DNA from: Verrucomicrobiia bacterium
GTDB taxonomy: Bacteria > Verrucomicrobiota > Verrucomicrobiia > Limisphaerales > DASXHY01
DNA length: 64,000 nt
Assembly (NCBI GenBank): GCA_035629175.1
Contig: DASPIL010000023.1
Coordinates: forward strand, 1 to 64,000
Direction of reading: 5' to 3'
Every line of letters starts with the position of its first letter. Within the stretch, counting starts at the first letter, position 1. A program made the translations under genes and the position numbers. Shown one piece after another: positions 1 through 64,000 of this stretch. Below the pieces are notes generated by a model. It had not been told where the DNA came from and made no database searches. It saw nothing but the letters and a program-made list of their open reading frames with translations.

Positions 1-686
1 TCTGGAATGTTTCCCCAGTTGCCCGGTTCCACAAAAAGCGTGCGGGACGGGTTCGACTTCCGGATTTCGCTGATGACGCGAGGATAAATGTCATTCATCA
101 CCGCCGTCGTCGCCTTGTCGTGCGGTTCGTTCAGCACCTCGAATGCAAGAGTCTCGGGACTGTCTTTGTAATGTTCCGCTACCTGCCTCCAGATGGCCAC
201 GAGTTGGTCGGCAGAACCGGCAGGATCGGCATCAAATTCGCGGAAGTGATGAATGTTGATCAAGACCGCCAAGCCATGGGCCAGCGCATTCGTCACCACA
301 AAGTCCACTTTGCCAAAGATTTCCCGAGAGAGTTGAAATTCGGGCGCAGGGCTGGAATAGCGGTGCCATCCCACAGGCACGCGGATGTGATCGAAACCCT
401 GCGCTTTGATTTGCCGGATATCCTCGGCGCTTACGCGAATCGCCCAGTCGGGGCCGGCTTCCAGGTAATCGCCGAGGTTCACACCGCGCAGGAACTTCCT
501 GGCCGCACGGTAGGCAGGGGTATCGCGACTCGCGATAGGTTGCATCGCAGGCGGGTTTTGCGACTGAAAGGGCAGGTCCGCCCCCGGTGAGGGCAGCGCG
601 GAAGCAAACCAGAGCGCGAGGAAAAACGAAGGAAACGGTTTCACTGGGGAACTATCGGTCCTGGGGTTGCCTACTTCAATTCGCAT
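1..686 (-). CDS. Secreted glycoside hydrolase family 5 (cellulase-like), partial
   Basis: This is the N-terminal 228 codons of a secreted GH5 (endoglucanase-type) glycoside hydrolase; the gene runs off the left edge. Read on the minus strand it has a signal peptide (VKPFPSFFLALWFASALPSP) and then the GH5 pattern: RGVNLGDYLE, FDHIRVPVGW, a HH pair (NIHHF) and LNEP, whose Glu is the family's general acid/base. The nucleophile Glu lies outside the window. The start is uncertain: an ATG at 686 adds 14 residues before the signal peptide, while a GTG at 644 would start directly at it. Substrate is not determinable; beta-1,4-glucans or related hemicelluloses are typical. It is divergent from rpmI. 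Confidence 0.85.
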   Translation of the reverse strand, partial: MRIEVGNPRTDSSPVKPFPSFFLALWFASALPSPGADLPFQSQNPPAMQPIASRDTPAYRAARKFLRGVNLGDYLEAGPDWAIRVSAEDIRQIKAQGFDHIRVPVGWHRYSSPAPEFQLSREIFGKVDFVVTNALAHGLAVLINIHHFREFDADPAGSADQLVAIWRQVAEHYKDSPETLAFEVLNEPHDKATTAVMNDIYPRVISEIRKSNPSRTLFVEPGNWGNIP

Positions 687-716
687 TGCGATGACCTGAG
701 CCGTCAAAATAATGGC

Positions 717-745
717 TTGCGTGGCCGGAGGCCGGTACTTATATT
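717..745 (+). promoter_or_regulatory. Sigma-70-like promoter for rpmI-rplT
   Basis: TTGCGT (717-722) and TATATT (740-745) are separated by exactly 17 bases and lie 36 bases before the rpmI start. Four of six and five of six positions match the sigma-70 consensus. A start of transcription near 752 would give a leader of about 30 bases, and no clear Shine-Dalgarno sequence is visible before rpmI. Inferred from sequence only. Confidence 0.5.
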
Positions 746-781
746 GCGCGCTCTTTTTGAAAGAAAGTTGATTGATTTTTT

Positions 782-991
782 ATGCGACGTCCCAAAGGCA
801 TTAAGACGAAGAAATCCGCGGCCAAGCGGTTCAAGATCACCGCAAGCGGCAAGGTCATGCGCTCCAGCGCAGGCCGCCGCCATTTGGCACAGGGCAAGAG
901 CCCGAAGCGCCGCCGCAATCTTCGGGGGACCACCACGGTTCACTCCACCGACGAGTATCGCATCAAGCAGAACCTTCCGTTCACACGCTGA
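782..991 (+). CDS. rpmI: 50S ribosomal protein L35
   Basis: This encodes a 69-residue, highly basic protein with the L35 hallmarks: the N-terminal KGIKTKKSAAKRFKITASGK stretch and a lysine/arginine-rich middle (GKSPKRRRNL). L35 is a late-assembling component of the large ribosomal subunit. The gene is followed 33 bases later by rplT, the usual partner. In most bacteria infC (initiation factor IF-3) comes immediately before rpmI; here a divergent GH5 gene and a recognisable promoter occupy that place. The length is normal for the family. Confidence 0.97.
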   Translation: MRRPKGIKTKKSAAKRFKITASGKVMRSSAGRRHLAQGKSPKRRRNLRGTTTVHSTDEYRIKQNLPFTR

Positions 992-1024
992 TTTTTCGAC
1001 TGAGACCCTGCACCTGATTTCGTT

Positions 1025-1405
1025 ATGCGAGTAACAAACGCTCCAGCTTCCCGCAAACGCCGCACCAGAATGATCCGGGCCGCCAAAGGCTTCCGGTTGC
1101 GTCGTTCCAAACTCTACCGTTACGCTTCCGACGCCGTTGATCACGGGCGCCAATATGCCTACCGCGATCGCCGCACGAAGAAGCGCACGTTCCGCTATCT
1201 CTGGCAGATCCGCATCAATGCCGCCGCACGCGAGGCCGGAATCACCTACAGCCGCCTGATCGAAGGACTGAAAGCCGCCAAGTGTGAACTGGACCGCAAG
1301 GTCCTCGCCGACATCGCCGCGCAGGACGTCGCGACGTTCAACGAAATCGTCAAGCTGGCGCAGGGTGCGCTCAAGACGAAGGCGGCGACCGCCAAGGCGG
1401 CATAA
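1025..1405 (+). CDS. rplT: 50S ribosomal protein L20
   Basis: This is a 126-residue basic protein typical of L20, which binds 23S rRNA early in large-subunit assembly and in many bacteria represses its own operon. The family patterns are clear: an N-terminal RKRRTRMIRAAKGFRLRRSK helix, TFRYLWQIRINAAAREAG, and YSRLIEGLKAA. The C-terminus carries a short Ala/Lys-rich tail. It forms a pair with rpmI. A hairpin with a short T-run lies 26 bases after the stop and separates it from pheS. Confidence 0.97.
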   Translation: MRVTNAPASRKRRTRMIRAAKGFRLRRSKLYRYASDAVDHGRQYAYRDRRTKKRTFRYLWQIRINAAAREAGITYSRLIEGLKAAKCELDRKVLADIAAQDVATFNEIVKLAQGALKTKAATAKAA

Positions 1406-1430
1406 ACCGATCACTTCTGTTTTCGCCACG

Positions 1431-1460
1431 GGCGATCCGCAATGCGGGTCGCCTGTTTTG
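1431..1460 (+). terminator. Hairpin terminator or attenuator between rplT and pheS
   Basis: The arms GGCGATCCGC (1431-1440) and GCGGGTCGCC (1444-1453) form a 10-pair stem with one G-T pair and a three-base loop, followed by TGTTTTG. It lies 26 bases after rplT and about 75 bases before pheS, so it could end the rpmI-rplT message or act as a partial terminator controlling pheS. The T-run is interrupted, so its strength is uncertain. Confidence 0.6.
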
Positions 1461-1533
1461 TTGTCGCGAACCGAAAGGAGTTTGGAATTTTCTGTGACTT
1501 TTGCAGCCGATGCGGATTAAATCTGCCGCTCGT

Positions 1534-2562
1534 ATGTCGTTCCTGAATGAAATTGAGCCGTTGAAACAAGCTGCCCTGGCTGAGTTGAGCGGGGCATCAG
1601 ACCTCGCCGCCCTGGAGCAAACCAAGGGGGCCTGGATGGGTGCCAATGGGAAACTGACAGGCCTGATGAAGCAACTCGGTACGCTTCCCAAGGAGGAAAA
1701 GCCCGCCGCAGGAAAATTGATCAACGCCGCAAAAGCCGAACTCGAAGCAGCGCTGGCGCAACGCCGAAGCGAGCTCGAAATGAAGGCCGCCCTGCCCAAG
1801 GAACCCACTGACTTTACGCTCCCAGGACGCCGTCGCGTTCTCGGCAAGTTGCACCCGCTCACGCAGGTCACCGAAGACATTGTCCGCAGCTTTCGCAAGA
1901 TTGGGTTCGTGGTCGCTGACGGCCCTGAGATCGAGGACGAGTATCATTGCTTCGACGCACTCAACACTCCCGCAGACCACCCCGCTCGCGACACGCAGGA
2001 CACGTTTTATCTGGGCGGAAATCCGAGTTCCGAAAATCCCGGTGCCAAGCCGATGCTCCTGCGCACGCATACGTCGTCGGTCCAGATTCGCGTGATGAAA
2101 TCCCAGCCGCCACCCGTGCGCATCATTGTGCCGGGACGGGTTTACCGGCGCGACAATGCGGATGCCACGCACAATCCGACCTTCCAGCAGGTGGAAGGGT
2201 TGTATGTCGACAAAGGGGTGACGGCGGCGGATCTGAAGGGCACTGTCGAGTTTGTGTTCCGCGAATTGATGGGCAGCGACGTGAAGATCCGCTTCCGCCC
2301 ACACTACTTCAGTTACACCGAACCGAGCTTCGAAATCGATTTCACGAGCGCGCTCGTCAAGAAGATGGGCAAGGATTGGCTGGAAATCGCGGGCTGCGGC
2401 ATGGTGCATCCCAAGGTTTTTGAAAATGTCGGCTACGATCCCGAAGTCTGGACAGGCTGGGCTTTCGGCTTCGGCATCGAACGCATCGCAATGATTCGGT
2501 ATGGAATCAACGACATCCGCCTTTTCTACGAAAACGACCTGCGATTCCTAAGGCAGTTCTAA
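1534..2562 (+). CDS. pheS: Phenylalanyl-tRNA synthetase alpha subunit
   Basis: This is the catalytic alpha subunit of the class II heterotetrameric PheRS, which charges tRNA-Phe. It shows the N-terminal coiled coil (about residues 1-90), motif 2 (GRVYRRDNADATHNPTFQQV) and motif 3 near the end (GWAFGFGIERIAMIRYGI). I chose the ATG at 1534 (MSFLNEIEP, 342 residues), which fits the family length; in-frame TTG 1501 and ATG 1510 would add 11 and 8 residues. The partner pheT does not follow: it lies at 14212, after a minus-strand block and cydAB. pheS ends 10 bases from a convergent gene. Confidence 0.97.
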   Translation: MSFLNEIEPLKQAALAELSGASDLAALEQTKGAWMGANGKLTGLMKQLGTLPKEEKPAAGKLINAAKAELEAALAQRRSELEMKAALPKEPTDFTLPGRRRVLGKLHPLTQVTEDIVRSFRKIGFVVADGPEIEDEYHCFDALNTPADHPARDTQDTFYLGGNPSSENPGAKPMLLRTHTSSVQIRVMKSQPPPVRIIVPGRVYRRDNADATHNPTFQQVEGLYVDKGVTAADLKGTVEFVFRELMGSDVKIRFRPHYFSYTEPSFEIDFTSALVKKMGKDWLEIAGCGMVHPKVFENVGYDPEVWTGWAFGFGIERIAMIRYGINDIRLFYENDLRFLRQF

Positions 2563-2572
2563 GCCGGAAAGC

Positions 2573-3379
2573 TCAGCGCGAATATTTCGATTGGTGCGGA
2601 TTTTTCTTCAATCGATCCAATGCTTCCTGTTTCCAGTCGACGGCTGGAGCAGATTCGACCGAAGGCACCGGTGGAGCAGGCGAGGAGGCGGCGGCAACTC
2701 CACTGATCGCTGGCGGAAGTGCGGGAACGATTGTTTGCGAGGGGATGCTCCGCGATTCGAAATATGAGCTTTGGCTGAACGCCGATTTTGCCGGCATGTC
2801 GGCTTGGATGGGGGCGGGGGAAGTGACGCTCGCCGCCTGGGATGAAAGTGCCGCCGGTTCTTCCTCCTCTGTTCGCCAGGAAAGACGCACCGACGGTATG
2901 GGCCCGACATGCACCACAAGCGTGCGATATGTGAGTTCGCTCAGCGCGACGCGGTCCGCGACAGCCTCCGCCTGCAGCAGTGATGAGAGCAACGCGTGGA
3001 TTGTCTTGCGGGCTTGATGCGCGGTGACAAGCGCTCGGATGGCGGGATGGGGGACGTCCTCGTATTTGTCCAGGTGCACTACCAGCCGCTGCACGGGGCT
3101 CAGTTCCATGTCCACACCGCGGAGGTCGTATCCGGCTTCGGCGAACGTGCCCGCCGCGTCGTGGATCTCCTGGAGCGCTTCCAGGATGTGATCGGGATTA
3201 TCCATCCGCAGATCCGTAACGCTCGACTGAATGCTGCTGCGCAGTTGCTGCAACTGGCCTGCGGTCACGGCGACAGTCTCGCGAATCTCGGAAATTTTTG
3301 GCGGAACACTTTGGATGGCCTTCTGAATGTCAGCAGCCTTCTGGCTGAGATTCTGAACTTTTGTGACGAAGCGTTTCAT
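2573..3379 (-). CDS. Coiled-coil protein of unknown function, partner of the AAA ATPase
   Basis: I do not recognise this 268-residue protein. Residues 1-75 are heptad-rich (VQNLSQKAADIQKAIQ, ISEIRETV, LQQLRSSIQSSVTDL) and predict a coiled coil; residues 75-175 are mixed, and 175-260 are Ser/Ala/Pro-rich and probably disordered, ending in a basic tail. It has no signal peptide or membrane segment, so it is probably cytoplasmic. It starts 42 bases after the giant ATPase stop on the same strand and is probably co-transcribed with it and with flotillin. I infer a structural or adaptor role in the same machine, but nothing in the sequence proves it. Confidence 0.75.
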   Translation of the reverse strand: MKRFVTKVQNLSQKAADIQKAIQSVPPKISEIRETVAVTAGQLQQLRSSIQSSVTDLRMDNPDHILEALQEIHDAAGTFAEAGYDLRGVDMELSPVQRLVVHLDKYEDVPHPAIRALVTAHQARKTIHALLSSLLQAEAVADRVALSELTYRTLVVHVGPIPSVRLSWRTEEEEPAALSSQAASVTSPAPIQADMPAKSAFSQSSYFESRSIPSQTIVPALPPAISGVAAASSPAPPVPSVESAPAVDWKQEALDRLKKNPHQSKYSR

Positions 3380-3421
3380 TGGCTTTTTAAATTGTTCGTT
3401 GTGGGTTGCACCGTCAGGTTT

Positions 3422-6400
3422 TCATTCTCGCCTCTCTTGATCGGGAGCGGGCAGGGGACCGGGCTGGGGCGCGGGTGTGTCGTCCTGCGATTGCGAGATG
3501 ACTTGCTGGAACTTTTCCAAAAACGCGCGCTCGTTCGTCAGCATCTCCTGCGTCAGGTCAATTTCCACCGTTCCCTGCCGGGCCCGCGTCGCCAGGAGTT
3601 CCTGCGCTTCGCGGAGATGATTGCGCTGCTGCTCGGCGAGATCCTTCAACGTGCCGAGCGTGCTGTGAATCATCTCCAACTCGTGCGACAGGCTGTTGAC
3701 CTTGTCGGACATCGACCCTGAATGAACGGCAGTGATCGCCCGTGTGAGGTCCTCGCGCAAAGCGTGGAGGCTTTCCGAGAACTGCGACGCAAGGTTTGCT
3801 CCGTCGGGCGCGGCTTTTGGCGCTTCCGCCGCGGGAGGCCGCGATAATCCGTGTTCGAGGGTCGTTCTTAACGTTTCCAGCGTTTTGCCTATTGGCGCCA
3901 GGTCAAGCACGGGCGGCAAAGCTGGCTTCGAGAGTTGTTTTTCCAGCGTGCTTTGAATGGATTCCAGGCCTGCCTGAAAGCCGGAAAGCTGTCCCACGAC
4001 ACGGCTCACCGGATCGTTCTGATCTCCGCCGCGGACGAGTTGATTGCGTTTGAACGTCTTCTTGATGTCTTCCCACCGCGCCTGCTCTTCATCGGTGATC
4101 GCGCCGATCATTTCCTTGAACTTGAGCAGGTTGGCCTCGGCTCCCGTGGTGAGCGTCTGCGATTCGTTGCGATAATGATCCAGGATGATGCCGCGCACTT
4201 CCGCGTCGTTCATGATCGGAACCACCTTTTCCGCAAGGCGATTCATGTTGCGGTAGGAACCCTGCAGGCGGAAGGGAGGCTCGACACGATACTCGTCAAC
4301 CTGCGCTGCGGAATGAATATATTCCTGGTTCACGCGCAGGATGACTTCGCGGATGGCCACGAGTTTCTTCATCACGGAAAGAATCTCCTCCACTTCCTGC
4401 GGTGAATAGCTGCCTTCAAATCCTTCCGCTTCGCGCTCGCCGGATTCCGCCATGCGGATGAAGGATCGAATATCCTTGTGGCTCTTGTTCGCGAGTGGCG
4501 CGAGCACAGCGTTCGATGTGACGGCGTTCTCGATGTAGCTCGCCTTGAACCATTCTGCACTGCCGCCAATGATGTCGCCCAGGTTGTAGGTGTCGGCGCG
4601 GTTGGCCAGCATGTCGGGGATTTTGAATTTCTGTCCGCTCTCCGTGTAGGGATTGCCCGCCATGACAACGATCACCTTGCGTCCGCGCAGGTCGTAGGTT
4701 CGCGGCTGCCCGCGCCAGACGCCTTCGATCTTTCTTTGCGCGTCGCAAAGCGAAATGAATTTTTGCAGGAACTCGGGATTGCAATGCTGGATGTCATCCA
4801 CGCAGATCATCGTGTTGTCACCCATTTCGAGCGCGAGATTCAGCTTTTGAATTTCCTCGCGGGCTGCGGCGTTCGGCGCCTCCTCGGGATCCAGCGACGT
4901 CACCGCGTGCCCCAGGGCGGGGCCATTGATTTTGACGAACACGATCCCCAGGCGATTGGCAACGTACTCCATGAGCGTTGTCTTGCCGTAGCCGGGGGGT
5001 GAAATGACAAGCAGCAAACCCATGAGGTCCGTGCGCTTCTGATCGCCCGCCGCGCCGATCTGTTTTGCGAGGTTGTCGCCGACGAGAGGAAGGTAGATGC
5101 GATCGATCAACTGATTTCGCACGAACGATGTGAGCACGCGGGGCTTGAATTCATCGAGCCGAAGCTTGCGCCGTTCCTGTTCCACGAACTGCTGTTTGAG
5201 TTCACGGAATCGCTCGAACTTTGGAACCACCTCGCTCTCGAACTTTTGCAAACGTTCCGTGAATTGCAGGTAATCGAAGCGATAGCGGCTGCCGTGAATC
5301 ACGGCGTGATTGCCCTTCATCCCATCCAGTTCACGGACCGAACTTGCCTCGACCACGCTCTGTTCGAGCGCGTCTCCGCAAAACACGATCGCCGCGATCT
5401 CCTCGACGTATTGCATCCGCCCTGCGGAAGCCGCCGTTGCGTTCAACAGGAATCCGCGGACCCAATCCCGCGTCAATTCCAGCGAGCTTTCCGGATGATC
5501 CGCCAGTTCGGTGACGGCCGCGTCGAAAATCTCCTCGCTCGATTTGGCGATCAGGTATTGATGGAAGTCGATGGAAAGCTGGTGCGCCTCCTGCGTTACG
5601 GCAAATGCATCGCCACTGATCAGCTCGTGAAAGAGGTATTCGCCCGCTGGGTGCACAACATTCTCCGGATACAGGGCATTCTGTTTTACGAAGGCCCTGA
5701 TCAGGTTTTGAAGGGCTGCGATGTAATTGCCCTGGATGGGATCGCCAGGAAACAACTTGTTGCGTTCGCCAAAAGCCCGCAGCCGGGCGCGCCACAGCGT
5801 GCGAGCTGGTTCGGGGCAGAAGCGATGCCAGTAAACAACGGCGCATGCCCGCGCGGTTGGATCGAAGCGGGCGAGTTGCAAAGCCAGATGTGATCCAAGG
5901 AGGGCGGAGAATATTTTTGCGCCGTCCAGGTCGTGCACCCCCTTCGTGTATCCCTCCTGATAACGGGCGCTTACAAACTGCTGCACAAAAGCCAGGCGCT
6001 CGTCATCGGACCACGACGCAACCTCCTCGAGTGACACGGAGGAACCTGGGCGCCCATTGGCCGCCTGGGCGCTGCTCGCCTCAGCATCTTCAGTAACGGC
6101 AACCTGGCCACCGTTTTGCGCGCGCGCGGGAGTGCCGTTGAGCGTGCCCGCGGCAAGGGATTGCAGAAGCTGCCACGCGAGATATTCGCCGCGATAAACC
6201 TGCGCGTTTTCAGAAACAACCTCCTGGTTCCACACGTCGCGCGTGGCGAGCAGGTCCGGGCTTTGAATCGGATCGAAGTATCGGGTGCCCGTGAGATGAA
6301 TGAACTGCGTGCCGTCGCGCTGAACCACAGTGAGGTCGAGCGGCTGCGTGTTGATGTTGAAGCGATGCTTGCCCAGCTGAATCACTCCCTCTCCGCCCGC

Positions 6401-9010
6401 AAACAGATCCTGCCGATCCTTCAGCTGGCGAACCGCTTCCTGCTGCACGCTTTTCAGGCGCCCCTGCAGGTCGTCCGCCTTCACCGAATCCCCCGTCGCC
6501 ATCAGTTGATCGATTGTCTCGCGCACCTTGGCGATCATCAGGTCTGACGCCATGTAGGTGTTGATATCCTCGACCGATTTGAAACCACTGAGGCGGTTTT
6601 GGATGACCTTCAGGATCCGCTCCGCTGCGGTCATCAGCGCATTTGCGCGCCGATGTCGCTGTTCCACGAGAGCGAGCTTTCTTTGCTCAAACGCTTCGTA
6701 GAGTTCGGTGCGCCGTTCAGATAGCTGAACCGTGTATTCCTCAAAATCGGCGAACGCGCCTTCCAGTTCCTCGATTTGAACGGTGAGGCGGTTCAGATAT
6801 TCCTCGCACTTCGCAGGCGAGTCGCAGAGATCGAGATAGCTTGCGGCGGCCTGGCTGAGCAGCTTGATCTGGGCGTTGAACTGCGCCGCGCCTTCCCGGG
6901 CGACCAGTTCCTGCAGGCGCTTCTTCAACGCTGCCTTCACCTGGTTCAGGGTCGAGTAGACTGCCGTGATCCCATCGATGATGCGGGTTGTCTCCGTCGC
7001 GTCGGCAATGTTCAGGCTGTTGACGACTTCAATCAACATCTCGAGCTCGCCGCCGGCTGTGTTGACCGCCTTTTCGATCGCCTTGCCTTCGGCGACTTTT
7101 GAAATCTGTTCGACCGCAGCAACCTGCGTGTCGGCCTGCTTGCGATACGAGTCCAGGGATTCGGGCTTCAGCAGGAACTGCACGGTGGCCGTGGAAAGTT
7201 CGCCGGCCTGCCCGGCCACCTTTGCCTCGATGGCATCCAGCGCCGCGAGATCGACGTAGCGAACCTCCTTCAACGTGATCAGCTCGCCCCGCATGTGCCG
7301 GAGTGCGGTGAGGTTCACCACGAAATCGTTCAGCGTGTTGAAGCTCGTCCTGCGAATGGTGTTGAAAAGCTCGCGGCTGCGCTTGCTGACGTCATCAACG
7401 CGTTGCACGGCTTCGCGCTGAAGGCGTTGAACCTTGTCGAATTCGTCGACAGCCTTGTCGGCAGCTTCGCCCACCTGGCGCAGCGCATCATCAATCTGAA
7501 ACGCATCGGGGTGCGCGAGCCACGGATACGAATCCAGGATGGCGCTGCAGCGCTTGACGAGGTCCGTGTAGAGTTCTGCGTAGGGATTCTCCTTGCGAAC
7601 CAGCGTCAGCACTTCATTGCATTCTGCCAGCGCACGAACGACCTCCTTGTTTCCAACCTGGTAGAGATAGGCGTCCTTCCGTCCGGCCGGCTCATAGCCG
7701 GGCTGATGAAAAGGGGTCTGTCGCAGCTGGATCGAATGATGTTTCTGCGGTTCCAATTCCGCGCGGAAGAGCAGCAGCTGGCCATTCGGAAAAATCGAAA
7801 AGCCGTTGCAGCTGATCCGCTCCTCCACCTTTTGAGCGATCAAGCGGTAGGGCATTAGCACGTATTCGCCGCTGATCCGATTGTAAAACACGTATAGGAC
7901 ATCCTCGCCGTTGGGTGCGTGGATGACGCGCTCCATGACCATGCCATCGACCCTCGCCTCGAAACGCTTCAGCTCGCCCGTCGCGAGATAGTAACCGTCG
8001 GGAAAGATCAACCCGTGCGACTCGGGCAGGAACACGCAGGATTCGCCGACCGAATCGACGCGCACAGCGGTCTGCTGCTTTTCGTTGAAGATGAAGTATC
8101 GCGCCTGCGATTCCTTGTACGGCCGCACCTTTAACAGTATCAGGTGCCCAACAATGCCATACGCGATCTCCGCGTCATCGACCTTCTGGTACTTGTCATC
8201 AACAGGTTCGGCATACACGCCTTCGCCCGTTGCGGTGTTGTCCTCGACCTTGATCGTGAGATCGCCGCCCACGCTTTCGACAAAGACGCGGTCTTCAATC
8301 GACACGTGGGGATGATCGCCGTATCGATACGACTCGCGGTCGGGAGTTTGCCATTTGAATTGGTGAGGGGAAGGATAGGCGATGCGGCGGTATTCGGATT
8401 CGGCCCGGCCGTCGACGAATTTCAGGTTGCCATCGTTGTAGGCCCACTTGAACACGGCGAAGTCATTGATTCCCGCGCCTGTGGCAAACTTCATGTAAAG
8501 CTTCCCCTCGATCAGGGCGAACTTTCGAAACGCGGCCTTCTCGTAAACATTGTAAAGGCGCTTGAAGTCCCCAAGGAACTGCTTGTCCATGAGCAGGTCC
8601 ATGCTTGCTTCCTTGAACGAGCCCGACTGTTCGTCGCGGCTGTAGATCGCGAACACATCGCTCAATTCCATTTCCTTCTTCAAGCCAAACTGGACGTTGA
8701 AGCCGAACAGGAACTGGTTTTCGCCGAGTTGCACCATGTCGCGCGGGACGCAGTTGTGCGCGGTGACGATGCGATCGGCCTGCAGCAGCTTGAATTCAAT
8801 GGAACCGAAAACTTCCCTGCGCCGGCTGTCGAGCTGCGCCATGCGATCACGCAGTTTGGCGCCCTGCGCCTGCAGGCGGTTGCGAATGATCTCGTACGTC
8901 GCGCTGCCGAGCGCCTGGACAGTGGATGATCCGTCGGGAACGGCCGGCGCCCCCGGAGCTGGGGCCCCGGGGTCGTTCGGCTTCATTAAATTGTCGGAAA
9001 CTTCAGCCAT
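3422..9010 (-). CDS. Giant AAA-type ATPase with DUF3686-like N-terminus (annotated elsewhere as DNA repair ATPase)
   Basis: This is a 1862-residue protein. The N-terminal third (about 50-480) resembles the DUF3686 region of proteins usually named 'DNA repair ATPase', with repeated beta-strand stretches such as ENQFLFGFNVQFGL. About 480-1300 is alpha-helical with coiled-coil stretches. An AAA ATPase module follows: Walker A SPPGYGKTTL near 1335-1344, Walker B MICVDDIQH near 1400, and a sensor-like VVMAGNPYT near 1450. The C-terminus (about 1620-1862) is again coiled coil. No membrane segment or signal peptide is seen. The DNA-repair label is a name inherited by the family, not shown here. It lies between the flotillin and coiled-coil genes and probably works with them. 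Confidence 0.85.
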   Translation of the reverse strand: MAEVSDNLMKPNDPGAPAPGAPAVPDGSSTVQALGSATYEIIRNRLQAQGAKLRDRMAQLDSRRREVFGSIEFKLLQADRIVTAHNCVPRDMVQLGENQFLFGFNVQFGLKKEMELSDVFAIYSRDEQSGSFKEASMDLLMDKQFLGDFKRLYNVYEKAAFRKFALIEGKLYMKFATGAGINDFAVFKWAYNDGNLKFVDGRAESEYRRIAYPSPHQFKWQTPDRESYRYGDHPHVSIEDRVFVESVGGDLTIKVEDNTATGEGVYAEPVDDKYQKVDDAEIAYGIVGHLILLKVRPYKESQARYFIFNEKQQTAVRVDSVGESCVFLPESHGLIFPDGYYLATGELKRFEARVDGMVMERVIHAPNGEDVLYVFYNRISGEYVLMPYRLIAQKVEERISCNGFSIFPNGQLLLFRAELEPQKHHSIQLRQTPFHQPGYEPAGRKDAYLYQVGNKEVVRALAECNEVLTLVRKENPYAELYTDLVKRCSAILDSYPWLAHPDAFQIDDALRQVGEAADKAVDEFDKVQRLQREAVQRVDDVSKRSRELFNTIRRTSFNTLNDFVVNLTALRHMRGELITLKEVRYVDLAALDAIEAKVAGQAGELSTATVQFLLKPESLDSYRKQADTQVAAVEQISKVAEGKAIEKAVNTAGGELEMLIEVVNSLNIADATETTRIIDGITAVYSTLNQVKAALKKRLQELVAREGAAQFNAQIKLLSQAAASYLDLCDSPAKCEEYLNRLTVQIEELEGAFADFEEYTVQLSERRTELYEAFEQRKLALVEQRHRRANALMTAAERILKVIQNRLSGFKSVEDINTYMASDLMIAKVRETIDQLMATGDSVKADDLQGRLKSVQQEAVRQLKDRQDLFAGGEGVIQLGKHRFNINTQPLDLTVVQRDGTQFIHLTGTRYFDPIQSPDLLATRDVWNQEVVSENAQVYRGEYLAWQLLQSLAAGTLNGTPARAQNGGQVAVTEDAEASSAQAANGRPGSSVSLEEVASWSDDERLAFVQQFVSARYQEGYTKGVHDLDGAKIFSALLGSHLALQLARFDPTARACAVVYWHRFCPEPARTLWRARLRAFGERNKLFPGDPIQGNYIAALQNLIRAFVKQNALYPENVVHPAGEYLFHELISGDAFAVTQEAHQLSIDFHQYLIAKSSEEIFDAAVTELADHPESSLELTRDWVRGFLLNATAASAGRMQYVEEIAAIVFCGDALEQSVVEASSVRELDGMKGNHAVIHGSRYRFDYLQFTERLQKFESEVVPKFERFRELKQQFVEQERRKLRLDEFKPRVLTSFVRNQLIDRIYLPLVGDNLAKQIGAAGDQKRTDLMGLLLVISPPGYGKTTLMEYVANRLGIVFVKINGPALGHAVTSLDPEEAPNAAAREEIQKLNLALEMGDNTMICVDDIQHCNPEFLQKFISLCDAQRKIEGVWRGQPRTYDLRGRKVIVVMAGNPYTESGQKFKIPDMLANRADTYNLGDIIGGSAEWFKASYIENAVTSNAVLAPLANKSHKDIRSFIRMAESGEREAEGFEGSYSPQEVEEILSVMKKLVAIREVILRVNQEYIHSAAQVDEYRVEPPFRLQGSYRNMNRLAEKVVPIMNDAEVRGIILDHYRNESQTLTTGAEANLLKFKEMIGAITDEEQARWEDIKKTFKRNQLVRGGDQNDPVSRVVGQLSGFQAGLESIQSTLEKQLSKPALPPVLDLAPIGKTLETLRTTLEHGLSRPPAAEAPKAAPDGANLASQFSESLHALREDLTRAITAVHSGSMSDKVNSLSHELEMIHSTLGTLKDLAEQQRNHLREAQELLATRARQGTVEIDLTQEMLTNERAFLEKFQQVISQSQDDTPAPQPGPLPAPDQERRE

Positions 9011-9044
9011 GCTTCAAAGTCCGCGCCTTCGCAACGGTGCGCCG

Positions 9045-9190
9045 GTTTCCCAACCTGCCGTATCGCAGATTTTCACATCTGCGTTCGCGTGAACTTGGCG
9101 CGCAGGTTGGAAACCTGTCCACCCTCCGCAGTAGCTGCTTCGGAGGTCGGGCGATACAGCGGACTGGGAGGTCTGCGCTACGCCGCCGGA
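9045..9190. repeat. Structured intergenic repeats between flotillin and the giant ATPase
   Basis: The 214-base gap holds nested inverted repeats. GTTTCCCAACCTGC (9045-9058) pairs with GCAGGTTGGAAAC (9102-9114), enclosing CGCAGAT (9064-9070) and ATCTGCG (9077-9083). Further along, CTCCGCAG...CTGCTTCGGAG and AGCGGAC...GTCTGCGCT form two more hairpins. The words CCTGCCGTATCGCA and GGTCTGCGCTACG recur with small changes at 19621 and 19695, and the second also near 11686, so this is a dispersed repeat family. It could lower or stabilise the ATPase part of a shared message. Confidence 0.65.
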
Positions 9191-9224
9191 TGAGTCCGCG
9201 TGACAACATTGTCAGAGCTGCATG

Positions 9225-11399
9225 TCACCCGCGGGCTCCCGCCTTGTCAGCCAAAGCGATGGACGCAAGGGTTTCCGCGATCCCACTCTGGTCAGCCATC
9301 GCCTTCGCCGATTTCAACAGCGACTGCAGGGAACTGTCCTTTGTGGAAGCCATCAGCTTTGTGATCAAGGCGGCAACAGTGAGGTTTTTCAAATCCTCGC
9401 TGCTAATGCCAAACTCATTCACAAGCTTCCGAAGCTTCGTTCGGAAATGTTCCGGGTCGCCATTGAAGAAGGTTTCCTTGATATCGGTCAGCGTCGCACT
9501 GTTGTGTACCAGGCGGTCGACGGCCTTGCCGTTGCTGACTGAGCGCACAACCTTTTCGAAGAAGTCATTCTCGCCGCCAACGATGTCGATGTGCGCGCTC
9601 TTGAGCGCTTCGCCCACAAGGTGCGAATGTGACTGCGCAATATCCCTTTGCACGTGGATTGCGGCGAGTTCGACATCCCGCTCCTTGGCGAGTCGAAGCC
9701 GGAATTCCTCGTGTTGCTGGCTGGCGGCCTGCAGGAGTTTCATGGCGTTGGCCTTTTGCTCGATGCCTTTTGCCTCGGCGAGCGCGCGGGCCTCAATGCC
9801 CGCAGCGGCGGCGAGTTCCTTTTCCTTCACCCCTTCGGCTTCGGCCTCGGCCTGCTGCTGTGTTATGTCTGCATGGGAATGCCCCTTGGCCTTGATGATC
9901 TCGGCCTCGGCAAGTCCCAGTTCGCGCACGCCACCGGCCTCGATCTTTTTGGCTTCGGCCTTGGCCATGATGACCTTGGCTTCCGCAAGCCCGTGTGCGG
10001 CTTCCTGCGCGGCCAATCCTTCGGCTTCCTGTTCCATTGCGTGACGCTTGCGTTCAGAGGCCTTCGCTTCCGCCTCGGCAAGAGTCTGGATGCGTTCGGC
10101 ATCCCGCACAGCCGCTTCCTTCGCAGCTTCTGCCGCCACGACAGTCTTGATCTTTTGTGCATCGGCCATGTTGCGTTCCGCGTCACGCTGCGCTTCTGAG
10201 GCCACCACCTTCACGACCTGTTCCTTCTTGGCGTTCATCTCCGCCTCGATCAGCGTGACCTCGCGGACGCGCTCGGCAGTCATGCGCGCTTCGATATTCA
10301 GCTTCTCCTCTTCCTGTTGAACGACAGCTTTCTGTTCGGCCACGACAATGGCGCGTTTGCGTTCCACTTCCACCCCGGCTTCGGCGACTCTCGCGCTCTT
10401 GTCCAGGTCAGCGAGAGCGACCGTGCGCTCGCGGCGGACACGGGCTTCCTCGCCCTCCTGTTGCGCCTCCTGTTCCAGCCGTTGTTTTTCCTTTCGCACC
10501 GTGAACTCGCGTTCCTGAACGGCGCGGTTCATGTCCTCTGTGCGCAGGCGAATCGACTCCTCGGTCTCCAGGCGCTTGGCTTCCACTTCCATCCGCCGCG
10601 CTTCGATCACCTTGCGCGCCTCGGCTTCTTCGTTGGCCTTGATCTCTGTGATGGCGCGGGTTTGCTTTGCCGTGTCTTCCTCGTTGCGACGTTTCTGTTC
10701 ACGCCGCGCGATCTCGGCATCGGCGTTTTCCTTTTCAATCTGCACTCCGGCGCGCTGTGAATGCTCGTTGGAAACAACCCGCTCGCGTTGTGTGATCTCG
10801 GTGATCTTCTTGATGCCTTCAGAATCAAGCACGTTGTTTGGATCGTGCTGGTCCAGGGGCGTCTGTTCGAGGTAATCGATGGCGACGTCCTGCAGGAGGA
10901 AGCCATCGAGGTCCTTGCCAATAGTGTTCTGGATCTGGTCGCGAAACTTGATTCGCTCGGTGAACAGCTCGTGAAATTCCATCTGCTTGCCGGCCGTCTT
11001 GAGCGCCTCGGAGAATTTGGCCTCGAACAGTTCTCTCAGCTTCTCAATGTCCGACACGCGTTCGGGCGTCAGCATCTGCGCCACCTTGCGAACGCTTTCC
11101 TCCGTGGCATCGACGCGGATGTAGAACGCCACGGTAATGTCCGCACGAATGTTATCCTTGCAGACCAGGCCGTCCTTTCCTTTGCGGGCGATCTCCAGCT
11201 TCTTCACGGAGATGTCGACAATGTGGTAGTTCTGCAGGAGCGGGAAGGCGACCATCCAGTCGAACGACACCTTCAGGCCGCCCATGCCCGTCTTCACGCC
11301 AGCGCGGCCCGGCTGGATTTTTCGGACGAAAAGCATGCTGACGATCGTGACAACGACCAGCAAACCGATGACGACGACTGTGATGATTGTGGGCAACAT
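9225..11399 (-). CDS. Flotillin-family (SPFH) membrane scaffold protein
   Basis: This 724-residue protein has one N-terminal membrane segment (about 4-25, VVVIGLLVVVTIVSMLFV), an SPFH/prohibitin domain (about 27-220, with YLEQTPLDQHDPNNVLDSEG at its end), a very long Glu/Ala/Lys-rich coiled coil (about 215-600) and a C-terminal flotillin tail (about 610-724). Flotillins such as YqiK and FloT oligomerise at the membrane and organise microdomains. This one is longer than the usual 500-550 residues because of the coiled coil. It is the first gene of a probable minus-strand operon with the giant ATPase and the coiled-coil gene. An AGGAG lies about 25 bases before the ATG, too far to be a normal ribosome site. 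Confidence 0.92.
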   Translation of the reverse strand: MLPTIITVVVIGLLVVVTIVSMLFVRKIQPGRAGVKTGMGGLKVSFDWMVAFPLLQNYHIVDISVKKLEIARKGKDGLVCKDNIRADITVAFYIRVDATEESVRKVAQMLTPERVSDIEKLRELFEAKFSEALKTAGKQMEFHELFTERIKFRDQIQNTIGKDLDGFLLQDVAIDYLEQTPLDQHDPNNVLDSEGIKKITEITQRERVVSNEHSQRAGVQIEKENADAEIARREQKRRNEEDTAKQTRAITEIKANEEAEARKVIEARRMEVEAKRLETEESIRLRTEDMNRAVQEREFTVRKEKQRLEQEAQQEGEEARVRRERTVALADLDKSARVAEAGVEVERKRAIVVAEQKAVVQQEEEKLNIEARMTAERVREVTLIEAEMNAKKEQVVKVVASEAQRDAERNMADAQKIKTVVAAEAAKEAAVRDAERIQTLAEAEAKASERKRHAMEQEAEGLAAQEAAHGLAEAKVIMAKAEAKKIEAGGVRELGLAEAEIIKAKGHSHADITQQQAEAEAEGVKEKELAAAAGIEARALAEAKGIEQKANAMKLLQAASQQHEEFRLRLAKERDVELAAIHVQRDIAQSHSHLVGEALKSAHIDIVGGENDFFEKVVRSVSNGKAVDRLVHNSATLTDIKETFFNGDPEHFRTKLRKLVNEFGISSEDLKNLTVAALITKLMASTKDSSLQSLLKSAKAMADQSGIAETLASIALADKAGARG

Positions 11400-11835
11400 A
11401 ACTATGAGCGGGTTATCAACAGTTTCTCCTGAGTTGGTTCAGATCCGGGCTGCAAAAACTGGTTTATGGTTAACAGAGCGGAAGATTGGATGCGAATATA
11501 ATTTCCCGAGCGGATTCGAACGGGGCGTGATCAACGTCGTGAGGCGCGGGGCTCTTCAAATCGGCGGCATCCGCCAACTCAATGCAGGTTCTCCCGACGA
11601 GTCGGGACCGTCTCGCCGCGCTTCCAACCCGGACGGGTATGGCCAGCGCCGAGCAGGCTAGGAAATCCGCAATGGAGCAACCTTGGAAGTCTGCGCCACG
11701 TGAAACTCATTTTCGCCATAAGCATCCTGAAATTCTGACAGTGGCCCATGGACGTTTCGGTCCATGGTGTCCATCTTCTTCGCAACTCACAGCCGGAACA
11801 TTCCCGAAGCAGTATGCTTCGTTATCGCAAATTTT
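11400..11835. other. Divergent intergenic region between flotillin and cydA
   Basis: The 436 bases hold no gene I can support. A perfect TATAAT occurs at 11497-11502, but the nearest -35-like TTAACA (11470-11475) is 21 bases upstream, so a promoter there is doubtful. Bases 11590-11700 contain repeat-like sequence, including GGAAGTCTGCGCCACG near 11685, related to the repeats at 9045 and 19560. A perfect inverted repeat lies at 11746-11767. Confidence 0.5.
11746..11767. promoter_or_regulatory. Perfect inverted repeat upstream of cydA (candidate operator or hairpin)
   Basis: CCATGGAC (11746-11753) and GTCCATGG (11760-11767) are exact inverted copies separated by six bases. The site is 69 bases before the cydA start. 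It could be a binding site for an oxygen- or redox-responsive dimeric regulator, or an mRNA hairpin; no T-run follows, so it is not a standard terminator. Confidence 0.4.
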
Positions 11836-13161
11836 ATGAGTGACCTGCTTGCTGCCCGATCGCAAATGGCGATGTCGCTCGCGTTCCACATCATCTTCGC
11901 CGTGGTCGGCATCGCCATGCCCCTGATGATGGTGATGGCGGAGTGGAAATGGCTGCGGACGCGTGATGACGTTTATCTCACGCTTGCGAAGCAGTGGGCC
12001 AAGGGGACCGCGATCCTGTTTGCGGTGGGCGCGGTTTCCGGAACCGTTCTTTCGTTCGAACTGGGGTTGCTCTGGCCGGAGTTCATGCGTTACGCGGGTC
12101 CGATTATTGGGATGCCGTTCTCGCTGGAGGGTTTCGCGTTTTTCCTCGAGGCGATCTTTCTCGGAATTTATCTGTATGGCTGGAAGCGCGTGTCGCCCTG
12201 GGCACATTGGTTTTCAGGCGTCATGGTGGCGTTCAGCGGCATGATGTCAGGCGTCTTTGTTGTCACGGCGAATGCATGGATGAATACGCCTGCCGGATTT
12301 GAACTGGTGAATGGCAAGCCCGTGAACATCGATCCCATCGCCGCAATGCTGAATCCCGCGGCGGTGCAGCAGGTCGTTCACATGACGCTGGCGGCGTATG
12401 CAGCGGTTGGATTTGCAGTCGCTGCCATTCACGCATTCATGTTGCGGCGCGATCGGGAGAACCTGTTTCATCGGCGCGCATTCGTGATCGCGTTCATCGT
12501 CGGCGCAGTCACTTCCGTATTGCAGCCGCTGAGCGGCGATTTCCTCGCGCGGCAGGTTTTCCGCTATCAACCCATCAAACTGGCTGCAATGGAAGGGCAG
12601 TTTGAAACGGAACGCCGCGCGCCTTTGCGCATTGGCGGCTGGCCGGATGAGAAAACCGGGACAACGCGATATGCAATCGATATTCCTGCCGGCCTCAGCC
12701 TGCTGGTTCATCACGATCCCGACGGCGAGATCAAAGGGTTGAACGAATTCCCCAGGGACGAATGGCCGCCCGTTGCCATCGTTCACGTTGCGTTTCAAAT
12801 CATGGTGGGTTGCGGCATGACGCTGCTGGCGGCAAGCCTGGCGGGCGCGTGGCTTGCGTGGCGGAAGAAAAAGCTTTGCGATCAACGCTGGTTTCTGACG
12901 TTTGTCATGCTCTGCGGCCCGCTGGGATTCATTGCGATCGAGGCAGGGTGGACGGTGACGGAAGTCGGACGCCAGCCCTGGATCATTTACAATTACATGC
13001 GGACTGCCGACGCAGTCACGCCCATGCCAGGGCTGATCGTGCCGTTCATCTCGTTCACCATTCTCTACATTTTCCTGGCATTCGTCGTCGTGTTCCTGTT
13101 GAAACGGCAGGTGTTTGAAAGCCCGCGCATTTTTCGTCCGCCCGAAAGGACCAAGCCATGA
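11836..13161 (+). CDS. cydA: Cytochrome bd ubiquinol oxidase subunit I
   Basis: This is the haem-bearing subunit of the bd-type terminal oxidase, which oxidises quinol and reduces O2 to water at the inner membrane without pumping protons. I start at ATG 11836 (MSDLLAARSQMAMSLAFHII), giving 441 residues; the open frame extends upstream into the intergenic region but without family similarity. Visible marks are the haem-ligand His18 in SLAFHIIFAV, ETERRAPL in the Q loop, and the GWTVTEVGRQPW signature. The length and short Q loop fit the CioA-like, short-loop class. It overlaps cydB by four bases. Confidence 0.95.
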   Translation: MSDLLAARSQMAMSLAFHIIFAVVGIAMPLMMVMAEWKWLRTRDDVYLTLAKQWAKGTAILFAVGAVSGTVLSFELGLLWPEFMRYAGPIIGMPFSLEGFAFFLEAIFLGIYLYGWKRVSPWAHWFSGVMVAFSGMMSGVFVVTANAWMNTPAGFELVNGKPVNIDPIAAMLNPAAVQQVVHMTLAAYAAVGFAVAAIHAFMLRRDRENLFHRRAFVIAFIVGAVTSVLQPLSGDFLARQVFRYQPIKLAAMEGQFETERRAPLRIGGWPDEKTGTTRYAIDIPAGLSLLVHHDPDGEIKGLNEFPRDEWPPVAIVHVAFQIMVGCGMTLLAASLAGAWLAWRKKKLCDQRWFLTFVMLCGPLGFIAIEAGWTVTEVGRQPWIIYNYMRTADAVTPMPGLIVPFISFTILYIFLAFVVVFLLKRQVFESPRIFRPPERTKP

Positions 13162-14165
13162 TGACGCAGGCTGAGTTGGTGGGAATCGTCATGTTGTTCG
13201 CGCTCACATTTTACGCGCTGGGCGGCGGAGCGGATTTTGGCGGCGGGGTGTGGGATCTTCTCGCGCGTGGCCCAAGAACACGCGAACAGCGCGATTTAAT
13301 CGCGAGCGCAATCGGACCTATCTGGGAGGCCAATCATGTCTGGCTCATTCTCGTCATCGTGCTCCTGTTTGTAGCATTCCCGGCGGCGTTCTCCGCCATC
13401 AGCATCGCTTTGCACATCCCGCTGACCGTGATGCTGATCGGGATTGTCCTGCGAGGTTCAGCCTTCGTGTTCCGCAGTTACGATACGCAGAGGGACGATG
13501 TTCAGCGGCGCTGGAGCCGCTTGTTCGCGGCTGGCAGCATTGTTTCTCCTTTGATGCTTGGAGTGTGCGTTGGCGCGGTGGCATCGGGGCAAATTCGAGT
13601 CGATGTTGAAACTGGCGTCGTGCAAACCAACTTTTTCTCGCAATGGATGGCTCCGTTCCCATTCGCAATAGGTTTTTTCGTTCTGGCATTGTTTGCGTTT
13701 CTTGCGGCGGTTTACCTGGCATGGGAGGCGAAGGATCCAATGTTGAAGGATGATTTCCGGCAGCGCGCATTGTGGTCTGGGATTGCGGTGGCAGTGACGG
13801 CATTCGGTTCGCTCCTGCTTGCGGGTGATGGCGCCCCGATGCTGCGATCCGGCCTCGCGCAGTCATGGTGGGCATTGCCGTTCCAGTTGCTCACCGGCGC
13901 GGTGGCCGTCATGACACTCGCCGCGCTGTGGCTCAGGAAATTTCATGCGGCGCGCGTGCTGGCGATCAGCCAGGTGGCATTGATCATTTGGGGTTGGGGC
14001 TTTTCCCAGTTCCCATTCCTGGTTGCGCCGAACCTCACGTTCACCAACTCGGCCGCGCCTGATAACATCCTCCGCAGCCTCCTGATTGCGCTCGCGGCGG
14101 GCGCAGTGCTGCTGCTTCCCTCGCTGTGGTATTTGTTCCGCGTCTTTAAACGACGCGAGGACTAG
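13158..14165 (+). CDS. cydB: Cytochrome bd ubiquinol oxidase subunit II
   Basis: This 335-residue integral membrane protein has about eight predicted helices and the CydB signature near the start (FYALGGGADFGGGVWDLLA, then GPIWEANHVWLI). It completes the bd oxidase heterodimer with CydA and is translationally coupled to it through the ATGA overlap at 13158-13161. No small CydX gene was recognised after it. pheT begins 46 bases downstream on the same strand, so cydAB and pheT may share a transcript, an unusual pairing. Confidence 0.95.
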   Translation: MMTQAELVGIVMLFALTFYALGGGADFGGGVWDLLARGPRTREQRDLIASAIGPIWEANHVWLILVIVLLFVAFPAAFSAISIALHIPLTVMLIGIVLRGSAFVFRSYDTQRDDVQRRWSRLFAAGSIVSPLMLGVCVGAVASGQIRVDVETGVVQTNFFSQWMAPFPFAIGFFVLALFAFLAAVYLAWEAKDPMLKDDFRQRALWSGIAVAVTAFGSLLLAGDGAPMLRSGLAQSWWALPFQLLTGAVAVMTLAALWLRKFHAARVLAISQVALIIWGWGFSQFPFLVAPNLTFTNSAAPDNILRSLLIALAAGAVLLLPSLWYLFRVFKRRED

Positions 14166-14211
14166 GAGCAGGTTGACTGCCCTTTGCCGGCCGTTTACCG
14201 TCCCCCCTTCG

Positions 14212-16641
14212 ATGAAAGTCACCCTGAATTGGCTCAAACAATACGTGGATTTTGACTGGACGGCAGACGAGTTGTCCGAACGCCTGACCATGCTCGGCCT
14301 TGAAGTGGAAAGCGTTCACAAAATCGCCGCCGAGTTCGAAGGAGTCGTCGTTGCAGAGGTGATCAGCCGCGACAAGCACCCGAATGCCGACAAGCTTTCG
14401 CTCTGCCGGGTCAACGATGGCAAGGGCGAACGCCAGATCGTCTGCGGCGCGCAGAATTTCAAGGCGGGTGACAAGGTCCCGCTGATTCTGCCCGGGGCTT
14501 CGCTGCCAATGAAGGCGGGCGACAAGGAACCATTCACCATCAAAGTGGGAAAGATCCGCGGAGTTGAATCACACGGCATGATGTGTTCCCCGCAGGAGCT
14601 CGGCTTGCCAGACGCCGTGGACGGTTTGCTCATCCTCCGCGAGGATGCCACGGTCGGCCAGCCCTTCGCCGAATACCTCGGGCGCAGCGGCAGCGATGTT
14701 GTTTACGACCTGGAAATCACGCCCAATCGCCCCGACTGGAACAGTGTGATTGGAATTGCCCGCGAGATTGCTGCGCTCACTGGCAATCCGCTGCGCTTGC
14801 CTGAAATTGTTTTGTCCCCATCCGAAGTTCGCGCTGCAGATCAAGTGGCTGTTCGTATCGAAGACGTCGAACGCTGCCCGCGTTACACAGCGCGAATCAT
14901 CCGAGGCGTCAAGGTTGGGCAAAGTCCGGACTGGCTGAAGAACGCTCTGGAAAAAGTGGGGATTCGCAGCATCAGCAACGTGGTGGATGTCACCAACTTC
15001 GTGATGCTCGAAATCGGCCAGCCGCTGCATGCTTTTGATTATCACCTCATAGCGAAGGGCGCCGATGGCAAGCCGGCGATCGTGGTCCGCCGAGCGGTCG
15101 ACGGCGAGAAATTCACGACCCTGGACGGGCAGGAGCGCACGCTCAGCAGTGACATGCTGTTGGTTGCCGATGAACAGAAGGGCATTGCGCTGGCGGGAAT
15201 CATGGGCGGCCGGAACACAGAGATCAATGAGCAGACCGTCGATGTGCTGATCGAGAGCGCGTACTTCGAGCCCGCGAACATCCGCCGCACGAGCAAACGA
15301 TTGGGATTGCGCAGCGATTCGAGTTATCGCTTCGAGCGCGGGGCCGATGCAGGGATCTGCGACTGGGCGAGCCAGCGCGCGGCCCAATTGATTCTGCAGA
15401 CGGCGGGCGGGCAGCTCGCGAAGGACGCCGTGGATGTTCATCCGAATCCTCCGATTGCTCGCGAGATCCCGTTGCGCTTCCGCAGGACAAACGAATTGCT
15501 GGGAACAAACATCAGCGACGAACAGCAGGCGAATTATCTGCGCGCCCTTGGACTGGAACAACGTCAAGGACAAGCTGGCGTTCATTTTCGCGTGCCCAGC
15601 TTTCGGGTCGATATCAAGCGGGAAGTGGACCTGATCGAGGAAGTCGCACGCTTGCATGGGGTCGACAAAATTCCATCCACGCCGCCCCGAGGCGCAATTG
15701 GCCAGAACCCGTTCGATTCCGTCCACGATCAGCTTGCCGAAGCGCGCCGAGTGCTCTGCGGTCTTGGGCTCAGCGAGGCGCAGGGGCAGACACTCGTTCC
15801 GAAGTCTGAAATTAAAAATGCTGCATCGGGGGTTGGAATTGTCGGCCTCGCCAATCCCTTGAGTGCGGACATGGACGTCCTGCGCCCCACGCTCCTGACC
15901 GGCATGGTCCATGCACTCCGGCATAACGTCAGCCGCAAGAGCCATGATCTTGGCTTGTTCGAGGCAGGCCGTGTCTTTGGGTCCGCCAATGGCTTAATCA
16001 AGGAGGAACGCCGCATCGCGCTCGCGCTCACTGGCCAGCGCAATCCGCTGTTCTGGAGCGGTGAGAATCGCGATGCAAAGATGGACATTTACGACTTGAA
16101 AGGCGTGCTTGAAGAATTTCTGGAGCAGTTTGGCATGCGTGGTGTTGTGTTCACGCGTCGGGCTGAGGGCACGGATCTGTTCCTTGAATCAGCCACCATT
16201 CAGCTGGGGAAGTTGTCCCTTGGCGAAATGGGGCAATTGCTGCCGGCGCTCGCCCGGCAATACGATTTGCGGGATCCCGTGTTCCTTGCGGAATTGAACC
16301 TCGACCAACTGCTGGCACGGCGAAATCCGGCGAAGTCGTTCAAGACGCTGCCCTCATTCCCATCGAGCCGGCGCGACGTTGCCATGCTCGTGGCGGACAC
16401 CGTGACACATGAAGCCGTGCTGCAGGTCGTGAAGCAGACGCGGCCGGCGAACCTGGAGTCGGTGGACTTGTTCGATGTCTTCCGCGGCAAGAATGTTCCC
16501 GCCGGGCAAAAGAGCATGGCCTACGCGTTCACCTATCGGAATTCGGAACGAACGCTGACGGACATTGAAGTGAACGCGGCGCACGAAAAGCTCGTGGCGC
16601 AATTGAAGCAAACGTTGCAGGCGGCGATTCGGGAATCTTAA
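14212..16641 (+). CDS. pheT: Phenylalanyl-tRNA synthetase beta subunit
   Basis: This is the 809-residue beta subunit of PheRS. Domains in order: N-terminal region (MKVTLNWLKQYVDFDW), tRNA-binding EMAP-like domain (about 40-150, with DKLSLCRVNDG and QIVCGAQNF), the B3/B4 editing region, the B5 domain, the inactive synthetase-like core (GLRSDSSYRFERG lies before it), and the C-terminal anticodon-binding FDX-ACB domain (about 715-809, PSSRRDVAMLV and YRNSERTLTD). I start at ATG 14212 because the upstream open frame is only the overlapping end of cydB. It is detached from pheS, 11.6 kb upstream on the same strand. Confidence 0.97.
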   Translation: MKVTLNWLKQYVDFDWTADELSERLTMLGLEVESVHKIAAEFEGVVVAEVISRDKHPNADKLSLCRVNDGKGERQIVCGAQNFKAGDKVPLILPGASLPMKAGDKEPFTIKVGKIRGVESHGMMCSPQELGLPDAVDGLLILREDATVGQPFAEYLGRSGSDVVYDLEITPNRPDWNSVIGIAREIAALTGNPLRLPEIVLSPSEVRAADQVAVRIEDVERCPRYTARIIRGVKVGQSPDWLKNALEKVGIRSISNVVDVTNFVMLEIGQPLHAFDYHLIAKGADGKPAIVVRRAVDGEKFTTLDGQERTLSSDMLLVADEQKGIALAGIMGGRNTEINEQTVDVLIESAYFEPANIRRTSKRLGLRSDSSYRFERGADAGICDWASQRAAQLILQTAGGQLAKDAVDVHPNPPIAREIPLRFRRTNELLGTNISDEQQANYLRALGLEQRQGQAGVHFRVPSFRVDIKREVDLIEEVARLHGVDKIPSTPPRGAIGQNPFDSVHDQLAEARRVLCGLGLSEAQGQTLVPKSEIKNAASGVGIVGLANPLSADMDVLRPTLLTGMVHALRHNVSRKSHDLGLFEAGRVFGSANGLIKEERRIALALTGQRNPLFWSGENRDAKMDIYDLKGVLEEFLEQFGMRGVVFTRRAEGTDLFLESATIQLGKLSLGEMGQLLPALARQYDLRDPVFLAELNLDQLLARRNPAKSFKTLPSFPSSRRDVAMLVADTVTHEAVLQVVKQTRPANLESVDLFDVFRGKNVPAGQKSMAYAFTYRNSERTLTDIEVNAAHEKLVAQLKQTLQAAIRES

Positions 16642-16652
16642 CGATTCGCGGC

Positions 16653-16961
16653 TCAGGCTTTCGAACGGCGGCTGCGGCGTTCGTCACGGTGCCGGCGGTA
16701 TTTGTCCCGCCCACGTTCAAACCATTTGCGCGCCTTTTTTACATAAAGGCGGGCCCAGGCGAATTCGCTTGCAAGGATCGCGAGCCCGAGGGGAATCACC
16801 ACGAATGCCGGACCCGGCAGGAATAGCAACGCGAGGCCAACCAGGAGCACGACGCCCCCGACAATTCCAATGATGGTCTTGCGAACCGACGGCGACAGTG
16901 CGTCCAGGTGCAATATATGCCGCCACTTCGCAGAACCACTCCGTGCATGCGCGGGACCCAT
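16653..16961 (-). CDS. PGPGW-type small membrane protein
   Basis: This 102-residue protein has a hydrophobic hairpin (about residues 29-63) around LFLPGPAFVVIPLGLAILASEFAWAR, which matches the PGPGW transmembrane family, and a very basic C-terminal tail (RRHRDERRSRRSKA). The family's function is unknown. The start at 16961 includes about 25 residues of non-conserved N-terminus; a shorter form beginning near LDALSPSVRKTI is possible. It converges on pheT, 11 bases apart. Confidence 0.75.
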   Translation of the reverse strand: MGPAHARSGSAKWRHILHLDALSPSVRKTIIGIVGGVVLLVGLALLFLPGPAFVVIPLGLAILASEFAWARLYVKKARKWFERGRDKYRRHRDERRSRRSKA

Positions 16962-17067
16962 GCTCCAAGACTCGCCTGTAAACTGTGATCTGGAAATAGG
17001 GGAAACTCAGGGGGGGAGGATGGGTGCACGGACACGTTTCGAATCTGTCCGCCCCGCCGACAGCGGA

Positions 17068-17556
17068 TCAAGCGTTTTGAAGCAGTCCTGCCGCGGCTCG
17101 AAGTTCTGCCTCGGAATGTGTTTTCTTCAATGCCTTGATCTGCTGATTCGCCAGCACATCACAACGTTCATTGTCGGCATGGCCCGCATGGCCTTTCAGC
17201 CATTCCCATTTCACGCGGTGTTGTGACGCGGCGGCGTCGAGGTCCTTCCAAAGGTCCGCGTTTTTTACAGGCTTCCTCTCCTGCGTGCGCCAGCCATTGC
17301 GCCGCCAGCCGTGAATCCAGAGGGTGATGCCCTTGCGAAGATATTCGGAATCGGTGAACAGCGTGACAGCACACGGTTCCTTCAGGGCGCGCAGACCCTC
17401 GATGGCTGCGCGCAGTTCCATTCGGTTGTTCGTGGTTGCGATCTCGGCGCCACACATTTCGCGGCAGTGGGAACCATAGCGCAACACCGCGGCCCACGCT
17501 CCCGGCCCCGGGTTTCCATGGCATCCTCCGTCCGTGTGGATGGTGACTTCCTTCAC
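17068..17556 (-). CDS. rnhA: Ribonuclease HI
   Basis: RNase HI cuts the RNA strand of RNA-DNA hybrids, removing replication primers and R-loops in the cytoplasm. The 162-residue protein aligns closely with the E. coli enzyme: [14 protein letters not shown] with Asp9, NNRMEL with Glu47, TDSEYL with Asp69, the KGHAGH loop with His123, and ERCDVLA with Asp133, so the full catalytic DEDD plus His set is present. It starts seven bases after manC and is probably in the same minus-strand operon. Confidence 0.96.
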
Positions 17557-17562
17557 TGCCGG

Positions 17563-18693
17563 CTAAACGAGATGCCTCAGCCTGGGATTTTCCGCGAGCT
17601 TTTTCACGAGTTCCTTGATCTTTTGCGACTGGCTCTTGTGTGCCAGCAGAACCGCGTCATCAGTCTGCACAAGAATCGAATCGCGCAGGCCCACGACGGC
17701 GATAGGGGTCCGATGCCGCGTGCGGGCATCGAAGATGATGTTTCGCGCGGCATCCACGTGAACGAACTCACCGACCGCGCAATTGCCTTCGGGATCCACC
17801 TTCAAATGGCGCGACAGGGCGTTCCATGCGCCCAGGTCGTCCCAGGCAAACGCGCCGTCCGCACAGACAACGTTCTGCGCCTTTTCCATCAGGGCATAGT
17901 CGATGGAGATTTTCGGAATGACGGGATATTCCCTGGCGAGGACCCTTGCGAGTTTCACAGGCTGGGCCGCTGCCTTGAACCAGCGCTGGCAGGCTTCGAA
18001 CATCTCGGGCTGATGTTTCTGCAGCGCCTCTGTGATCGTGACGAACGACCAAATAAACATGCCAGCGTTCCAGCGATATTGTCCGCTCGCGAGATACTCC
18101 GTGGCTTTCTCGAAGTTCGGTTTCTCAACAAACTGTTCCGCGCGATGGAAAACGGTCGTGTAAGACTTCACGCCGGCAGGCGGCGGCAACGGTTCGCCAA
18201 CCCGTATGTAACCATAGCCCGTCGCGGGTTCGTTCGGTTTGATGCCGATGGTAATGATGGCCCGTCCGCGGCTCGCGAGGTCAAAGGAGTCGGACAGGAT
18301 CTGCTGAAACTTTTTCGGCTCGGGAATGACGTGGTCGGCGGGCAGCACTGCCATGATGCCTGTGGTCGAGCGCGCGCCAACAATTGCTGCGCCGAGCGTC
18401 ACCGCCGCGCACGTGTCGCGGCCGATCGGCTCTGCAATGACGTTCGCGCGCGGCAGTTTCGGAAGCTGCCTCCGCACTTCCGGCGCCTGTGCGGCGTTCG
18501 TGATGATGAGGACGTTCTTGAGGGGAACGAGTGGCGTAACGCGGTCAACTGCCTCCTGGAGAAAGGATCGGCGGCCCAGCAGCTTGATCAGTTGCTTCGG
18601 GGTTTTCTCGCGGCTTACAGGCCAGAACCGTTCCCCGCGTCCGCCTGCCATGATGATGACGAATCTGTCTTTGGGATCGGCTTTTGATTTCAT
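17563..18693 (-). CDS. manC: Mannose-1-phosphate guanylyltransferase
   Basis: This makes GDP-mannose from mannose-1-phosphate and GTP, the donor for polysaccharides and for the polyprenol-phosphate mannosyltransferase at 55089. The 376-residue protein has the nucleotidyltransferase signature AGGRGERFWPVSREKTPKQ (residues 16-34), VLPADHVI, and EKPNFEKATEYL followed by YRWNAGMFIW. It lacks the C-terminal phosphomannose isomerase domain of long bifunctional forms. rnhA follows seven bases after it. GDP-mannose use in glycan or glycolipid synthesis is inferred. Confidence 0.93.
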   Translation of the reverse strand: MKSKADPKDRFVIIMAGGRGERFWPVSREKTPKQLIKLLGRRSFLQEAVDRVTPLVPLKNVLIITNAAQAPEVRRQLPKLPRANVIAEPIGRDTCAAVTLGAAIVGARSTTGIMAVLPADHVIPEPKKFQQILSDSFDLASRGRAIITIGIKPNEPATGYGYIRVGEPLPPPAGVKSYTTVFHRAEQFVEKPNFEKATEYLASGQYRWNAGMFIWSFVTITEALQKHQPEMFEACQRWFKAAAQPVKLARVLAREYPVIPKISIDYALMEKAQNVVCADGAFAWDDLGAWNALSRHLKVDPEGNCAVGEFVHVDAARNIIFDARTRHRTPIAVVGLRDSILVQTDDAVLLAHKSQSQKIKELVKKLAENPRLRHLV

Positions 18694-18738
18694 TTACAAA
18701 TACTGCTGGGTGGTGGATTGGAACCGTTCTGGATGGAA

Positions 18739-19551
18739 CTAGACCTTTAAATGGGCCTGCTTGATGGCCTCGCTCAACGACTGCACAAACGCCGAAACGC
18801 GCTGAACGAGGTCGGGAGATTTCCCCTGTTCGGCGATCTGGTTGACGATGGCGCTGCCGACCACCACGGCGTCACCGTGGATCGCCACAGTTCGCGCCTG
18901 TTCAGGCGTCGACACGCCGAAGCCGATGGCGATTGGAAGCGTTGTGTGAGCCCGGATTCTGTTTGTCATTGTTCCGATGGTATCCGAGATTTTCTGCTGC
19001 ATGCCGGTGACTCCTTCGCGCGAGACGTAGTAAATAAAACCGGCGGCGCGTTTTGCGATCAGTTCAATCCGGTCTTCAGGAGTTGTGGGAGCAATCAGGT
19101 AAATCTGGCAGAGCCCGGCTGCCTTCATCACCGACTCGTAGTTCACGCTTTCCTCGGGCGGCAGGTCCAGCACCAGCAGTCCGTCCACTCCTGCCTCTGC
19201 GGCATTCCTGACGAATTGTTCGAGCCCGACCTTGTGAATGAGATTGAAATAGATATAGAGGACGATCGGCAGCTGTGCATCCCGGCGGATCGCGGCGACG
19301 GTTTCAAGGACCTTCGCGGGCGTGGTGCCTGCCTCAAGCCCGCGTTGCGCGGCCAGTTGGTTGACGACGCCATCCGCGAGGGGATCGCTGAACGGAATCC
19401 CGAGCTCAAGCACATCCACTCCGGCTTTGTCGAACGCGAGGGCGAGGGAACGGGTGGCGGCGAGGTGCGGATCTCCGGCTCCGATGTAAACGACGAAACC
19501 CTTTTGGCCATCACGCTTCAATCGTGCGAAGCGTTCAACGATTCGGTTCAT
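18739..19551 (-). CDS. trpA: Tryptophan synthase alpha chain
   Basis: TrpA cleaves indole-3-glycerol phosphate to indole and passes it to TrpB. I start at ATG 19551 (MNRIVERFARLKRDGQKGF), giving 270 residues; the upstream open frame to 19692 is intergenic repeat sequence. With this start the catalytic residues fall at Glu49 and Asp60 in LELGIPFSDPLADG, the same numbers as in E. coli, which supports the choice. GFIYYVSREGVTG and IGFGVSTPEQ are also present. No other trp gene is in the window, so it is separated from trpB or trpB lies elsewhere. Confidence 0.96.
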   Translation of the reverse strand: MNRIVERFARLKRDGQKGFVVYIGAGDPHLAATRSLALAFDKAGVDVLELGIPFSDPLADGVVNQLAAQRGLEAGTTPAKVLETVAAIRRDAQLPIVLYIYFNLIHKVGLEQFVRNAAEAGVDGLLVLDLPPEESVNYESVMKAAGLCQIYLIAPTTPEDRIELIAKRAAGFIYYVSREGVTGMQQKISDTIGTMTNRIRAHTTLPIAIGFGVSTPEQARTVAIHGDAVVVGSAIVNQIAEQGKSPDLVQRVSAFVQSLSEAIKQAHLKV

Positions 19552-19559
19552 GTGGGCGC

Positions 19560-19707
19560 GAGTTTCGGGTTTCGAAATGCAGCGATCAAGCCCTGAGTGC
19601 GCGCAGCGCAGGTCTGCGAACCTGCTGTATCGCAACGTCTCGTCTGCTAGGCGATCCAACGCCCAGGAGGGAGCGAAACCCCAATACGGCACATCTGAAA
19701 GTCCGCG
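19560..19707. repeat. Dispersed intergenic repeat between trpA and coaX
   Basis: The 156-base gap carries GCAGGT...ACCTGC inverted repeats followed by CCTGCTGTATCGCA (19621-19634), nearly identical to 9054-9067, and GAAAGTCCGCGCTATG (19697-19712), a variant of the word at 9168 and 11685. The order of the shared words is the same as at 9045-9190, so these are copies of one repeat family. Confidence 0.6.
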
Positions 19708-20457
19708 CTATGCCTGTTTGGACAGGACGAGCCGCAGCCCTTCGAGTGTAAGGTTCGGTTCCACTGCCGAAATTTCAGGAAGCTTTGCCGCGATCAACTT
19801 CGCGTACCCGCCCGTCGCAATGACCGGAAGCCGCCGCACGTTGAGTTCACGTTTCAAACCCGCGATCAGCTCGCGTACCAGACCGCGGTAACCCTGCACC
19901 GCGCCAATTAACATCGCCTGCTCCGTGCTCTTCCCAACCGAACTTGAGATTTCGCGGATCTTGATCTTTGGCAGCAATGCCGTCTTCTCGTGCAGGTAAT
20001 CGGTCATCGCCGCCAATCCCGGCGCGATGATGCCGCCCACATATTCGCATCGGCGATTCACCACGTCGAACGTCACTGCGGTTCCGAAATCGACGACCAC
20101 GACTGGCGCACCAAAGTGATGGCACGCCGCTGCGGCGTTGGCGAGGCGGTCGGGACCAATGCTATTGGGCCGCGGATAGTCAATGCCAACGACTTTCAGC
20201 GTTCGAGGTGTCAATTCCAGCGCATCCAGCTTCCACAACTGCCACACCGCTTTGAGAACCAGGGGCGTGGCTCGTGGCACAACGCTGCACAGCGCCGCGC
20301 CTGTGATGCGGCCGCGCCCTGCGAAATCCAGCAAGGCATCCCGCACGCCGCCATTGCGGAGTTCCGAGGTTGCCAGGTCCCGATGCTTGACGATGCGCTT
20401 GCCGTCTGCGAGGCCCACGTGGGTGTTTGTATTCCCGATGTCGAAGAGGATGAACAT
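19708..20457 (-). CDS. coaX: Type III pantothenate kinase
   Basis: CoaX phosphorylates pantothenate, the first step of coenzyme A synthesis. The 249-residue protein has the N-terminal phosphate-binding DIGNTNTHVGL (residues 6-16), the PNSIGPDRLANAAAA motif, the DFGTAVTFDVV motif with the catalytic aspartate, GGIIAPGL, and ATGGYAKLI. It follows birA by four bases; in several lineages birA and coaX are adjacent or fused, so the arrangement is expected. No CoaA-type kinase is seen in the window. Confidence 0.96.
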   Translation of the reverse strand: MFILFDIGNTNTHVGLADGKRIVKHRDLATSELRNGGVRDALLDFAGRGRITGAALCSVVPRATPLVLKAVWQLWKLDALELTPRTLKVVGIDYPRPNSIGPDRLANAAAACHHFGAPVVVVDFGTAVTFDVVNRRCEYVGGIIAPGLAAMTDYLHEKTALLPKIKIREISSSVGKSTEQAMLIGAVQGYRGLVRELIAGLKRELNVRRLPVIATGGYAKLIAAKLPEISAVEPNLTLEGLRLVLSKQA

Positions 20458-20461
20458 GCGT

Positions 20462-21445
20462 CTATTTCTCCAGCGTCACGTCTCCACCGATGATGGGTTC
20501 CAGGTGGCCGTGCTCGGATCGGACGAGCAACGCTCCTTCCGCGCTCAGGGATTCGGCGCGTCCGCGGATCTGTCGGGATCCCATGGCGATGCGAACGTTC
20601 TGCCCGATGGTGGTGCATTGAGATTCCCACTCATCCGCGACCGCGGCAAATTGCCCGGCGCAAATTCGGGTGTAATCGCGGTCGAGCTCGCGAAGGATTG
20701 CCACGGCCAATCCGGCACGCGATATCAGGCGTCCGCCCGCCTCCGCACGCAGCGACGTTGCCACCGCGCCAAGGTCGGGTGGGAATTCTTCAGTGGCGAG
20801 ATTTACGTCCACGCCAATTCCCAGGATGACATATTTCACCTGATCCAGCTCGGCGTTAAGTTCAGTAAGAATTCCCGACACTTTCTTTTTCCGGATCAAA
20901 ATATCGTTTGGCCATTTGATATCCGGCTTCAGTCCCGTCTCCATGCGGATCGCACGCGCCAGCGCTGTGGCGGCAGCAACGGTCAACTGCGTCGTCTGTT
21001 GAGGTCGCAACTTCGGTCGGAGCAACACAGAGAACCATAGTCCTTTTCCACGAGGTGACATCCAGCGCCTGCCGAGCCGTCCGCGGCCGCGGGTCTGCGA
21101 TTCGGCGAACACCACGGCGCCTTCCCGGACGCCATCACGCGCGAGTTTCTCGATGATGTCATTGGTGGACGTTGTTTCCTGAAACACCTGGATATGCCGG
21201 CCGACGATCGTTTCCTTTCCAAGCCGCGCCATCAAATCGTCCGCGTGAAGTGAATCGGGAGAGCTGGTCAGGTGATATCCGAGGTGCGGGCTCGCCTCGA
21301 TTTCGTAGCCCAGCTTCCGGAGTTCCTCGATTCGGGCCCAGATGGCAGCGCGGCTGATTCCGAGTTTCTGCGACAACTCGGCCCCCGAAACCGAGCCGTT
21401 GGAAGCCTCGCGCAACGCGTGGAGGATTTTGGCGTCAGTGGTCAC
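20462..21445 (-). CDS. birA: Biotin-[acetyl-CoA-carboxylase] ligase / biotin operon repressor
   Basis: BirA activates biotin to biotinyl-AMP and attaches it to the carrier protein of biotin carboxylases. The 327-residue protein has an N-terminal winged helix (about 1-60, LSQKLGISRAAIWARIEELRKLGY), the ligase motif GRGRLGR (120-126), KWPNDILI and GIGVDVNL, and the small C-terminal domain. The winged helix suggests it can also act as a DNA-binding repressor. Its start overlaps the end of nadC by 11 bases, indicating translational coupling. Confidence 0.95.
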   Translation of the reverse strand: MTTDAKILHALREASNGSVSGAELSQKLGISRAAIWARIEELRKLGYEIEASPHLGYHLTSSPDSLHADDLMARLGKETIVGRHIQVFQETTSTNDIIEKLARDGVREGAVVFAESQTRGRGRLGRRWMSPRGKGLWFSVLLRPKLRPQQTTQLTVAAATALARAIRMETGLKPDIKWPNDILIRKKKVSGILTELNAELDQVKYVILGIGVDVNLATEEFPPDLGAVATSLRAEAGGRLISRAGLAVAILRELDRDYTRICAGQFAAVADEWESQCTTIGQNVRIAMGSRQIRGRAESLSAEGALLVRSEHGHLEPIIGGDVTLEK

Positions 21446-22364
21446 GCGGGCGTGTCGGTTGTGTTACGAAGTCCAGGCCGATGTCGACAGCCCGCGCGGA
21501 ATGTGTGAGGGCGCCAACAGAAATGAAATCGACACCTGTCTCCGCAATGGCGCGCACTGTTCCGAGGTTCACGCCGCCGCTCGCCTCCGTCTGGCAAACG
21601 CCGCGGCATATCTCCACCGCTGCGCGAAGGATTTCCGGCGCCATGTTGTCGAGGAGAACGATGTCCGCGTTTGCTGCTGCGGCCTCCGCCACCTGCTCCA
21701 GCGTATCGGCTTCCACTTCCACCTTGAGGTTTGGATAAGCCTTGCGAGCCCGTTGAATGGCTGCGGCGACAGCGTTTCCCTCCGTCTGTCCGACCGCTGC
21801 GAGATGGTTATCCTTGATGAGAACCATGTCGAACAGTCCGAAGCGGTGATTCCTCCCGCCGCCGCATGCAACGGCGTATTTCTCAAATCGCCGCCAGCCC
21901 GGGGTTGTTTTGCGCGTGTCGAGAATGTGCGCGTGCGTTCCCTCGACCGCCCGCACGAATCGGTCCGTGAGCGTCGCGATACCCGAGAGCCGTTGCACAA
22001 AATTCAGCGCGATCCGCTCGCCCGTCAGGATCGATCGAGCCGTGCCGGAGAGGCTCAGGAGAACCGCGCCTGCCTCGATGTGCGCGCCATCCTGCACGTG
22101 TTTCTCAATCTGCAGGGATCCGGGCTGCTGGCGAAAGGCTGTCTCGGCCAAGGCTAATCCCGCAACAGTGAGCGGTTCGCGGGCGCGCATCACAGCGGAA
22201 GCCACGGCATCGGCCGGAACCGTTGCCAGCGTTGTGGCGTCGCCGTGGCCAATGTCCTCTGCGAGGGCTTCGCGCACGGCAGAATTAATGTCATCAGGAT
22301 CCAGCGGTTGCACTGGCCGAGCATGGCCCAAACCCTTGAACGCGCGAAAGTCAATTGTTGGCAC
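21435..22364 (-). CDS. nadC: Nicotinate-nucleotide pyrophosphorylase (quinolinate phosphoribosyltransferase)
   Basis: NadC converts quinolinate and PRPP into nicotinate mononucleotide in de novo NAD synthesis. The 309-residue protein has EDIGHGDATT, ALNFVQRLSGIATLT, the RKTTPGWR motif with conserved basic residues, GGGRNHRFGL, KDNHL and the late VNLGTVRAIAETGVDFISVG barrel strand. It is the first gene of the nadC-birA-coaX run, a cofactor operon. About 20 residues before LDPDDINSAV are not conserved, so the true start may be downstream. Confidence 0.95.
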   Translation of the reverse strand: MPTIDFRAFKGLGHARPVQPLDPDDINSAVREALAEDIGHGDATTLATVPADAVASAVMRAREPLTVAGLALAETAFRQQPGSLQIEKHVQDGAHIEAGAVLLSLSGTARSILTGERIALNFVQRLSGIATLTDRFVRAVEGTHAHILDTRKTTPGWRRFEKYAVACGGGRNHRFGLFDMVLIKDNHLAAVGQTEGNAVAAAIQRARKAYPNLKVEVEADTLEQVAEAAAANADIVLLDNMAPEILRAAVEICRGVCQTEASGGVNLGTVRAIAETGVDFISVGALTHSARAVDIGLDFVTQPTRPRDH

Positions 22365-22447
22365 AGCATGTTTGGAAGCCGGCGCTACCGTGTTGGGGGT
22401 AATTCCCCCTTCCTCGAGCAGGCGCAGAACTTAGACTGGTCGCGCTC

Positions 22448-24412
22448 GTGAAAACCCGCGACATACAGCTCCATTCGCCAGGACCTTCGCGCGCCATGGG
22501 CGAGCGTGGCGATGGCGTGCGGTTGCCGGTGCATCGCAGATTGCCTGTGGGGGCAGAGGTGCGGCCGGGAGGCGGTGTTCATTTTCGCGTTTGGGCGCCC
22601 AAATCCCAATTTGTTGCAGTCAAATTCGGCAACGATCAGCCCGAACTGGAAGCAACCTCTGTCGAGCTGGAGGCAGAAGGGACAGGATACTTTTCCGGAC
22701 TGATCGAGGAAGCCGCTGCCGGCATGCTCTACAAGATACAGCTCGACTCTGGAGTTTTTCCAGATCCTGCATCGCGATTCCAGCCTGAGGGGCCGCACGG
22801 TGCTTCACAGGTTATCGATCCCGGATTGTTTCATTGGACGGACTCCGCCTGGAAAGGACGTGGCCGTGAAGGGCATGTCATTTACGAATTGCACATTGGA
22901 ACCTTCTCGCCTGACGGTACTCTTGCCGGGGCTCTGGGTGAGTTGCAGGAACTGGCAGGACTTGGAATTACCACGGTGGAATTGATGCCGGTTGCTGAGT
23001 TTCCCGGACGTTTTGGCTGGGGATACGATGGAGTGGGGCTTTTCGCACCCACGCATTTATACGGCGAGCCAGACGACTTGCGGCGGTTTGTGAATCGCGC
23101 GCACGAACTCGGGTTGAGCGTGATACTTGACGTCGTTTACAATCACCTCGGACCTGATGGAAACTATCTCAAGGAATTCTCGAACGATTACTTTACGGAT
23201 CGCTACGCCAACGAATGGGGTGAGCCGCTGAACTTCGATGGCCCTGACAGCGGGCCGGTCCGTGAGTTTTTCATCGCGAATGCCGGATACTGGATTGACG
23301 AGTTCCACTTCGACGGCCTGCGGCTGGATGCGACTCAGCAAATTTTCGACAGCTCGGAAGACCACGTGATAGCTGCGCTTGCACGGAGGGTGAGAGAAGC
23401 GGCGCCACATCGTGCAACCTTCATCGTCGCTGAAAACGAATCCCAGGATGCATGGATGGCGCTCTCACAGGACAAAGGCGGACATGGCGTTGATGCCCTG
23501 TGGAATGATGATTTTCATCACGCCGCACGGATCGCGTTGACGGGCCGCAAAGAGGCTTATTACAGCGATTATTCGGGAACACCGCAGGAATTCATCTCAA
23601 CTGCGAAGCACGGCTACCTGTATCAGGGACAGTGGTATTCGTGGCAGAAGAAGAATCGCGGCGCATCGGCGCGCGGGCTGCATCCGAACCAGTTCGTCAC
23701 GTTCATCGAGAACCACGATCAGGTGGCGAATTCCCTGCGGGGAATGCGCGTGCACCAGTTGACAAGCCCGGGCAAGCTTCGGGCGATGACGGCGTTACTG
23801 CTGCTTGGACCGGGAACACCGATGTTGTTCCAGGGACAGGAATTCGCAGCGTCGGCGCCTTTTCTTTATTTCGCGGACCACAATCCCGAGCTGGCGCGCT
23901 GCGTTGCGGAAGGTCGGAAGAAATTCGTCGAGCAATTTCCAAGTGTTGCCTCCGCGGAATCAACCGCCTTCCTGACGGATCCACAGGCCGAAGAGACATT
24001 CGCGCGCTGCCGCCTGGACCTGAGCGAACGCGAACGGAATGCGCCGGTTTACACGCTTCACCGGGATCTGTTGCGGCTGCGTCGCGAGGACCCGGTTCTA
24101 AGCCTTCCACGGGCCGGTGGAGTGGATGGAGCGGTGATTGGATCTGAAGCATTCTTGTTGAGATTTTTTGGCGAGGGAGGTGCCGACAGGCTCCTGTTGG
24201 TTAACTTCGGCAGGGATCTGCAGCTGCCATCCTTGTCAGATCCGCTGGTTGCCCCGCCCGCAGAGGGCGAATGGCATTTGATGTGGTCGAGTGAGAATCC
24301 AAAATACGGCGGTTCGGGCACACCGTCCCTGCAAACGGAGAATGGCTGGTGCATTCCCGGGCAGGCTGCAGTGTTGCTGGGACCGCGAAAGGACGTTGCC
24401 CATGACACTTGA
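22448..24412 (+). CDS. treZ: Malto-oligosyltrehalose trehalohydrolase
   Basis: TreZ releases trehalose from maltooligosyl-trehalose made by TreY. It is a 654-residue GH13 enzyme with an N-terminal CBM48-like domain (about 35-130, GGVHFRVWAPKSQFVAV), then the barrel: EFPGRFGWGYDGVG, ILDVVYNHLGPDGNYL, DGLRLDATQQI with the nucleophile Asp, VAENES with the acid Glu, and FIENHDQVAN. Translation appears to begin at GTG 22448. The matching treY is at 26733-29435 on the other strand. No signal peptide is present, so it acts in the cytoplasm. Confidence 0.93.
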   Translation: MKTRDIQLHSPGPSRAMGERGDGVRLPVHRRLPVGAEVRPGGGVHFRVWAPKSQFVAVKFGNDQPELEATSVELEAEGTGYFSGLIEEAAAGMLYKIQLDSGVFPDPASRFQPEGPHGASQVIDPGLFHWTDSAWKGRGREGHVIYELHIGTFSPDGTLAGALGELQELAGLGITTVELMPVAEFPGRFGWGYDGVGLFAPTHLYGEPDDLRRFVNRAHELGLSVILDVVYNHLGPDGNYLKEFSNDYFTDRYANEWGEPLNFDGPDSGPVREFFIANAGYWIDEFHFDGLRLDATQQIFDSSEDHVIAALARRVREAAPHRATFIVAENESQDAWMALSQDKGGHGVDALWNDDFHHAARIALTGRKEAYYSDYSGTPQEFISTAKHGYLYQGQWYSWQKKNRGASARGLHPNQFVTFIENHDQVANSLRGMRVHQLTSPGKLRAMTALLLLGPGTPMLFQGQEFAASAPFLYFADHNPELARCVAEGRKKFVEQFPSVASAESTAFLTDPQAEETFARCRLDLSERERNAPVYTLHRDLLRLRREDPVLSLPRAGGVDGAVIGSEAFLLRFFGEGGADRLLLVNFGRDLQLPSLSDPLVAPPAEGEWHLMWSSENPKYGGSGTPSLQTENGWCIPGQAAVLLGPRKDVAHDT

Positions 24413-24605
24413 AATAGACTTCCAGAGAGCCCTTTCATCGCTTGTCTCCGACCGCAGGGGCGAAGGCGTGACGCGGATCGCCAACGGGTTCTTTCGCAGC
24501 ATTACGCCATCGAGCCGTTCTGCAAGCCTTCCAACGCCTGTCAAATCGCGCCGGCTGAAGCTGCGCCTCGGTTCCGGTTTCTGATGTGTCGGCACAGCGA
24601 AACGC

Positions 24606-26672
24606 ATGCAGAAATTGATCCGCCGAATAGAATTGGATGCTGCGCATCCCGACGAAGCACGAAGGTTTCTGAACCAGGAATGGCTGGTTACCAACGGCCT
24701 GGGCGGTTATGCATCTGGGACTGTTTCCGGCGCGGTGACCTGGCGGTATCACGGGTTGCTGATTGCGGCTCTCCCAGCGCCGCTTGGACGCGTGGTGATG
24801 TTGAATCACCTTTCCGAAACCGTCATCACGCCCGATGGAAAGCGCGTGCTGCTCGGCGGCGTGGAAACTGCGCCGGAAGCTGATCCTTCTGATTGTCCAT
24901 TTTCCTGCATCACGGAGTTTCGTCTCGAAAACCAGATGCCCATCTGGAGATACCAGGTGGGATCAATCGTCATCGAAAAGCATCTCGTCCTGCTTCAGGG
25001 ACAGAACACGGTTCACGTCGGCTATCGCCTCCTGAGCGAGCACTCCGGCCTGAAACTTGAGTTGCGGCCTGCCATGCATTTTCGCGGGCACGAGCATTCT
25101 GTGAGCGAAGCGCCGCGGCGGGATTATCGGTTGCAAGTGGAGAACGGCAGATTCGAAGTGCACGCGGGCGATCCCGTTCCTCCATTGCGATTCGTGCTGC
25201 GCGGCGTCGACGGGGCACCATTCACCTACGACGGCGGAGCACCGCGTGAGATTTTTTATCAGCGCGATGCGGAGCGTGGTTATGAGGCTAAGGGGAAATT
25301 ATGGAGTCCCGGCAATTTCAGTGTTCAGCTGCACCCCCAGAAATCGGTGACCTTGATTGCCTCGACAGAGCCGTGGCACGCCATGCTTGCGTTGTCGCCG
25401 GAGGAGGCCGTGGATTTTTATCTTCAGCGCAGGGCGCGGTTGATTCGAATGGCGCATCCAAAGGCGCAGGATCCCCCCGCTGCAGACCTTGTGCTCGCTG
25501 CAGACCAATTCATCATCGAACCTGTTGGACGCCTTCAGGATTCCGCCCGTGCCCGCGCCGCGGGTGACGAGGTGCGGACTGTGATCGCGGGTTACCATTG
25601 GTTCACCGATTGGGGACGCGACACCATGATCAGCCTGGAGGGATTGACGCTCACGACGGGACGGCAGGTCGAGGCGGGCTGGATCTTGCGAACCTTTGCG
25701 CATTACACGCGCGAAGGCTTGATCCCTAATTTGTTTCCAGAAGGCGCGAACCAGGGATTGTATCACACCGCCGATGCGACGCTGTGGTTCTTTCACGCGG
25801 TCCACCGATACGTTGAGATCACGGGCGATCGGGACACCCTGCGGCATATTCTGCCCAAGCTGATGGATGTCGCGGAGCATCATTTGCGCGGCACGCGGTT
25901 CGGGATAGGAGTCGATCCCAATGACGGCCTGCTGCGGCAGGGAGCCCCTGGGTATCAGCTCACGTGGATGGATGCGAAGGTAGAGGATTGGGTGGTGACT
26001 CCCCGCCGTGGCAAGGCGGTCGAGATCAACGGTCTGTGGTACAACGCGCTGTGCCTTCTTGCGGGCTGGCTCGCGGAGGAAGGCGAGATAGAAAAGGCGG
26101 AACGGTACGCGGGGCATGCAAAGCAAGCGCGTGAATCGTTCAACCAACGGTTTTGGTGCGCGGAACGGAACCATCTTTACGATGTCATTGACGGCGAGCA
26201 GGGGAATGATCCCGCATGCCGGCCGAATCAGCTGCTCGCGTTTTCGCTGACTCACGCCGTCCTGGAACAGTCACGCTGGAAGGCCGTTCTGGAAGCCGTT
26301 GAACGAAATCTTGTCACGCCAGTGGGCCTTCGCTCGCTAAGCTCCGACCACCCCGATTACAAATCGAAATACTTTGGCGATCTGCGGGCACGCGATGCAG
26401 CTTACCACCAGGGGACCGTCTGGGCATGGCTGATTGGACCCTTCATTGACGCCTGGTTGAAAGTGCACCCGGACGATCGCCGCGGAGCGCGTGAGTTCCT
26501 GAAGGGTTTTGCCGCGCATTTGAATGCGGGGTGCGTCGGATCCATCAACGAAGTGTTTGACGCCGAAGAGCCGTTTACGCCCCGCGGATGCATCGCGCAG
26601 GCGTGGAGCGTGGCGGAAGTATTGCGATGCTGGGTGAAAACATCGGACCCAGGCGAGGCAGTTACAAAATGA
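24606..26672 (+). CDS. Glycogen debranching enzyme (amylo-alpha-1,6-glucosidase family)
   Basis: This 688-residue protein has the N-terminal beta domain of archaeal/bacterial debranching enzymes (FLNQEWLVTNGLGGYASGT, YHGLLIAALPAPLGR) and the C-terminal (alpha/alpha)6 barrel of the GDE_C family (GYHWFTDWGRDTMISLEGL, PNLFPEGANQGLYHTADATL, WMDAKV, YHQGTVWAWLIGPF). It removes alpha-1,6 branches from glycogen. It stands between treZ and treY, where many genomes carry the isoamylase treX, so it probably supplies linear maltodextrins to the TreY/TreZ route. The gap from treZ is 193 bases. Confidence 0.93.
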   Translation: MQKLIRRIELDAAHPDEARRFLNQEWLVTNGLGGYASGTVSGAVTWRYHGLLIAALPAPLGRVVMLNHLSETVITPDGKRVLLGGVETAPEADPSDCPFSCITEFRLENQMPIWRYQVGSIVIEKHLVLLQGQNTVHVGYRLLSEHSGLKLELRPAMHFRGHEHSVSEAPRRDYRLQVENGRFEVHAGDPVPPLRFVLRGVDGAPFTYDGGAPREIFYQRDAERGYEAKGKLWSPGNFSVQLHPQKSVTLIASTEPWHAMLALSPEEAVDFYLQRRARLIRMAHPKAQDPPAADLVLAADQFIIEPVGRLQDSARARAAGDEVRTVIAGYHWFTDWGRDTMISLEGLTLTTGRQVEAGWILRTFAHYTREGLIPNLFPEGANQGLYHTADATLWFFHAVHRYVEITGDRDTLRHILPKLMDVAEHHLRGTRFGIGVDPNDGLLRQGAPGYQLTWMDAKVEDWVVTPRRGKAVEINGLWYNALCLLAGWLAEEGEIEKAERYAGHAKQARESFNQRFWCAERNHLYDVIDGEQGNDPACRPNQLLAFSLTHAVLEQSRWKAVLEAVERNLVTPVGLRSLSSDHPDYKSKYFGDLRARDAAYHQGTVWAWLIGPFIDAWLKVHPDDRRGAREFLKGFAAHLNAGCVGSINEVFDAEEPFTPRGCIAQAWSVAEVLRCWVKTSDPGEAVTK

Positions 26673-26732
26673 CCAGGAAGGTGTCAAAAGTCCCGGATTG
26701 CTGATGCAGCAGAGATCATAGAAGGCCGCAGC

Positions 26733-29435
26733 TTACACGTCGGCCGATTCGAGCAGCGCAACGGGGAAACGCCGCAGCACGGCGCTAATCGCGAGAGCTT
26801 TCTCCGCGTTCAACACCTCTCCAGTGAACACGTTGCGATAGCGGAGATTCAGATCGCCCGGCAACGTGAGGAAAGTGTCCTGCCAGAGGTCTCCCAACGG
26901 AGGGACTTCGCGGCCAGCTGTAAGTTTCGCAACAAGGCGAGGAACCACTGCGATGAGACTCCGTCTGCCGTGCCTGCGGGCGAAGGCGCATACATGGCCT
27001 TCGAGCGGTCCAACACCTTTCAGCGGAACGTATGAACCCTGCGCGAACAGCTCGCGTGCGCGTTGACGCAGATCCAATGCACGCCAGGTCACAAAGAGCT
27101 TGGCTCGAGCCGACGCATCAACTTCCGGGATTGTCGCCCCGTCTCTGAACGATTGTCTCAAGTCCCCCAGTAATCGTTGACGAAGGTCGAAGTCAACGGC
27201 CCGGCGATTATCCGGATCGACGAAACTGAAATCCCAAAGTTCAGTTCCCTGGTAAATATCCGGCACTCCAGGCGAGGCGAGTTTCAAGACAGTTTGACTG
27301 AGGGAATTGACCCTCCCGAAAAATGCGACCCGCGCAGCAAACTCCCGAAGCTCCAACAGAAACACGTTATCCGCAGACTTCGAGAGAATGGCATTAATGA
27401 ATGCCTCGACGGCAGTTTCGTAATCGATGTTCGGCTCGAGCCAATTCGTATTCGTCTTGGCCTCACGAAGTGCTTTGAGGGCGAAGGCCTTCGTGCGATC
27501 GCGAAACGAATCGAGCTCACATTCTTCTTCGGGAAACGCCCCAACAAGGCTTTGCAGGAGCAGATATTCATCATTGGCAGATGGCGCAGGTTGGTCGCCG
27601 ACGCGCTGCTTCCACCTCCAATTCAGCTTGCGCCAGCGAAGTGCGATTTCAGCCCACTCGTCCGTGAGTTCCGACAAAATATTGATGCGCGCGCGCGCGT
27701 CCTCGCCCCGTTTTGTATCGTGCGTGGAAGTTGCCAGCAACGTATGCGGCCAGTGTTCCGCGGCATGGCGGTTCGCTTCGTGAAATGCGTCGACGCTGCA
27801 GCCGAAACGGCCAGGTTCGCCGCCGACTTCGTTCAACGAAATCAAACGGTTGAAGTTATAGAAGGCAGTATCCTCGAGGCCCTTCGCCATCACGGGTCCA
27901 GTGAGTTGTTGGAAACGCAGAATGAATTCCCAGGCTGATTCCTGTGCAGCCGAATCCGTCGACGGCAACAATTCAAGGGTGAGCAACCCCTCCAGAAAGC
28001 CGAGAACATCAGCGCTGGGTCCGCTGCGCTGCTGACGGGCTTCGTCAAATGCGGCACGAATGACAGCAAGGTCTTGCGGTCCAGGCGCAGAGTCGCCCTT
28101 GGTTAAATACGTGCGGTACACGGGAAATGCGGCGATCATCTCGTTCAGCACGGAACGGCATTGCTTGAGCGTCAAATCCCGTCCGCCGCGGCTGACACTG
28201 GCGACGGCGTGGAGGCGTCGTGCAAGAGATTCCCACTCGCTCGTCAACGACAACTCCAGGATCTGCTTTTTGCTCCGTCGCACAAGAGCAGGAAAATCGG
28301 TGAGAACAGCGCTGTCCTGCCCGGAACAGAAGTTCTCGTAGAGTTCCGTCATGCGCGCTTCGTTGCTTGCATCCACGAACACGCCATTCAGCCGGTTCAG
28401 GAAATCGTATCCCGTGGTTCCGGCCACAGGCCAATCTTTCGGCAGGCGCTCGTCGCCTGAGAGGATCTTTTCAGCAACGACGTAAAGAGGCCCGCCCTCG
28501 GAGCCGTGGCATTCGGCGTTACCCGTTTGCAATCGGCGGAAATATTCGCGCGGATCGCGAAGCCCATCCGGGTGATCGATGCGCAGACCCGTGATCGCAC
28601 CTTCGCGAAGCCATCTGAAAACCACTTCGTGTGTGGCGGCGAAAACTTCGAGTTCCTCCATTCGCAATCCCACCAGTTGGGTGACGTCGAAGAATCGGCG
28701 ATAGTTGATTTCCTCGGAGCCGACGCGCCAGAACGCGAGGCGATACGCCTGTTGATCGAGAATGTGGTGCAGGTCATCGAAGGATTTGGGGCGGTCCGGC
28801 TGTCCGTTCAGTTCCCGCAGCAACGCGTTTACAGCAGCGACGTCGCCCGCCTGAATTGCTGCCGCCAATTTCGGCGGAATGGTTGACTTCCGAATGGGAA
28901 ACTCGTGCTCAAAATAAGCGAGGGATATACGGCCGTTGTTCCCCTTCAACTGCAGTTCTCCGCGTTCCAGGACTTTGCCGTAATGGTCGCCCAATACGGG
29001 CAGCAGGACCTTGTTCCGCAATGACCGATTTGGGGGATTCCAGTCGATGTCAAAGAACGCGGCATATCGGGATTCGTGGCCATTCTCGAGCACATCGAGC
29101 CACCAGCCGTTGGACAGCGCGGCGCCCATATGGTTGGGAACCATGTCCAGCACCATGCCGAGGCCGTTTGCCTTTCGAGCACGGGTAAAATCGCCGAACT
29201 GTTCTTCCGTGCCGACGCTGGCGTTGATGGCCGTGAAACAGCAGACATCGTAGCCATGGGTGCTTTCTGGTCCTGCCTGGAAGAGCGGTGAGGCGTAGAT
29301 GTCGGATATTCCCAGTTCGCGCAGGTAAGTGAGAATTGCTGTGGCGCTTTCGAGGGTGAATTCGCGATTGAACTGCAGCCGGTAGGTTGCAGATGGAACT
29401 TTCGAGATTGTGCTGGGACGCGGAGCCGTGTTCAT
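26733..29435 (-). CDS. treY: Malto-oligosyltrehalose synthase
   Basis: TreY turns the reducing end of a maltodextrin into a trehalosyl unit by intramolecular transglycosylation. The 900-residue form starts at ATG 29435 (MNTAPRPSTISKVPSATYRLQF); the in-frame extension to 29522 is not conserved. Diagnostic stretches are SATYRLQFNREFTL, ISDIYASPLFQAGPESTHGYD, LDMVPNHMGA, ITGLRIDHPDGL with the nucleophile, and the C-terminal LKLASPGVPDIYQGTELWDFS. It converges on the debranching-enzyme gene and diverges from efp. Confidence 0.95.
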   Translation of the reverse strand: MNTAPRPSTISKVPSATYRLQFNREFTLESATAILTYLRELGISDIYASPLFQAGPESTHGYDVCCFTAINASVGTEEQFGDFTRARKANGLGMVLDMVPNHMGAALSNGWWLDVLENGHESRYAAFFDIDWNPPNRSLRNKVLLPVLGDHYGKVLERGELQLKGNNGRISLAYFEHEFPIRKSTIPPKLAAAIQAGDVAAVNALLRELNGQPDRPKSFDDLHHILDQQAYRLAFWRVGSEEINYRRFFDVTQLVGLRMEELEVFAATHEVVFRWLREGAITGLRIDHPDGLRDPREYFRRLQTGNAECHGSEGGPLYVVAEKILSGDERLPKDWPVAGTTGYDFLNRLNGVFVDASNEARMTELYENFCSGQDSAVLTDFPALVRRSKKQILELSLTSEWESLARRLHAVASVSRGGRDLTLKQCRSVLNEMIAAFPVYRTYLTKGDSAPGPQDLAVIRAAFDEARQQRSGPSADVLGFLEGLLTLELLPSTDSAAQESAWEFILRFQQLTGPVMAKGLEDTAFYNFNRLISLNEVGGEPGRFGCSVDAFHEANRHAAEHWPHTLLATSTHDTKRGEDARARINILSELTDEWAEIALRWRKLNWRWKQRVGDQPAPSANDEYLLLQSLVGAFPEEECELDSFRDRTKAFALKALREAKTNTNWLEPNIDYETAVEAFINAILSKSADNVFLLELREFAARVAFFGRVNSLSQTVLKLASPGVPDIYQGTELWDFSFVDPDNRRAVDFDLRQRLLGDLRQSFRDGATIPEVDASARAKLFVTWRALDLRQRARELFAQGSYVPLKGVGPLEGHVCAFARRHGRRSLIAVVPRLVAKLTAGREVPPLGDLWQDTFLTLPGDLNLRYRNVFTGEVLNAEKALAISAVLRRFPVALLESADV

Positions 29436-29610
29436 GACGCCGCCGAAAGTTTCCCGGCCTGCCGGTCCTTTGACACTGGACAAAACACCTACCTTTGCGA
29501 GGGAAAACACTGAAATGAGCACTTGCTTTCCCGGGGCCGTTCGCTACTTTGCTCGGCTCCCGTTCCGGCAGACCGGCGCGGAACCAAGTTACGTTTTACA
29601 GACCTCGATT

Positions 29611-30168
29611 ATGGCAACAGCAAACGACCTTCGACGCGGGATGGCGATCAATTACAACGGCGACATCTGCGTCGTCCTCGATTTCCAGCACCGCACCCCT
29701 GGAAACCTCCGCGCCTTCGTTCAGGCGACCCTTCGCAGCATCCGCACGGGAAAGTCCTCGGACATCCGCCTGAGCTCGACCGAGCGGATTGAGCCGATTC
29801 CGATGATCACAACGAAGATGGAATTCAGCTACAAGGATGGCCAGGACTACGTTTTCACCAATCCAGAGACATACGAGACCGTCACGCTGACTCCTGAACT
29901 CGTCGGCGACGCAAAGGATTACCTGGTTGAGAATGCGTCGGTCACCGTGACGTTTGTCGAAGAAAAGGCGGTTTCGATCGAGCTGCCGTCGAGCGTTGTC
30001 CTGACCGTTACGGATGCACCCGAGGGGATTCGTGGTGATTCGGCGAACAACGTGCAGAAGCCCGTCACATTGGAAACGGGAATTACCGTTCAGGTGCCGC
30101 TCTTCATCAAAACGGGCGAAAAGCTCAAAATCGATACCCGCACCGGGAAGTACATGGAACGCGCCTGA
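29611..30168 (+). CDS. efp: Translation elongation factor P
   Basis: EF-P relieves ribosome stalling at polyproline. The 185-residue protein has the KOW-like domain I (1-65), the OB domain II (TYETVTLTPELVGDAKDYL) and OB domain III ending in the usual FIKTGEKLKIDTRTGKYMERA-like signature. I start at ATG 29611 because the longer open frame lacks similarity. The domain I loop reads HRTPGNLRAF, so the tip residue corresponding to the modified Lys34 of E. coli or Arg32 of Pseudomonas is Asn32. No EpmA, EarP or YmfI-type modifying enzyme is recognised in the window. Confidence 0.96.
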   Translation: MATANDLRRGMAINYNGDICVVLDFQHRTPGNLRAFVQATLRSIRTGKSSDIRLSSTERIEPIPMITTKMEFSYKDGQDYVFTNPETYETVTLTPELVGDAKDYLVENASVTVTFVEEKAVSIELPSSVVLTVTDAPEGIRGDSANNVQKPVTLETGITVQVPLFIKTGEKLKIDTRTGKYMERA

Positions 30169-30195
30169 TTTCGCTGCTGGATCAGCCAGGATTGC

Positions 30196-30224
30196 AAGCC
30201 CGCCTGTTGGCGGGCTTCCTTTTT
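30196..30224 (+). terminator. Rho-independent terminator after efp
   Basis: AAGCCCGCC (30196-30204) and GGCGGGCTT (30209-30217) make a perfect nine-pair stem with a four-base TGTT loop, followed by CCTTTTTTC. It lies 28 bases after the efp stop and 56 bases before ptsI, so efp is probably a single-gene transcript. Confidence 0.85.
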
Positions 30225-30279
30225 CCGCCAACCCAAGAATTGCTTTTCATCACAGTTTCTTTCAGCTAATCCTGCCCGC

Positions 30280-32058
30280 ATGGTCGAGCCGCTCCACAAA
30301 GGTGAACAGGTCTTCAGGGGAATACCTGTGTCAGCCGGCGTGTGCCGCGGGAAAATCCTCGTTTTCGGCAAATCGACCCACTCCATCGGCCGGCGCCCTG
30401 TCGACCCCGCGGAGCTTGCCGAGGAAGTCAGCCGGCTCGAACGCGCGCTCGTGCAGACGCGGCAGGAATTGCTCGAGGTGCAGCGCCGTGTCAGCGACGC
30501 AATGGGAGCGTCGGAAGGGAGCATTTTTGACGCGCACCTGCTTGTCCTCGAGGACCGCACGCTCATCGACGAGGTCGTGAGGCTGGTTAATCGGGACAAG
30601 GTGAATGCGGAGTTTGCATTTCATACGGTGGCAGAGCGCTATGCTGCGACGCTTGCGGCGATCGAAGACGATTACCTGCGTGAGCGCGCAACGGACATGC
30701 GCGATGTTACCAATCGCGTATTGAACAACCTGATGGGGCACCAGGATCATGCGGACTTGAAGCATCTCAAGGAGCCCTGCATCGTCATCAGCCACGATCT
30801 GACACCGTCTAACACGGCGCAATTGGATCGCAGCAAGGTTCTCGGTTTCGCGACAGATATCGGAAGCCGAACCTCGCACACCGCCATCATGGCGCGTTCC
30901 CTGCGCATTCCCGCGGTAGTTGGATTGAAGGGCGCCAGTGAGCAATTGGAATCAGGTCAGTATGCGCTTCTGGATGGCTTTAATGGAATCGTCATTGTCA
31001 ATCCAACAGACCAGACGCTGTTCGAGTATGGGCAGCTGATTCGGAAGCAGGTGACCCTGCAGGAGAAACTGCGCGACATTCTGTTGAAGCCGGCCGTGAC
31101 GCTCGATGGCCACCGCGTCTTTCTTTCGGCGAACATCGAACAGGCCTCCGATGCCGAAGCCGTTACAGCGAATGGCGCTGAAGGGGTGGGATTGTTTCGC
31201 ACGGAGTATCTCTTTATCAACCGCGACTGCCTGCCCACGGAGGAGGAACAGTATCAGGCCTATCGAACAGTTGCCGAGAGCCTGAAGCCGCATTCAGTGG
31301 TCGTCCGGACATTCGACCTCGGCGGGGACAAGTTTTTGTCGCATTTGCAGGTGCCGACCGAGATGAATCCGTTTCTCGGCTGGCGGGCCATTCGTTTCTG
31401 CCTTCAGGAACGTGATATTTTTCGAAACCAGTTGCGCGCCATTTTGCGGGCCAGTGCCCACGGCAACGTGCGAATGATGTATCCGATGATCTGCGGCCTG
31501 GACGAATTGAACCAAGCGAACGCCTTGGTCGAGGAATACAAGGCGGAACTGCGCGCCGAAGGGGTGGCCTTTGACGAGCACATTGAGATTGGTGCAATGA
31601 TTGAGATTCCCTCGGCGGCGCTGATCGCGGATTCGCTGGCAAAGCGGGCGCGCTTTTTCAGCATTGGCACGAATGACCTGATTCAGTATTCGCTCGCCGT
31701 CGATCGGATGAATGAAAAGATCGCGCACCTCTATGAGCCGACGCATCCGGCGATCATTCGGTTGATCAAACTGACGGTCGACGCAGCGCGTAAGGAGAAG
31801 ATTCTGGTCAGTGTTTGCGGCGAAATGGCAGGCGATCCTGTATTGACGCCGTTGCTGCTGGGGCTTGGAGTCGATGAACTGAGCGTCGCACCACCAGTGG
31901 TTTCTCAGATTAAGTTCATGATCCGCCGGCTGAAGCTCACAGAGGCTCAGGCGCTTGCAGAGTTCGCCCTGAGTTGCGAGTCCGCGGCTGAAATTCTTGC
32001 ACGGTGCCAGGCCCTCGCCCGCGAGGCGGCACCCAGTCTGTTTGAAAACAAGCTTTGA
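30280..32058 (+). CDS. ptsI: Phosphoenolpyruvate-protein phosphotransferase (PTS enzyme I)
   Basis: Enzyme I takes phosphate from phosphoenolpyruvate and passes it to HPr. The 592-residue protein has the N-terminal HPr-binding and phosphohistidine domains with GSRTSHTAIMARSLRIPAVVG, placing the active His at residue 200, and the C-terminal PEP-binding barrel (GLFRTEYLF, TFDLGGDKFL, FFSIGTNDLIQYSLAVDR, and the Cys in SVCGEMAGDP). The length is normal for PtsI and there is no GAF domain as in PtsP. No HPr or enzyme II gene is in the window, so a regulatory role cannot be excluded. Confidence 0.93.
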   Translation: MVEPLHKGEQVFRGIPVSAGVCRGKILVFGKSTHSIGRRPVDPAELAEEVSRLERALVQTRQELLEVQRRVSDAMGASEGSIFDAHLLVLEDRTLIDEVVRLVNRDKVNAEFAFHTVAERYAATLAAIEDDYLRERATDMRDVTNRVLNNLMGHQDHADLKHLKEPCIVISHDLTPSNTAQLDRSKVLGFATDIGSRTSHTAIMARSLRIPAVVGLKGASEQLESGQYALLDGFNGIVIVNPTDQTLFEYGQLIRKQVTLQEKLRDILLKPAVTLDGHRVFLSANIEQASDAEAVTANGAEGVGLFRTEYLFINRDCLPTEEEQYQAYRTVAESLKPHSVVVRTFDLGGDKFLSHLQVPTEMNPFLGWRAIRFCLQERDIFRNQLRAILRASAHGNVRMMYPMICGLDELNQANALVEEYKAELRAEGVAFDEHIEIGAMIEIPSAALIADSLAKRARFFSIGTNDLIQYSLAVDRMNEKIAHLYEPTHPAIIRLIKLTVDAARKEKILVSVCGEMAGDPVLTPLLLGLGVDELSVAPPVVSQIKFMIRRLKLTEAQALAEFALSCESAAEILARCQALAREAAPSLFENKL

Positions 32059-32233
32059 TTCTGTTTGCGGACCCGAACGGGTGACGGCTTTTGCATTGCC
32101 CTGGCGCCGATTCCTTTCTTCAATTCGCAGCCGTTCGTGCGCGGGGATTGAACACCACCCGGTCTCGCGCGGCCTTCGTCTGATCCTGATGCAGCCGCTC
32201 AGCACATGTGCAAGGTGGAAGCTATATTAACCC

Positions 32234-33274
32234 GTGAACTTTGATCCAAACCTTCACCCGCATCGCCGATTCGACCTCTTGAGCGGCGATTGGGTTCTTG
32301 TTTCTCCTCATCGAACACAGCGTCCCTGGCAGGGGCAGCGCGAAGCGGGCTCGGCGGAAACGCGGCCAGCTTATGATCCGCAGTGTTATCTCTGTCCTGG
32401 AAATCAACGGGCCGGGGATGCCCGCAATCCCGCGTATACTCGGCCGTATGTCTTCCGAAACGATTTCGCTGCGTTGCTGCCCGACACGCCTCCCGAAACG
32501 GTGGAAGGGCACAGGTTGTTTGTCTCAAAGCCCGTTCAAGGCGAGTGCCGCGTGATCTGTTTTTCGCCTCGTCACGATCTCACGCTCCCGGAAATGGCCG
32601 TCGATGATATTGCAGGCGTGGTGGACGTGTGGGCGGCGCAGATCAACGAACTGGGGGAGAAATACCGATGGGTTCAGATCTTCGAAAACAAAGGAGCGGT
32701 GATGGGTTGTTCAAACCCGCATCCGCATGGCCAAATATGGGCTGGCGATTTCATTCCACGCCTCGTCGCTCCGGAAATCACAACGCAGGGCGAATACATG
32801 CGAAAGCACGGAGCTCCGTTGCTCATCGACTATGCCGAGGCGGAAATAAAGTCGGGCGAACGGGTCATCGAAGCAAACGATCACTGGCTGATGGTGGTGC
32901 CGTACTGGGCAGTGTGGCCATACGAGTTGTTGCTGATGCCATTGCGATCGGTGCAGCGATTGCCTGAGTTGACGTCGCTGGAACGACGAAGCCTTGCGGA
33001 GATTCTGAAACGCAGCCTGACGCGCTACGACAATTTATTCGAAACGAGTTTCCCTTACTCAATGGGATGGCACGGGGCTCCGACGGGCGGCGAACAATAC
33101 GAGGGATGGCAGTTACACGCCCATTTTTATCCGCCCTTGCTGCGTTCGGCGACCGTTAAGAAGTTCATGGTCGGTTACGAGATGCTCGCCGAGCCGCAAC
33201 GGGATCTCACCCCCGAACAGGCGGCAGTTCGTCTGCGCGAGACTTCACTCCGGCATTTCAAAGCCGCCCGATAG
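32234..33274 (+). CDS. galT: Galactose-1-phosphate uridylyltransferase
   Basis: GalT swaps UMP between UDP-glucose and galactose-1-phosphate in the Leloir pathway. The 346-residue protein starts with GTG 32234 and shows the zinc-site CYLCPG (Cys51, Cys54), the catalytic NPHPHGQIW with nucleophile His165, and the C-terminal GWHGAP...[14 protein letters not shown]. The pathway fits galactose release by the secreted GH42 enzyme at 60629. galK and galE are not seen here. It ends eight bases from the convergent msrA. Confidence 0.95.
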
Positions 33275-33282
33275 CAAACCTG

Positions 33283-33915
33283 CTACTTCGGCTGTGGAGT
33301 GGCTTTCAGCGTCTTTTCGACCTTGTCGACCTTGGGCTTGATGACGGCGCGACTATAGCCCTTGTCCGGATTGTTGTTGTAGTAATTCTGGTGATAATCC
33401 TCAGCGCGGTAAAATTTCTCCAAGGGTGCGATCTGGGTGACGATTGGATCGCGGAAGCGGCTCTGCGCCTCCGTTTTCGACTTTTCAACGACGGCCTTTT
33501 GCTGGTCGTTGTTGTAGTAGATGACTGAACGATATTGCGTTCCGACATCCGCTCCCTGCCGGTTCAAAGTGGTGGGATCGTGGGCATCCCAGAAATGAAC
33601 GAGCAGCCGTTCCAGAGACAGCACGGCCTGGTCGTATCCCACCTGCACCACCTCGGCATGGCCTGTTGTTCCTGAACATACCTGCTCATACGTTGGGTTC
33701 GGTGTCTTCCCCCCGGAATAGCCACTCACAATCGATTTGACGCCAGGAACCTTCTGAAAAACGGCCTCCACACACCAGAAGCAGCCGCCTCCCAAAACAA
33801 TAGTTTCCACTTGGTTCGTATTCATAAGTTGACCCCGGGCCGGATGGTTTGCAGCCATCCCCAGAAAAAAGAAAAGCAGCAGGCAGCGGACGGCCCATGC
33901 GGTAAATGTATTCAT
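33283..33915 (-). CDS. msrA: Peptide-methionine (S)-S-oxide reductase, exported
   Basis: MsrA reduces methionine-S-sulfoxide in oxidised proteins. The 210-residue protein has the catalytic GGGCFWCVE with Cys45, GYSGGKTPNPTYEQVCSGTTGHAEVV, and YRSVIYYNNDQQKAV followed by FYRAEDYHQNYY. A signal peptide precedes the domain (residues 1-29, CLLLFFFLGMAANHPARG), so it probably acts in the periplasm, where it would need a membrane electron donor. An internal ATG at residue 31 could produce a cytoplasmic form. It lies nine bases after yacG. Confidence 0.94.
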   Translation of the reverse strand: MNTFTAWAVRCLLLFFFLGMAANHPARGQLMNTNQVETIVLGGGCFWCVEAVFQKVPGVKSIVSGYSGGKTPNPTYEQVCSGTTGHAEVVQVGYDQAVLSLERLLVHFWDAHDPTTLNRQGADVGTQYRSVIYYNNDQQKAVVEKSKTEAQSRFRDPIVTQIAPLEKFYRAEDYHQNYYNNNPDKGYSRAVIKPKVDKVEKTLKATPQPK

Positions 33916-33924
33916 TGGTTACGG

Positions 33925-34146
33925 CTAAGCGGTATCGTTGGTTCCATCTAAGCCGGTCATTTCTGTACCGGACGTTTCCAACTGCGACAGGTTTTCTTCT
34001 CGCAAGGGACTCGAGATTGCATGTTCCTGGTTCAGCCACTTGCCTAAATCCAGGAGCTTGCATCGGGACGAACAAAATGGCGCCGATTTTGCCTCGAGCC
34101 AGTTCCCAACACGCCTGCAATGGGGGCAGCGCACCTGCATTTTCAA
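33925..34146 (-). CDS. yacG: YacG-type zinc-finger protein (DNA gyrase inhibitor family)
   Basis: This 73-residue protein has four cysteines in the YacG arrangement, C7-x2-C10 and C25-x3-C29, with the family stretch APFCSSRCKLLDLGKWL. YacG from E. coli binds GyrB and inhibits gyrase; here only the fold and metal site can be claimed. The C-terminal half is acidic and unconserved. Its start overlaps the prc stop by four bases, so it is probably co-translated with the protease. Confidence 0.85.
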   Translation of the reverse strand: MKMQVRCPHCRRVGNWLEAKSAPFCSSRCKLLDLGKWLNQEHAISSPLREENLSQLETSGTEMTGLDGTNDTA

Positions 34147-36545
34147 TTGCGATCGGTGGAAATGGCGGGATTCAACTCGCGCTGATTTGCCGCAATCGGG
34201 CTCGGTTTCGCCAGCAGGTCGAGATAGTCAACCATGATGCGTTGCGCTTCCTGCAGATACGCTGCGTTCCAGTCAAATGTCAGAAGCTTCTCTTCGTCGT
34301 CCTCGTCGTCTTTCGCAACGTGATCTCCGAGCGCCGCGCTCAGTTCCATCATTTCGTCCAGCTCAGCACTGGCAACGGTGTTTGTCTTTTGGAGCGGGGC
34401 AGGCAGGCCTGGAAGTTCGGCTTGCTTGAGTGTCAATTCGTAGACTTTCTCTTCGGATTCCTTGCGCGCCCGGAGTTCCTTGTCTCGCGCTTTCTGCCGC
34501 TGCTCAGCTTCTTCCTGCTCCTTGATCCGCTGCTGCTCGTTGAGAGAGATGGTCCGATCGGCCTGCGCCTTGCGGTATTCTTCAATATCCTCGCGGATGT
34601 AAACAAAATCCTGATTTGTGGAGATTCTATGCGTGAAGCGTTTAAGCAGTTCCGCCAGGTACGGTTGGACCGTATTGACTGGCGTGTATTTCGCACTGCT
34701 GATTTCGTCCCACGGCATCGGATTGTCGAGGGCCCGCTCTCCGATGTCTTTCGAGTAGTTGAAGCGCGATGGCAGCACGATGTCGGGATTGACACCTTCC
34801 AATTGCGTGGAGCCTCCGCTGGCGCGGTAAAACTTGCGGATGGTGAACTTTAATGCGCCAGGTTCAGGATCTGTTTCGCTAAGGCGCATGAGCGGCCGCA
34901 AGGACTGGACAGTCTGGACCGTGCCCTTGCCGTGAGTCGAGATGTCGCCCACGATCAGGGCTCGTCCATAATCCTGCAAAGCTCCCGCGACGATCTCGGA
35001 TGCGGAAGCGCTGAAGCGGCTCGTGAAGACGATGAGTGGTCCGTCGTAGGCCACGGATGAGTCTGTGTCTTTGTCCACCTGAACTGTACCGTCCATGTCA
35101 CGGACCTGCACGACGGGGCCTTCCTTGATGAACAATCCCGTCACCTTGATCGCTTCCTCCAGTGATCCTCCACCGTTGTAACGGAGATCCAGAATCACGC
35201 CTTTGACATTCTCCTGCTTGAACTTGGACAGGAGCTTGGCCACGTCGATGGACGTATATTTGCCCAGCACATCTTTTCGCGCAGCCGCGGAGCCATCCAG
35301 CATGGGTGCATAGAACGAAGGAAGGGTGATGACGCCGAGCCGGGTAACGCCCTTGCCATTTGGCATGTCGATGATCCGTCCCTTGGCTGCCTGGTCTTCC
35401 AGCGGGATTTCGTCGCGGATCAGGGTGATTTCCGTGCGCTCGGACTTCTTGCCTGCGGGCGCAAGTGTGAGCCGGACCAGGGTGCCCTTCGGCCCGCGAA
35501 TCATCTGGACGATTTTCGTAAGGTCCATATCGACGACATCCACGGGCGCTGCGTTGCTTTGTGCGACGGCGACGATGAGATCTTCCGCATTGATTTTCTT
35601 GCTCTTCATGGCGGGGCCGCCAGGGAGCAGTTTGGCGACCTTGCAGTATCCGTCTTCCGCGCGGAGTTCTGCTCCAATGCCAAAGAGTTGCAGGTTCATG
35701 CTGATCTTGAACTGTTCGAGCTGTGTGCGGTTGAAATAGTCCGAATGCGGATCGTAAACACGGCTGAGCGCCGTCAGGTAAATGCCAAGGATGTCATTCT
35801 TGTCCCAGTCGGCGAACCGCTTCAGGGCGCGCGTGTTGCGATGGCTGAGGGTATCGACAATCTTGTCGTGCAGCGGGACTTCAGGCTCGGCGTCTGGCTT
35901 TGATTCTCCCTTGTCGGCTTTGGCCTTCTTATCCTGCAGGGTCAATTTCTCCTGCAAGTATTCAAATCGCAGCCGTTGGCGCCACAGTTCACGAGCTTCG
36001 TTGAGATCCGCGGGATACGGTGATTCGCGCCGGTCGACGGCGATGCGCTCGTCTGTGTTGAACTCGAACTTTTCCTTCTTGAGCAGTTCGTCGACGTATT
36101 CGACCCGCTCACGCAGCCGCTCAATGTAGCGTCCGAATACTTCAAAGCCGGGGCTGACATCGCCCGTGCCACTGCGGGTGACCAGCATGTTGTCCAGATT
36201 CGTCCGATAACGATCGAAGCCGTTCAGATCGGACTGGAGGAAATGCATGTGTTGCGGGTCCAATGCTTCAAGATAGCTGTCCAGGAACTGACTGGAGATG
36301 CGATCGTCGAACGGCTGATGGGAGTAGTGATATTTCTGGAGGAGGTAAGCGGTCCAGAAGGCAATCTGGCCATCCTCCGCCTCGGCGCGCGGGAGCCGCC
36401 AGCTGTTTGTGGTCGGCGCGACGGTGTCCGGAGTGTCGGCGGCAACGGAGAAGCACAGTCCGGTCGCACCGACGAATGCGAGCAGCCAAATGCGTGCTCG
36501 GAAAAGTGTGGGATGGATCATTTTTGTAAAAAGTCGCAAAACCAT
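34143..36545 (-). CDS. prc: Tail-specific periplasmic protease
   Basis: Prc degrades periplasmic proteins, often lipoproteins and peptidoglycan-related proteins, recognised by their C-termini. The 800-residue protein has a signal peptide (RIWLLAFVGATGLCFSVAAD), an N-terminal helical domain, a PDZ domain (about 270-370), and the S41 serine/lysine protease core: VKGVILDLRYNGGGSLEEAI, FSASASE with Ser514 as nucleophile, and HGKGTVQ with Lys540. The C-terminal domain is rich in charged helices. The start could also be the ATG at 36521 (MIHPTLFRARIW). It is preceded by tRNA-Asp on the same strand. Confidence 0.95.
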   Translation of the reverse strand: MVLRLFTKMIHPTLFRARIWLLAFVGATGLCFSVAADTPDTVAPTTNSWRLPRAEAEDGQIAFWTAYLLQKYHYSHQPFDDRISSQFLDSYLEALDPQHMHFLQSDLNGFDRYRTNLDNMLVTRSGTGDVSPGFEVFGRYIERLRERVEYVDELLKKEKFEFNTDERIAVDRRESPYPADLNEARELWRQRLRFEYLQEKLTLQDKKAKADKGESKPDAEPEVPLHDKIVDTLSHRNTRALKRFADWDKNDILGIYLTALSRVYDPHSDYFNRTQLEQFKISMNLQLFGIGAELRAEDGYCKVAKLLPGGPAMKSKKINAEDLIVAVAQSNAAPVDVVDMDLTKIVQMIRGPKGTLVRLTLAPAGKKSERTEITLIRDEIPLEDQAAKGRIIDMPNGKGVTRLGVITLPSFYAPMLDGSAAARKDVLGKYTSIDVAKLLSKFKQENVKGVILDLRYNGGGSLEEAIKVTGLFIKEGPVVQVRDMDGTVQVDKDTDSSVAYDGPLIVFTSRFSASASEIVAGALQDYGRALIVGDISTHGKGTVQTVQSLRPLMRLSETDPEPGALKFTIRKFYRASGGSTQLEGVNPDIVLPSRFNYSKDIGERALDNPMPWDEISSAKYTPVNTVQPYLAELLKRFTHRISTNQDFVYIREDIEEYRKAQADRTISLNEQQRIKEQEEAEQRQKARDKELRARKESEEKVYELTLKQAELPGLPAPLQKTNTVASAELDEMMELSAALGDHVAKDDEDDEEKLLTFDWNAAYLQEAQRIMVDYLDLLAKPSPIAANQRELNPAISTDRN

Positions 36546-36620
36546 AGCATAGCTTGGACGGAATGCAGCAAGAAGTGTTCAGAGTTTCCGCCCGCCACGG
36601 GCGATCAATTTGCGGGAAAG

Positions 36621-36697
36621 TGGCGGGAGTGGCGGGGCTCGAACCCGTAACCTCTGCCGTGACAGGGCAGCGCTCTAACCAATTGAGCTACACCCCC
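36621..36697 (-). tRNA. tRNA-Asp (anticodon GTC)
   Basis: Read on the minus strand the 77 bases fold as a complete cloverleaf: acceptor GGGGGTG with CACTCCC, D stem GCTC/GAGC, anticodon stem CTGCC/GGCAG with loop CTGTCAC (anticodon GTC), and T stem around TTCGAGC with one mismatched outer pair (A-C). The discriminator is G, an Asp identity base, and CCA is encoded (36621-36623). A promoter lies directly upstream. Confidence 0.95.
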
Positions 36698-36711
36698 GCA
36701 AGGGGAGCGCG

Positions 36712-36740
36712 AACTTAGGGAAATCCTCGTTCGTCGTCAA
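36712..36740 (-). promoter_or_regulatory. Promoter of tRNA-Asp
   Basis: On the minus strand TTGACG (36740-36735) and TAAGTT (36717-36712) are 17 bases apart, and the -10 box ends 15 bases before the tRNA 5' end. The -35 matches the sigma-70 consensus at five of six positions. Confidence 0.6.
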
Positions 36741-37011
36741 GCGCGCTGCCGGAAATTTCTGTGAAAACTTCTTCGAGAACATGCTTGGAAATATTCGGGC
36801 AGCAGACGCCAAGGAGGTGGGGGTGGGGAACCCCGCTGAAGAAACGTACTGCTACCCGAACAACCCAAGTGTATGAACGGAGATTGGTTTGTCAACTGGC
36901 CCCCAGCTCTAAATTGTTGCTCTGCACGAGTTTCATGCGAAGACACGCGTTCGTTTTTGCCTGTATTCCGGCGGTTCCCGCGACTCGACTTCAAAGGCGA
37001 TTTTTCATCAA
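36741..37011. other. Intergenic region between the tRNA-Asp promoter and hisC
   Basis: Together with the tRNA promoter this is a gap of 314 bases. I see no coding frame with family similarity. A purine-rich tract GGAGGTGGGGGTGGGGAACC at 36810-36829 stands out, but no RNA structure was identified with confidence. Confidence 0.4.
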
Positions 37012-38148
37012 ATGGATTCGATGTCGCGCAATACTGAGAAGTTGATCCGGCCTTTGGTTCGCCAACTGCATCCCTACATACCAGGTGAGCAACCAGCAAT
37101 CCGGAACCTGATCAAGCTGAACACAAACGAGAACCCGTACCCGCCGTCACCACGGGTGCTCCGTGCCGTCCAACAAGCGGTCGATTCGCGGCTTCGTCTG
37201 TATCCAAATCCCGCCGCGGATCCCCTGCGGCAGCGTCTTGCGAAAATGCATGGCTGCGCTCCTGAAAACATCCTGGTCGGAAACGGCTCGGACGAAGTCC
37301 TGGCGCTGGCAGTTCGTGCTTTTGTCGAACCCGTGCCGAAAACCTCTCGCACGCGGCAGACCGTCGCGGCACCGCGTTCGACCGTGCAGTATTTTCACCC
37401 AAGCTACTCCCTTTATTCCGTCTTGGCTGACACGCACGGGGGCTTTCGAAACCCGGTTCCGCTTGCGACGGATTTTTCTTTGCCTTCACTCCACGAACTT
37501 CGGAGAAACGCAGTGTGGCAGTTCAACGCTGCCTTGACGCTCATCACGACCCCGCACGCGCCGAGTGGACGCGGCTATTCCACCAGTGAGCTGGAACGGC
37601 TTTGCCGTGCTCAAAAAGGCGTGACGCTTCTTGATGAAGCGTATGTCGACTTTGCTAATGAACACGCGATGGACCTTGCGTTATCGCTCCCGCACGTTCT
37701 TGTGGCCCGCACCTTTTCGAAAGCGTATTCGCTCTGTTTCCAGCGCGTGGGCTATGTTGTGGGAAATCCGGTTCTGATTTCAGCGCTGCACAAGATTCGC
37801 GACAGCTACAACGTGAACGGCCTCGGGCAGGTTGCCGCGGTGGCGACACTGGACGACCTGGCCTACTACCAAAGCAACTTCAAACGAATTCGCGGAACCC
37901 GCGAGCAACTGGGCGCGGAATTGACGAAACTCGGCTTTGAGGTTTTGCCAAGCCAAACCAATTTCATTCTCGCGCGGCCTCCCCGATTCCCGGCGGAGCA
38001 ATGGCTATCGAGTTTGCGGGAGCGAAAGGTCCTTGTGCGCTGGTTCAGGCAGCCTGAGGTCAGCTCATTCCTGCGGATCACCATTGGAACACCTGCTGAA
38101 GCGGAAGCTTTGATCAAGGCGGCGCGACGCATTCTCAAGACCCAGTGA
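37012..38148 (+). CDS. hisC: Histidinol-phosphate aminotransferase-like PLP enzyme
   Basis: HisC transfers an amino group to imidazole-acetol phosphate in histidine synthesis. The 378-residue fold-type I aminotransferase has IKLNTNENPYPPSP, YPNPAADPLR, GNGSDEVL, DEAYVDF and the PLP lysine Lys237 in TFSKAYSL. Two things are odd: an insertion of about 16 residues rich in Arg, Thr and Pro (107-123) before the usual FxPSY strand, and TPHAPSG where most family members read NPNxPTG. It may be a diverged HisC or a related aminotransferase. The start is ATG 37012 or ATG 37021. Confidence 0.85.
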   Translation: MDSMSRNTEKLIRPLVRQLHPYIPGEQPAIRNLIKLNTNENPYPPSPRVLRAVQQAVDSRLRLYPNPAADPLRQRLAKMHGCAPENILVGNGSDEVLALAVRAFVEPVPKTSRTRQTVAAPRSTVQYFHPSYSLYSVLADTHGGFRNPVPLATDFSLPSLHELRRNAVWQFNAALTLITTPHAPSGRGYSTSELERLCRAQKGVTLLDEAYVDFANEHAMDLALSLPHVLVARTFSKAYSLCFQRVGYVVGNPVLISALHKIRDSYNVNGLGQVAAVATLDDLAYYQSNFKRIRGTREQLGAELTKLGFEVLPSQTNFILARPPRFPAEQWLSSLRERKVLVRWFRQPEVSSFLRITIGTPAEAEALIKAARRILKTQ

Positions 38149-38227
38149 TCGGGGAACTGGGGCATTTGCGCAATCCTTCCGCTCTCGCATCTGCACATTT
38201 CGGTCGGCGTGATTTTCAAAAACTCGC

Positions 38228-38256
38228 TTGACCTTTCTTTTCTGCGGGCGGACGAT
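38228..38256 (+). promoter_or_regulatory. Possible promoter of the beta-strand-repeat protein
   Basis: TTGACC (38228-38233) and GACGAT (38251-38256) are 17 bases apart. The -10 box is poor (three of six), so this is tentative. Nearer the gene, AAGGGAG lies nine bases before the ATG at 38384 and is one of the better ribosome-binding sites in the window. Confidence 0.35.
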
Positions 38257-38383
38257 GCCCGCGTTCGAGGCGGCTGATTCCAAACGCAAGGTATCCTCCG
38301 GGGCGCGTTGTTGTTTTCGGCCAAGGAAGCTTCGAGCATTCAACAAAAACGTTGGTGAACTATGGAAATAAGGGAGTACACCT

Positions 38384-40621
38384 ATGAAACTGCTACCTCG
38401 TCGGCACGTCATGTCAGCTTTCGGCGCTGTCATGTTTTCTTCAATCACATCCATCACAGCTCAAACCTGGATTTCTGATGCCAGCGGGAACTGGGACGAT
38501 CCTGTCAATTGGTCCGGGAGCGTTGTTCCTGATGACGGGAACGCCGTTGCTGACTTCAGCACACTTGATATTGGAGCCACAAGAACCGTGACGCTCGGCT
38601 CCTCGCGCAAGGTTGGAACATTAAGGTTCGGCGACCTTGCGGGAACTTCGGGATGGACCATCACGACCAACGCGTCCGGTGACTCATCATTGACACTTGG
38701 TCAGGGCGGTACCGTGCCCACGGTCGAAGTCATCAATAACACCGCGGCGATTCGAGTTCCGTTGGAGGGGGCGCACGGGTGGGTGAAAGCCGGCCCAGGT
38801 TCGTTCGTCTTGCAGGGCGCGGCGAATGGTTATACTGGAGAAACTCGGGTATTGGACGGTACGCTCGCCTTGAACAAAGCATCGGGTGTCACCTCAATCC
38901 CCGGTGATCTCGTAATCGCCGAGGCGGGAACAGTGCTGATTTCGGGAGGGTCGAATCAAATTTCGGATTCCGCGCTCGTCACAATCAAGACGGGCGGGAC
39001 GTTGAATTTGAACAATCGTCCGGAAGTGATTGGCCAGCTCGTGCTTGATGGAGGCGTGATCACGAATAACACAGGATCGCCTGCGTTGGTTTCGCAGGAT
39101 GGATTCGATCTTCGGAGTGGCGCCGTGCATTCGGTGCTCGGAGGCGCCGGAAAGATGTTAACGAAGAGCACCGCGGGAACTGTGGTTTTGACGGCAGCGA
39201 ATACGTTTTCCGGCGGAACTCTCATTCTGGACGGAACGCTGCAGGTGGGCAATGGCGGCACGGGCGGAAGTGCCGGACCAAGTGGAAGCATCATCACCAA
39301 TTATGGCCGGCTTGTATTCAATCGCGGAGCCGGAAGCGCTTTGACAGTTTCGAGCGTCATTTCCGGTCCGGGAGTCGTGGTCAAGACCGGGCCCGGAACG
39401 ATAGCGATGACAGCGGCCAATAGTTATACTGGCGCCACGATCGTCAGTAACGGGGTGCTGAACATCAGCAGTTCATCAACCCTTGGCTTCGGTCCGATCG
39501 AGCTCGCGGGCGGCACTTTGAACACCACAGCGAACCGATCCGTGAACACTGCGCCACTTGGCAACCCCATTGTTGTCTCGGGTGACAGTGCGATCACGAC
39601 CACCAGCCCGTCTGGAACTGTGGATCTGAACTTCACCAACAGCTCGTTCTCAGGCACCGGGGGCACGCTCACGTTTCGAAACGACGGCGCGAATGACCCC
39701 ACGGATCTTTTCGACCCGCGGCTGTCTGGCGGCAGCTTCGTGTTTGATCGTCCCATTGTGATCGACAACGGCGCTATTGGATTGACGCGGCTCAATGCCT
39801 TCAATGCCTTGGGAACGACGCAGACGTTCAACGGACCCATTGCTGGCACTGGCAGTTTTCGGAAATCGATCAGCGCCGGCGCGGCAGGAGTCACGATCCT
39901 GAACGGGCAAAACTCTTACAGTGGCACCACTACCGTTACCGCAGGGGAACTGCAGATCAATGGAACCCTCGGGACGAACTCTCTGATTGTCAGCGGGTCC
40001 GGAACCTTGAGTGGAAGCGGAGTGCTTGGCGGAGCAGTCACTGTGCAAGCGGGCGCAACGTTGTCGCCCGGCAATGGCGCCGGCACCCTGACGATCAGCA
40101 ACAACGTCACCCTTGCCGACGGAAGCAAGACTGTCATGGACGTTGGTGCCGCAGGGTTGTCAGACCAGGTTGCCGGCATCAGCGAATTGACCTGCGGCGG
40201 AACGCTGGAACTGAATGTCAGCGGGAATCTTTCCGCAGGCAAAACGTTCCAGCTGTTCAAGGCAGCCAGTTATTCCGGCAGCTTCAGCAGCATCCACCCG
40301 CCCGAACCCGCCTCGGGTCTCGTATGGAACACCAACAGGCTGGCGGTGGACGGAGTCCTTTCCGTTGAATCCACGAACCTTGTCGTTCAACCGGCAATCT
40401 CACAGTGCGTCCGTCTGCCCGATCGCAGTGTGCGTTTCTCATTCAATGGAAGTATCGGTCTTCCTTATCGCGTGTGGGCTTGCACGAACCTCGCGTTGAA
40501 CCTTGATACAGGATCATGGATCTTATTAACGAATGGCAGCTTCAACCAAACGATCGAATCGTTTGCCGACCCCGACGCAGCCCAGTTTAAGCAGAGGTTC
40601 TATCGCGTATCGGTTCCATGA
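38384..40621 (+). CDS. Secreted protein with autotransporter-associated beta-strand repeats
   Basis: This 745-residue protein begins with a signal peptide (about 1-27, ending TSITA). It carries at least four copies of the autotransporter-associated beta-strand repeat (K-x-G-x-G-x-L...N-x-Y-x-G-x-T...G-x-L), near residues 125, 260, 330 and 490, predicting a long right-handed beta helix. There is no beta-barrel autotransporter domain. The end (about 685-745, YRVWACTNL ... FKQRFYRVSVP) is a small module with similarity to the end of the cytochrome at 40730. Likely a surface or extracellular protein; its function is unknown. Confidence 0.85.
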   Translation: MKLLPRRHVMSAFGAVMFSSITSITAQTWISDASGNWDDPVNWSGSVVPDDGNAVADFSTLDIGATRTVTLGSSRKVGTLRFGDLAGTSGWTITTNASGDSSLTLGQGGTVPTVEVINNTAAIRVPLEGAHGWVKAGPGSFVLQGAANGYTGETRVLDGTLALNKASGVTSIPGDLVIAEAGTVLISGGSNQISDSALVTIKTGGTLNLNNRPEVIGQLVLDGGVITNNTGSPALVSQDGFDLRSGAVHSVLGGAGKMLTKSTAGTVVLTAANTFSGGTLILDGTLQVGNGGTGGSAGPSGSIITNYGRLVFNRGAGSALTVSSVISGPGVVVKTGPGTIAMTAANSYTGATIVSNGVLNISSSSTLGFGPIELAGGTLNTTANRSVNTAPLGNPIVVSGDSAITTTSPSGTVDLNFTNSSFSGTGGTLTFRNDGANDPTDLFDPRLSGGSFVFDRPIVIDNGAIGLTRLNAFNALGTTQTFNGPIAGTGSFRKSISAGAAGVTILNGQNSYSGTTTVTAGELQINGTLGTNSLIVSGSGTLSGSGVLGGAVTVQAGATLSPGNGAGTLTISNNVTLADGSKTVMDVGAAGLSDQVAGISELTCGGTLELNVSGNLSAGKTFQLFKAASYSGSFSSIHPPEPASGLVWNTNRLAVDGVLSVESTNLVVQPAISQCVRLPDRSVRFSFNGSIGLPYRVWACTNLALNLDTGSWILLTNGSFNQTIESFADPDAAQFKQRFYRVSVP

Positions 40622-40676
40622 CGGAGCCGATGGTCCAGCGCGGTTCGCAAGAGGTTCCCGTTCTCGATCGGCCGAA

Positions 40677-40722
40677 TAAAAAAACCCCTTCCTGCATACG
40701 CGGGAAGGGGTTGTTGTTTCAA
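40677..40722. terminator. Bidirectional terminator between convergent genes
   Basis: CCCCTTCC (40685-40692) pairs with GGAAGGGG (40703-40710). On the plus strand TTGTTGTTTC follows; on the minus strand the stem is followed by seven T bases (plus-strand AAAAAAA at 40678-40684). It serves the beta-strand-repeat gene and the cytochrome gene, which converge here. Confidence 0.85.
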
Positions 40723-40729
40723 CAGGCGT

Positions 40730-42949
40730 TTAAGGCGTGCTCGACACCCGGAAGAACATCTGTGCGTTCGACCGTGTGGGAGTGACATAACTTACGGATT
40801 GCCCCGTGCCGGGGATGGGAGATCCGATGTTTTGCCATCCGCCACTCAGCGAAGAGACACCCTGAATCTGGTAATTCTTGCCAGCGACCGTGTCGAAGAC
40901 CACTTCCGCGGCGGTGTAGATCTTCACATTGCTGCTGCCCGGGTTTTCGGAGTTGACCAGCGTATTGGCATTCATCCAGACAACGCCGTCAGGCAATACC
41001 ACGCCCGACGTATTCGGGTTCAAGCCGAGCGCAAACTTCAGCCAGTTCGGAATCCCGTCTCCCGAGGGTGTGGCATTCGGGGCTGCGTTCGGGTGCGTCG
41101 CAGATCCGAAATACGCGGTCTGCCATGTATCGGCCAGGCCGTCGTTGTTGGCGTCTCCGCTGAGATCCGCAATCGACGCCTTAAGAAGCCCGACCGCATA
41201 GGCCGTGTTGTGAATTCCGAAGCTGCCGTCTTCCTGCACGAACTTGTAATTGTATCCGGCGCGCAGCTGCTGTTTGGTCCAGCTCGCCGTGATGTTGATC
41301 GAAGTTTTCGGAGTGCCGACTGGCGGCAGGAGCATTCCGAGTTTCGCCAGCATGCCCTGCACTTCGGTTTGAACGCCTTCAACGAGTCCGTCGCCATCAT
41401 AATCCTGGCGGCGCAAGTCGAAGCTTTCGATTTCGCCATGGCACTGTTTGCAGGCGCCTACGACTTCGACGTCGTCCGCAGTCGTGTTCGTCGTCCCGCC
41501 GTCCCACGCGAGCCGGAAGGTGTGTCCGCCGGCGTGTGTAAATGCCGGACCCGAGGTGATCGGCTGCATATGGCAGGTGACGCAAGTTCCTTCGACAGAA
41601 TCACGATGGGCGGAACTTGGAATGTCCTTGCCGTAGGTGACCGCGTTGACACCCATCAACATGTCGGTTTGGAGTGAATGATGAGGGCCGAAGTTGGCGC
41701 TTCCCGCCGTGACTTCGACGTAGTTGGTTGCATCGCGGCGGCTCATGTGACAGTTCATGCAAACCATGCCCGCCCCCGCGTCGCTAATCACAGTCTTGTT
41801 ATCCATCAACGCAATCGGACCCACATTGCGGAGTTGGTGCGGCTTGCTGGCGTCGTGCGGATCATGGCAGGCGGCGCAACTGATCGCCTCGTATTCGGTT
41901 CCGATGGGCTGCATTCCAGCCGTGTAACGAGCAAAGCCTTCCGCAGTATGGCAGCGAACGCAGCCGGATCCGGTTTGGCGGGGCGAGATCGCGTGGCCGG
42001 AGCTGTTCCACTCCTGCACTTTCCAATGCTTTGAAAGGCTGTCGTGGCATTGCGCGCAATCGCCAGCGCTGAAGCTTGTGGAAATATAATTAACGTTGCC
42101 CAATTTCATCGCGTGCTCGCTGCCTGGACCGTGGCAGCTTTCACACTGAATATTGGCTGCGCCCTTGAGCGAGTTGTGCATGGCGGCCCAATTGCCATTC
42201 GTCAGTGATGTCGGAAACTGCCAGTTCACGGACGCCGCAATGTCATCGAATCCGCCATTCACCGCGTTGGTGTGAGCGTCATAGCCGGTTACGTGGCACG
42301 AAACGCAGTTCTTGTTGAAGGTCGGGGCGCCGATGCCATCGATCTTGCGGGTGAATGCCGTGGCGTGGGGCGTCTGCTGCCATGTCGTGAAAGTATTCGA
42401 GGCGACGACGCCGCCGCTATGGCACAGGGCGCACGTTTGGGCTCCGAGAAATGTCGCGGCCGTTATGGTCTGCGACACGTTTGTCGTGCCCGTTGTTGTG
42501 TTGATCGTCGCAACAACCGTGTATTGGCCAACCACATCAGGAACCAGCACAGCTCGGCCTGCGACGCGCAGGACAAGGCGATCCGCGGGTTTGTAGACCG
42601 GAACATTGGTGCTGAGCGGACTGGACGTGATGGCTGCAGCCGAACCGATTGGTTTGTTGCTGAGGTTCCAAGTCACACTCGTTATCGACGCGGGCGCAAC
42701 AGAGGAGTTGACCACTGCGTCGAGGTAAGCAGGTTGTCCAATGCCGATGGTGTTGAGGCCGCTGGCAGTCTGACGGCCGGTCAAGGCATGGTCCTTGATT
42801 TCTTGCGGCGTCAGAGGGCGGAGCTGCAGTTGCCCGTTCAGGCCCGCGGCGGGGGCGGTCGCCGCGATGGCATTCCCGCCTCCAGGGGCAAATAGCGCGC
42901 ACGCCGCCAGCAAGGCGTACGCAGGTTTGGTCCAGGTTTTCGGTTTCAT
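40730..42949 (-). CDS. Nine-haem c-type cytochrome, exported
   Basis: This 739-residue exported protein (signal peptide about 1-30) has nine CxxCH haem-binding motifs, at residues 173, 215, 269, 298, 330, 358, 397, 456 and 500. Residues 70-165 form an Ig-like beta domain. After the haem domain come a Ca-binding-like stretch (DANNDGLADTWQTAYFG, about 605-621) and a C-terminal module (NYQIQGVSSL ... MFFRVSSTP). The haem part recalls the multihaem family that includes octahaem tetrathionate reductase-like and DmsE-like proteins, but no active-site lysine haem motif is visible. Electron transfer in the periplasm or at the surface is inferred; the partner is unknown. Confidence 0.88.
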   Translation of the reverse strand: MKPKTWTKPAYALLAACALFAPGGGNAIAATAPAAGLNGQLQLRPLTPQEIKDHALTGRQTASGLNTIGIGQPAYLDAVVNSSVAPASITSVTWNLSNKPIGSAAAITSSPLSTNVPVYKPADRLVLRVAGRAVLVPDVVGQYTVVATINTTTGTTNVSQTITAATFLGAQTCALCHSGGVVASNTFTTWQQTPHATAFTRKIDGIGAPTFNKNCVSCHVTGYDAHTNAVNGGFDDIAASVNWQFPTSLTNGNWAAMHNSLKGAANIQCESCHGPGSEHAMKLGNVNYISTSFSAGDCAQCHDSLSKHWKVQEWNSSGHAISPRQTGSGCVRCHTAEGFARYTAGMQPIGTEYEAISCAACHDPHDASKPHQLRNVGPIALMDNKTVISDAGAGMVCMNCHMSRRDATNYVEVTAGSANFGPHHSLQTDMLMGVNAVTYGKDIPSSAHRDSVEGTCVTCHMQPITSGPAFTHAGGHTFRLAWDGGTTNTTADDVEVVGACKQCHGEIESFDLRRQDYDGDGLVEGVQTEVQGMLAKLGMLLPPVGTPKTSINITASWTKQQLRAGYNYKFVQEDGSFGIHNTAYAVGLLKASIADLSGDANNDGLADTWQTAYFGSATHPNAAPNATPSGDGIPNWLKFALGLNPNTSGVVLPDGVVWMNANTLVNSENPGSSNVKIYTAAEVVFDTVAGKNYQIQGVSSLSGGWQNIGSPIPGTGQSVSYVTPTRSNAQMFFRVSSTP

Positions 42950-43166
42950 AGTTGATTGTTCAATAGAGAGGTTGCGGTCAAGGAGACACGAACTGGCATG
43001 AGCTTAGGCAGGTTCGAAAAACCAACTATCCGCCTATTGTCAAACAACGACTTTTAATTGGCGTACGCGACAGCAACATGCGTTGGATCAACGTTGGTTA
43101 TGCAGCGGACGGGCAGGACGCAGGCCATTCGAAGCCAGCCTGTGCAGGAGGACAAGCGGACAAGTT

Positions 43167-44240
43167 TCAGCCGGCGCAAACAGCGGGCTCAAGAAAGGCG
43201 AGTTCAACGTTTGCAGGAACGGGACGAACGGCCGGAGCCGTGAACCGACGCAAGAGGTCATTCGCACGGGAGCTGATAATTTCCTCGCATCGTCCCAGCT
43301 CCTGCTGACGCAGGCGCATGTTCTCGCGCACGATTACTTCGAGATCATCCACGTCGTACAAATAAACATTGCTCACCTGCTGCACGTCGGCAGCGATATC
43401 GCGCGGCACCGCGATATCGATGAGAACAAGGGAGCGATTGCGTCGTGCCTGCATCACACGCTCTATTTCTTCTCGGTGAAGGATCGTGTGGGGGCAGCCA
43501 GTCGATGTGACAACGATGTCGGCCTGTTCCATCGCGGGAAGGCAATCGTCAAAGCGGATGGCGCGTCCGCCGAACTCCGACGCAAGATTTTGGGCGCGGT
43601 CGAACGAGCGATTCGAAACCAGCACTGAGCGCACACCCTTTTTGCTCAGATGTCGCACGCAGGCTTCTCCCATCTTGCCCGCGCCAATGATCATTATGGT
43701 CTTGTCGGAAAAATCCTGGTCGAAGATGCGTTCGGCCAATTCGACGGCAACACTGCCGACAGAGGTGGCGCCCCTGCCGATTCCGGTGCGGGTGCGGATC
43801 TCCTTGGCTGTCTGCAAAGCGGTTTGGAAAGCGCGGTTGAGCACTTTTCCGGTCAGGTGCGCATCGCAGGCGGCCTGGTAAGCTTGCTTGAGCTGGCCGG
43901 TGATTTCCGTTTCACCAATCACCATGGAATCCAGTCCGCTGGCGACAGAGTAAAGGTGTTGCACCGCTTCGGAGCCCTCCTTGATGTAAAGATAGGGTGA
44001 GAAGTCGATCCTGCTCGCGGAGAGGTGCTGGAAGAGGGTGTTTAACTGGGTGCGCGGATTGCGGGTCACGCCGTAGATCTCTACGCGGTTGCACGTGGAG
44101 AGAAGGACGACCTCATCCAATTGGGCGCTCAGCTTCAGGCGGCAGCCATGACACTGGAGGCGCGACGCGTGCACTGCAATTTGCTCGCGGATCTCGACAG
44201 GCGCGGTTTTGAAGCTGAGACCGGCGATGAAGATTCTCAT
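43167..44240 (-). CDS. hemA: Glutamyl-tRNA reductase
   Basis: HemA reduces glutamyl-tRNA to glutamate-1-semialdehyde, the committed step of tetrapyrrole synthesis. I start at ATG 44240 (MRIFIAGLSFKTAPVEIRE), giving 357 residues and placing the nucleophile at Cys50 in LLSTCNRVEIYG, as in E. coli. VASGLDSMVIGETEITGQLK and the NADP-binding GAGKMGEACVRHL are clear. The C-terminal dimerisation helix is shorter than in E. coli (418 residues). Haem demand from the neighbouring nine-haem cytochrome and from cydAB makes the location notable, but a link is not shown. Confidence 0.95.
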   Translation of the reverse strand: MRIFIAGLSFKTAPVEIREQIAVHASRLQCHGCRLKLSAQLDEVVLLSTCNRVEIYGVTRNPRTQLNTLFQHLSASRIDFSPYLYIKEGSEAVQHLYSVASGLDSMVIGETEITGQLKQAYQAACDAHLTGKVLNRAFQTALQTAKEIRTRTGIGRGATSVGSVAVELAERIFDQDFSDKTIMIIGAGKMGEACVRHLSKKGVRSVLVSNRSFDRAQNLASEFGGRAIRFDDCLPAMEQADIVVTSTGCPHTILHREEIERVMQARRNRSLVLIDIAVPRDIAADVQQVSNVYLYDVDDLEVIVRENMRLRQQELGRCEEIISSRANDLLRRFTAPAVRPVPANVELAFLEPAVCAG

Positions 44241-44549
44241 ATGGCCGCTTGGGGGACGGAGTTCAAGGACCGCGCGCAGCGAACCGGCTTCCTGCAATCC
44301 ATCACTGTGGGTGTCAGGACGCCCGAACCTGGCAGGCTACGCTGCGCGGGAAAGGTGTCAGGGTTGGGAAGAACAGCCAAGCTGGCGTCAGTGCCGAGGG
44401 CAGCAGCCAGCTCTTGTCGCGTGCACTTGCTCGGGCGTCGGCTGTTCATGAGGCAAATCTAGTAAGGCGCCCCCTGAGCGCCTCGCCATGACTTGCCAAA
44501 CAATTGCCGTATCTTGCTTCCTCCCAGCCCACACAAGGCCAAGCGCCTC
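44241..44549. other. Intergenic region between hemA and glmM
   Basis: These 309 bases contain no supported gene. A short inverted repeat GCGCCT-GAG-AGGCGC overlaps the glmM stop, without a T-run, so it is only a weak terminator candidate. A second, GGCGCCCCCTGAGCGCC near 44467-44483, is similar. Confidence 0.4.
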
Positions 44550-45932
44550 TCAGGCGCCAATGTGTTTGCGCAGGAGGCCGCAGATCACATCAGACCATTT
44601 TTTGAGCGTTGCTTCTTCCCGGCCTTCCACGAGCAAACGCGCTTTCGGTTCGGTCCCGGAGTAGCGCAGGAGAATGCGGCCGCCTTGCGACTGGAGTTCC
44701 TTCTCAGCGTCATTGACCAGCGCGGCCAGTCCGTCGAGCTGCTCAAACGGCTTCTTCTCCCTCACACGCACATTGGTGACGAGTTGCGGGAAACGCGTCC
44801 AGCAGCGGGCCAGTTGCGACAGGGACTGTCCCTTGGCCTTCATGATACGCAAAATCTGCAGCGCTGAAACGAGTCCGTCGCCCGTTGAGCTGTAATCGCG
44901 GAAAATCATGTGCCCGCTCTGCTCGCCGCCCAGGTTGAATCCATGGCGAAGCATTTCATCGATCACGTTCTTGTCGCCCACAGCCGTGCGAATCAGGCGG
45001 CCCCCCGCACTCTTGATCGCTGCGTCCAGCCCGGCATTGCTCATCACCGTGCTGACAAGTGTGTTCTGGCTCAAGGTGCCCTGTGCGAGCATGTCCAATG
45101 ATGCGATAGCCATGATGTCGTCGCCATCGATCAATGCCCCGGATTCATCGCAAAGGATCACCCGATCCGCATCACCGTCGTGGGCGATGCCGAGGGCGGC
45201 GCCGTGTTCGCGGACTTTTTTGCAGATCAATTCAGGATGCATTGAACCGCAATCCTTGTTGATGTTCATGCCGTCCGGCTCGTTGCCATAAACGAAGACC
45301 TCCGCGCCCAGCTCACGCAGGACGCAGGGTGTTGCCTTGTAGGCGGCGCCATGTCCGCAATCGACGACCACCTTCAATCCCTCCAGCGTCTGGCCGCGCG
45401 GGAACGACGACTTGGCATACTCAATGTAGCGACCCAGGGCATCCTCGATGCGAACCGCTTTTCCGATTGCCTCTGCCGTCGGGCGAATGGTTTCGATCTC
45501 ACCGCTGAACACCAGGTTCTCAATCTCCGCTTCAATCTGGTCGTCCAGTTTGTATCCGTCGGCCCGGAAGAACTTGATTCCATTATCAGCATACGGATTG
45601 TGCGACGCGGTGATCGCAATTCCCGCGTCTGCGCGAAGGCTGCGGGTCACGTAAGCCACGCCTGGAGTGGGAAGCGGCCCGATGAACAGGACGTCGACGC
45701 CCATCGACAGCACGCCTGAGGAAAGGGCGTTTTCCAGCATGTAGCCGGACAGGCGCGTGTCTTTGCCGATGACGATCTTGTGGCGTCCGCGTCCGCGCGC
45801 CTGCGATTCGAGGTTTTTGAAAACGTGCGCCGCGGCGCGGCCAAGCTTCAACGCGGTTTCCGCCGTGACGGGTTCGATATTTGCAGTTCCGCGCACCCCA
45901 TCGGTGCCGAATATTTTTCGGGATGAACTCAT
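44550..45932 (-). CDS. glmM: Phosphoglucosamine mutase
   Basis: GlmM interconverts glucosamine-6- and -1-phosphate on the way to UDP-GlcNAc for peptidoglycan and LPS. I start at ATG 45932 (MSSSRKIFGTDGVRGTAN), giving 460 residues. The phosphoserine is Ser110 in ITASHNPYADNG, the metal loop is DGDADRVI, and the sugar-binding GEQSGHMIF and C-terminal RYSGTEPKARLLVEG are present. It is the last gene of a folP-cdaA-ybbR-glmM run, 13 bases after ybbR, the arrangement in which CdaA and GlmM are known to interact in Firmicutes. Confidence 0.96.
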   Translation of the reverse strand: MSSSRKIFGTDGVRGTANIEPVTAETALKLGRAAAHVFKNLESQARGRGRHKIVIGKDTRLSGYMLENALSSGVLSMGVDVLFIGPLPTPGVAYVTRSLRADAGIAITASHNPYADNGIKFFRADGYKLDDQIEAEIENLVFSGEIETIRPTAEAIGKAVRIEDALGRYIEYAKSSFPRGQTLEGLKVVVDCGHGAAYKATPCVLRELGAEVFVYGNEPDGMNINKDCGSMHPELICKKVREHGAALGIAHDGDADRVILCDESGALIDGDDIMAIASLDMLAQGTLSQNTLVSTVMSNAGLDAAIKSAGGRLIRTAVGDKNVIDEMLRHGFNLGGEQSGHMIFRDYSSTGDGLVSALQILRIMKAKGQSLSQLARCWTRFPQLVTNVRVREKKPFEQLDGLAALVNDAEKELQSQGGRILLRYSGTEPKARLLVEGREEATLKKWSDVICGLLRKHIGA

Positions 45933-45945
45933 AGTGGAAAGCGAT

Positions 45946-46377
45946 TCAATTCTGCGGCGGTACAATGACCTCCACATCGCCAGGAGCGACGCGCGTAGCC
46001 ACGAGGCCGTTGGGAAGTCTTACCTCGATCTGCTTGCGGAGGGAGTTTGCCGAGCTGATACCAGTCAGGTCGATCTCAGCGTGGATATCCTGCCGCCGAA
46101 GCTTTTGCATCAAAGCGGTTTCGCCGCGCACCGTGATCTCCACGCGATTGGGTTCAACGCTGACCGAGCGCGCCTCGGCTGCGGGAACGCGAACAAGGAT
46201 TGGAATTTCCCGATACACCTGCTCGATCATGTGGGTGCCGAAGGTTCCAATGACAGGCGTGACTTCGCGCCGGAGAAAGAGCTTGGAAACGGAGATCCAG
46301 ATGATGACCGCGAAGACTGTCGAAAGGAGCTTCAGCCAGAAATCGCGGAAGAGGATGTGGCGCAGCAGGTCGATCAT
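45946..46377 (-). CDS. YbbR-domain membrane protein (CdaR-like)
   Basis: This 143-residue protein has one N-terminal membrane segment (about 13-31, FWLKLLSTVFAVIIWISVS) followed by a single YbbR domain outside the membrane (YREIPILVRVP, RVEITVRGETALM, VEVIVPPQN). In Firmicutes the partner CdaR carries three or four YbbR domains and modulates CdaA, so this is a reduced form. Its ATG overlaps the cdaA stop (ATGA at 46374-46377), showing translational coupling. The role in c-di-AMP control is inferred from context. Confidence 0.85.
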   Translation of the reverse strand: MIDLLRHILFRDFWLKLLSTVFAVIIWISVSKLFLRREVTPVIGTFGTHMIEQVYREIPILVRVPAAEARSVSVEPNRVEITVRGETALMQKLRRQDIHAEIDLTGISSANSLRKQIEVRLPNGLVATRVAPGDVEVIVPPQN

Positions 46378-47285
46378 TTCGCAAGGGTGCTCGGGGTGGT
46401 ATCGCGCGGCGTTTCCGGGGAATCTGAACCGGCAAGCACGACAGGCCCGGGCGCGGTCCGTTCTTTGCGCCACGAGCGAATCAGCTCGAGCCACTTTCGT
46501 GACTTCGCCGGGTTCACGAGCAGCGATGTAAGGAAGGATCGCAGCGCTTCCATCGTGACCCCGCGGACCAGATTCCCCTTGTATGCGTAAGAAACGGCGC
46601 CCGTCTCTTCGGAGACCACAACGACAATTGCATCGGTTTCCTCGCTCAATCCGATTGCCGCGCGATGCCGCGTCCCGAGCGATTTGCTGAGATCCTGTCT
46701 TTGCGTCAGCGGGAAAATACACGCCGCAAACGCAATCTTGTCGCCCTTGATGATTACGCCGCCATCGTGAATGGCATTATTTGGGAAGAAAATGGCTTCA
46801 AGCATCTCCGGCGTCGCGTCACAGTTCACCGCGATTCCGGATTCCACCGCCTCCTGCAGTTGGATGGATTGTTCAATTGCGATCAGCGCTCCGATGCGCA
46901 CTTCCGAGAGGCGTTCGGATGTTTGAATGATGACCTCGATGCTTTCACGCTGTTCGTGGGCAGTTGTAAACATCGGGAGATTGCCGAGTTCAGCGAGCAT
47001 CCTGCGCAATTCCGGTTGGAAGATCACGACGACGGATACGCTGAAGAAAGCGAGGAACGACACGAGCAGCCAGCGCAGCACTTCGAGTTCAAGCAGGAAG
47101 GTCACGAGAACGAAGGTCAGGAAAACCACCAGGAACCCGGTGACCACAGCCCATCCGCGTGTCCCGCGAATAAACCGCAAGGCATAGTAGATCGCTACGG
47201 TCAGGATCAGAATTTCCAATCCGGCCTGCCAGCCATCCACAATGATGTCTCTGAGTCGGTCCAACTTATTTCCTGACGTTAACAA
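46374..47285 (-). CDS. cdaA: Diadenylate cyclase
   Basis: CdaA makes cyclic di-AMP from two ATP at the membrane. The 303-residue protein has three N-terminal membrane helices (about 20-37, 47-66, 70-90) and a DAC domain with the catalytic DGG at 174-176 (NAIHDGGVII) and GTRHRAAIG at 204-212. A Pro-rich C-terminal tail is extra. It overlaps the end of folP by 20 bases, so its real start may be a little downstream. Its presence implies c-di-AMP signalling, probably for osmotic or wall homeostasis. Confidence 0.94.
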   Translation of the reverse strand: MLTSGNKLDRLRDIIVDGWQAGLEILILTVAIYYALRFIRGTRGWAVVTGFLVVFLTFVLVTFLLELEVLRWLLVSFLAFFSVSVVVIFQPELRRMLAELGNLPMFTTAHEQRESIEVIIQTSERLSEVRIGALIAIEQSIQLQEAVESGIAVNCDATPEMLEAIFFPNNAIHDGGVIIKGDKIAFAACIFPLTQRQDLSKSLGTRHRAAIGLSEETDAIVVVVSEETGAVSYAYKGNLVRGVTMEALRSFLTSLLVNPAKSRKWLELIRSWRKERTAPGPVVLAGSDSPETPRDTTPSTLAK

Positions 47286-48105
47286 TGGCCTCGGTCATTC
47301 GCACCGCCTGCACTGTTGCAGCGACGTCGTGCGTCCGAATGATCTGAACCCCGGATCGGACCGCGGCGCATGTGCAGGCGAGCGACGCGGGCAATCGATC
47401 GCGGAGCGGGGCTCCCAGCAACTTGCCGATGAAGGATTTTCGGGACACTCCCAGCAACATCGGCCGGTTGAACTGCTGAAACGCTTCCAGGGCGCCGAGC
47501 AGCTGCAGATTGTGCTCCAGCGATTTTCCAAACCCAATTCCGATGTCGAATATAACTTGCTCTGCACGCACTCCGCAATCGTTCAGTCGCTGCAGCCGGT
47601 CGGAAAAGAAGCTGCGAACTTCGTCGACCACGTCTTTGTAGTGCGGGTGCTGCTGCATCGTCTGTGGCGTGCCTTGCATGTGCATACACACATACGCCGC
47701 GCCCGTTGCTGCCGCCACGCGCCACATCCGATCGTCATCACGATTGGCTGCGATGTCATTGATGATCGATGCACCCGCTTTCACTGCGGCTTCAGCCACG
47801 GCCGGCTTCATTGTGTCGATCGAGAGTGGACACCTGGTTTCCGCCGCAAGCGCTTCAATGACAGGCAACACGCGCCGCAGCTCTTCGCGTTCCGGAACGG
47901 GATGGGCTCGCGGGCGGGAGGATTCACCTCCGATGTCGATGATCTCCGCGCCCTCCCGGATCAAATCTCGCGCGCGATCAATTGCCAGGTTCGCGTCGAG
48001 AAAACGGCCGCCATCTGAAAAGGAATCGGGCGTGACGTTGACGATTCCCATGATGAGCGCGGGCCTGGGGAACTGCAGTTCAAATGGACCCGCGCGGAGC
48101 AGCAT
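47266..48105 (-). CDS. folP: Dihydropteroate synthase
   Basis: FolP condenses p-aminobenzoate with hydroxymethyl-dihydropterin pyrophosphate in folate synthesis. The 279-residue protein has MGIVNVTPDSFSDGG, DIGGESSRP, SIDT, INDIAA, IFDIGIGFGKSLEHN, the LGVSRKSFIG loop and IRTHDVAATVQAVRM, all standard for the family. It is the first gene of the c-di-AMP/glmM operon and lies 15 bases after gloA, which may be transcribed with it. Confidence 0.96.
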   Translation of the reverse strand: MLLRAGPFELQFPRPALIMGIVNVTPDSFSDGGRFLDANLAIDRARDLIREGAEIIDIGGESSRPRAHPVPEREELRRVLPVIEALAAETRCPLSIDTMKPAVAEAAVKAGASIINDIAANRDDDRMWRVAAATGAAYVCMHMQGTPQTMQQHPHYKDVVDEVRSFFSDRLQRLNDCGVRAEQVIFDIGIGFGKSLEHNLQLLGALEAFQQFNRPMLLGVSRKSFIGKLLGAPLRDRLPASLACTCAAVRSGVQIIRTHDVAATVQAVRMTEAIVNVRK

Positions 48106-48120
48106 GGAGGAAGGAACGGC

Positions 48121-48522
48121 CTAGTAGCCAGCGCCAGATTGCGACTTTTGGATCAGCTCGATCTCGTATCCCTCGGGCGCGTCAACAAAGGCGAATGTTG
48201 TGCCGGTCGAACTCGTGGTGGGTCCGTCTGAAAACTTCAGACCCTGCGATTCCAGGTGCCGCCCGAACTCCACCAGATCTTCGACTTCAAAAGCGAGGTG
48301 CGTGAGATCAGGTTGAACCTGAACCGGTCCACTGCCAGGAAAGTGAGTGATCTCAATCAACTCGTCGCTTTGCGGCGCCTTCAGGAACACCAGTTCTGAA
48401 CCACGCGGAGAGCGGTGGCGCCGGACCTCCTCCAGCCCCAACACGTTCTTGTAGAATTGAACGGTGCGGTCCAGGTCGTTCACACGATATCGCGTATGCA
48501 ACAGTTTCGTCGCCTTGCTCAT
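48121..48522 (-). CDS. gloA: Glyoxalase I-family protein
   Basis: This 133-residue vicinal-oxygen-chelate protein resembles lactoylglutathione lyase: LLHTRYRVNDLDRTVQFYKNVLGLEE, LIEITHF, HLAFEVEDL and YEIELIQ contain the usual metal-ligand His/Glu positions. Glyoxalase I converts the hemithioacetal of methylglyoxal and glutathione to lactoylglutathione. A related function with another thiol or substrate is possible because the family is broad. It precedes folP by 15 bases on the same strand. Confidence 0.85.
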   Translation of the reverse strand: MSKATKLLHTRYRVNDLDRTVQFYKNVLGLEEVRRHRSPRGSELVFLKAPQSDELIEITHFPGSGPVQVQPDLTHLAFEVEDLVEFGRHLESQGLKFSDGPTTSSTGTTFAFVDAPEGYEIELIQKSQSGAGY

Positions 48523-48704
48523 GGCGACACCATACGGGCAGAACGCTGATGTGAGAAGGGGAATTCAGAAACTCGACCTGGTTCGCGCGCGCTCCGTATT
48601 CATCCGGCGAAAACAGGATGCGCACGTTTGAGAGGAAGGTTCCCCAGTCGTCGTGGGGCATCAAACCCCTTGCTGCGCCCGTTGCTTTTTAATACCAAGG
48701 CGCC

Positions 48705-49943
48705 GTGCATTATACAGTGGGCTGGTTTCGCATACTTTTTTTGGCAGCCGGCATTATGGTTCCCGCGGGGACCTGGGCTCAGATTGATCCCATGCCGCGC
48801 CAGATGATCCAGCTCGGCTACAACGCCGCGTTCCAGGGCCATGCGCCGCTCTCAGCCTACGCGTTTTACTACCGCAACATTCCGCACTTCATGCAAACGA
48901 ACCTTGCGTTGCGCATGGCAATTGCCCCGACCTACGTTGACGCGGAACTCGGAATCCGCGAAGTGCTGGGCGAGAACACCGATCTCGGGATTGGAATTGC
49001 GGGGGGCGGGTTTGCGGACAGCTATGATGAAATCCGCCGGGGAACCTTCATCCCTCGCGAATCATTTGTGGGACACGGCGGTGAAATTTCGGCCAGTCTC
49101 TATCACTGCTTCAACCCAGGGCAGCAGATTCCGCTGAACGGTGTCATGCGCGGCCTGGTGCATTACACCGCGTATGAAGAGGATGATTCCACGGCGCGCA
49201 CGTTCCCGCTTCCTGAGGATCATCCCTGGGCGGGAATTCGGACGGGATTACGTTGGGGCGGCCAGGAGCCAATTCTCTTCCCCTCACTCGCCATGGAACT
49301 TTCCGTCTGGTACGAGGGCCAGTTCCGCGGGGAACATGGCCGCTACGGATACACGGGCGTCAATCCTCGTGGCGACCGCAGCATGGAAGACATGTCGCAC
49401 CTTTTCTGGGGTCAGGCCCTGCTGGCTTACACATTCACGAACTCGGGCCAAAGCTTCTACATCAATCTCACAGGGGGAACGAGCATCGATGCCGATCGAT
49501 TCAGCGCCTATCGATTGGGCGCGCTGCTGCCTCTCGTGTCCGAATTTCCACTCAGCCTGCCTGGCTACTATTATCAGGAAATCAGCGCCGAACACTTCGT
49601 AATGCTCGGAGGAAATTATACGGTCGCCCTGGACTCCAAGGGGAAGTGGTCGGCCAATCTGGTCGCAGCGACAGCAGGTGTCGATTATCTGGATGGGCTG
49701 GAACAACCCGGCCAGTGGCATTCCGGAGTGGGCGCCGGAATCCTTTACCAGGCTTCGTCGGTCAAGGTGATGGTTGGCTACGCCTATGGAATCGATGCAA
49801 TCCGCAGCAGTGGCCGAGGGGCGCACAGCATCGGGTTCCTGATGCAGATGGATCTGGATCACGCACGTCGTTTGCTCTTCAGTCCGCAACAGCCCAACCG
49901 CTGGCGCGGCTTTCAGCGTATCTTCGGTGCTTTTGGAGGTTGA
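48705..49943 (+). CDS. Outer-membrane beta-barrel-like protein of unknown function
   Basis: I do not recognise this 412-residue protein. It has a signal peptide (GTG start, about 1-25, ending TWAQ) and a body of alternating aromatic and polar strands with Gly/Tyr turns (YNAAFQGHAPLSAYAFYY, YTFTNSGQSFYINLTGG, VMLGGNYTVALDSKGKW, VKVMVGYAYGIDA), as expected of an outer-membrane barrel with about 14-16 strands. It is followed 74 bases later by the membrane-anchored vWA-like gene and probably shares its transcript. Function unknown; transport and surface adhesion are both possible. Confidence 0.75.
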   Translation: MHYTVGWFRILFLAAGIMVPAGTWAQIDPMPRQMIQLGYNAAFQGHAPLSAYAFYYRNIPHFMQTNLALRMAIAPTYVDAELGIREVLGENTDLGIGIAGGGFADSYDEIRRGTFIPRESFVGHGGEISASLYHCFNPGQQIPLNGVMRGLVHYTAYEEDDSTARTFPLPEDHPWAGIRTGLRWGGQEPILFPSLAMELSVWYEGQFRGEHGRYGYTGVNPRGDRSMEDMSHLFWGQALLAYTFTNSGQSFYINLTGGTSIDADRFSAYRLGALLPLVSEFPLSLPGYYYQEISAEHFVMLGGNYTVALDSKGKWSANLVAATAGVDYLDGLEQPGQWHSGVGAGILYQASSVKVMVGYAYGIDAIRSSGRGAHSIGFLMQMDLDHARRLLFSPQQPNRWRGFQRIFGAFGG

Positions 49944-50017
49944 AACACAGCTGTCAGGGGTGGCGGAATGCCTTAACCCTGCGCGGTTTTGCTCCGATGC
50001 AATGCATGCGTACCGGC

Positions 50018-51238
50018 ATGATTTATCAAATCCTGAAGCGATTTATTTTTGGATTCCTCGTTCTCGCGAACTGGCTTCCAGGTGCAGCGCAGGCGCAAGA
50101 GCTTTCGTCGAATCGCTGGCTTTTGATCGTTGAAACGTCGCGGCCCATGCAGCGGCGAGCCGAAGCCGCGCGTCATATCGCCGCGAATCTTATCGCCAGC
50201 GGGATGAACGGGCAGTTGCGCCGCGGCGACACGCTGGGTGTCTGGACGTTCGGCGACGCACTGCACACAGGCAGCTTTCCGCTGCAACACTGGACAGGTG
50301 ACCGCCCGCGTGAAATCGCAACGCGAGTCCTTGCCTTTCTCGGCGACCAGAAGCACGACCGTGAATCGTTCCCCGGGGTTCTCGTGCAGGACCTGCAGGA
50401 TGTCGTCCAGGATTCCGAGCTGATCACAATCGTTCTGATTACCGAGGGATCCTCGGCCAATCTCGGAACTTCCTTCGATGCGCAGATCAAAGCGGAATAC
50501 ACAGCTTGGCGGGCGCAGCAGATGGAAGCCAACATGCCATTCGTGACGGTGCTTCGCGCGGAGAGAGGCAGGATTACGTCCCACATGGTCAACACCCCTC
50601 CGTTTCCCCTGGAACTTCCCGACCTGCCGCGCGTTGCACCGCGACCCGCGCCTGCACCTGTTGTTAAAACGGTTCAACCCGAAACGAATCGCCGTCCCAC
50701 TCCCGAACCTGTTCCGAGTTTGATTATCTCAGGAAAGAAAGCCGAGGCTGCCGCCGCACCTGCCGGTGCATCGTTGCCTGAATTGCAACCGATGTCTGCG
50801 CTGGTGGCGCTGCATTCCAATACGATTTCAAGCGTTGCGACGCCCTCTCTCGCAGCCGTTCCTCCTCCTCCTGCTCCTGCTGCGGCGCAGTCGGAAGCCG
50901 TCGTTCATGCGCCTGTGCCTGTCGAAGCTGAATCACCCGCACTGCCCGTTTCACCTATTCAAGCAGCGGCCCCCGCGTCGATAGCGAATCCAATTTTGAC
51001 GATTGAGAATGCTTCGGTTTCGCAGGGTGCGGAACGAGTTGAAATTATTGCCGAACCGGCGGAAGCGAGCCCGCGATGGGTTTGGTTTGCAATTGCAAGT
51101 GTTGCCGCGCTCATCGGCCTTGCCGTGGCCTTGAAGCTTTCGCGGCGTGCAGAACGTCACCCAACAAGCCTCATCACGCGGTCACTCAACCGCGAACCCG
51201 TCCCTCAACCCACCCGCAGCCAGGCTGTCTTAAGATAG
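50018..51238 (+). CDS. Exported, membrane-anchored protein with degenerate vWA domain
   Basis: This 406-residue protein starts at ATG 50018 (49997 and 50006 are alternatives), with a signal peptide ending GAAQA. Residues 28-205 look like a von Willebrand A fold (RWLLIVETSRPM, GDTLGVWTFGDALH, ITIVLITEGSS), but the first MIDAS motif DxSxS reads ETSRP, so metal binding may be weak or lost. Residues 210-340 are Pro/Ala-rich, and a C-terminal membrane helix (about 355-378) ends in basic residues. It may span the periplasm and bind a partner such as the preceding barrel protein. Its end overlaps the convergent gene by 34 bases. Confidence 0.75.
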   Translation: MIYQILKRFIFGFLVLANWLPGAAQAQELSSNRWLLIVETSRPMQRRAEAARHIAANLIASGMNGQLRRGDTLGVWTFGDALHTGSFPLQHWTGDRPREIATRVLAFLGDQKHDRESFPGVLVQDLQDVVQDSELITIVLITEGSSANLGTSFDAQIKAEYTAWRAQQMEANMPFVTVLRAERGRITSHMVNTPPFPLELPDLPRVAPRPAPAPVVKTVQPETNRRPTPEPVPSLIISGKKAEAAAAPAGASLPELQPMSALVALHSNTISSVATPSLAAVPPPPAPAAAQSEAVVHAPVPVEAESPALPVSPIQAAAPASIANPILTIENASVSQGAERVEIIAEPAEASPRWVWFAIASVAALIGLAVALKLSRRAERHPTSLITRSLNREPVPQPTRSQAVLR

Positions 51239-52803
51239 GCGGGCTCTGATTTCGGGATTGGAAAATCCGGCGGCTGCGGAACGTAATGCTGCTGCAAAAC
51301 CCGTCTTCCTGCCTTTGCTATCGCGTCCGCAACCTGTTCCAGGAATTCTTCGGGCGCCCACTCCGCGGCGTTTGTCGATGCCAGGAGCACACCGCCGGAT
51401 TGGAGCAGCGGCAAGGCTGCGCTGACCAGCTTCCCAAAATCCTTCTCCGCACGAAAGATCCCGCTCTCCTTGGACTGTGAAAAGGTGGGCGGGTCGAGAA
51501 TGATCACGTCAAAGCCCCGGCCTTTCTTGGCCAGCCGACGGAACCATTCGAATGCATCGCCATAAATGAAGTTGTGTTCCGCGGGGTCAAGATCGTTCAA
51601 CAGGAAGTTGCGCTTTCCCCATTCCAGATACTTGCGCGAGAGATCAAGGCTCGTCGTGCGCGCGCCTGTCTTCGCCGCGCACACCGAGAATCCGCAAGTG
51701 TAGGCGAATGCGTTCAACACCTTTAACGGATCCGCGCTGCGGGACGGCGGGGAGAGTTCGAATCCTGCTGCGACATGGCCATTGAGCAGCCGCCGCCGGT
51801 TATCGCGTTGATCCAAAAACAGACCCGTGGAGTAGCCTTCGGCAAAACTCATCTCGAACTGCACGCCGTTTTCGCGAATCACAAAACGTTCCGGAGCAAG
51901 AGACCCCTGAACCCATCGTGGGGATGCGTCGGATATGCGACTCCGCCGAACCTGCCGATCGAGCACCTTGTGATAGATTCCACGCTCCGCAACCGCAGCG
52001 GGTTGAAAGCCGACCAACGGCAACAGCTCCTGGCGTTGCGGGTCGAGGCCAAACGGCGCCTGCGACAAAACGAACGCCCCCAGTTGGTCAACATACCATC
52101 CAGGCCAGCCATCGCCCGCCCCGTGAATGCATCGAAACGCGTTCGTCTCGTCGGAATTAATGACAGCCCGCCGCAGTGCAGCGCGCGGATCTGTGTCAAA
52201 ATCCGCGGCCGCGGAAAAGAGCAGCTCCCGTCCGTCGAGCGGATGGCAAAGTTTTAATTCGGCTGCGTGGAGGCAAACGCGCGAAAACGGCGATCCTCCG
52301 TACAACGAGTCGCCGAGGATCGGAAAACCTTTTTCAGCTGCGTGAACGCGGATTTGGTGCGTTCTGCCCGTAACAGGTTCCGCCTCGACACTGAATAGAA
52401 TGGAATCCGCGGCGGGTGGTGCGGGTCGGAAGCGAGTTTCCGCAGCGTCCCCGATTGTGGCGCTGACGTAGCGATCGCCCGCGCGCGTGATGTTTGATTT
52501 CACCACGCATTCACGTGCAACTGGCCGGTCGGTCAGCAGCGCGTACGTTTTGCGAACGACGCGCTGCGTGAATTGTTCCGTGAGCGAACGATTGGCGAGC
52601 GCGGTCTTGCCGAACACCAGGACTCCGCTTGTTTCCTTGTCGAGACGATGCTGCAGGCCAAGGTGTGCCCAACGGCTTTCGCGATGCTTCAACCACTCGT
52701 AGATGCCTTCGCCGGCGAACGGCGACGGCGCGTGCGTGTTCATTCCCGCCGGCTTGTTGATCACCAGCAGGTGGTCGTCTTCGAATAGCAGCAGCGGAAG
52801 CAT
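51205..52803 (-). CDS. RluA-type pseudouridine synthase fused to RlmI-type rRNA methyltransferase
   Basis: This is a two-domain, 532-residue protein. The N-terminal RluA-like synthase (about 1-210) has HRLDKETSG with catalytic Asp55 and GRTHQIRVH (146-154). The C-terminal half (about 215-532) resembles the RlmI/RlmK class of 23S rRNA cytosine-5 methyltransferases: FLDQRDNRR (329-337), the SAM-binding NAFAYTCGF (364-372) and DPPTFSQSK (437-445). I start at ATG 52803; the longer frame to 52866 overlaps the CPBP gene. The joined domains suggest that one protein makes two rRNA modifications; targets are unknown. Confidence 0.85.
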   Translation of the reverse strand: MLPLLLFEDDHLLVINKPAGMNTHAPSPFAGEGIYEWLKHRESRWAHLGLQHRLDKETSGVLVFGKTALANRSLTEQFTQRVVRKTYALLTDRPVARECVVKSNITRAGDRYVSATIGDAAETRFRPAPPAADSILFSVEAEPVTGRTHQIRVHAAEKGFPILGDSLYGGSPFSRVCLHAAELKLCHPLDGRELLFSAAADFDTDPRAALRRAVINSDETNAFRCIHGAGDGWPGWYVDQLGAFVLSQAPFGLDPQRQELLPLVGFQPAAVAERGIYHKVLDRQVRRSRISDASPRWVQGSLAPERFVIRENGVQFEMSFAEGYSTGLFLDQRDNRRRLLNGHVAAGFELSPPSRSADPLKVLNAFAYTCGFSVCAAKTGARTTSLDLSRKYLEWGKRNFLLNDLDPAEHNFIYGDAFEWFRRLAKKGRGFDVIILDPPTFSQSKESGIFRAEKDFGKLVSAALPLLQSGGVLLASTNAAEWAPEEFLEQVADAIAKAGRRVLQQHYVPQPPDFPIPKSEPAYLKTAWLRVG

Positions 52804-52825
52804 CGGGCCGGGAACCCGCAAGGTC

Positions 52826-53515
52826 CTAGAAGAATTTCCAGGCGGCACCGCCCTTCCAGACGACATACACTCCCAACAGGAAATTCGTGATCGCGTGCGC
52901 GGTCATTGCATCGCCCAGGCGGTTCTTGCGCAGCACGAGCCCCTGATACGCCATGCCGCAGATGATTCCCGCAAGCCATTGGAAATGCACCAGGCCGAAC
53001 AGGATTGCGATCACGATGAACGCAGTGGGATGAAAGCGGTTCAGGGGCATGTTCTCGAAGTCGGTCCTCACCGAATACCGGTACAGGAATGAGCGATAGA
53101 ATACTTCTTCGAGGGGCGGCACCACCACGGTCATGCCGAAGATGCGGATCACAATCAGGCTCCAGGCAACCATGCTTTCCGCGCCGAAACGTTCGAACGG
53201 ATTCCACACGCTGTCCGCGGTGTCATCAAAGAACAACGTGTTGCGCGGAACGTAGGGATCGATTCCGACCCAGACGACAAAGATGACGGCACCGACGACG
53301 ACCGCTTCCCAGCTGAAGGCCCATCGCATCTCCCGCACGATCGGCCGCATCACCCAGATCATCCATGCGCCGAGGACTACTTTCACGGCATAGAGCCAGA
53401 ACATCGCGTTGCCGCCCATCATTCCACCCAAGCTGGTGATAATGAGGAAAACGAAGAACGGCACGAACCGCGCGTGTATTGCCGACTGCTCGATTTTCGC
53501 CCTGAGTGGATTCAT
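52826..53515 (-). CDS. CPBP-family intramembrane metalloprotease
   Basis: This 229-residue membrane protein with about six helices shows the CPBP/CAAX-protease motifs: EE in PPLEEVFYRSFLYR (Glu136-Glu137), His177 in FGLVHFQ, and HAITN (His207, Asn211). It most resembles the CAAX-protease-related subset often near exosortase genes, but no exosortase or PEP-CTERM protein was recognised in the window. It could process membrane-associated substrates. It starts 41 bases after the gspB-like gene. Confidence 0.85.
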   Translation of the reverse strand: MNPLRAKIEQSAIHARFVPFFVFLIITSLGGMMGGNAMFWLYAVKVVLGAWMIWVMRPIVREMRWAFSWEAVVVGAVIFVVWVGIDPYVPRNTLFFDDTADSVWNPFERFGAESMVAWSLIVIRIFGMTVVVPPLEEVFYRSFLYRYSVRTDFENMPLNRFHPTAFIVIAILFGLVHFQWLAGIICGMAYQGLVLRKNRLGDAMTAHAITNFLLGVYVVWKGGAAWKFF

Positions 53516-53556
53516 CGGGCCAAATCATCGCCGAGGCCGCATGAACGCCAAGAAAA

Positions 53557-54093
53557 TTATTCTGCGAAGCTCAGCACGTTTGTACCCGTCGCACTCACGA
53601 GGCGAACGCTTCCCGGCTGGATCTCCTGAACGCGGTATTCGCCGACGGCGCTGTTGGTGTACACCGTTTTTCCATTGATGATCGCCGAAGGTTTTGCGCT
53701 GTGGAAGAAGATGCCATTCAATTTCAGCGGCGGCGCTTTTGGCTCTACTGGCTCAACAACCGGGGGCACAACCTCGGGAGCGGGCGTCGATGCAGCGGCA
53801 AGGGGCTCAGCCACAGGTTCGGGAACGATCGCGGCCGCCTGAATGGGTTCCACGGCTTTTTTTGGAACCGAGGCGGTGATCAAGGTTTCTGAGGGCGTGC
53901 GTTTGTTGATCACCATCGGAACGACAGCGCCTGCTGCCACGAGAACTGCGACAAAGCCCAGCATCAGCAGCATCCCTGTTCCTGAGTTCGAATGCGGAGG
54001 GGCTTCGGCAGGTCGCAGCGGAAGGTTCAGGTTTCCGGCGGGTTGCGCGGTTTGTTGTTTGGCGCGCCGCAATGCGTCATTGATCAAACTCAT
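53557..54093 (-). CDS. GspB-like membrane protein
   Basis: This 178-residue protein has a short cytoplasmic N-terminus (MSLINDALRRAKQQ), one membrane helix (about 40-62), a Pro/Ala-rich periplasmic linker, and a C-terminal domain with KLNGIFFHSAKPSAIINGKT and GEYRVQEI, as in the GspB family that pairs with GspA/ExeA in type II secretion. Its start codon overlaps the stop of the ATPase upstream (ATGA at 54090-54093). No gspC-M genes are present, so this may serve a secretion system encoded elsewhere. Confidence 0.75.
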   Translation of the reverse strand: MSLINDALRRAKQQTAQPAGNLNLPLRPAEAPPHSNSGTGMLLMLGFVAVLVAAGAVVPMVINKRTPSETLITASVPKKAVEPIQAAAIVPEPVAEPLAAASTPAPEVVPPVVEPVEPKAPPLKLNGIFFHSAKPSAIINGKTVYTNSAVGEYRVQEIQPGSVRLVSATGTNVLSFAE

Positions 54094-54905
54094 ACTCCGA
54101 TGTCTCCCTCCAGTTCCCGAATGGCCGCGCCCACGACGCGATAGCCCAATTCGTCCCGATGATTCACAAACCCCGCGAGCAACGCCTTGTCGCATACGGC
54201 ATTGACCAGGCGCGGGACGCCGCCCGTGTAATGATGTATCCGCCACAACGCGGCCTTGGTGAAACGCGGTGCGCCGCGCGCCCCGGAAACCTGCAATCGA
54301 TGCTGGATGTACTGGCCGATCTCGGCCTGGCTCAGGGGCGAAAGGTGGTAGCGAACCGTGATGCGCTGGCGCAACTGGCGAAGGCTGTGGCTGTTCAGGC
54401 GATCGCGCAATTCCGGCTGTCCCATCAGCACGATCTGCAACAGCTTGCGATTGTCGGTTTCCAGGTTCGATAACAGGCGAACCTGCTCGAGAAGTTCCTC
54501 CGTCAGGTTCTGCGCCTCGTCAATGATGAGAACCGTTTCCTTCCCTTGTTCGACATTCCACAGCAGGAAATCGTTGATCTTGGCAATGGTATCGAGCCGG
54601 TCCATTCCCCGCACATCGAGGCCGAACTCGATTGCGATCGCCTTCATCAGCTCGTCCGCATTGAGGACCGGATTCAAGATCAGGGCGGTGGAATAATGCT
54701 CGTCCAGTTGTTCGAGCATCGCGCGACAAAGGGTCGTCTTTCCAGCGCCCACCTCACCCGTGAGCTGGACAAATCCTTTCCGCTCGCGAATGCCGTAGAG
54801 CAGGTGGTTGTAGGCTTCACGATGCTTCGGGCTGTAAAAAAGGAAGCGCGGGTTCGGCGTGATGTCGAACGGCATCTCTGACAAGCCATAGTAATCCAGG
54901 TACAC
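54090..54905 (-). CDS. ExeA/GspA-family AAA ATPase
   Basis: This 271-residue ATPase has Walker A GEVGAGKTTL (50-59), Walker B VLIIDEAQNL, and the family start MYLDYYGLSEMPFDITPNPRF. ExeA/GspA with GspB helps the secretin of type II secretion cross the peptidoglycan; related ATPases also sit next to exosortases. Neither identity is certain. ExeA itself has a C-terminal peptidoglycan-binding part that is absent here, so the protein is the short form. It is translationally coupled to the GspB-like gene. Confidence 0.8.
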   Translation of the reverse strand: MYLDYYGLSEMPFDITPNPRFLFYSPKHREAYNHLLYGIRERKGFVQLTGEVGAGKTTLCRAMLEQLDEHYSTALILNPVLNADELMKAIAIEFGLDVRGMDRLDTIAKINDFLLWNVEQGKETVLIIDEAQNLTEELLEQVRLLSNLETDNRKLLQIVLMGQPELRDRLNSHSLRQLRQRITVRYHLSPLSQAEIGQYIQHRLQVSGARGAPRFTKAALWRIHHYTGGVPRLVNAVCDKALLAGFVNHRDELGYRVVGAAIRELEGDIGV

Positions 54906-55088
54906 GTGGAGTGTTCAGCAAGAGGAGTGCCTTCCGGAAAATCTGGCGGCAGGGGGCCGATGATGTCCCGAAACGATTCGTTTCTGCCCAAAAGTTGTTG
55001 GAGCGATGACGCGCAAACGGTGCCTCCCGCAGCCAAATGCCCGCTTGTTTTGATTCGGCCCCTCGGCTACTTATCTCCGGGCTTTACG

Positions 55089-55865
55089 ATGAACAGGACG
55101 CTGGTGGTTGTGCCGACCTATAACGAGCGGGAGAATCTTCCGATGCTCGCTCAGCGCCTTTTAGCTCTCCCTGTGAAGGTCGATTTGCTGGTCGTCGATG
55201 ACAATTCTCCCGACGGCACGGGCAAAATGGCCGACGAGCTGTCAGTGCAGCATCCCTCCGTGCACGTCCTGCATCGCACGCAGAAGAATGGGCTCGGACG
55301 CGCCTACATCGCTGGTTTCAAGTGGGCGTTGCAGCGCGGATACGAGTTCGTGTTTGAAATGGACGGCGATTTTTCCCACAACCCGGACGACGTGCCCATA
55401 TTCCTGCAGGCTGCGGAGGATGCGGATCTCGTCCTGGGTTCGCGTTACATTCATGGCATCCGTGTCATCAACTGGCCGTTGCGCCGCTTGATGCTCAGCG
55501 TCAATGCCGGCAAGTACGTGCGCATCGTGACGGGCATGCCATTCAGCGACCCCACTGGCGGATACAAGTGCTTTCGCCGCCGTGCATTGGAATCGCTTCG
55601 GCTGGATGAGGTGCAATCCAATGGCTACAGCTTTCAGATCGAATTGACCCACAAAATCTGGCGGCAGGGGATGAAAGTGGTTGAAGTTCCAATCATCTTT
55701 ACGGACCGCTTTCAAGGCCATTCGAAGATGTCGCGCGATATCGTGCGGGAGGCGTTCTGGATGGTGTGGAAGCTCTGGTTTCAAAACGGAATGCGCCGTC
55801 GTCCGACGGTCCCCCCGCAGAGGCCTGGCAATTCCGGCAAGGCCTTGCCTTCGCAAGCGCTTTGA
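55089..55865 (+). CDS. Polyprenol monophosphomannose synthase (DPM1-like glycosyltransferase)
   Basis: This GT2 enzyme probably moves mannose from GDP-mannose to polyprenyl phosphate on the cytoplasmic side. I start at ATG 55089, giving 258 residues; the upstream open frame is not conserved. The motifs are VVPTYNERENL, VDDNSPDGTG, FEMDGDFSHNPDD, DPTGGYKCFRR and the late DRFQGHSKMSRDIVREAF. There is no C-terminal membrane domain, so it is the DPM1-like soluble form. It fits the GDP-mannose supply from manC at 17563; substrate choice (mannose or glucose) is not provable by sequence. Confidence 0.85.
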   Translation: MNRTLVVVPTYNERENLPMLAQRLLALPVKVDLLVVDDNSPDGTGKMADELSVQHPSVHVLHRTQKNGLGRAYIAGFKWALQRGYEFVFEMDGDFSHNPDDVPIFLQAAEDADLVLGSRYIHGIRVINWPLRRLMLSVNAGKYVRIVTGMPFSDPTGGYKCFRRRALESLRLDEVQSNGYSFQIELTHKIWRQGMKVVEVPIIFTDRFQGHSKMSRDIVREAFWMVWKLWFQNGMRRRPTVPPQRPGNSGKALPSQAL

Positions 55866-56009
55866 TCTGACTGGCCGACGCAAAAACACGAAGGGGACGG
55901 CCACAAATCGCACAGCGCGGCAGAGCCGCAACCAAAAGGGGATGGGGAAGACGGGTTTCCAAGAATTGCGCTGATTTTCGCGAATTGCCTGCCGGTTTGG
56001 TGTGATGAG

Positions 56010-56640
56010 TGTGTTTCTTGGTTTACTATTCTTCAAGTGATCCGCGGGCAAAACGGGATTTGAACAGGAGGACCCAGAGATGGCGGAGGAAGACGTTTGG
56101 GCAATTCGTTTTGATCGGTTATCACAAGGAGGGCATTGCGCGAGATGTGATCCGTCAGGAGCGAGTAAAGGAGGATCTAATCACCGTGATCAGCCGTCGA
56201 GCCCTGCCGCACCTGGTTCGTGCGTGGCAATCGCCTGACCAAGAAACTGGAACTCAAGCTCAACTGGGGCAAATGCATCTATCTCTATTTTTACTTCTTG
56301 CATCAACGGCTGGGTTTTCTGCATCTGCGGCTGCAAACGTGGTTCCCGCGGCAGTCCACATCATGACACCGCTGGCCCAAGAAGCCGGCAAAGCTTGCCG
56401 CGCCAAACAAAAGCAGGGAAGACGTTTTCGAGCGCTGCGAGCCTTTGGAGAAGATGTTGAGTTGCTCAAGGCTGTCAACCGAATTTGCGATCAGCGGCTT
56501 TCGCAACTATGACATCCGGCAGGCGCTCTATGGTCAAAGGGTCGGAAAAGCTCAAAAGCGCAAGCAATCCGCAGCAGTGAGCCGCCGACTAGTTCGGGTC
56601 CGCGGTGCCGACTGCGAATGGAGAAATCCTCTATGCCCAC
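56010..56640 (+). pseudogene. Decayed copy of a widespread uncharacterised protein family
   Basis: Fragments in at least two frames match, from memory, a family of about 450-550-residue uncharacterised proteins in soil bacteria. RQERVKEDLITVISR near 56150-56200 is followed, after a frameshift, by EPCRTW and then KLELKLNWGKCIYLYFYFLH and LHLRLQTWFP up to 56351. After a large internal deletion, GEDVELLKAVNR (56446-56482) shifts frame into EFAISGFRNYDIRQALYG and QSAAVSRRL. In whole members these lie in order with hundreds of residues between. The copy is dead: there are at least two frameshifts and a missing middle. Confidence 0.65.
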
Positions 56641-56984
56641 ACGAACGGCACGGTGAATTCGAACTCGGGGCGGACTGAACTCATGCTGCGGGCACAAGGC
56701 CTAATCCGCAATTGTGGGATAGTAGTAAGGATTAGAAGAACAAAATCCCGCTCCTCTCTCTGCTACCTCTGCTTGCTCCTGTTCAATGCCGTTTTCCGTT
56801 TCCAACCTTCGCGTCCTTCCCATGAACCTGCGCAGGTTCCAGGGTCGTGAGCAGGTTAAAAACAAGGGCTTCGCATGAGGTCGTTTGTTTGGCTACGGCG
56901 AAGTGCGGCCCGCCTGGTTTGACACCCGGTTCCCCATAGGCTATTGAACCAGCCGTTCACTCGTGCGGAATTCACCTGAAATGT
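56641..56984. other. Intergenic region before the peroxiredoxin gene
   Basis: After the pseudogene, about 340 bases hold no gene I can support. AACCTGCGCAGGTT at 56823-56836 is a perfect 14-base palindrome. The base composition is somewhat AT-richer around 56720-56800. Confidence 0.4.
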
Positions 56985-57518
56985 ATGAAAACGATTCTCC
57001 TTGTTGCAACCGCCGCGCTGATTTGCGCCGTGCAATTCGCCGTTGCCGCTGATGCTCCATCCGCCCTGAAGGCAGGGGACAAAGCGCCTCTCGTAGAAGG
57101 CAAGGACCAGGACGGAAAAACGTGGAAGCTCGCCGACGACATAGGCAAGCAGGCGTTGCTACTCTACTTCTATCCCAAGGACGAAACGCCGGGCTGCACA
57201 AAGCAGGCCTGCAGCATGCGCGACAGCATCACTGAACTCGAACAGAGCAAGGTCAAGGTCGCGGGGGTCAGCTTCGATTCCGCCGAGAGTCACCAAAAGT
57301 TCATCGCGAAGCATGGATTGAATTTTCCGTTGATTGCCGACACCGACGGGAAGATTGCGGAAGCGTATGGAGTGAAGATGAAGGACCGAAACATGGCCCG
57401 CCGCGTGAGCTTTCTGATCGGACGCGACGGCAAGATCGCGCACGTCACGGACTCGGGCGATCCGGAGAAACATGTCACGGAAATGAAACTCGCGGCTGCG
57501 ACTTTGAAGAAGAGCTGA
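56985..57518 (+). CDS. Exported peroxiredoxin of the BCP/PrxQ type
   Basis: This 177-residue thiol peroxidase reduces peroxides using a thiol donor. It has a signal peptide (about 1-21, ending AVAA), YPKDETPGCTKQAC with peroxidatic Cys71 and resolving Cys76 five residues apart (the PrxQ pattern), and SFLIGRDGKIAHV. The export signal places it in the periplasm, together with MsrA in a picture of periplasmic oxidative defence. The luxE-like gene begins 60 bases downstream. Confidence 0.93.
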   Translation: MKTILLVATAALICAVQFAVAADAPSALKAGDKAPLVEGKDQDGKTWKLADDIGKQALLLYFYPKDETPGCTKQACSMRDSITELEQSKVKVAGVSFDSAESHQKFIAKHGLNFPLIADTDGKIAEAYGVKMKDRNMARRVSFLIGRDGKIAHVTDSGDPEKHVTEMKLAAATLKKS

Positions 57519-57577
57519 GAATATCTTACGTTCGTTTGGGGCTGTGGCGGAAAACCAGCCCGTTTGCTAAAAACCGC

Positions 57578-58723
57578 ATGACCTCCGACCTTTCCATTTT
57601 TGCCGCGCGACTCCGCGACTTCATTGAACTCGCGTCCCGCGAGGAGTTGTATCTCCTCCCTGCAACCGATCCTGCGCTCAAGTCCCACCTTGACATCGAA
57701 TTCAATGGAATGGCGCTTGTTCTCTTTGCGTTGCAGTTTGCAAATAACGCCGTTTATCGGCGCCTCTGTGAGTCGCGCGGGATCACACCCGACACGGTGA
57801 ACCACTGGAGCCGCATCCCTTCAGCTTCAACGGTCGCATTCAAGGAATTCGATGTAACTTCGATTCCGGCCGCGCAGCGCATGAGCGTCTTCCACTCAAG
57901 CGGAACGACTGAGAATCGTCCGAGCCGGCACTGGCATTCGACCGAATCCCTGGCGCTTTACGAGGCTTCGCTGCTGCCATGGTTTGAGCGAAACGTGATG
58001 CAGAACGTGATGGGGCAGGGGTCAACGTTCAAAGCAGCCGCCCTGACGCCGCCGCGCGCGTTGGCGCCGACCTCATCGCTCGTGCACATGTTCGAAACCG
58101 TTCGCGGCCGGCTGAGTGAATCGGTAACGGACTTTGCATTTCTGGGCACCGTTGCGCCGGATGGATCGTGGAAACTGGAGGTCGCGGCAACGCTGGATTT
58201 TCTGCAGCTCGCCATCGAGGCAAAACAACCTGTGCTGTTGTTGGGAACCGCCTTTTCGTTCGTTCACTTGATGGATGCCCTCGCCGAGCGCGATCTGCCC
58301 CTTGCGTTGCCGAACGGTTCGCGCGTGATGGAAACGGGTGGTTACAAAGGACGCTCCCGCAGCATGCCCAAGTCTGAATTGCACGGGTTGATTTCGAATC
58401 GACTCGGTGTTGCGGCGACGCAGATTGTTTGCGAATACGGCATGAGCGAATTGAGCTCGCAGGCTTACGATTCGGGCGAGTTGCGGACATTTCGCTTTCC
58501 TCCATGGGCGCGTGCCCAGGTTGTCTCCGTTGAAACGGGGGCCGAAGTCTGTGTTGGGGAAACTGGACTGCTGCGGATCTTTGATCTCGCCAACGTTTAT
58601 TCCGTGATGGCCATCCAGACTGAAGACCTGGCCATTCGACGAGGCGATGGATTTGAGTTGGCGGGACGCATTGAATCCAGCGAGCCGCGAGGCTGCTCCC
58701 TGATGCCCGCGAGCTCCTTTTGA
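57578..58723 (+). CDS. LuxE-like acyl-protein synthetase / AMP-binding enzyme
   Basis: This 381-residue protein resembles LuxE-type acyl-protein synthetases, which activate a fatty acid as acyl-AMP and hold it on a cysteine. The AMP-binding motif VFHSSGTTE lies at 104-112, CEYGMSELSSQAY is the second core motif and GLLRIFDLAN the third. I start at ATG 57578. The gene is coupled to the following LuxC-like gene through TTGA, so the pair probably makes an aldehyde from an acyl group. No luciferase genes are present. Confidence 0.82.
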   Translation: MTSDLSIFAARLRDFIELASREELYLLPATDPALKSHLDIEFNGMALVLFALQFANNAVYRRLCESRGITPDTVNHWSRIPSASTVAFKEFDVTSIPAAQRMSVFHSSGTTENRPSRHWHSTESLALYEASLLPWFERNVMQNVMGQGSTFKAAALTPPRALAPTSSLVHMFETVRGRLSESVTDFAFLGTVAPDGSWKLEVAATLDFLQLAIEAKQPVLLLGTAFSFVHLMDALAERDLPLALPNGSRVMETGGYKGRSRSMPKSELHGLISNRLGVAATQIVCEYGMSELSSQAYDSGELRTFRFPPWARAQVVSVETGAEVCVGETGLLRIFDLANVYSVMAIQTEDLAIRRGDGFELAGRIESSEPRGCSLMPASSF

Positions 58724-60090
58724 TTGCTGTGAACCTGCCCAATTACTTTATCGCCGACCTGCCGGCCGATGCGGTGCTGACACCTGAAATGCTCAGCGAG
58801 GCATGCCGCACGTTGCGCCGAAACCGCGAGCAATATTTGGCGGCGCGGTCGACGGAGAGCCTCATTGAATTGCTCAGCGCGGTTGCGCTGAACTGGCTGA
58901 ACCCGGGCTACACCTTTCGCAAGCTTGCGCTGGAACATGGGCCTGCGGCGACGGGTTTTTCCCGAGAAACCCTGTCGAACGGCCTCGACCAGTTTTTCCG
59001 CCAATTGACGCCCGAGAATTTCAGCACGCTTCTGACACAGGATCTCGGTCACACGCAGCGCCTCGAAAAATTCGTGGCGACAGTGGCGGAGGAACGTCAG
59101 TCCCGCCGAAGCATCGCCTGCGCGCCCGAGTTGCTGGTGCAGATCGCGGCCGGAAACCTGCCGAATCCTTCGTTCATGAGCCTTGCGCTTGGGATTCTTC
59201 TGCGTTCCGCGCAAGTCATGAAATGCGCCAGTGGCGGTGCGTTTCTGCCGAGGCTTTTCGCGCACTCCATTTATGACGAAGATCGAAAACTCGGCGCCTG
59301 TCTTGAAGTCGCAGAATGGCATGGCGGAAACACGGCTCTCGAGGACGTGCTGTTTGCCGATGCGGATTGCGTCACGGCGACAGGATCCGATGAGGCGCTT
59401 GCGGCGATTCGCCAGCGCGTTCCCGCCCGCGCCAGGTTTGTGGGTTATGGGCACCGCGTGAGTTTTGCTTTTGTGGCAAAGGATGCGTTGACGAGTTACA
59501 ACAGCCGCAGGGTCATCTCGCGCGCGGCCAATGATGTGGTGGCATGGAACCAACTGGGATGCCTCTCGCCGCACGCGGTGTATGTGGAGAATGGGGGGAC
59601 CCTGGACGCGGAAGGATTTGCGGAAGCCCTCGCGCAGGAGCTTGCGGAACGTGAAGCAGTGGAACCGCGCGGGTCCGTTCCCAATGAAGCTGCCGCTCAG
59701 ATCGCCTCTCGCCGCGCGTTCTACGAAGTGCGGGCGGCGCATTCCCCCGACACGCGCCTATGGACCAGCGAACAGTCCACAGCCTGGACCGTTGTTTACG
59801 AATCCGGCGCGAAGTTTCCACACTCGTGCCTGAACCGGTTCATCTATGTGAAAGGTGTTCCGGACTTGAAGGCGGTTATTGAAGGTGCGGACACCGTTCG
59901 CAAACAGGTTTCGACCGTCGGCATTGCTGCATCCGAGGCGCGCTCAATGGCGCTTGCCACGGAATTCGCGCGCTGGGGCGCGACGCGGATCTGCCCGATC
60001 GGCGAGATGCAAAATCCACCCCTGACGTGGCGCCACGATGGACGGCCAGCGCTGGGTGACTTGATTCGGTGGACGGATTGGGAAGGATAG
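58720..60090 (+). CDS. LuxC-like acyl-CoA/acyl-protein reductase
   Basis: This 456-residue protein belongs to the LuxC reductase family, which uses NADPH to reduce an acyl thioester to the aldehyde. It has a nucleotide-binding [18 protein letters not shown], the catalytic NQLGCLSPH with Cys281, and the LuxC-like N-terminus. Translation starts at TTG 58720, overlapping the luxE-like stop, or at GTG 58729. LuxC/LuxE pairs without luciferase occur in several non-luminous bacteria; the aldehyde product is unknown. queD begins 45 bases after the stop. Confidence 0.82.
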
Positions 60091-60134
60091 AACTTCGCGA
60101 TGCCGTGCTGTCGCGTCTGCCTGACAAAGTTACG

Positions 60135-60488
60135 ATGGAACTAAGAAAAACGTTTCAATTTGAAGCGGCGCATTTGCTGCCGCATTTGCCGCAGTCACAT
60201 AAATGCCGTCGCTTGCACGGGCACAGTTTCTCCGTCGAGATCGCCGTGACGGGTGATTGCGATCCGAAGCTCGGATGGGTGATGGATTACGCGGAGATCA
60301 CGGCCGCGTTTCGCCCGATCTGGGAGAAGCTCGATCACTACTACCTGAATGAAGTTGAGGGTCTCGAGAATCCGACGAGCGAGAACATCGCCATCTGGAT
60401 CTGGCGCCAACTGAGGCCTGTGTTGCCCCTGCTGAGCGAGTTGGTGGTAGCGGAGACGTGCACCGCGCGCTGCGTGTACCGCGGGTAG
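60135..60488 (+). CDS. queD: 6-carboxytetrahydropterin synthase (QueD-like)
   Basis: QueD makes 6-carboxy-5,6,7,8-tetrahydropterin from dihydroneopterin triphosphate on the path to queuosine. The 117-residue form starts at ATG 60135; the longer frame to 60069 overlaps luxC and is not conserved. [24 protein letters not shown] supplies the zinc ligands His13, His28, His30 and the catalytic Cys24, and WVMDYAEI and [12 protein letters not shown] are family motifs. No preQ1 riboswitch is visible upstream. A pterin-related role other than queuosine is possible. Confidence 0.9.
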
Positions 60489-60605
60489 GAGCGCGGGGCT
60501 TCAGCCCGCTTGAGCGCGTGGAGGCAATTGCGCGTAGGCAGTGTCCGCGACTGGCAGCGGGGTTTGACGCTGAAGCAGGCTGAAACCTGCGGTCTGGAAA
60601 TCCCG
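60486..60605. repeat. Palindromic intergenic repeats between queD and the GH42 gene
   Basis: GCGGGGCTTCAGCCCGC (60492-60508) is an inverted repeat of a kind I see commonly in related genomes, and GCAGGCTGAAACCTGC near 60575-60590 is a second. They stand in a 140-base gap between convergent genes and may act as transcription stops or be mobile small repeats. Confidence 0.55.
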
Positions 60606-60628
60606 GTTAACGTGGGACGCGTGACGAC

Positions 60629-62722
60629 TTATTCCTGCCACACCGTGACGCCAGCCACTGGCACTTCGGCCGTCCCAACGAGGATCTTTGCATCGCGCGG
60701 CACGGGCGCACGCTGTGATTTCTCTGTGAAATTCGTTGCGATCCAGAATCCGTCGCGCCAATCCACGAGGAAATTTTCAGGAAGGTTTTCCGTTTCAACC
60801 CGCGCTCGGTCGAATACACCGCGAATCAACTGCGCTTCGAATCCGCCATCCTGCGAATCGACGCCGATGTAAGTCACACTCCCCCGGCCAAGTTTGCGTG
60901 TCACCGCAGCTGCGCCCCCCGCGTAATATTGGTCCGCGTGCGTGGCCAGTACCGTGGCGTCCGGGCCAGGTTCAAGCACCTCGCCCCACGTCACCCAATC
61001 GTAGGTTTGCCTCCCTGCTTTGACCTTCGCTGAATTGGGAGCGGGCAGGGTGTCATAGAATTTAATCTTCGCCCCGATGAGTTCGAGGATCGGCATCGCC
61101 CACGGTCCTTCCCACAAGTGACCCCGCCGATCCTTGATTCCGGTGCGGCAGCTCAGCACAAGGTGCCCGCCCTTTTCAGCATACGCCGCCAATCGGCGCA
61201 CAAGATTCGAGTCAGCGAGTTGGTATGCGGGGGCGATGAGGAATGGATACTTTTGAAAGTCTTTGTCTTCGGTGATGACATCCACAGGAGCGCCGACACG
61301 CTTCAAGGCGCGATAATGTTTAAACAGGTGGCCCATCGTATCCCAGCGAATGTTCTGCTTGTGGTTGTCGATGTCCCAGCGGTTTTCAAAGTTGTAAAGA
61401 AGAGCCGTGCGGCGGGCGCTGTAAGCGGGGGGTTCCTTGGCATCAGGCTTTAGATTTTCCCGCAGCAAGGCGATTTCCTTCGCCGCCTGCGAATACTGTT
61501 CTCCGCCCGTGCTGGCAGTGACGCCGTCGGTGCCGACGATTCCATAATGATACTGCTCGGCTCCGAACAGAGGCTGCCGGTAGCGGTAGGTGCAGACGAT
61601 TTTTGAGCCCGCAGCAAACGCCCGCATGAGCCACATGTGAATGGCGCCGGGATACGGCTGGGGATTCACTTCACCCCAATTCACCTGGCCAGGCTGCAGC
61701 TCCATGATGCCCTGGAAACCGTTGATGCTGCGGAAGAAATCGTGAGCGAAGGACATCTGCGCCGCGCCGCCGAGCCGGAAACCGAGCGGTCCTTCGTTCA
61801 AGTTTCCGTGGGCGGGATAAATCGTCCACGTCACGATTTCGAAATCCCTGGCGTTCAGGATCGGATACACGCGGTCAAAGCCCTGCATGAAATTGTGCGT
61901 GACCCACTGGCGATCACCGCAGTGCTTGCGGAGAATCGAGGTTTGAAACCGGAGATAATCGGCAGCTTCCTCGGCGAACCAGCGTTGGGAGTCGAGAACG
62001 GAATGTTCATTCCACTGCGCAACGAATTCGTCCTTGTTGGGAATGCGGATCTGATCGAAATTTTGATACAGCTGCGACCAGAACGCGTTGCCCCAATCGC
62101 GGTTGAGATTCTCGATCGTTCCATACTTGTTCTTCAACCACGCGCGGAACTTTGTCTGGCACGCGTCACAGAAGCACGGTTCCTTGCCGTAATGGCTCAG
62201 TTCGTTGTCGAGCTGCCAGCCCCACACGCGCGCATCATTGCCAAAGCGCTTGCCGAGTTCATCGACGATTTTGCCCACGTATTCGCGATACTTGGGGACG
62301 CTCCAGCAGGCGTGTTGACGCGTGCCGTGCTGCATGCGGCGTCCCTTGGCATCGATCAGCAGGATTTCGGGATGTGCTTCTGAAAGCCACACGGGCGGTG
62401 CCGGGCTGGGTGTGCAAAGGATGACCTTCAAGCCTTGCTCGGCGCAGAGTTGGACATTGCGCTCAAGCCAGTCGAAATCGAATTTCCCTTCCGCGGGCTC
62501 CATGAATGCCCAAGCGAACTCGCCCATGTGAACGAACTCGAGATTCAGCTTCTTCATGTTGCTGATATCGCGGGCCCATTGGTTGGAAGGCCACGCTTCT
62601 GGATAGTAGTACACGCCAATCTGCATGAGATCGCGTTGGGGAAAGAACTTCTCGGAAGCGGAAGCGCTGCCGAAACCAACGATCGCTGCCAGGGCCGATG
62701 CGAGTGCCAGGGGAAGTTTCAT
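60629..62722 (-). CDS. Secreted GH42 beta-galactosidase
   Basis: This 697-residue GH42 enzyme cleaves terminal beta-galactosides. It has a signal peptide (1-23, ending SASAS), the barrel domain with YYPEAWP, GWQLDNEL with acid/base Glu174, a zinc cluster CFCDAC (183-188), and MELQPGQVNW with nucleophile Glu341. The trimerisation domain (IAPAYQLAD) and C-terminal small domain follow. Most GH42 enzymes are cytoplasmic; export here suggests outer digestion of galactan or galactooligosaccharides. galT (32234) could process the galactose. Confidence 0.93.
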   Translation of the reverse strand: MKLPLALASALAAIVGFGSASASEKFFPQRDLMQIGVYYYPEAWPSNQWARDISNMKKLNLEFVHMGEFAWAFMEPAEGKFDFDWLERNVQLCAEQGLKVILCTPSPAPPVWLSEAHPEILLIDAKGRRMQHGTRQHACWSVPKYREYVGKIVDELGKRFGNDARVWGWQLDNELSHYGKEPCFCDACQTKFRAWLKNKYGTIENLNRDWGNAFWSQLYQNFDQIRIPNKDEFVAQWNEHSVLDSQRWFAEEAADYLRFQTSILRKHCGDRQWVTHNFMQGFDRVYPILNARDFEIVTWTIYPAHGNLNEGPLGFRLGGAAQMSFAHDFFRSINGFQGIMELQPGQVNWGEVNPQPYPGAIHMWLMRAFAAGSKIVCTYRYRQPLFGAEQYHYGIVGTDGVTASTGGEQYSQAAKEIALLRENLKPDAKEPPAYSARRTALLYNFENRWDIDNHKQNIRWDTMGHLFKHYRALKRVGAPVDVITEDKDFQKYPFLIAPAYQLADSNLVRRLAAYAEKGGHLVLSCRTGIKDRRGHLWEGPWAMPILELIGAKIKFYDTLPAPNSAKVKAGRQTYDWVTWGEVLEPGPDATVLATHADQYYAGGAAAVTRKLGRGSVTYIGVDSQDGGFEAQLIRGVFDRARVETENLPENFLVDWRDGFWIATNFTEKSQRAPVPRDAKILVGTAEVPVAGVTVWQE

Positions 62723-62885
62723 GGTGAAGCGGAGTAGACCAAGAAAGCGCGCGAAGGCGAAGTGAAATCAAGCCGTTGACGCTGGCTGAAATCGGCCCGG
62801 GCTTGCCAACTTACCGGAATTCTGTAGAAGGATGTGTCCACTCAAAGCGCTCGCAGCGTTCCTGCATCCAATTGCGATTTGTCTT

Positions 62886-63692
62886 ATGAAAAAACTTCCT
62901 CTGGTTCGATGGCTGGTCTGCCTGGCGGCCGTTCTCGTGCCGGGCCTGACTTCGACCTCGGGCCAGGTGGTTCTCAGTCCGGCGTCGGTGGTTGGCAACA
63001 CGCTCGGTGAATCTGCCCCCGAGGCAAGCGTCACGAACATGATCAACCAATCAGGGATCACGACGCCATTCGTCAGCGGCTCAACCCATTTCGATACGTA
63101 TTTCGCAACGCCCAGCACTGTGTTTGCCAATGCCACCGCGAGCAACAACTGGCAGAGCGAGGTTGTCTTCACGCTGCCGCTTGCGGGCACCCTGGACTTC
63201 GATTTGGGAGCCACATACAACGTGGACAAGATTGCGATCTGGAACATCTCGGCGAGAGATGTGACGGTCCGCGTCGCCGACTCCATCGCGAATCTGGCCA
63301 CCGCTCTCATCGCTGCCACCAACACGCTCGTGAATCACATCAACTTTCCGTTCAGTTATCCCGTGGATGTCTTGACGTTGAGTAACAGCTATTCAGGGCG
63401 GTATGTGCGTCTGGACATTCATTCCGCCTACACGTTCTCACCAAGCGACACCTTTGCCTTCGCGATCATCGGCGAGGTGGTGGTTTCCGCGTCCACCGAT
63501 GTAGCCGTGCGGGGATTATCGATTCATTTGGAATCGAATGGAGACGCTGTGGTGACGTTCAGTGGAACCCTTCAAAGCACAACCAACGCGACGTCGTCGT
63601 TCATCGATGTGATCGGAAGCCCTGCCAGTCCCTACATCATTCCGAAGGCGACGCAATCGCCCGAGGCATATTTCAGGACCCGGGGAAATTAA
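62886..63692 (+). CDS. Secreted protein with discoidin-like (F5/8 type C) domain
   Basis: This 268-residue protein has a signal peptide (MKKLPLVRWLVCLAAVL... to SGQ at 27) and a galactose-binding-like beta domain (about 90-200: LDFDLGATYNVDKIAIWNIS, FSYPVDVLTLSNSYSGRYVRL). The end (about 205-268, VTFSGTLQSTTNATSSFIDVIGS ... EAYFRTRGN) is a module often found at the C-termini of Verrucomicrobial exported proteins. I start at ATG 62886. It lies 10 bases before the sulfatase and probably binds sugar. Confidence 0.8.
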   Translation: MKKLPLVRWLVCLAAVLVPGLTSTSGQVVLSPASVVGNTLGESAPEASVTNMINQSGITTPFVSGSTHFDTYFATPSTVFANATASNNWQSEVVFTLPLAGTLDFDLGATYNVDKIAIWNISARDVTVRVADSIANLATALIAATNTLVNHINFPFSYPVDVLTLSNSYSGRYVRLDIHSAYTFSPSDTFAFAIIGEVVVSASTDVAVRGLSIHLESNGDAVVTFSGTLQSTTNATSSFIDVIGSPASPYIIPKATQSPEAYFRTRGN

Positions 63693-63701
63693 TACGTTTC
63701 A

Positions 63702-64000
63702 ATGATGCGCCTGATTCTTGCGATCCTTGCGTTTCTGTCCTTCGAGTCAGTGCTCAAATCCGCGCCGCGTTCGCCCAATGTGATCTTCATTCTTGCGGAC
63801 GACCTCGGGTACGGGGACCTCGGTTGCTACGGGCAAAAGCAAATTCGAACGCCGCACCTGGATCGGCTTGCAGGCGAAGGCATTCGTTTCACGCAGGCGT
63901 ATGCAGGTTCGACCGTGTGCGCGCCGTCACGTGCCGCGTTGTTGACGGGAAAGCATACCGGTCGCGCGACCATTCGCGGGAATCGCGCCAATCGTTCACT
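63702..64000 (+). CDS. Sulfatase (arylsulfatase family S1), partial
   Basis: The first 99 residues of a secreted sulfatase. After a signal peptide ([20 protein letters not shown]) come the metal-binding [19 protein letters not shown], with Asp33-Asp34, and the formylglycine site [14 protein letters not shown] with Cys73. The gene runs off the right edge. With the GH42 enzyme and the discoidin-like protein it makes a locus for sulfated polysaccharides. A formylglycine-generating or anaerobic sulfatase-maturing enzyme would be needed but is not seen. Confidence 0.93.

Follow-up and report, generated by a model that had tools for sequence, protein, structure and literature searches.

YqiJ and YuaF are NfeD-type partners of flotillins, encoded as yqiJ-yqiK in E. 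coli and yuaF-yuaG in B. subtilis (Hinderhofer et al. 2009, PMC2636767), and NfeD proteins have been proposed to promote SPFH oligomerisation (PMC13086221). Operons that combine a Band-7/flotillin protein with a beta-propeller AAA+ ATPase and YqiJ/YuaF, with or without CesT/Tir-PspA, were described by Ravi et al. 2024 (PMC11237479), who already proposed a membrane-linked ATP-driven machine. PspA is the stress link of that published system, and the PspA-CesT/Tir dyad is optional in abbreviated operons. HflKC-FtsH and ESCRT-III-Vps4 likewise couple an oligomerising membrane scaffold to an AAA ATPase; compared with the locus studied here they are analogies only, as no protease domain was found in our ATPase, the scaffold is a flotillin rather than an ESCRT-III protein, and the ATPase is far larger.

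We analysed a flotillin-ATPase locus in a 64,000-nt stretch of DNA from a Verrucomicrobiia bacterium (hereafter, the window). Three minus-strand genes, encoding a flotillin-like protein, a giant DUF3686 ATPase and a 268-residue protein (CC268), lie in this order between pheS and pheT (Table 1), with the coordinates, strand and lengths given in an earlier sequence-only reading of the same DNA. That reading proposed a flotillin-anchored ATP-driven machine, possibly for stress or membrane remodelling; this is plausible and agrees with the conserved flotillin-ATPase unit described below, but it is not new, its core idea being already in the literature (Ravi et al. 2024). Our main reading, to which we give a probability of roughly 0.55, is that the locus represents a variant, specific to this order, of the flotillin-AAA+ membrane system predicted by Ravi et al. 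2024; in this variant a flotillin-anchored AAA+ remodeller would use CC268 as an adaptor in the place of YqiJ.

Table 1. Genes of the locus and its flanks (nucleotide positions in the window) and layout of the three proteins (residues).
Feature	Position	Strand	Remark
pheS	1501..2562	+	flanking gene
CC268, 268 aa	2573-3379	-	ORF
giant DUF3686/AAA+ ATPase, 1862 aa	3422-9010	-	ORF and Pfam matches
intergenic gap flotillin/ATPase, 214 nt	9011..9224	.	one imperfect inverted repeat, arms 9047-9058 / 9102-9113 (12 nt each, 43-nt spacing)
flotillin-like protein, 724 aa	9225-11399	-	ORF and Band_7 match
cydA, cytochrome bd oxidase	11764-13161	+	flanking, divergent
cydB, cytochrome bd oxidase	13158-14165	+	flanking, divergent
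pheT	14086..16641	+	flanking; ORF listed from TTG start
ATPase: long helix	28-68		
ATPase: beta-propeller-like DUF3686 domain	~74-431		Pfam DUF3686 53-495 (E 8.5e-166)
ATPase: coiled coil with DUF7902	~448-868		Pfam DUF7902 618-701
ATPase: small beta domain	876-914		
ATPase: helical domain	~994-1199		
ATPase: AAA module	1333-1453		one Pfam match; Walker A SPPGYGKTT 1337-1345, Walker B VDDIQH 1404-1409, sensor-1-like MAGNP 1450-1454
ATPase: poorly conserved tail	after ~1680		
Flotillin: N-terminal hydrophobic segment			
Flotillin: Band_7/SPFH	27-168		
Flotillin: coiled-coil-like stretch	188-648		no proline, rich in A/E/K/R
Flotillin: conserved C-terminal region			
CC268: N-terminal helical hairpin/coil	2-23 and 27-55		predicted helices
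CC268: alpha-beta-beta-alpha-alpha-beta-beta core	62-170		predicted, pLDDT mostly 80-90: H62-74/H76-81, E84-92, E98-105, H111-120, H125-143, E149-159, E163-170
CC268: linker, then short C-terminal helix	after the core		predicted; linker of low confidence

The ATPase was sought in the window's order, its phylum and named genomes (a few contigs are common to the named-genome and order sets). A same-strand flotillin gene was found upstream in 61 of the 63 named-genome ATPase loci for which 2.8 kb or more of preceding sequence was available, the gap being below 1 kb in 54 loci (median 197 nt), and in all 37 ATPase loci of the window's order (9/9 and 28/28). When one genome per family of the order was taken (58 genomes), the flotillin profile and DUF3686 marked the same 10, and one additional genome had a weaker flotillin. 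The linked families span Verrucomicrobiota, Planctomycetota, Bacteroidota, one Calditrichota and one Bacillota genome. This strict, phylum-crossing linkage is far above chance, not merely as frequent as expected, and shows that the flotillin and the ATPase form a genuine conserved module. The earlier grouping of all three genes into one unit thus stands for these two across phyla, but CC268 is a third member in one order only. Two loci (L089 and L130) had the ATPase and no flotillin or YqiJ within 8-10 kb upstream, and represent rare orphan ATPases.

By strong inference from its architecture and gene context, the DUF3686 ATPase is the AAA+ protein described by Ravi et al. 2024; the open-licence full texts searched do not mention DUF3686 by name. 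The elements that define the published ATPase, i.e., an AAA+ module, an N-terminal beta-propeller and a coiled coil, were all recovered in the window's protein from Pfam and from residues 1-1200 modelled with AlphaFold2 (49 sequences, mean pLDDT 82). In this model, residues 74-431 are beta-rich, the region 73-433 matched WD40-type propellers in nearly all top hits (best Z 10.4, rmsd 5.7 Å, 220 residues aligned), and long helices follow at residues 448-868. The DUF3686-type N-terminus and the Walker A, Walker B and sensor motifs of a single AAA module, all noticed from the sequence alone, were located, and both Walker motifs are intact in 120 of the 123 ATPase ORFs. Pfam describes DUF3686 as an 'ATPase involved in DNA repair', and the P-loop has weak similarity to RuvB, so one might suppose that the ATPase works in DNA repair and that its link to flotillin is incidental. 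We consider this highly improbable, because the RuvB similarity lies only in the AAA P-loop region, where Cdc48/p97 structures in the PDB match equally well or better, because Pfam finds no nuclease or DNA-binding domain, and because a membrane flotillin is the partner in almost all loci. The repair name had been suspected of being inherited, and indeed no link to DNA repair was found and the label traces to the Pfam description; it is misleading for a family of which public genomes contain at least 500 loci.

The window's flotillin was compared with the flotillin of the published system. The full-length protein had no Band_7 match in Pfam, and its first 208 aa matched Band_7 with an E value of 7e-12; it shares 42-44% identity with YqiJ-adjacent flotillins of the same order and has the long proline-free stretch listed in Table 1. 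A PDB sequence search with the flotillin gave no useful match. A promoter and terminator scan gave nothing above the shuffled-sequence level, and a search for a dispersed repeat in the intergenic gaps found no further copies within the window.

The locus differs from the published system in its partner genes. In the YqiJ-type relatives, a YqiJ-like gene with three transmembrane segments lies ahead of the flotillin and is weakly matched by Pfam YqiJ_N/YqiJ_OB. These relatives resemble E. coli yqiJ-yqiK and B. subtilis yuaF-yuaG in that the flotillin subtype shares an operon with a gene for a membrane NfeD-like protein, whereas no giant ATPase has been described for the two classical operons and the window's clade lacks an NfeD-type partner in the operon. 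No YqiJ gene was found at the window's locus, in the rest of its genome at E 1e-3 or in 20 other CC268 genomes; CC268 is instead added downstream of the ATPase. Genome-wide, YqiJ was present in 12 of 12 ATPase genomes without CC268 and in 0 of 21 with it. The same pattern was seen locus by locus, with 52 YqiJ only, 4 CC268 only, 0 both and 3 neither among named-genome loci with enough sequence (two of the three also lack flotillin and one is cut by a contig end), and with 14 YqiJ only, 22 CC268 only and 0 both in the order. CC268 and YqiJ are thus mutually exclusive, and the replacement of YqiJ by CC268 appears to be new as judged from the open-licence full texts searched. The idea of an ATPase C-terminal motif that follows the partner swap was not upheld: a simple pattern test gave an uninformative 5/29 versus 0/21, and related tails occurred in both groups of the order.

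In FastTree phylogenies of the ATPase and of the flotillin, a single partner switch suffices in each; a branch with full support sets off the CC268 systems, next to which stand YqiJ systems of the same order. Given this single switch, the exclusion counts as one event that has been fixed since, and the Fisher p value given below is nominal. One event rather than many would also be expected if the loss of YqiJ were unrelated to CC268, i.e., if a clade lost YqiJ and retained a nearby unrelated gene by linkage. We regard this as unlikely, as the association of CC268 with the ATPase survives a strand change in family f25 and moves to other genomic sites, and almost no CC268 gene occurs away from the ATPase. 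CC268 was detected in 41 of 320 genomes of the order, 36 of which also have the ATPase (expected ~7; nominal Fisher p 3e-29); of the five without DUF3686, three have CC268 next to a fragment of the ATPase where the contig ends, one has CC268 itself at such an end, and one is a weak match. The two genes adjoin in nearly all fetched loci (convergent in f25, co-directional elsewhere), and in one genome (G667) they are on different contigs. CC268 is nearly confined to the window's order, with one weak match in 386 sampled other genomes of the phylum (5-sequence model). One contig (G582; L146:4554-5141 and 9132-9869) has two CC268-like genes or fragments, the sole possible duplicate.

The distribution of the ATPase is patchy (53 of 320 genomes of the order, 34 of 387 of the phylum), as would be expected of an anti-phage defence system, and its coiled-coil part matches LmuB of Lamassu (E 7e-6). 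Such a function for the module is nevertheless improbable: the LmuB match is confined to coiled-coil residues 524-900, the system occurs in one copy per genome with housekeeping genes as neighbours in the window, and both the trees and the partner swap point to inheritance in the order that is mostly vertical. PADLOC gave no match for CC268 or flotillin, and for the ATPase only the coiled-coil LmuB match.

As judged from sequence, CC268 is the founder of a family absent from Pfam, NCBIfam and PADLOC. Homology of CC268 to YqiJ was rejected by hhalign profile comparison (probability 0.1%). In a shallow structure model (5 sequences, mean pLDDT 64), the description of CC268 as a coiled-coil protein applies to a predicted helical coil at ~2-55, but residues 62-170 are predicted to form a small alpha/beta domain (Table 1). 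Its C-terminal segment (DWKQEALDRLKKNPHQSKYSR in the window's protein) is conserved in the family, centring on ALxRFKKMPDLSK in most members and on DPEDDKWTSFPDISFP in f25. The linker before this end is variable, and the conservation behind it suggests that the C-terminus may be a binding peptide. We tentatively propose that CC268 belongs to a new adaptor family, a non-homologous and soluble stand-in for the NfeD/YqiJ partner, which could couple flotillin to the ATPase through its core and conserved C-terminal peptide, in the way that ESCRT-III tails recruit Vps4. Classical NfeD (PF01957) genes are kept in most CC268 genomes, including that of the window (G000:C106), and might serve the flotillin; the replacement is therefore established for the YqiJ gene and is only a proposal for its function.

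Alternatively, CC268 might have originated as a PspA/ESCRT-III-like protein that has diverged strongly, or as a fusion of a PspA coil with a CesT/Tir-like domain, which would make the module a degenerate PspA-CesT-flotillin-AAA+ operon. PspA and CesT/Tir do occur in the published operons, CC268 combines a coil with an alpha/beta core, and PF04012 weakly matches CC268 in two genomes (G497 and G666, E ~2e-4) and one member at E 0.03. Moreover, a genome with YqiJ has a PspA/IM30 homologue (G013:C19, L014:15598-16257; E 6e-10) close to its flotillin-ATPase operon, an arrangement like that of the published operons with PspA. We find this origin slightly less likely even than retention by linkage, since the matches span only ~55 coil residues and numerous other coiled-coil families reach similar scores, a PspA hairpin would call for a longer coil than the one predicted (5-sequence model), and fold searches with the shallow 5-sequence model gave no confident match (best E 0.4 in Foldseek and best Z 4.2 in VIA-align). 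In a further difference from the published system, no PspA (PF04012) was found in the window's genome and none over the family cut-off in 21 CC268 genomes, indicating that PspA is not required by the system.

In the adaptor reading, the N-terminus of the flotillin would anchor it in the inner membrane, and its coiled coil would drive oligomerisation into a ring or cage, as in other SPFH proteins. The ATPase may dock on this scaffold via its propeller and/or coiled coil and assemble as an AAA ring, so that ATP could drive the extraction, unfolding or rearrangement of proteins or assemblies at the membrane patch (cf. HflKC-FtsH and ESCRT-III-Vps4). The flotillin assembly would be completed by the NfeD-type YqiJ in most bacteria, and in the window's clade CC268 would take this place. 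In the simplest case, CC268 would be a soluble adaptor that binds one partner through its coil and alpha/beta core and another through its flexible tail, the end of which is conserved. The system probably serves membrane or envelope stress. A clade with flotillin, ATPase and CC268 and without YqiJ offers a defined comparison for the role of NfeD/YqiJ and for the substrate of the ATPase.

The position between pheS and pheT had been read as consistent with an insertion. The two genes are 2.2-4.7 kb apart in 33 of the 35 relatives that have both on one contig, compared with 13.9 kb in the window and 14.5 kb in G043, with the system in between in both. The wide spacing is consistent with an insertion, but the insert also holds cydAB, its G+C content is not distinct and the system is at other sites elsewhere. 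The cydA-cydB pair, between flotillin and pheT, was overlooked in the sequence-only reading. Base composition did not point to a recent foreign import, with G+C of 56.7-60.1% across the block, like the flanks. In G497 the flotillin starts ~5 kb past pheT. The window, G043 and G497 all belong to one supported ATPase subclade, and the site is therefore probably shared by descent. In G043, the gene immediately upstream of the flotillin encodes a second SPFH/Band_7 protein (L016:5014-6030, E 1.7e-25).
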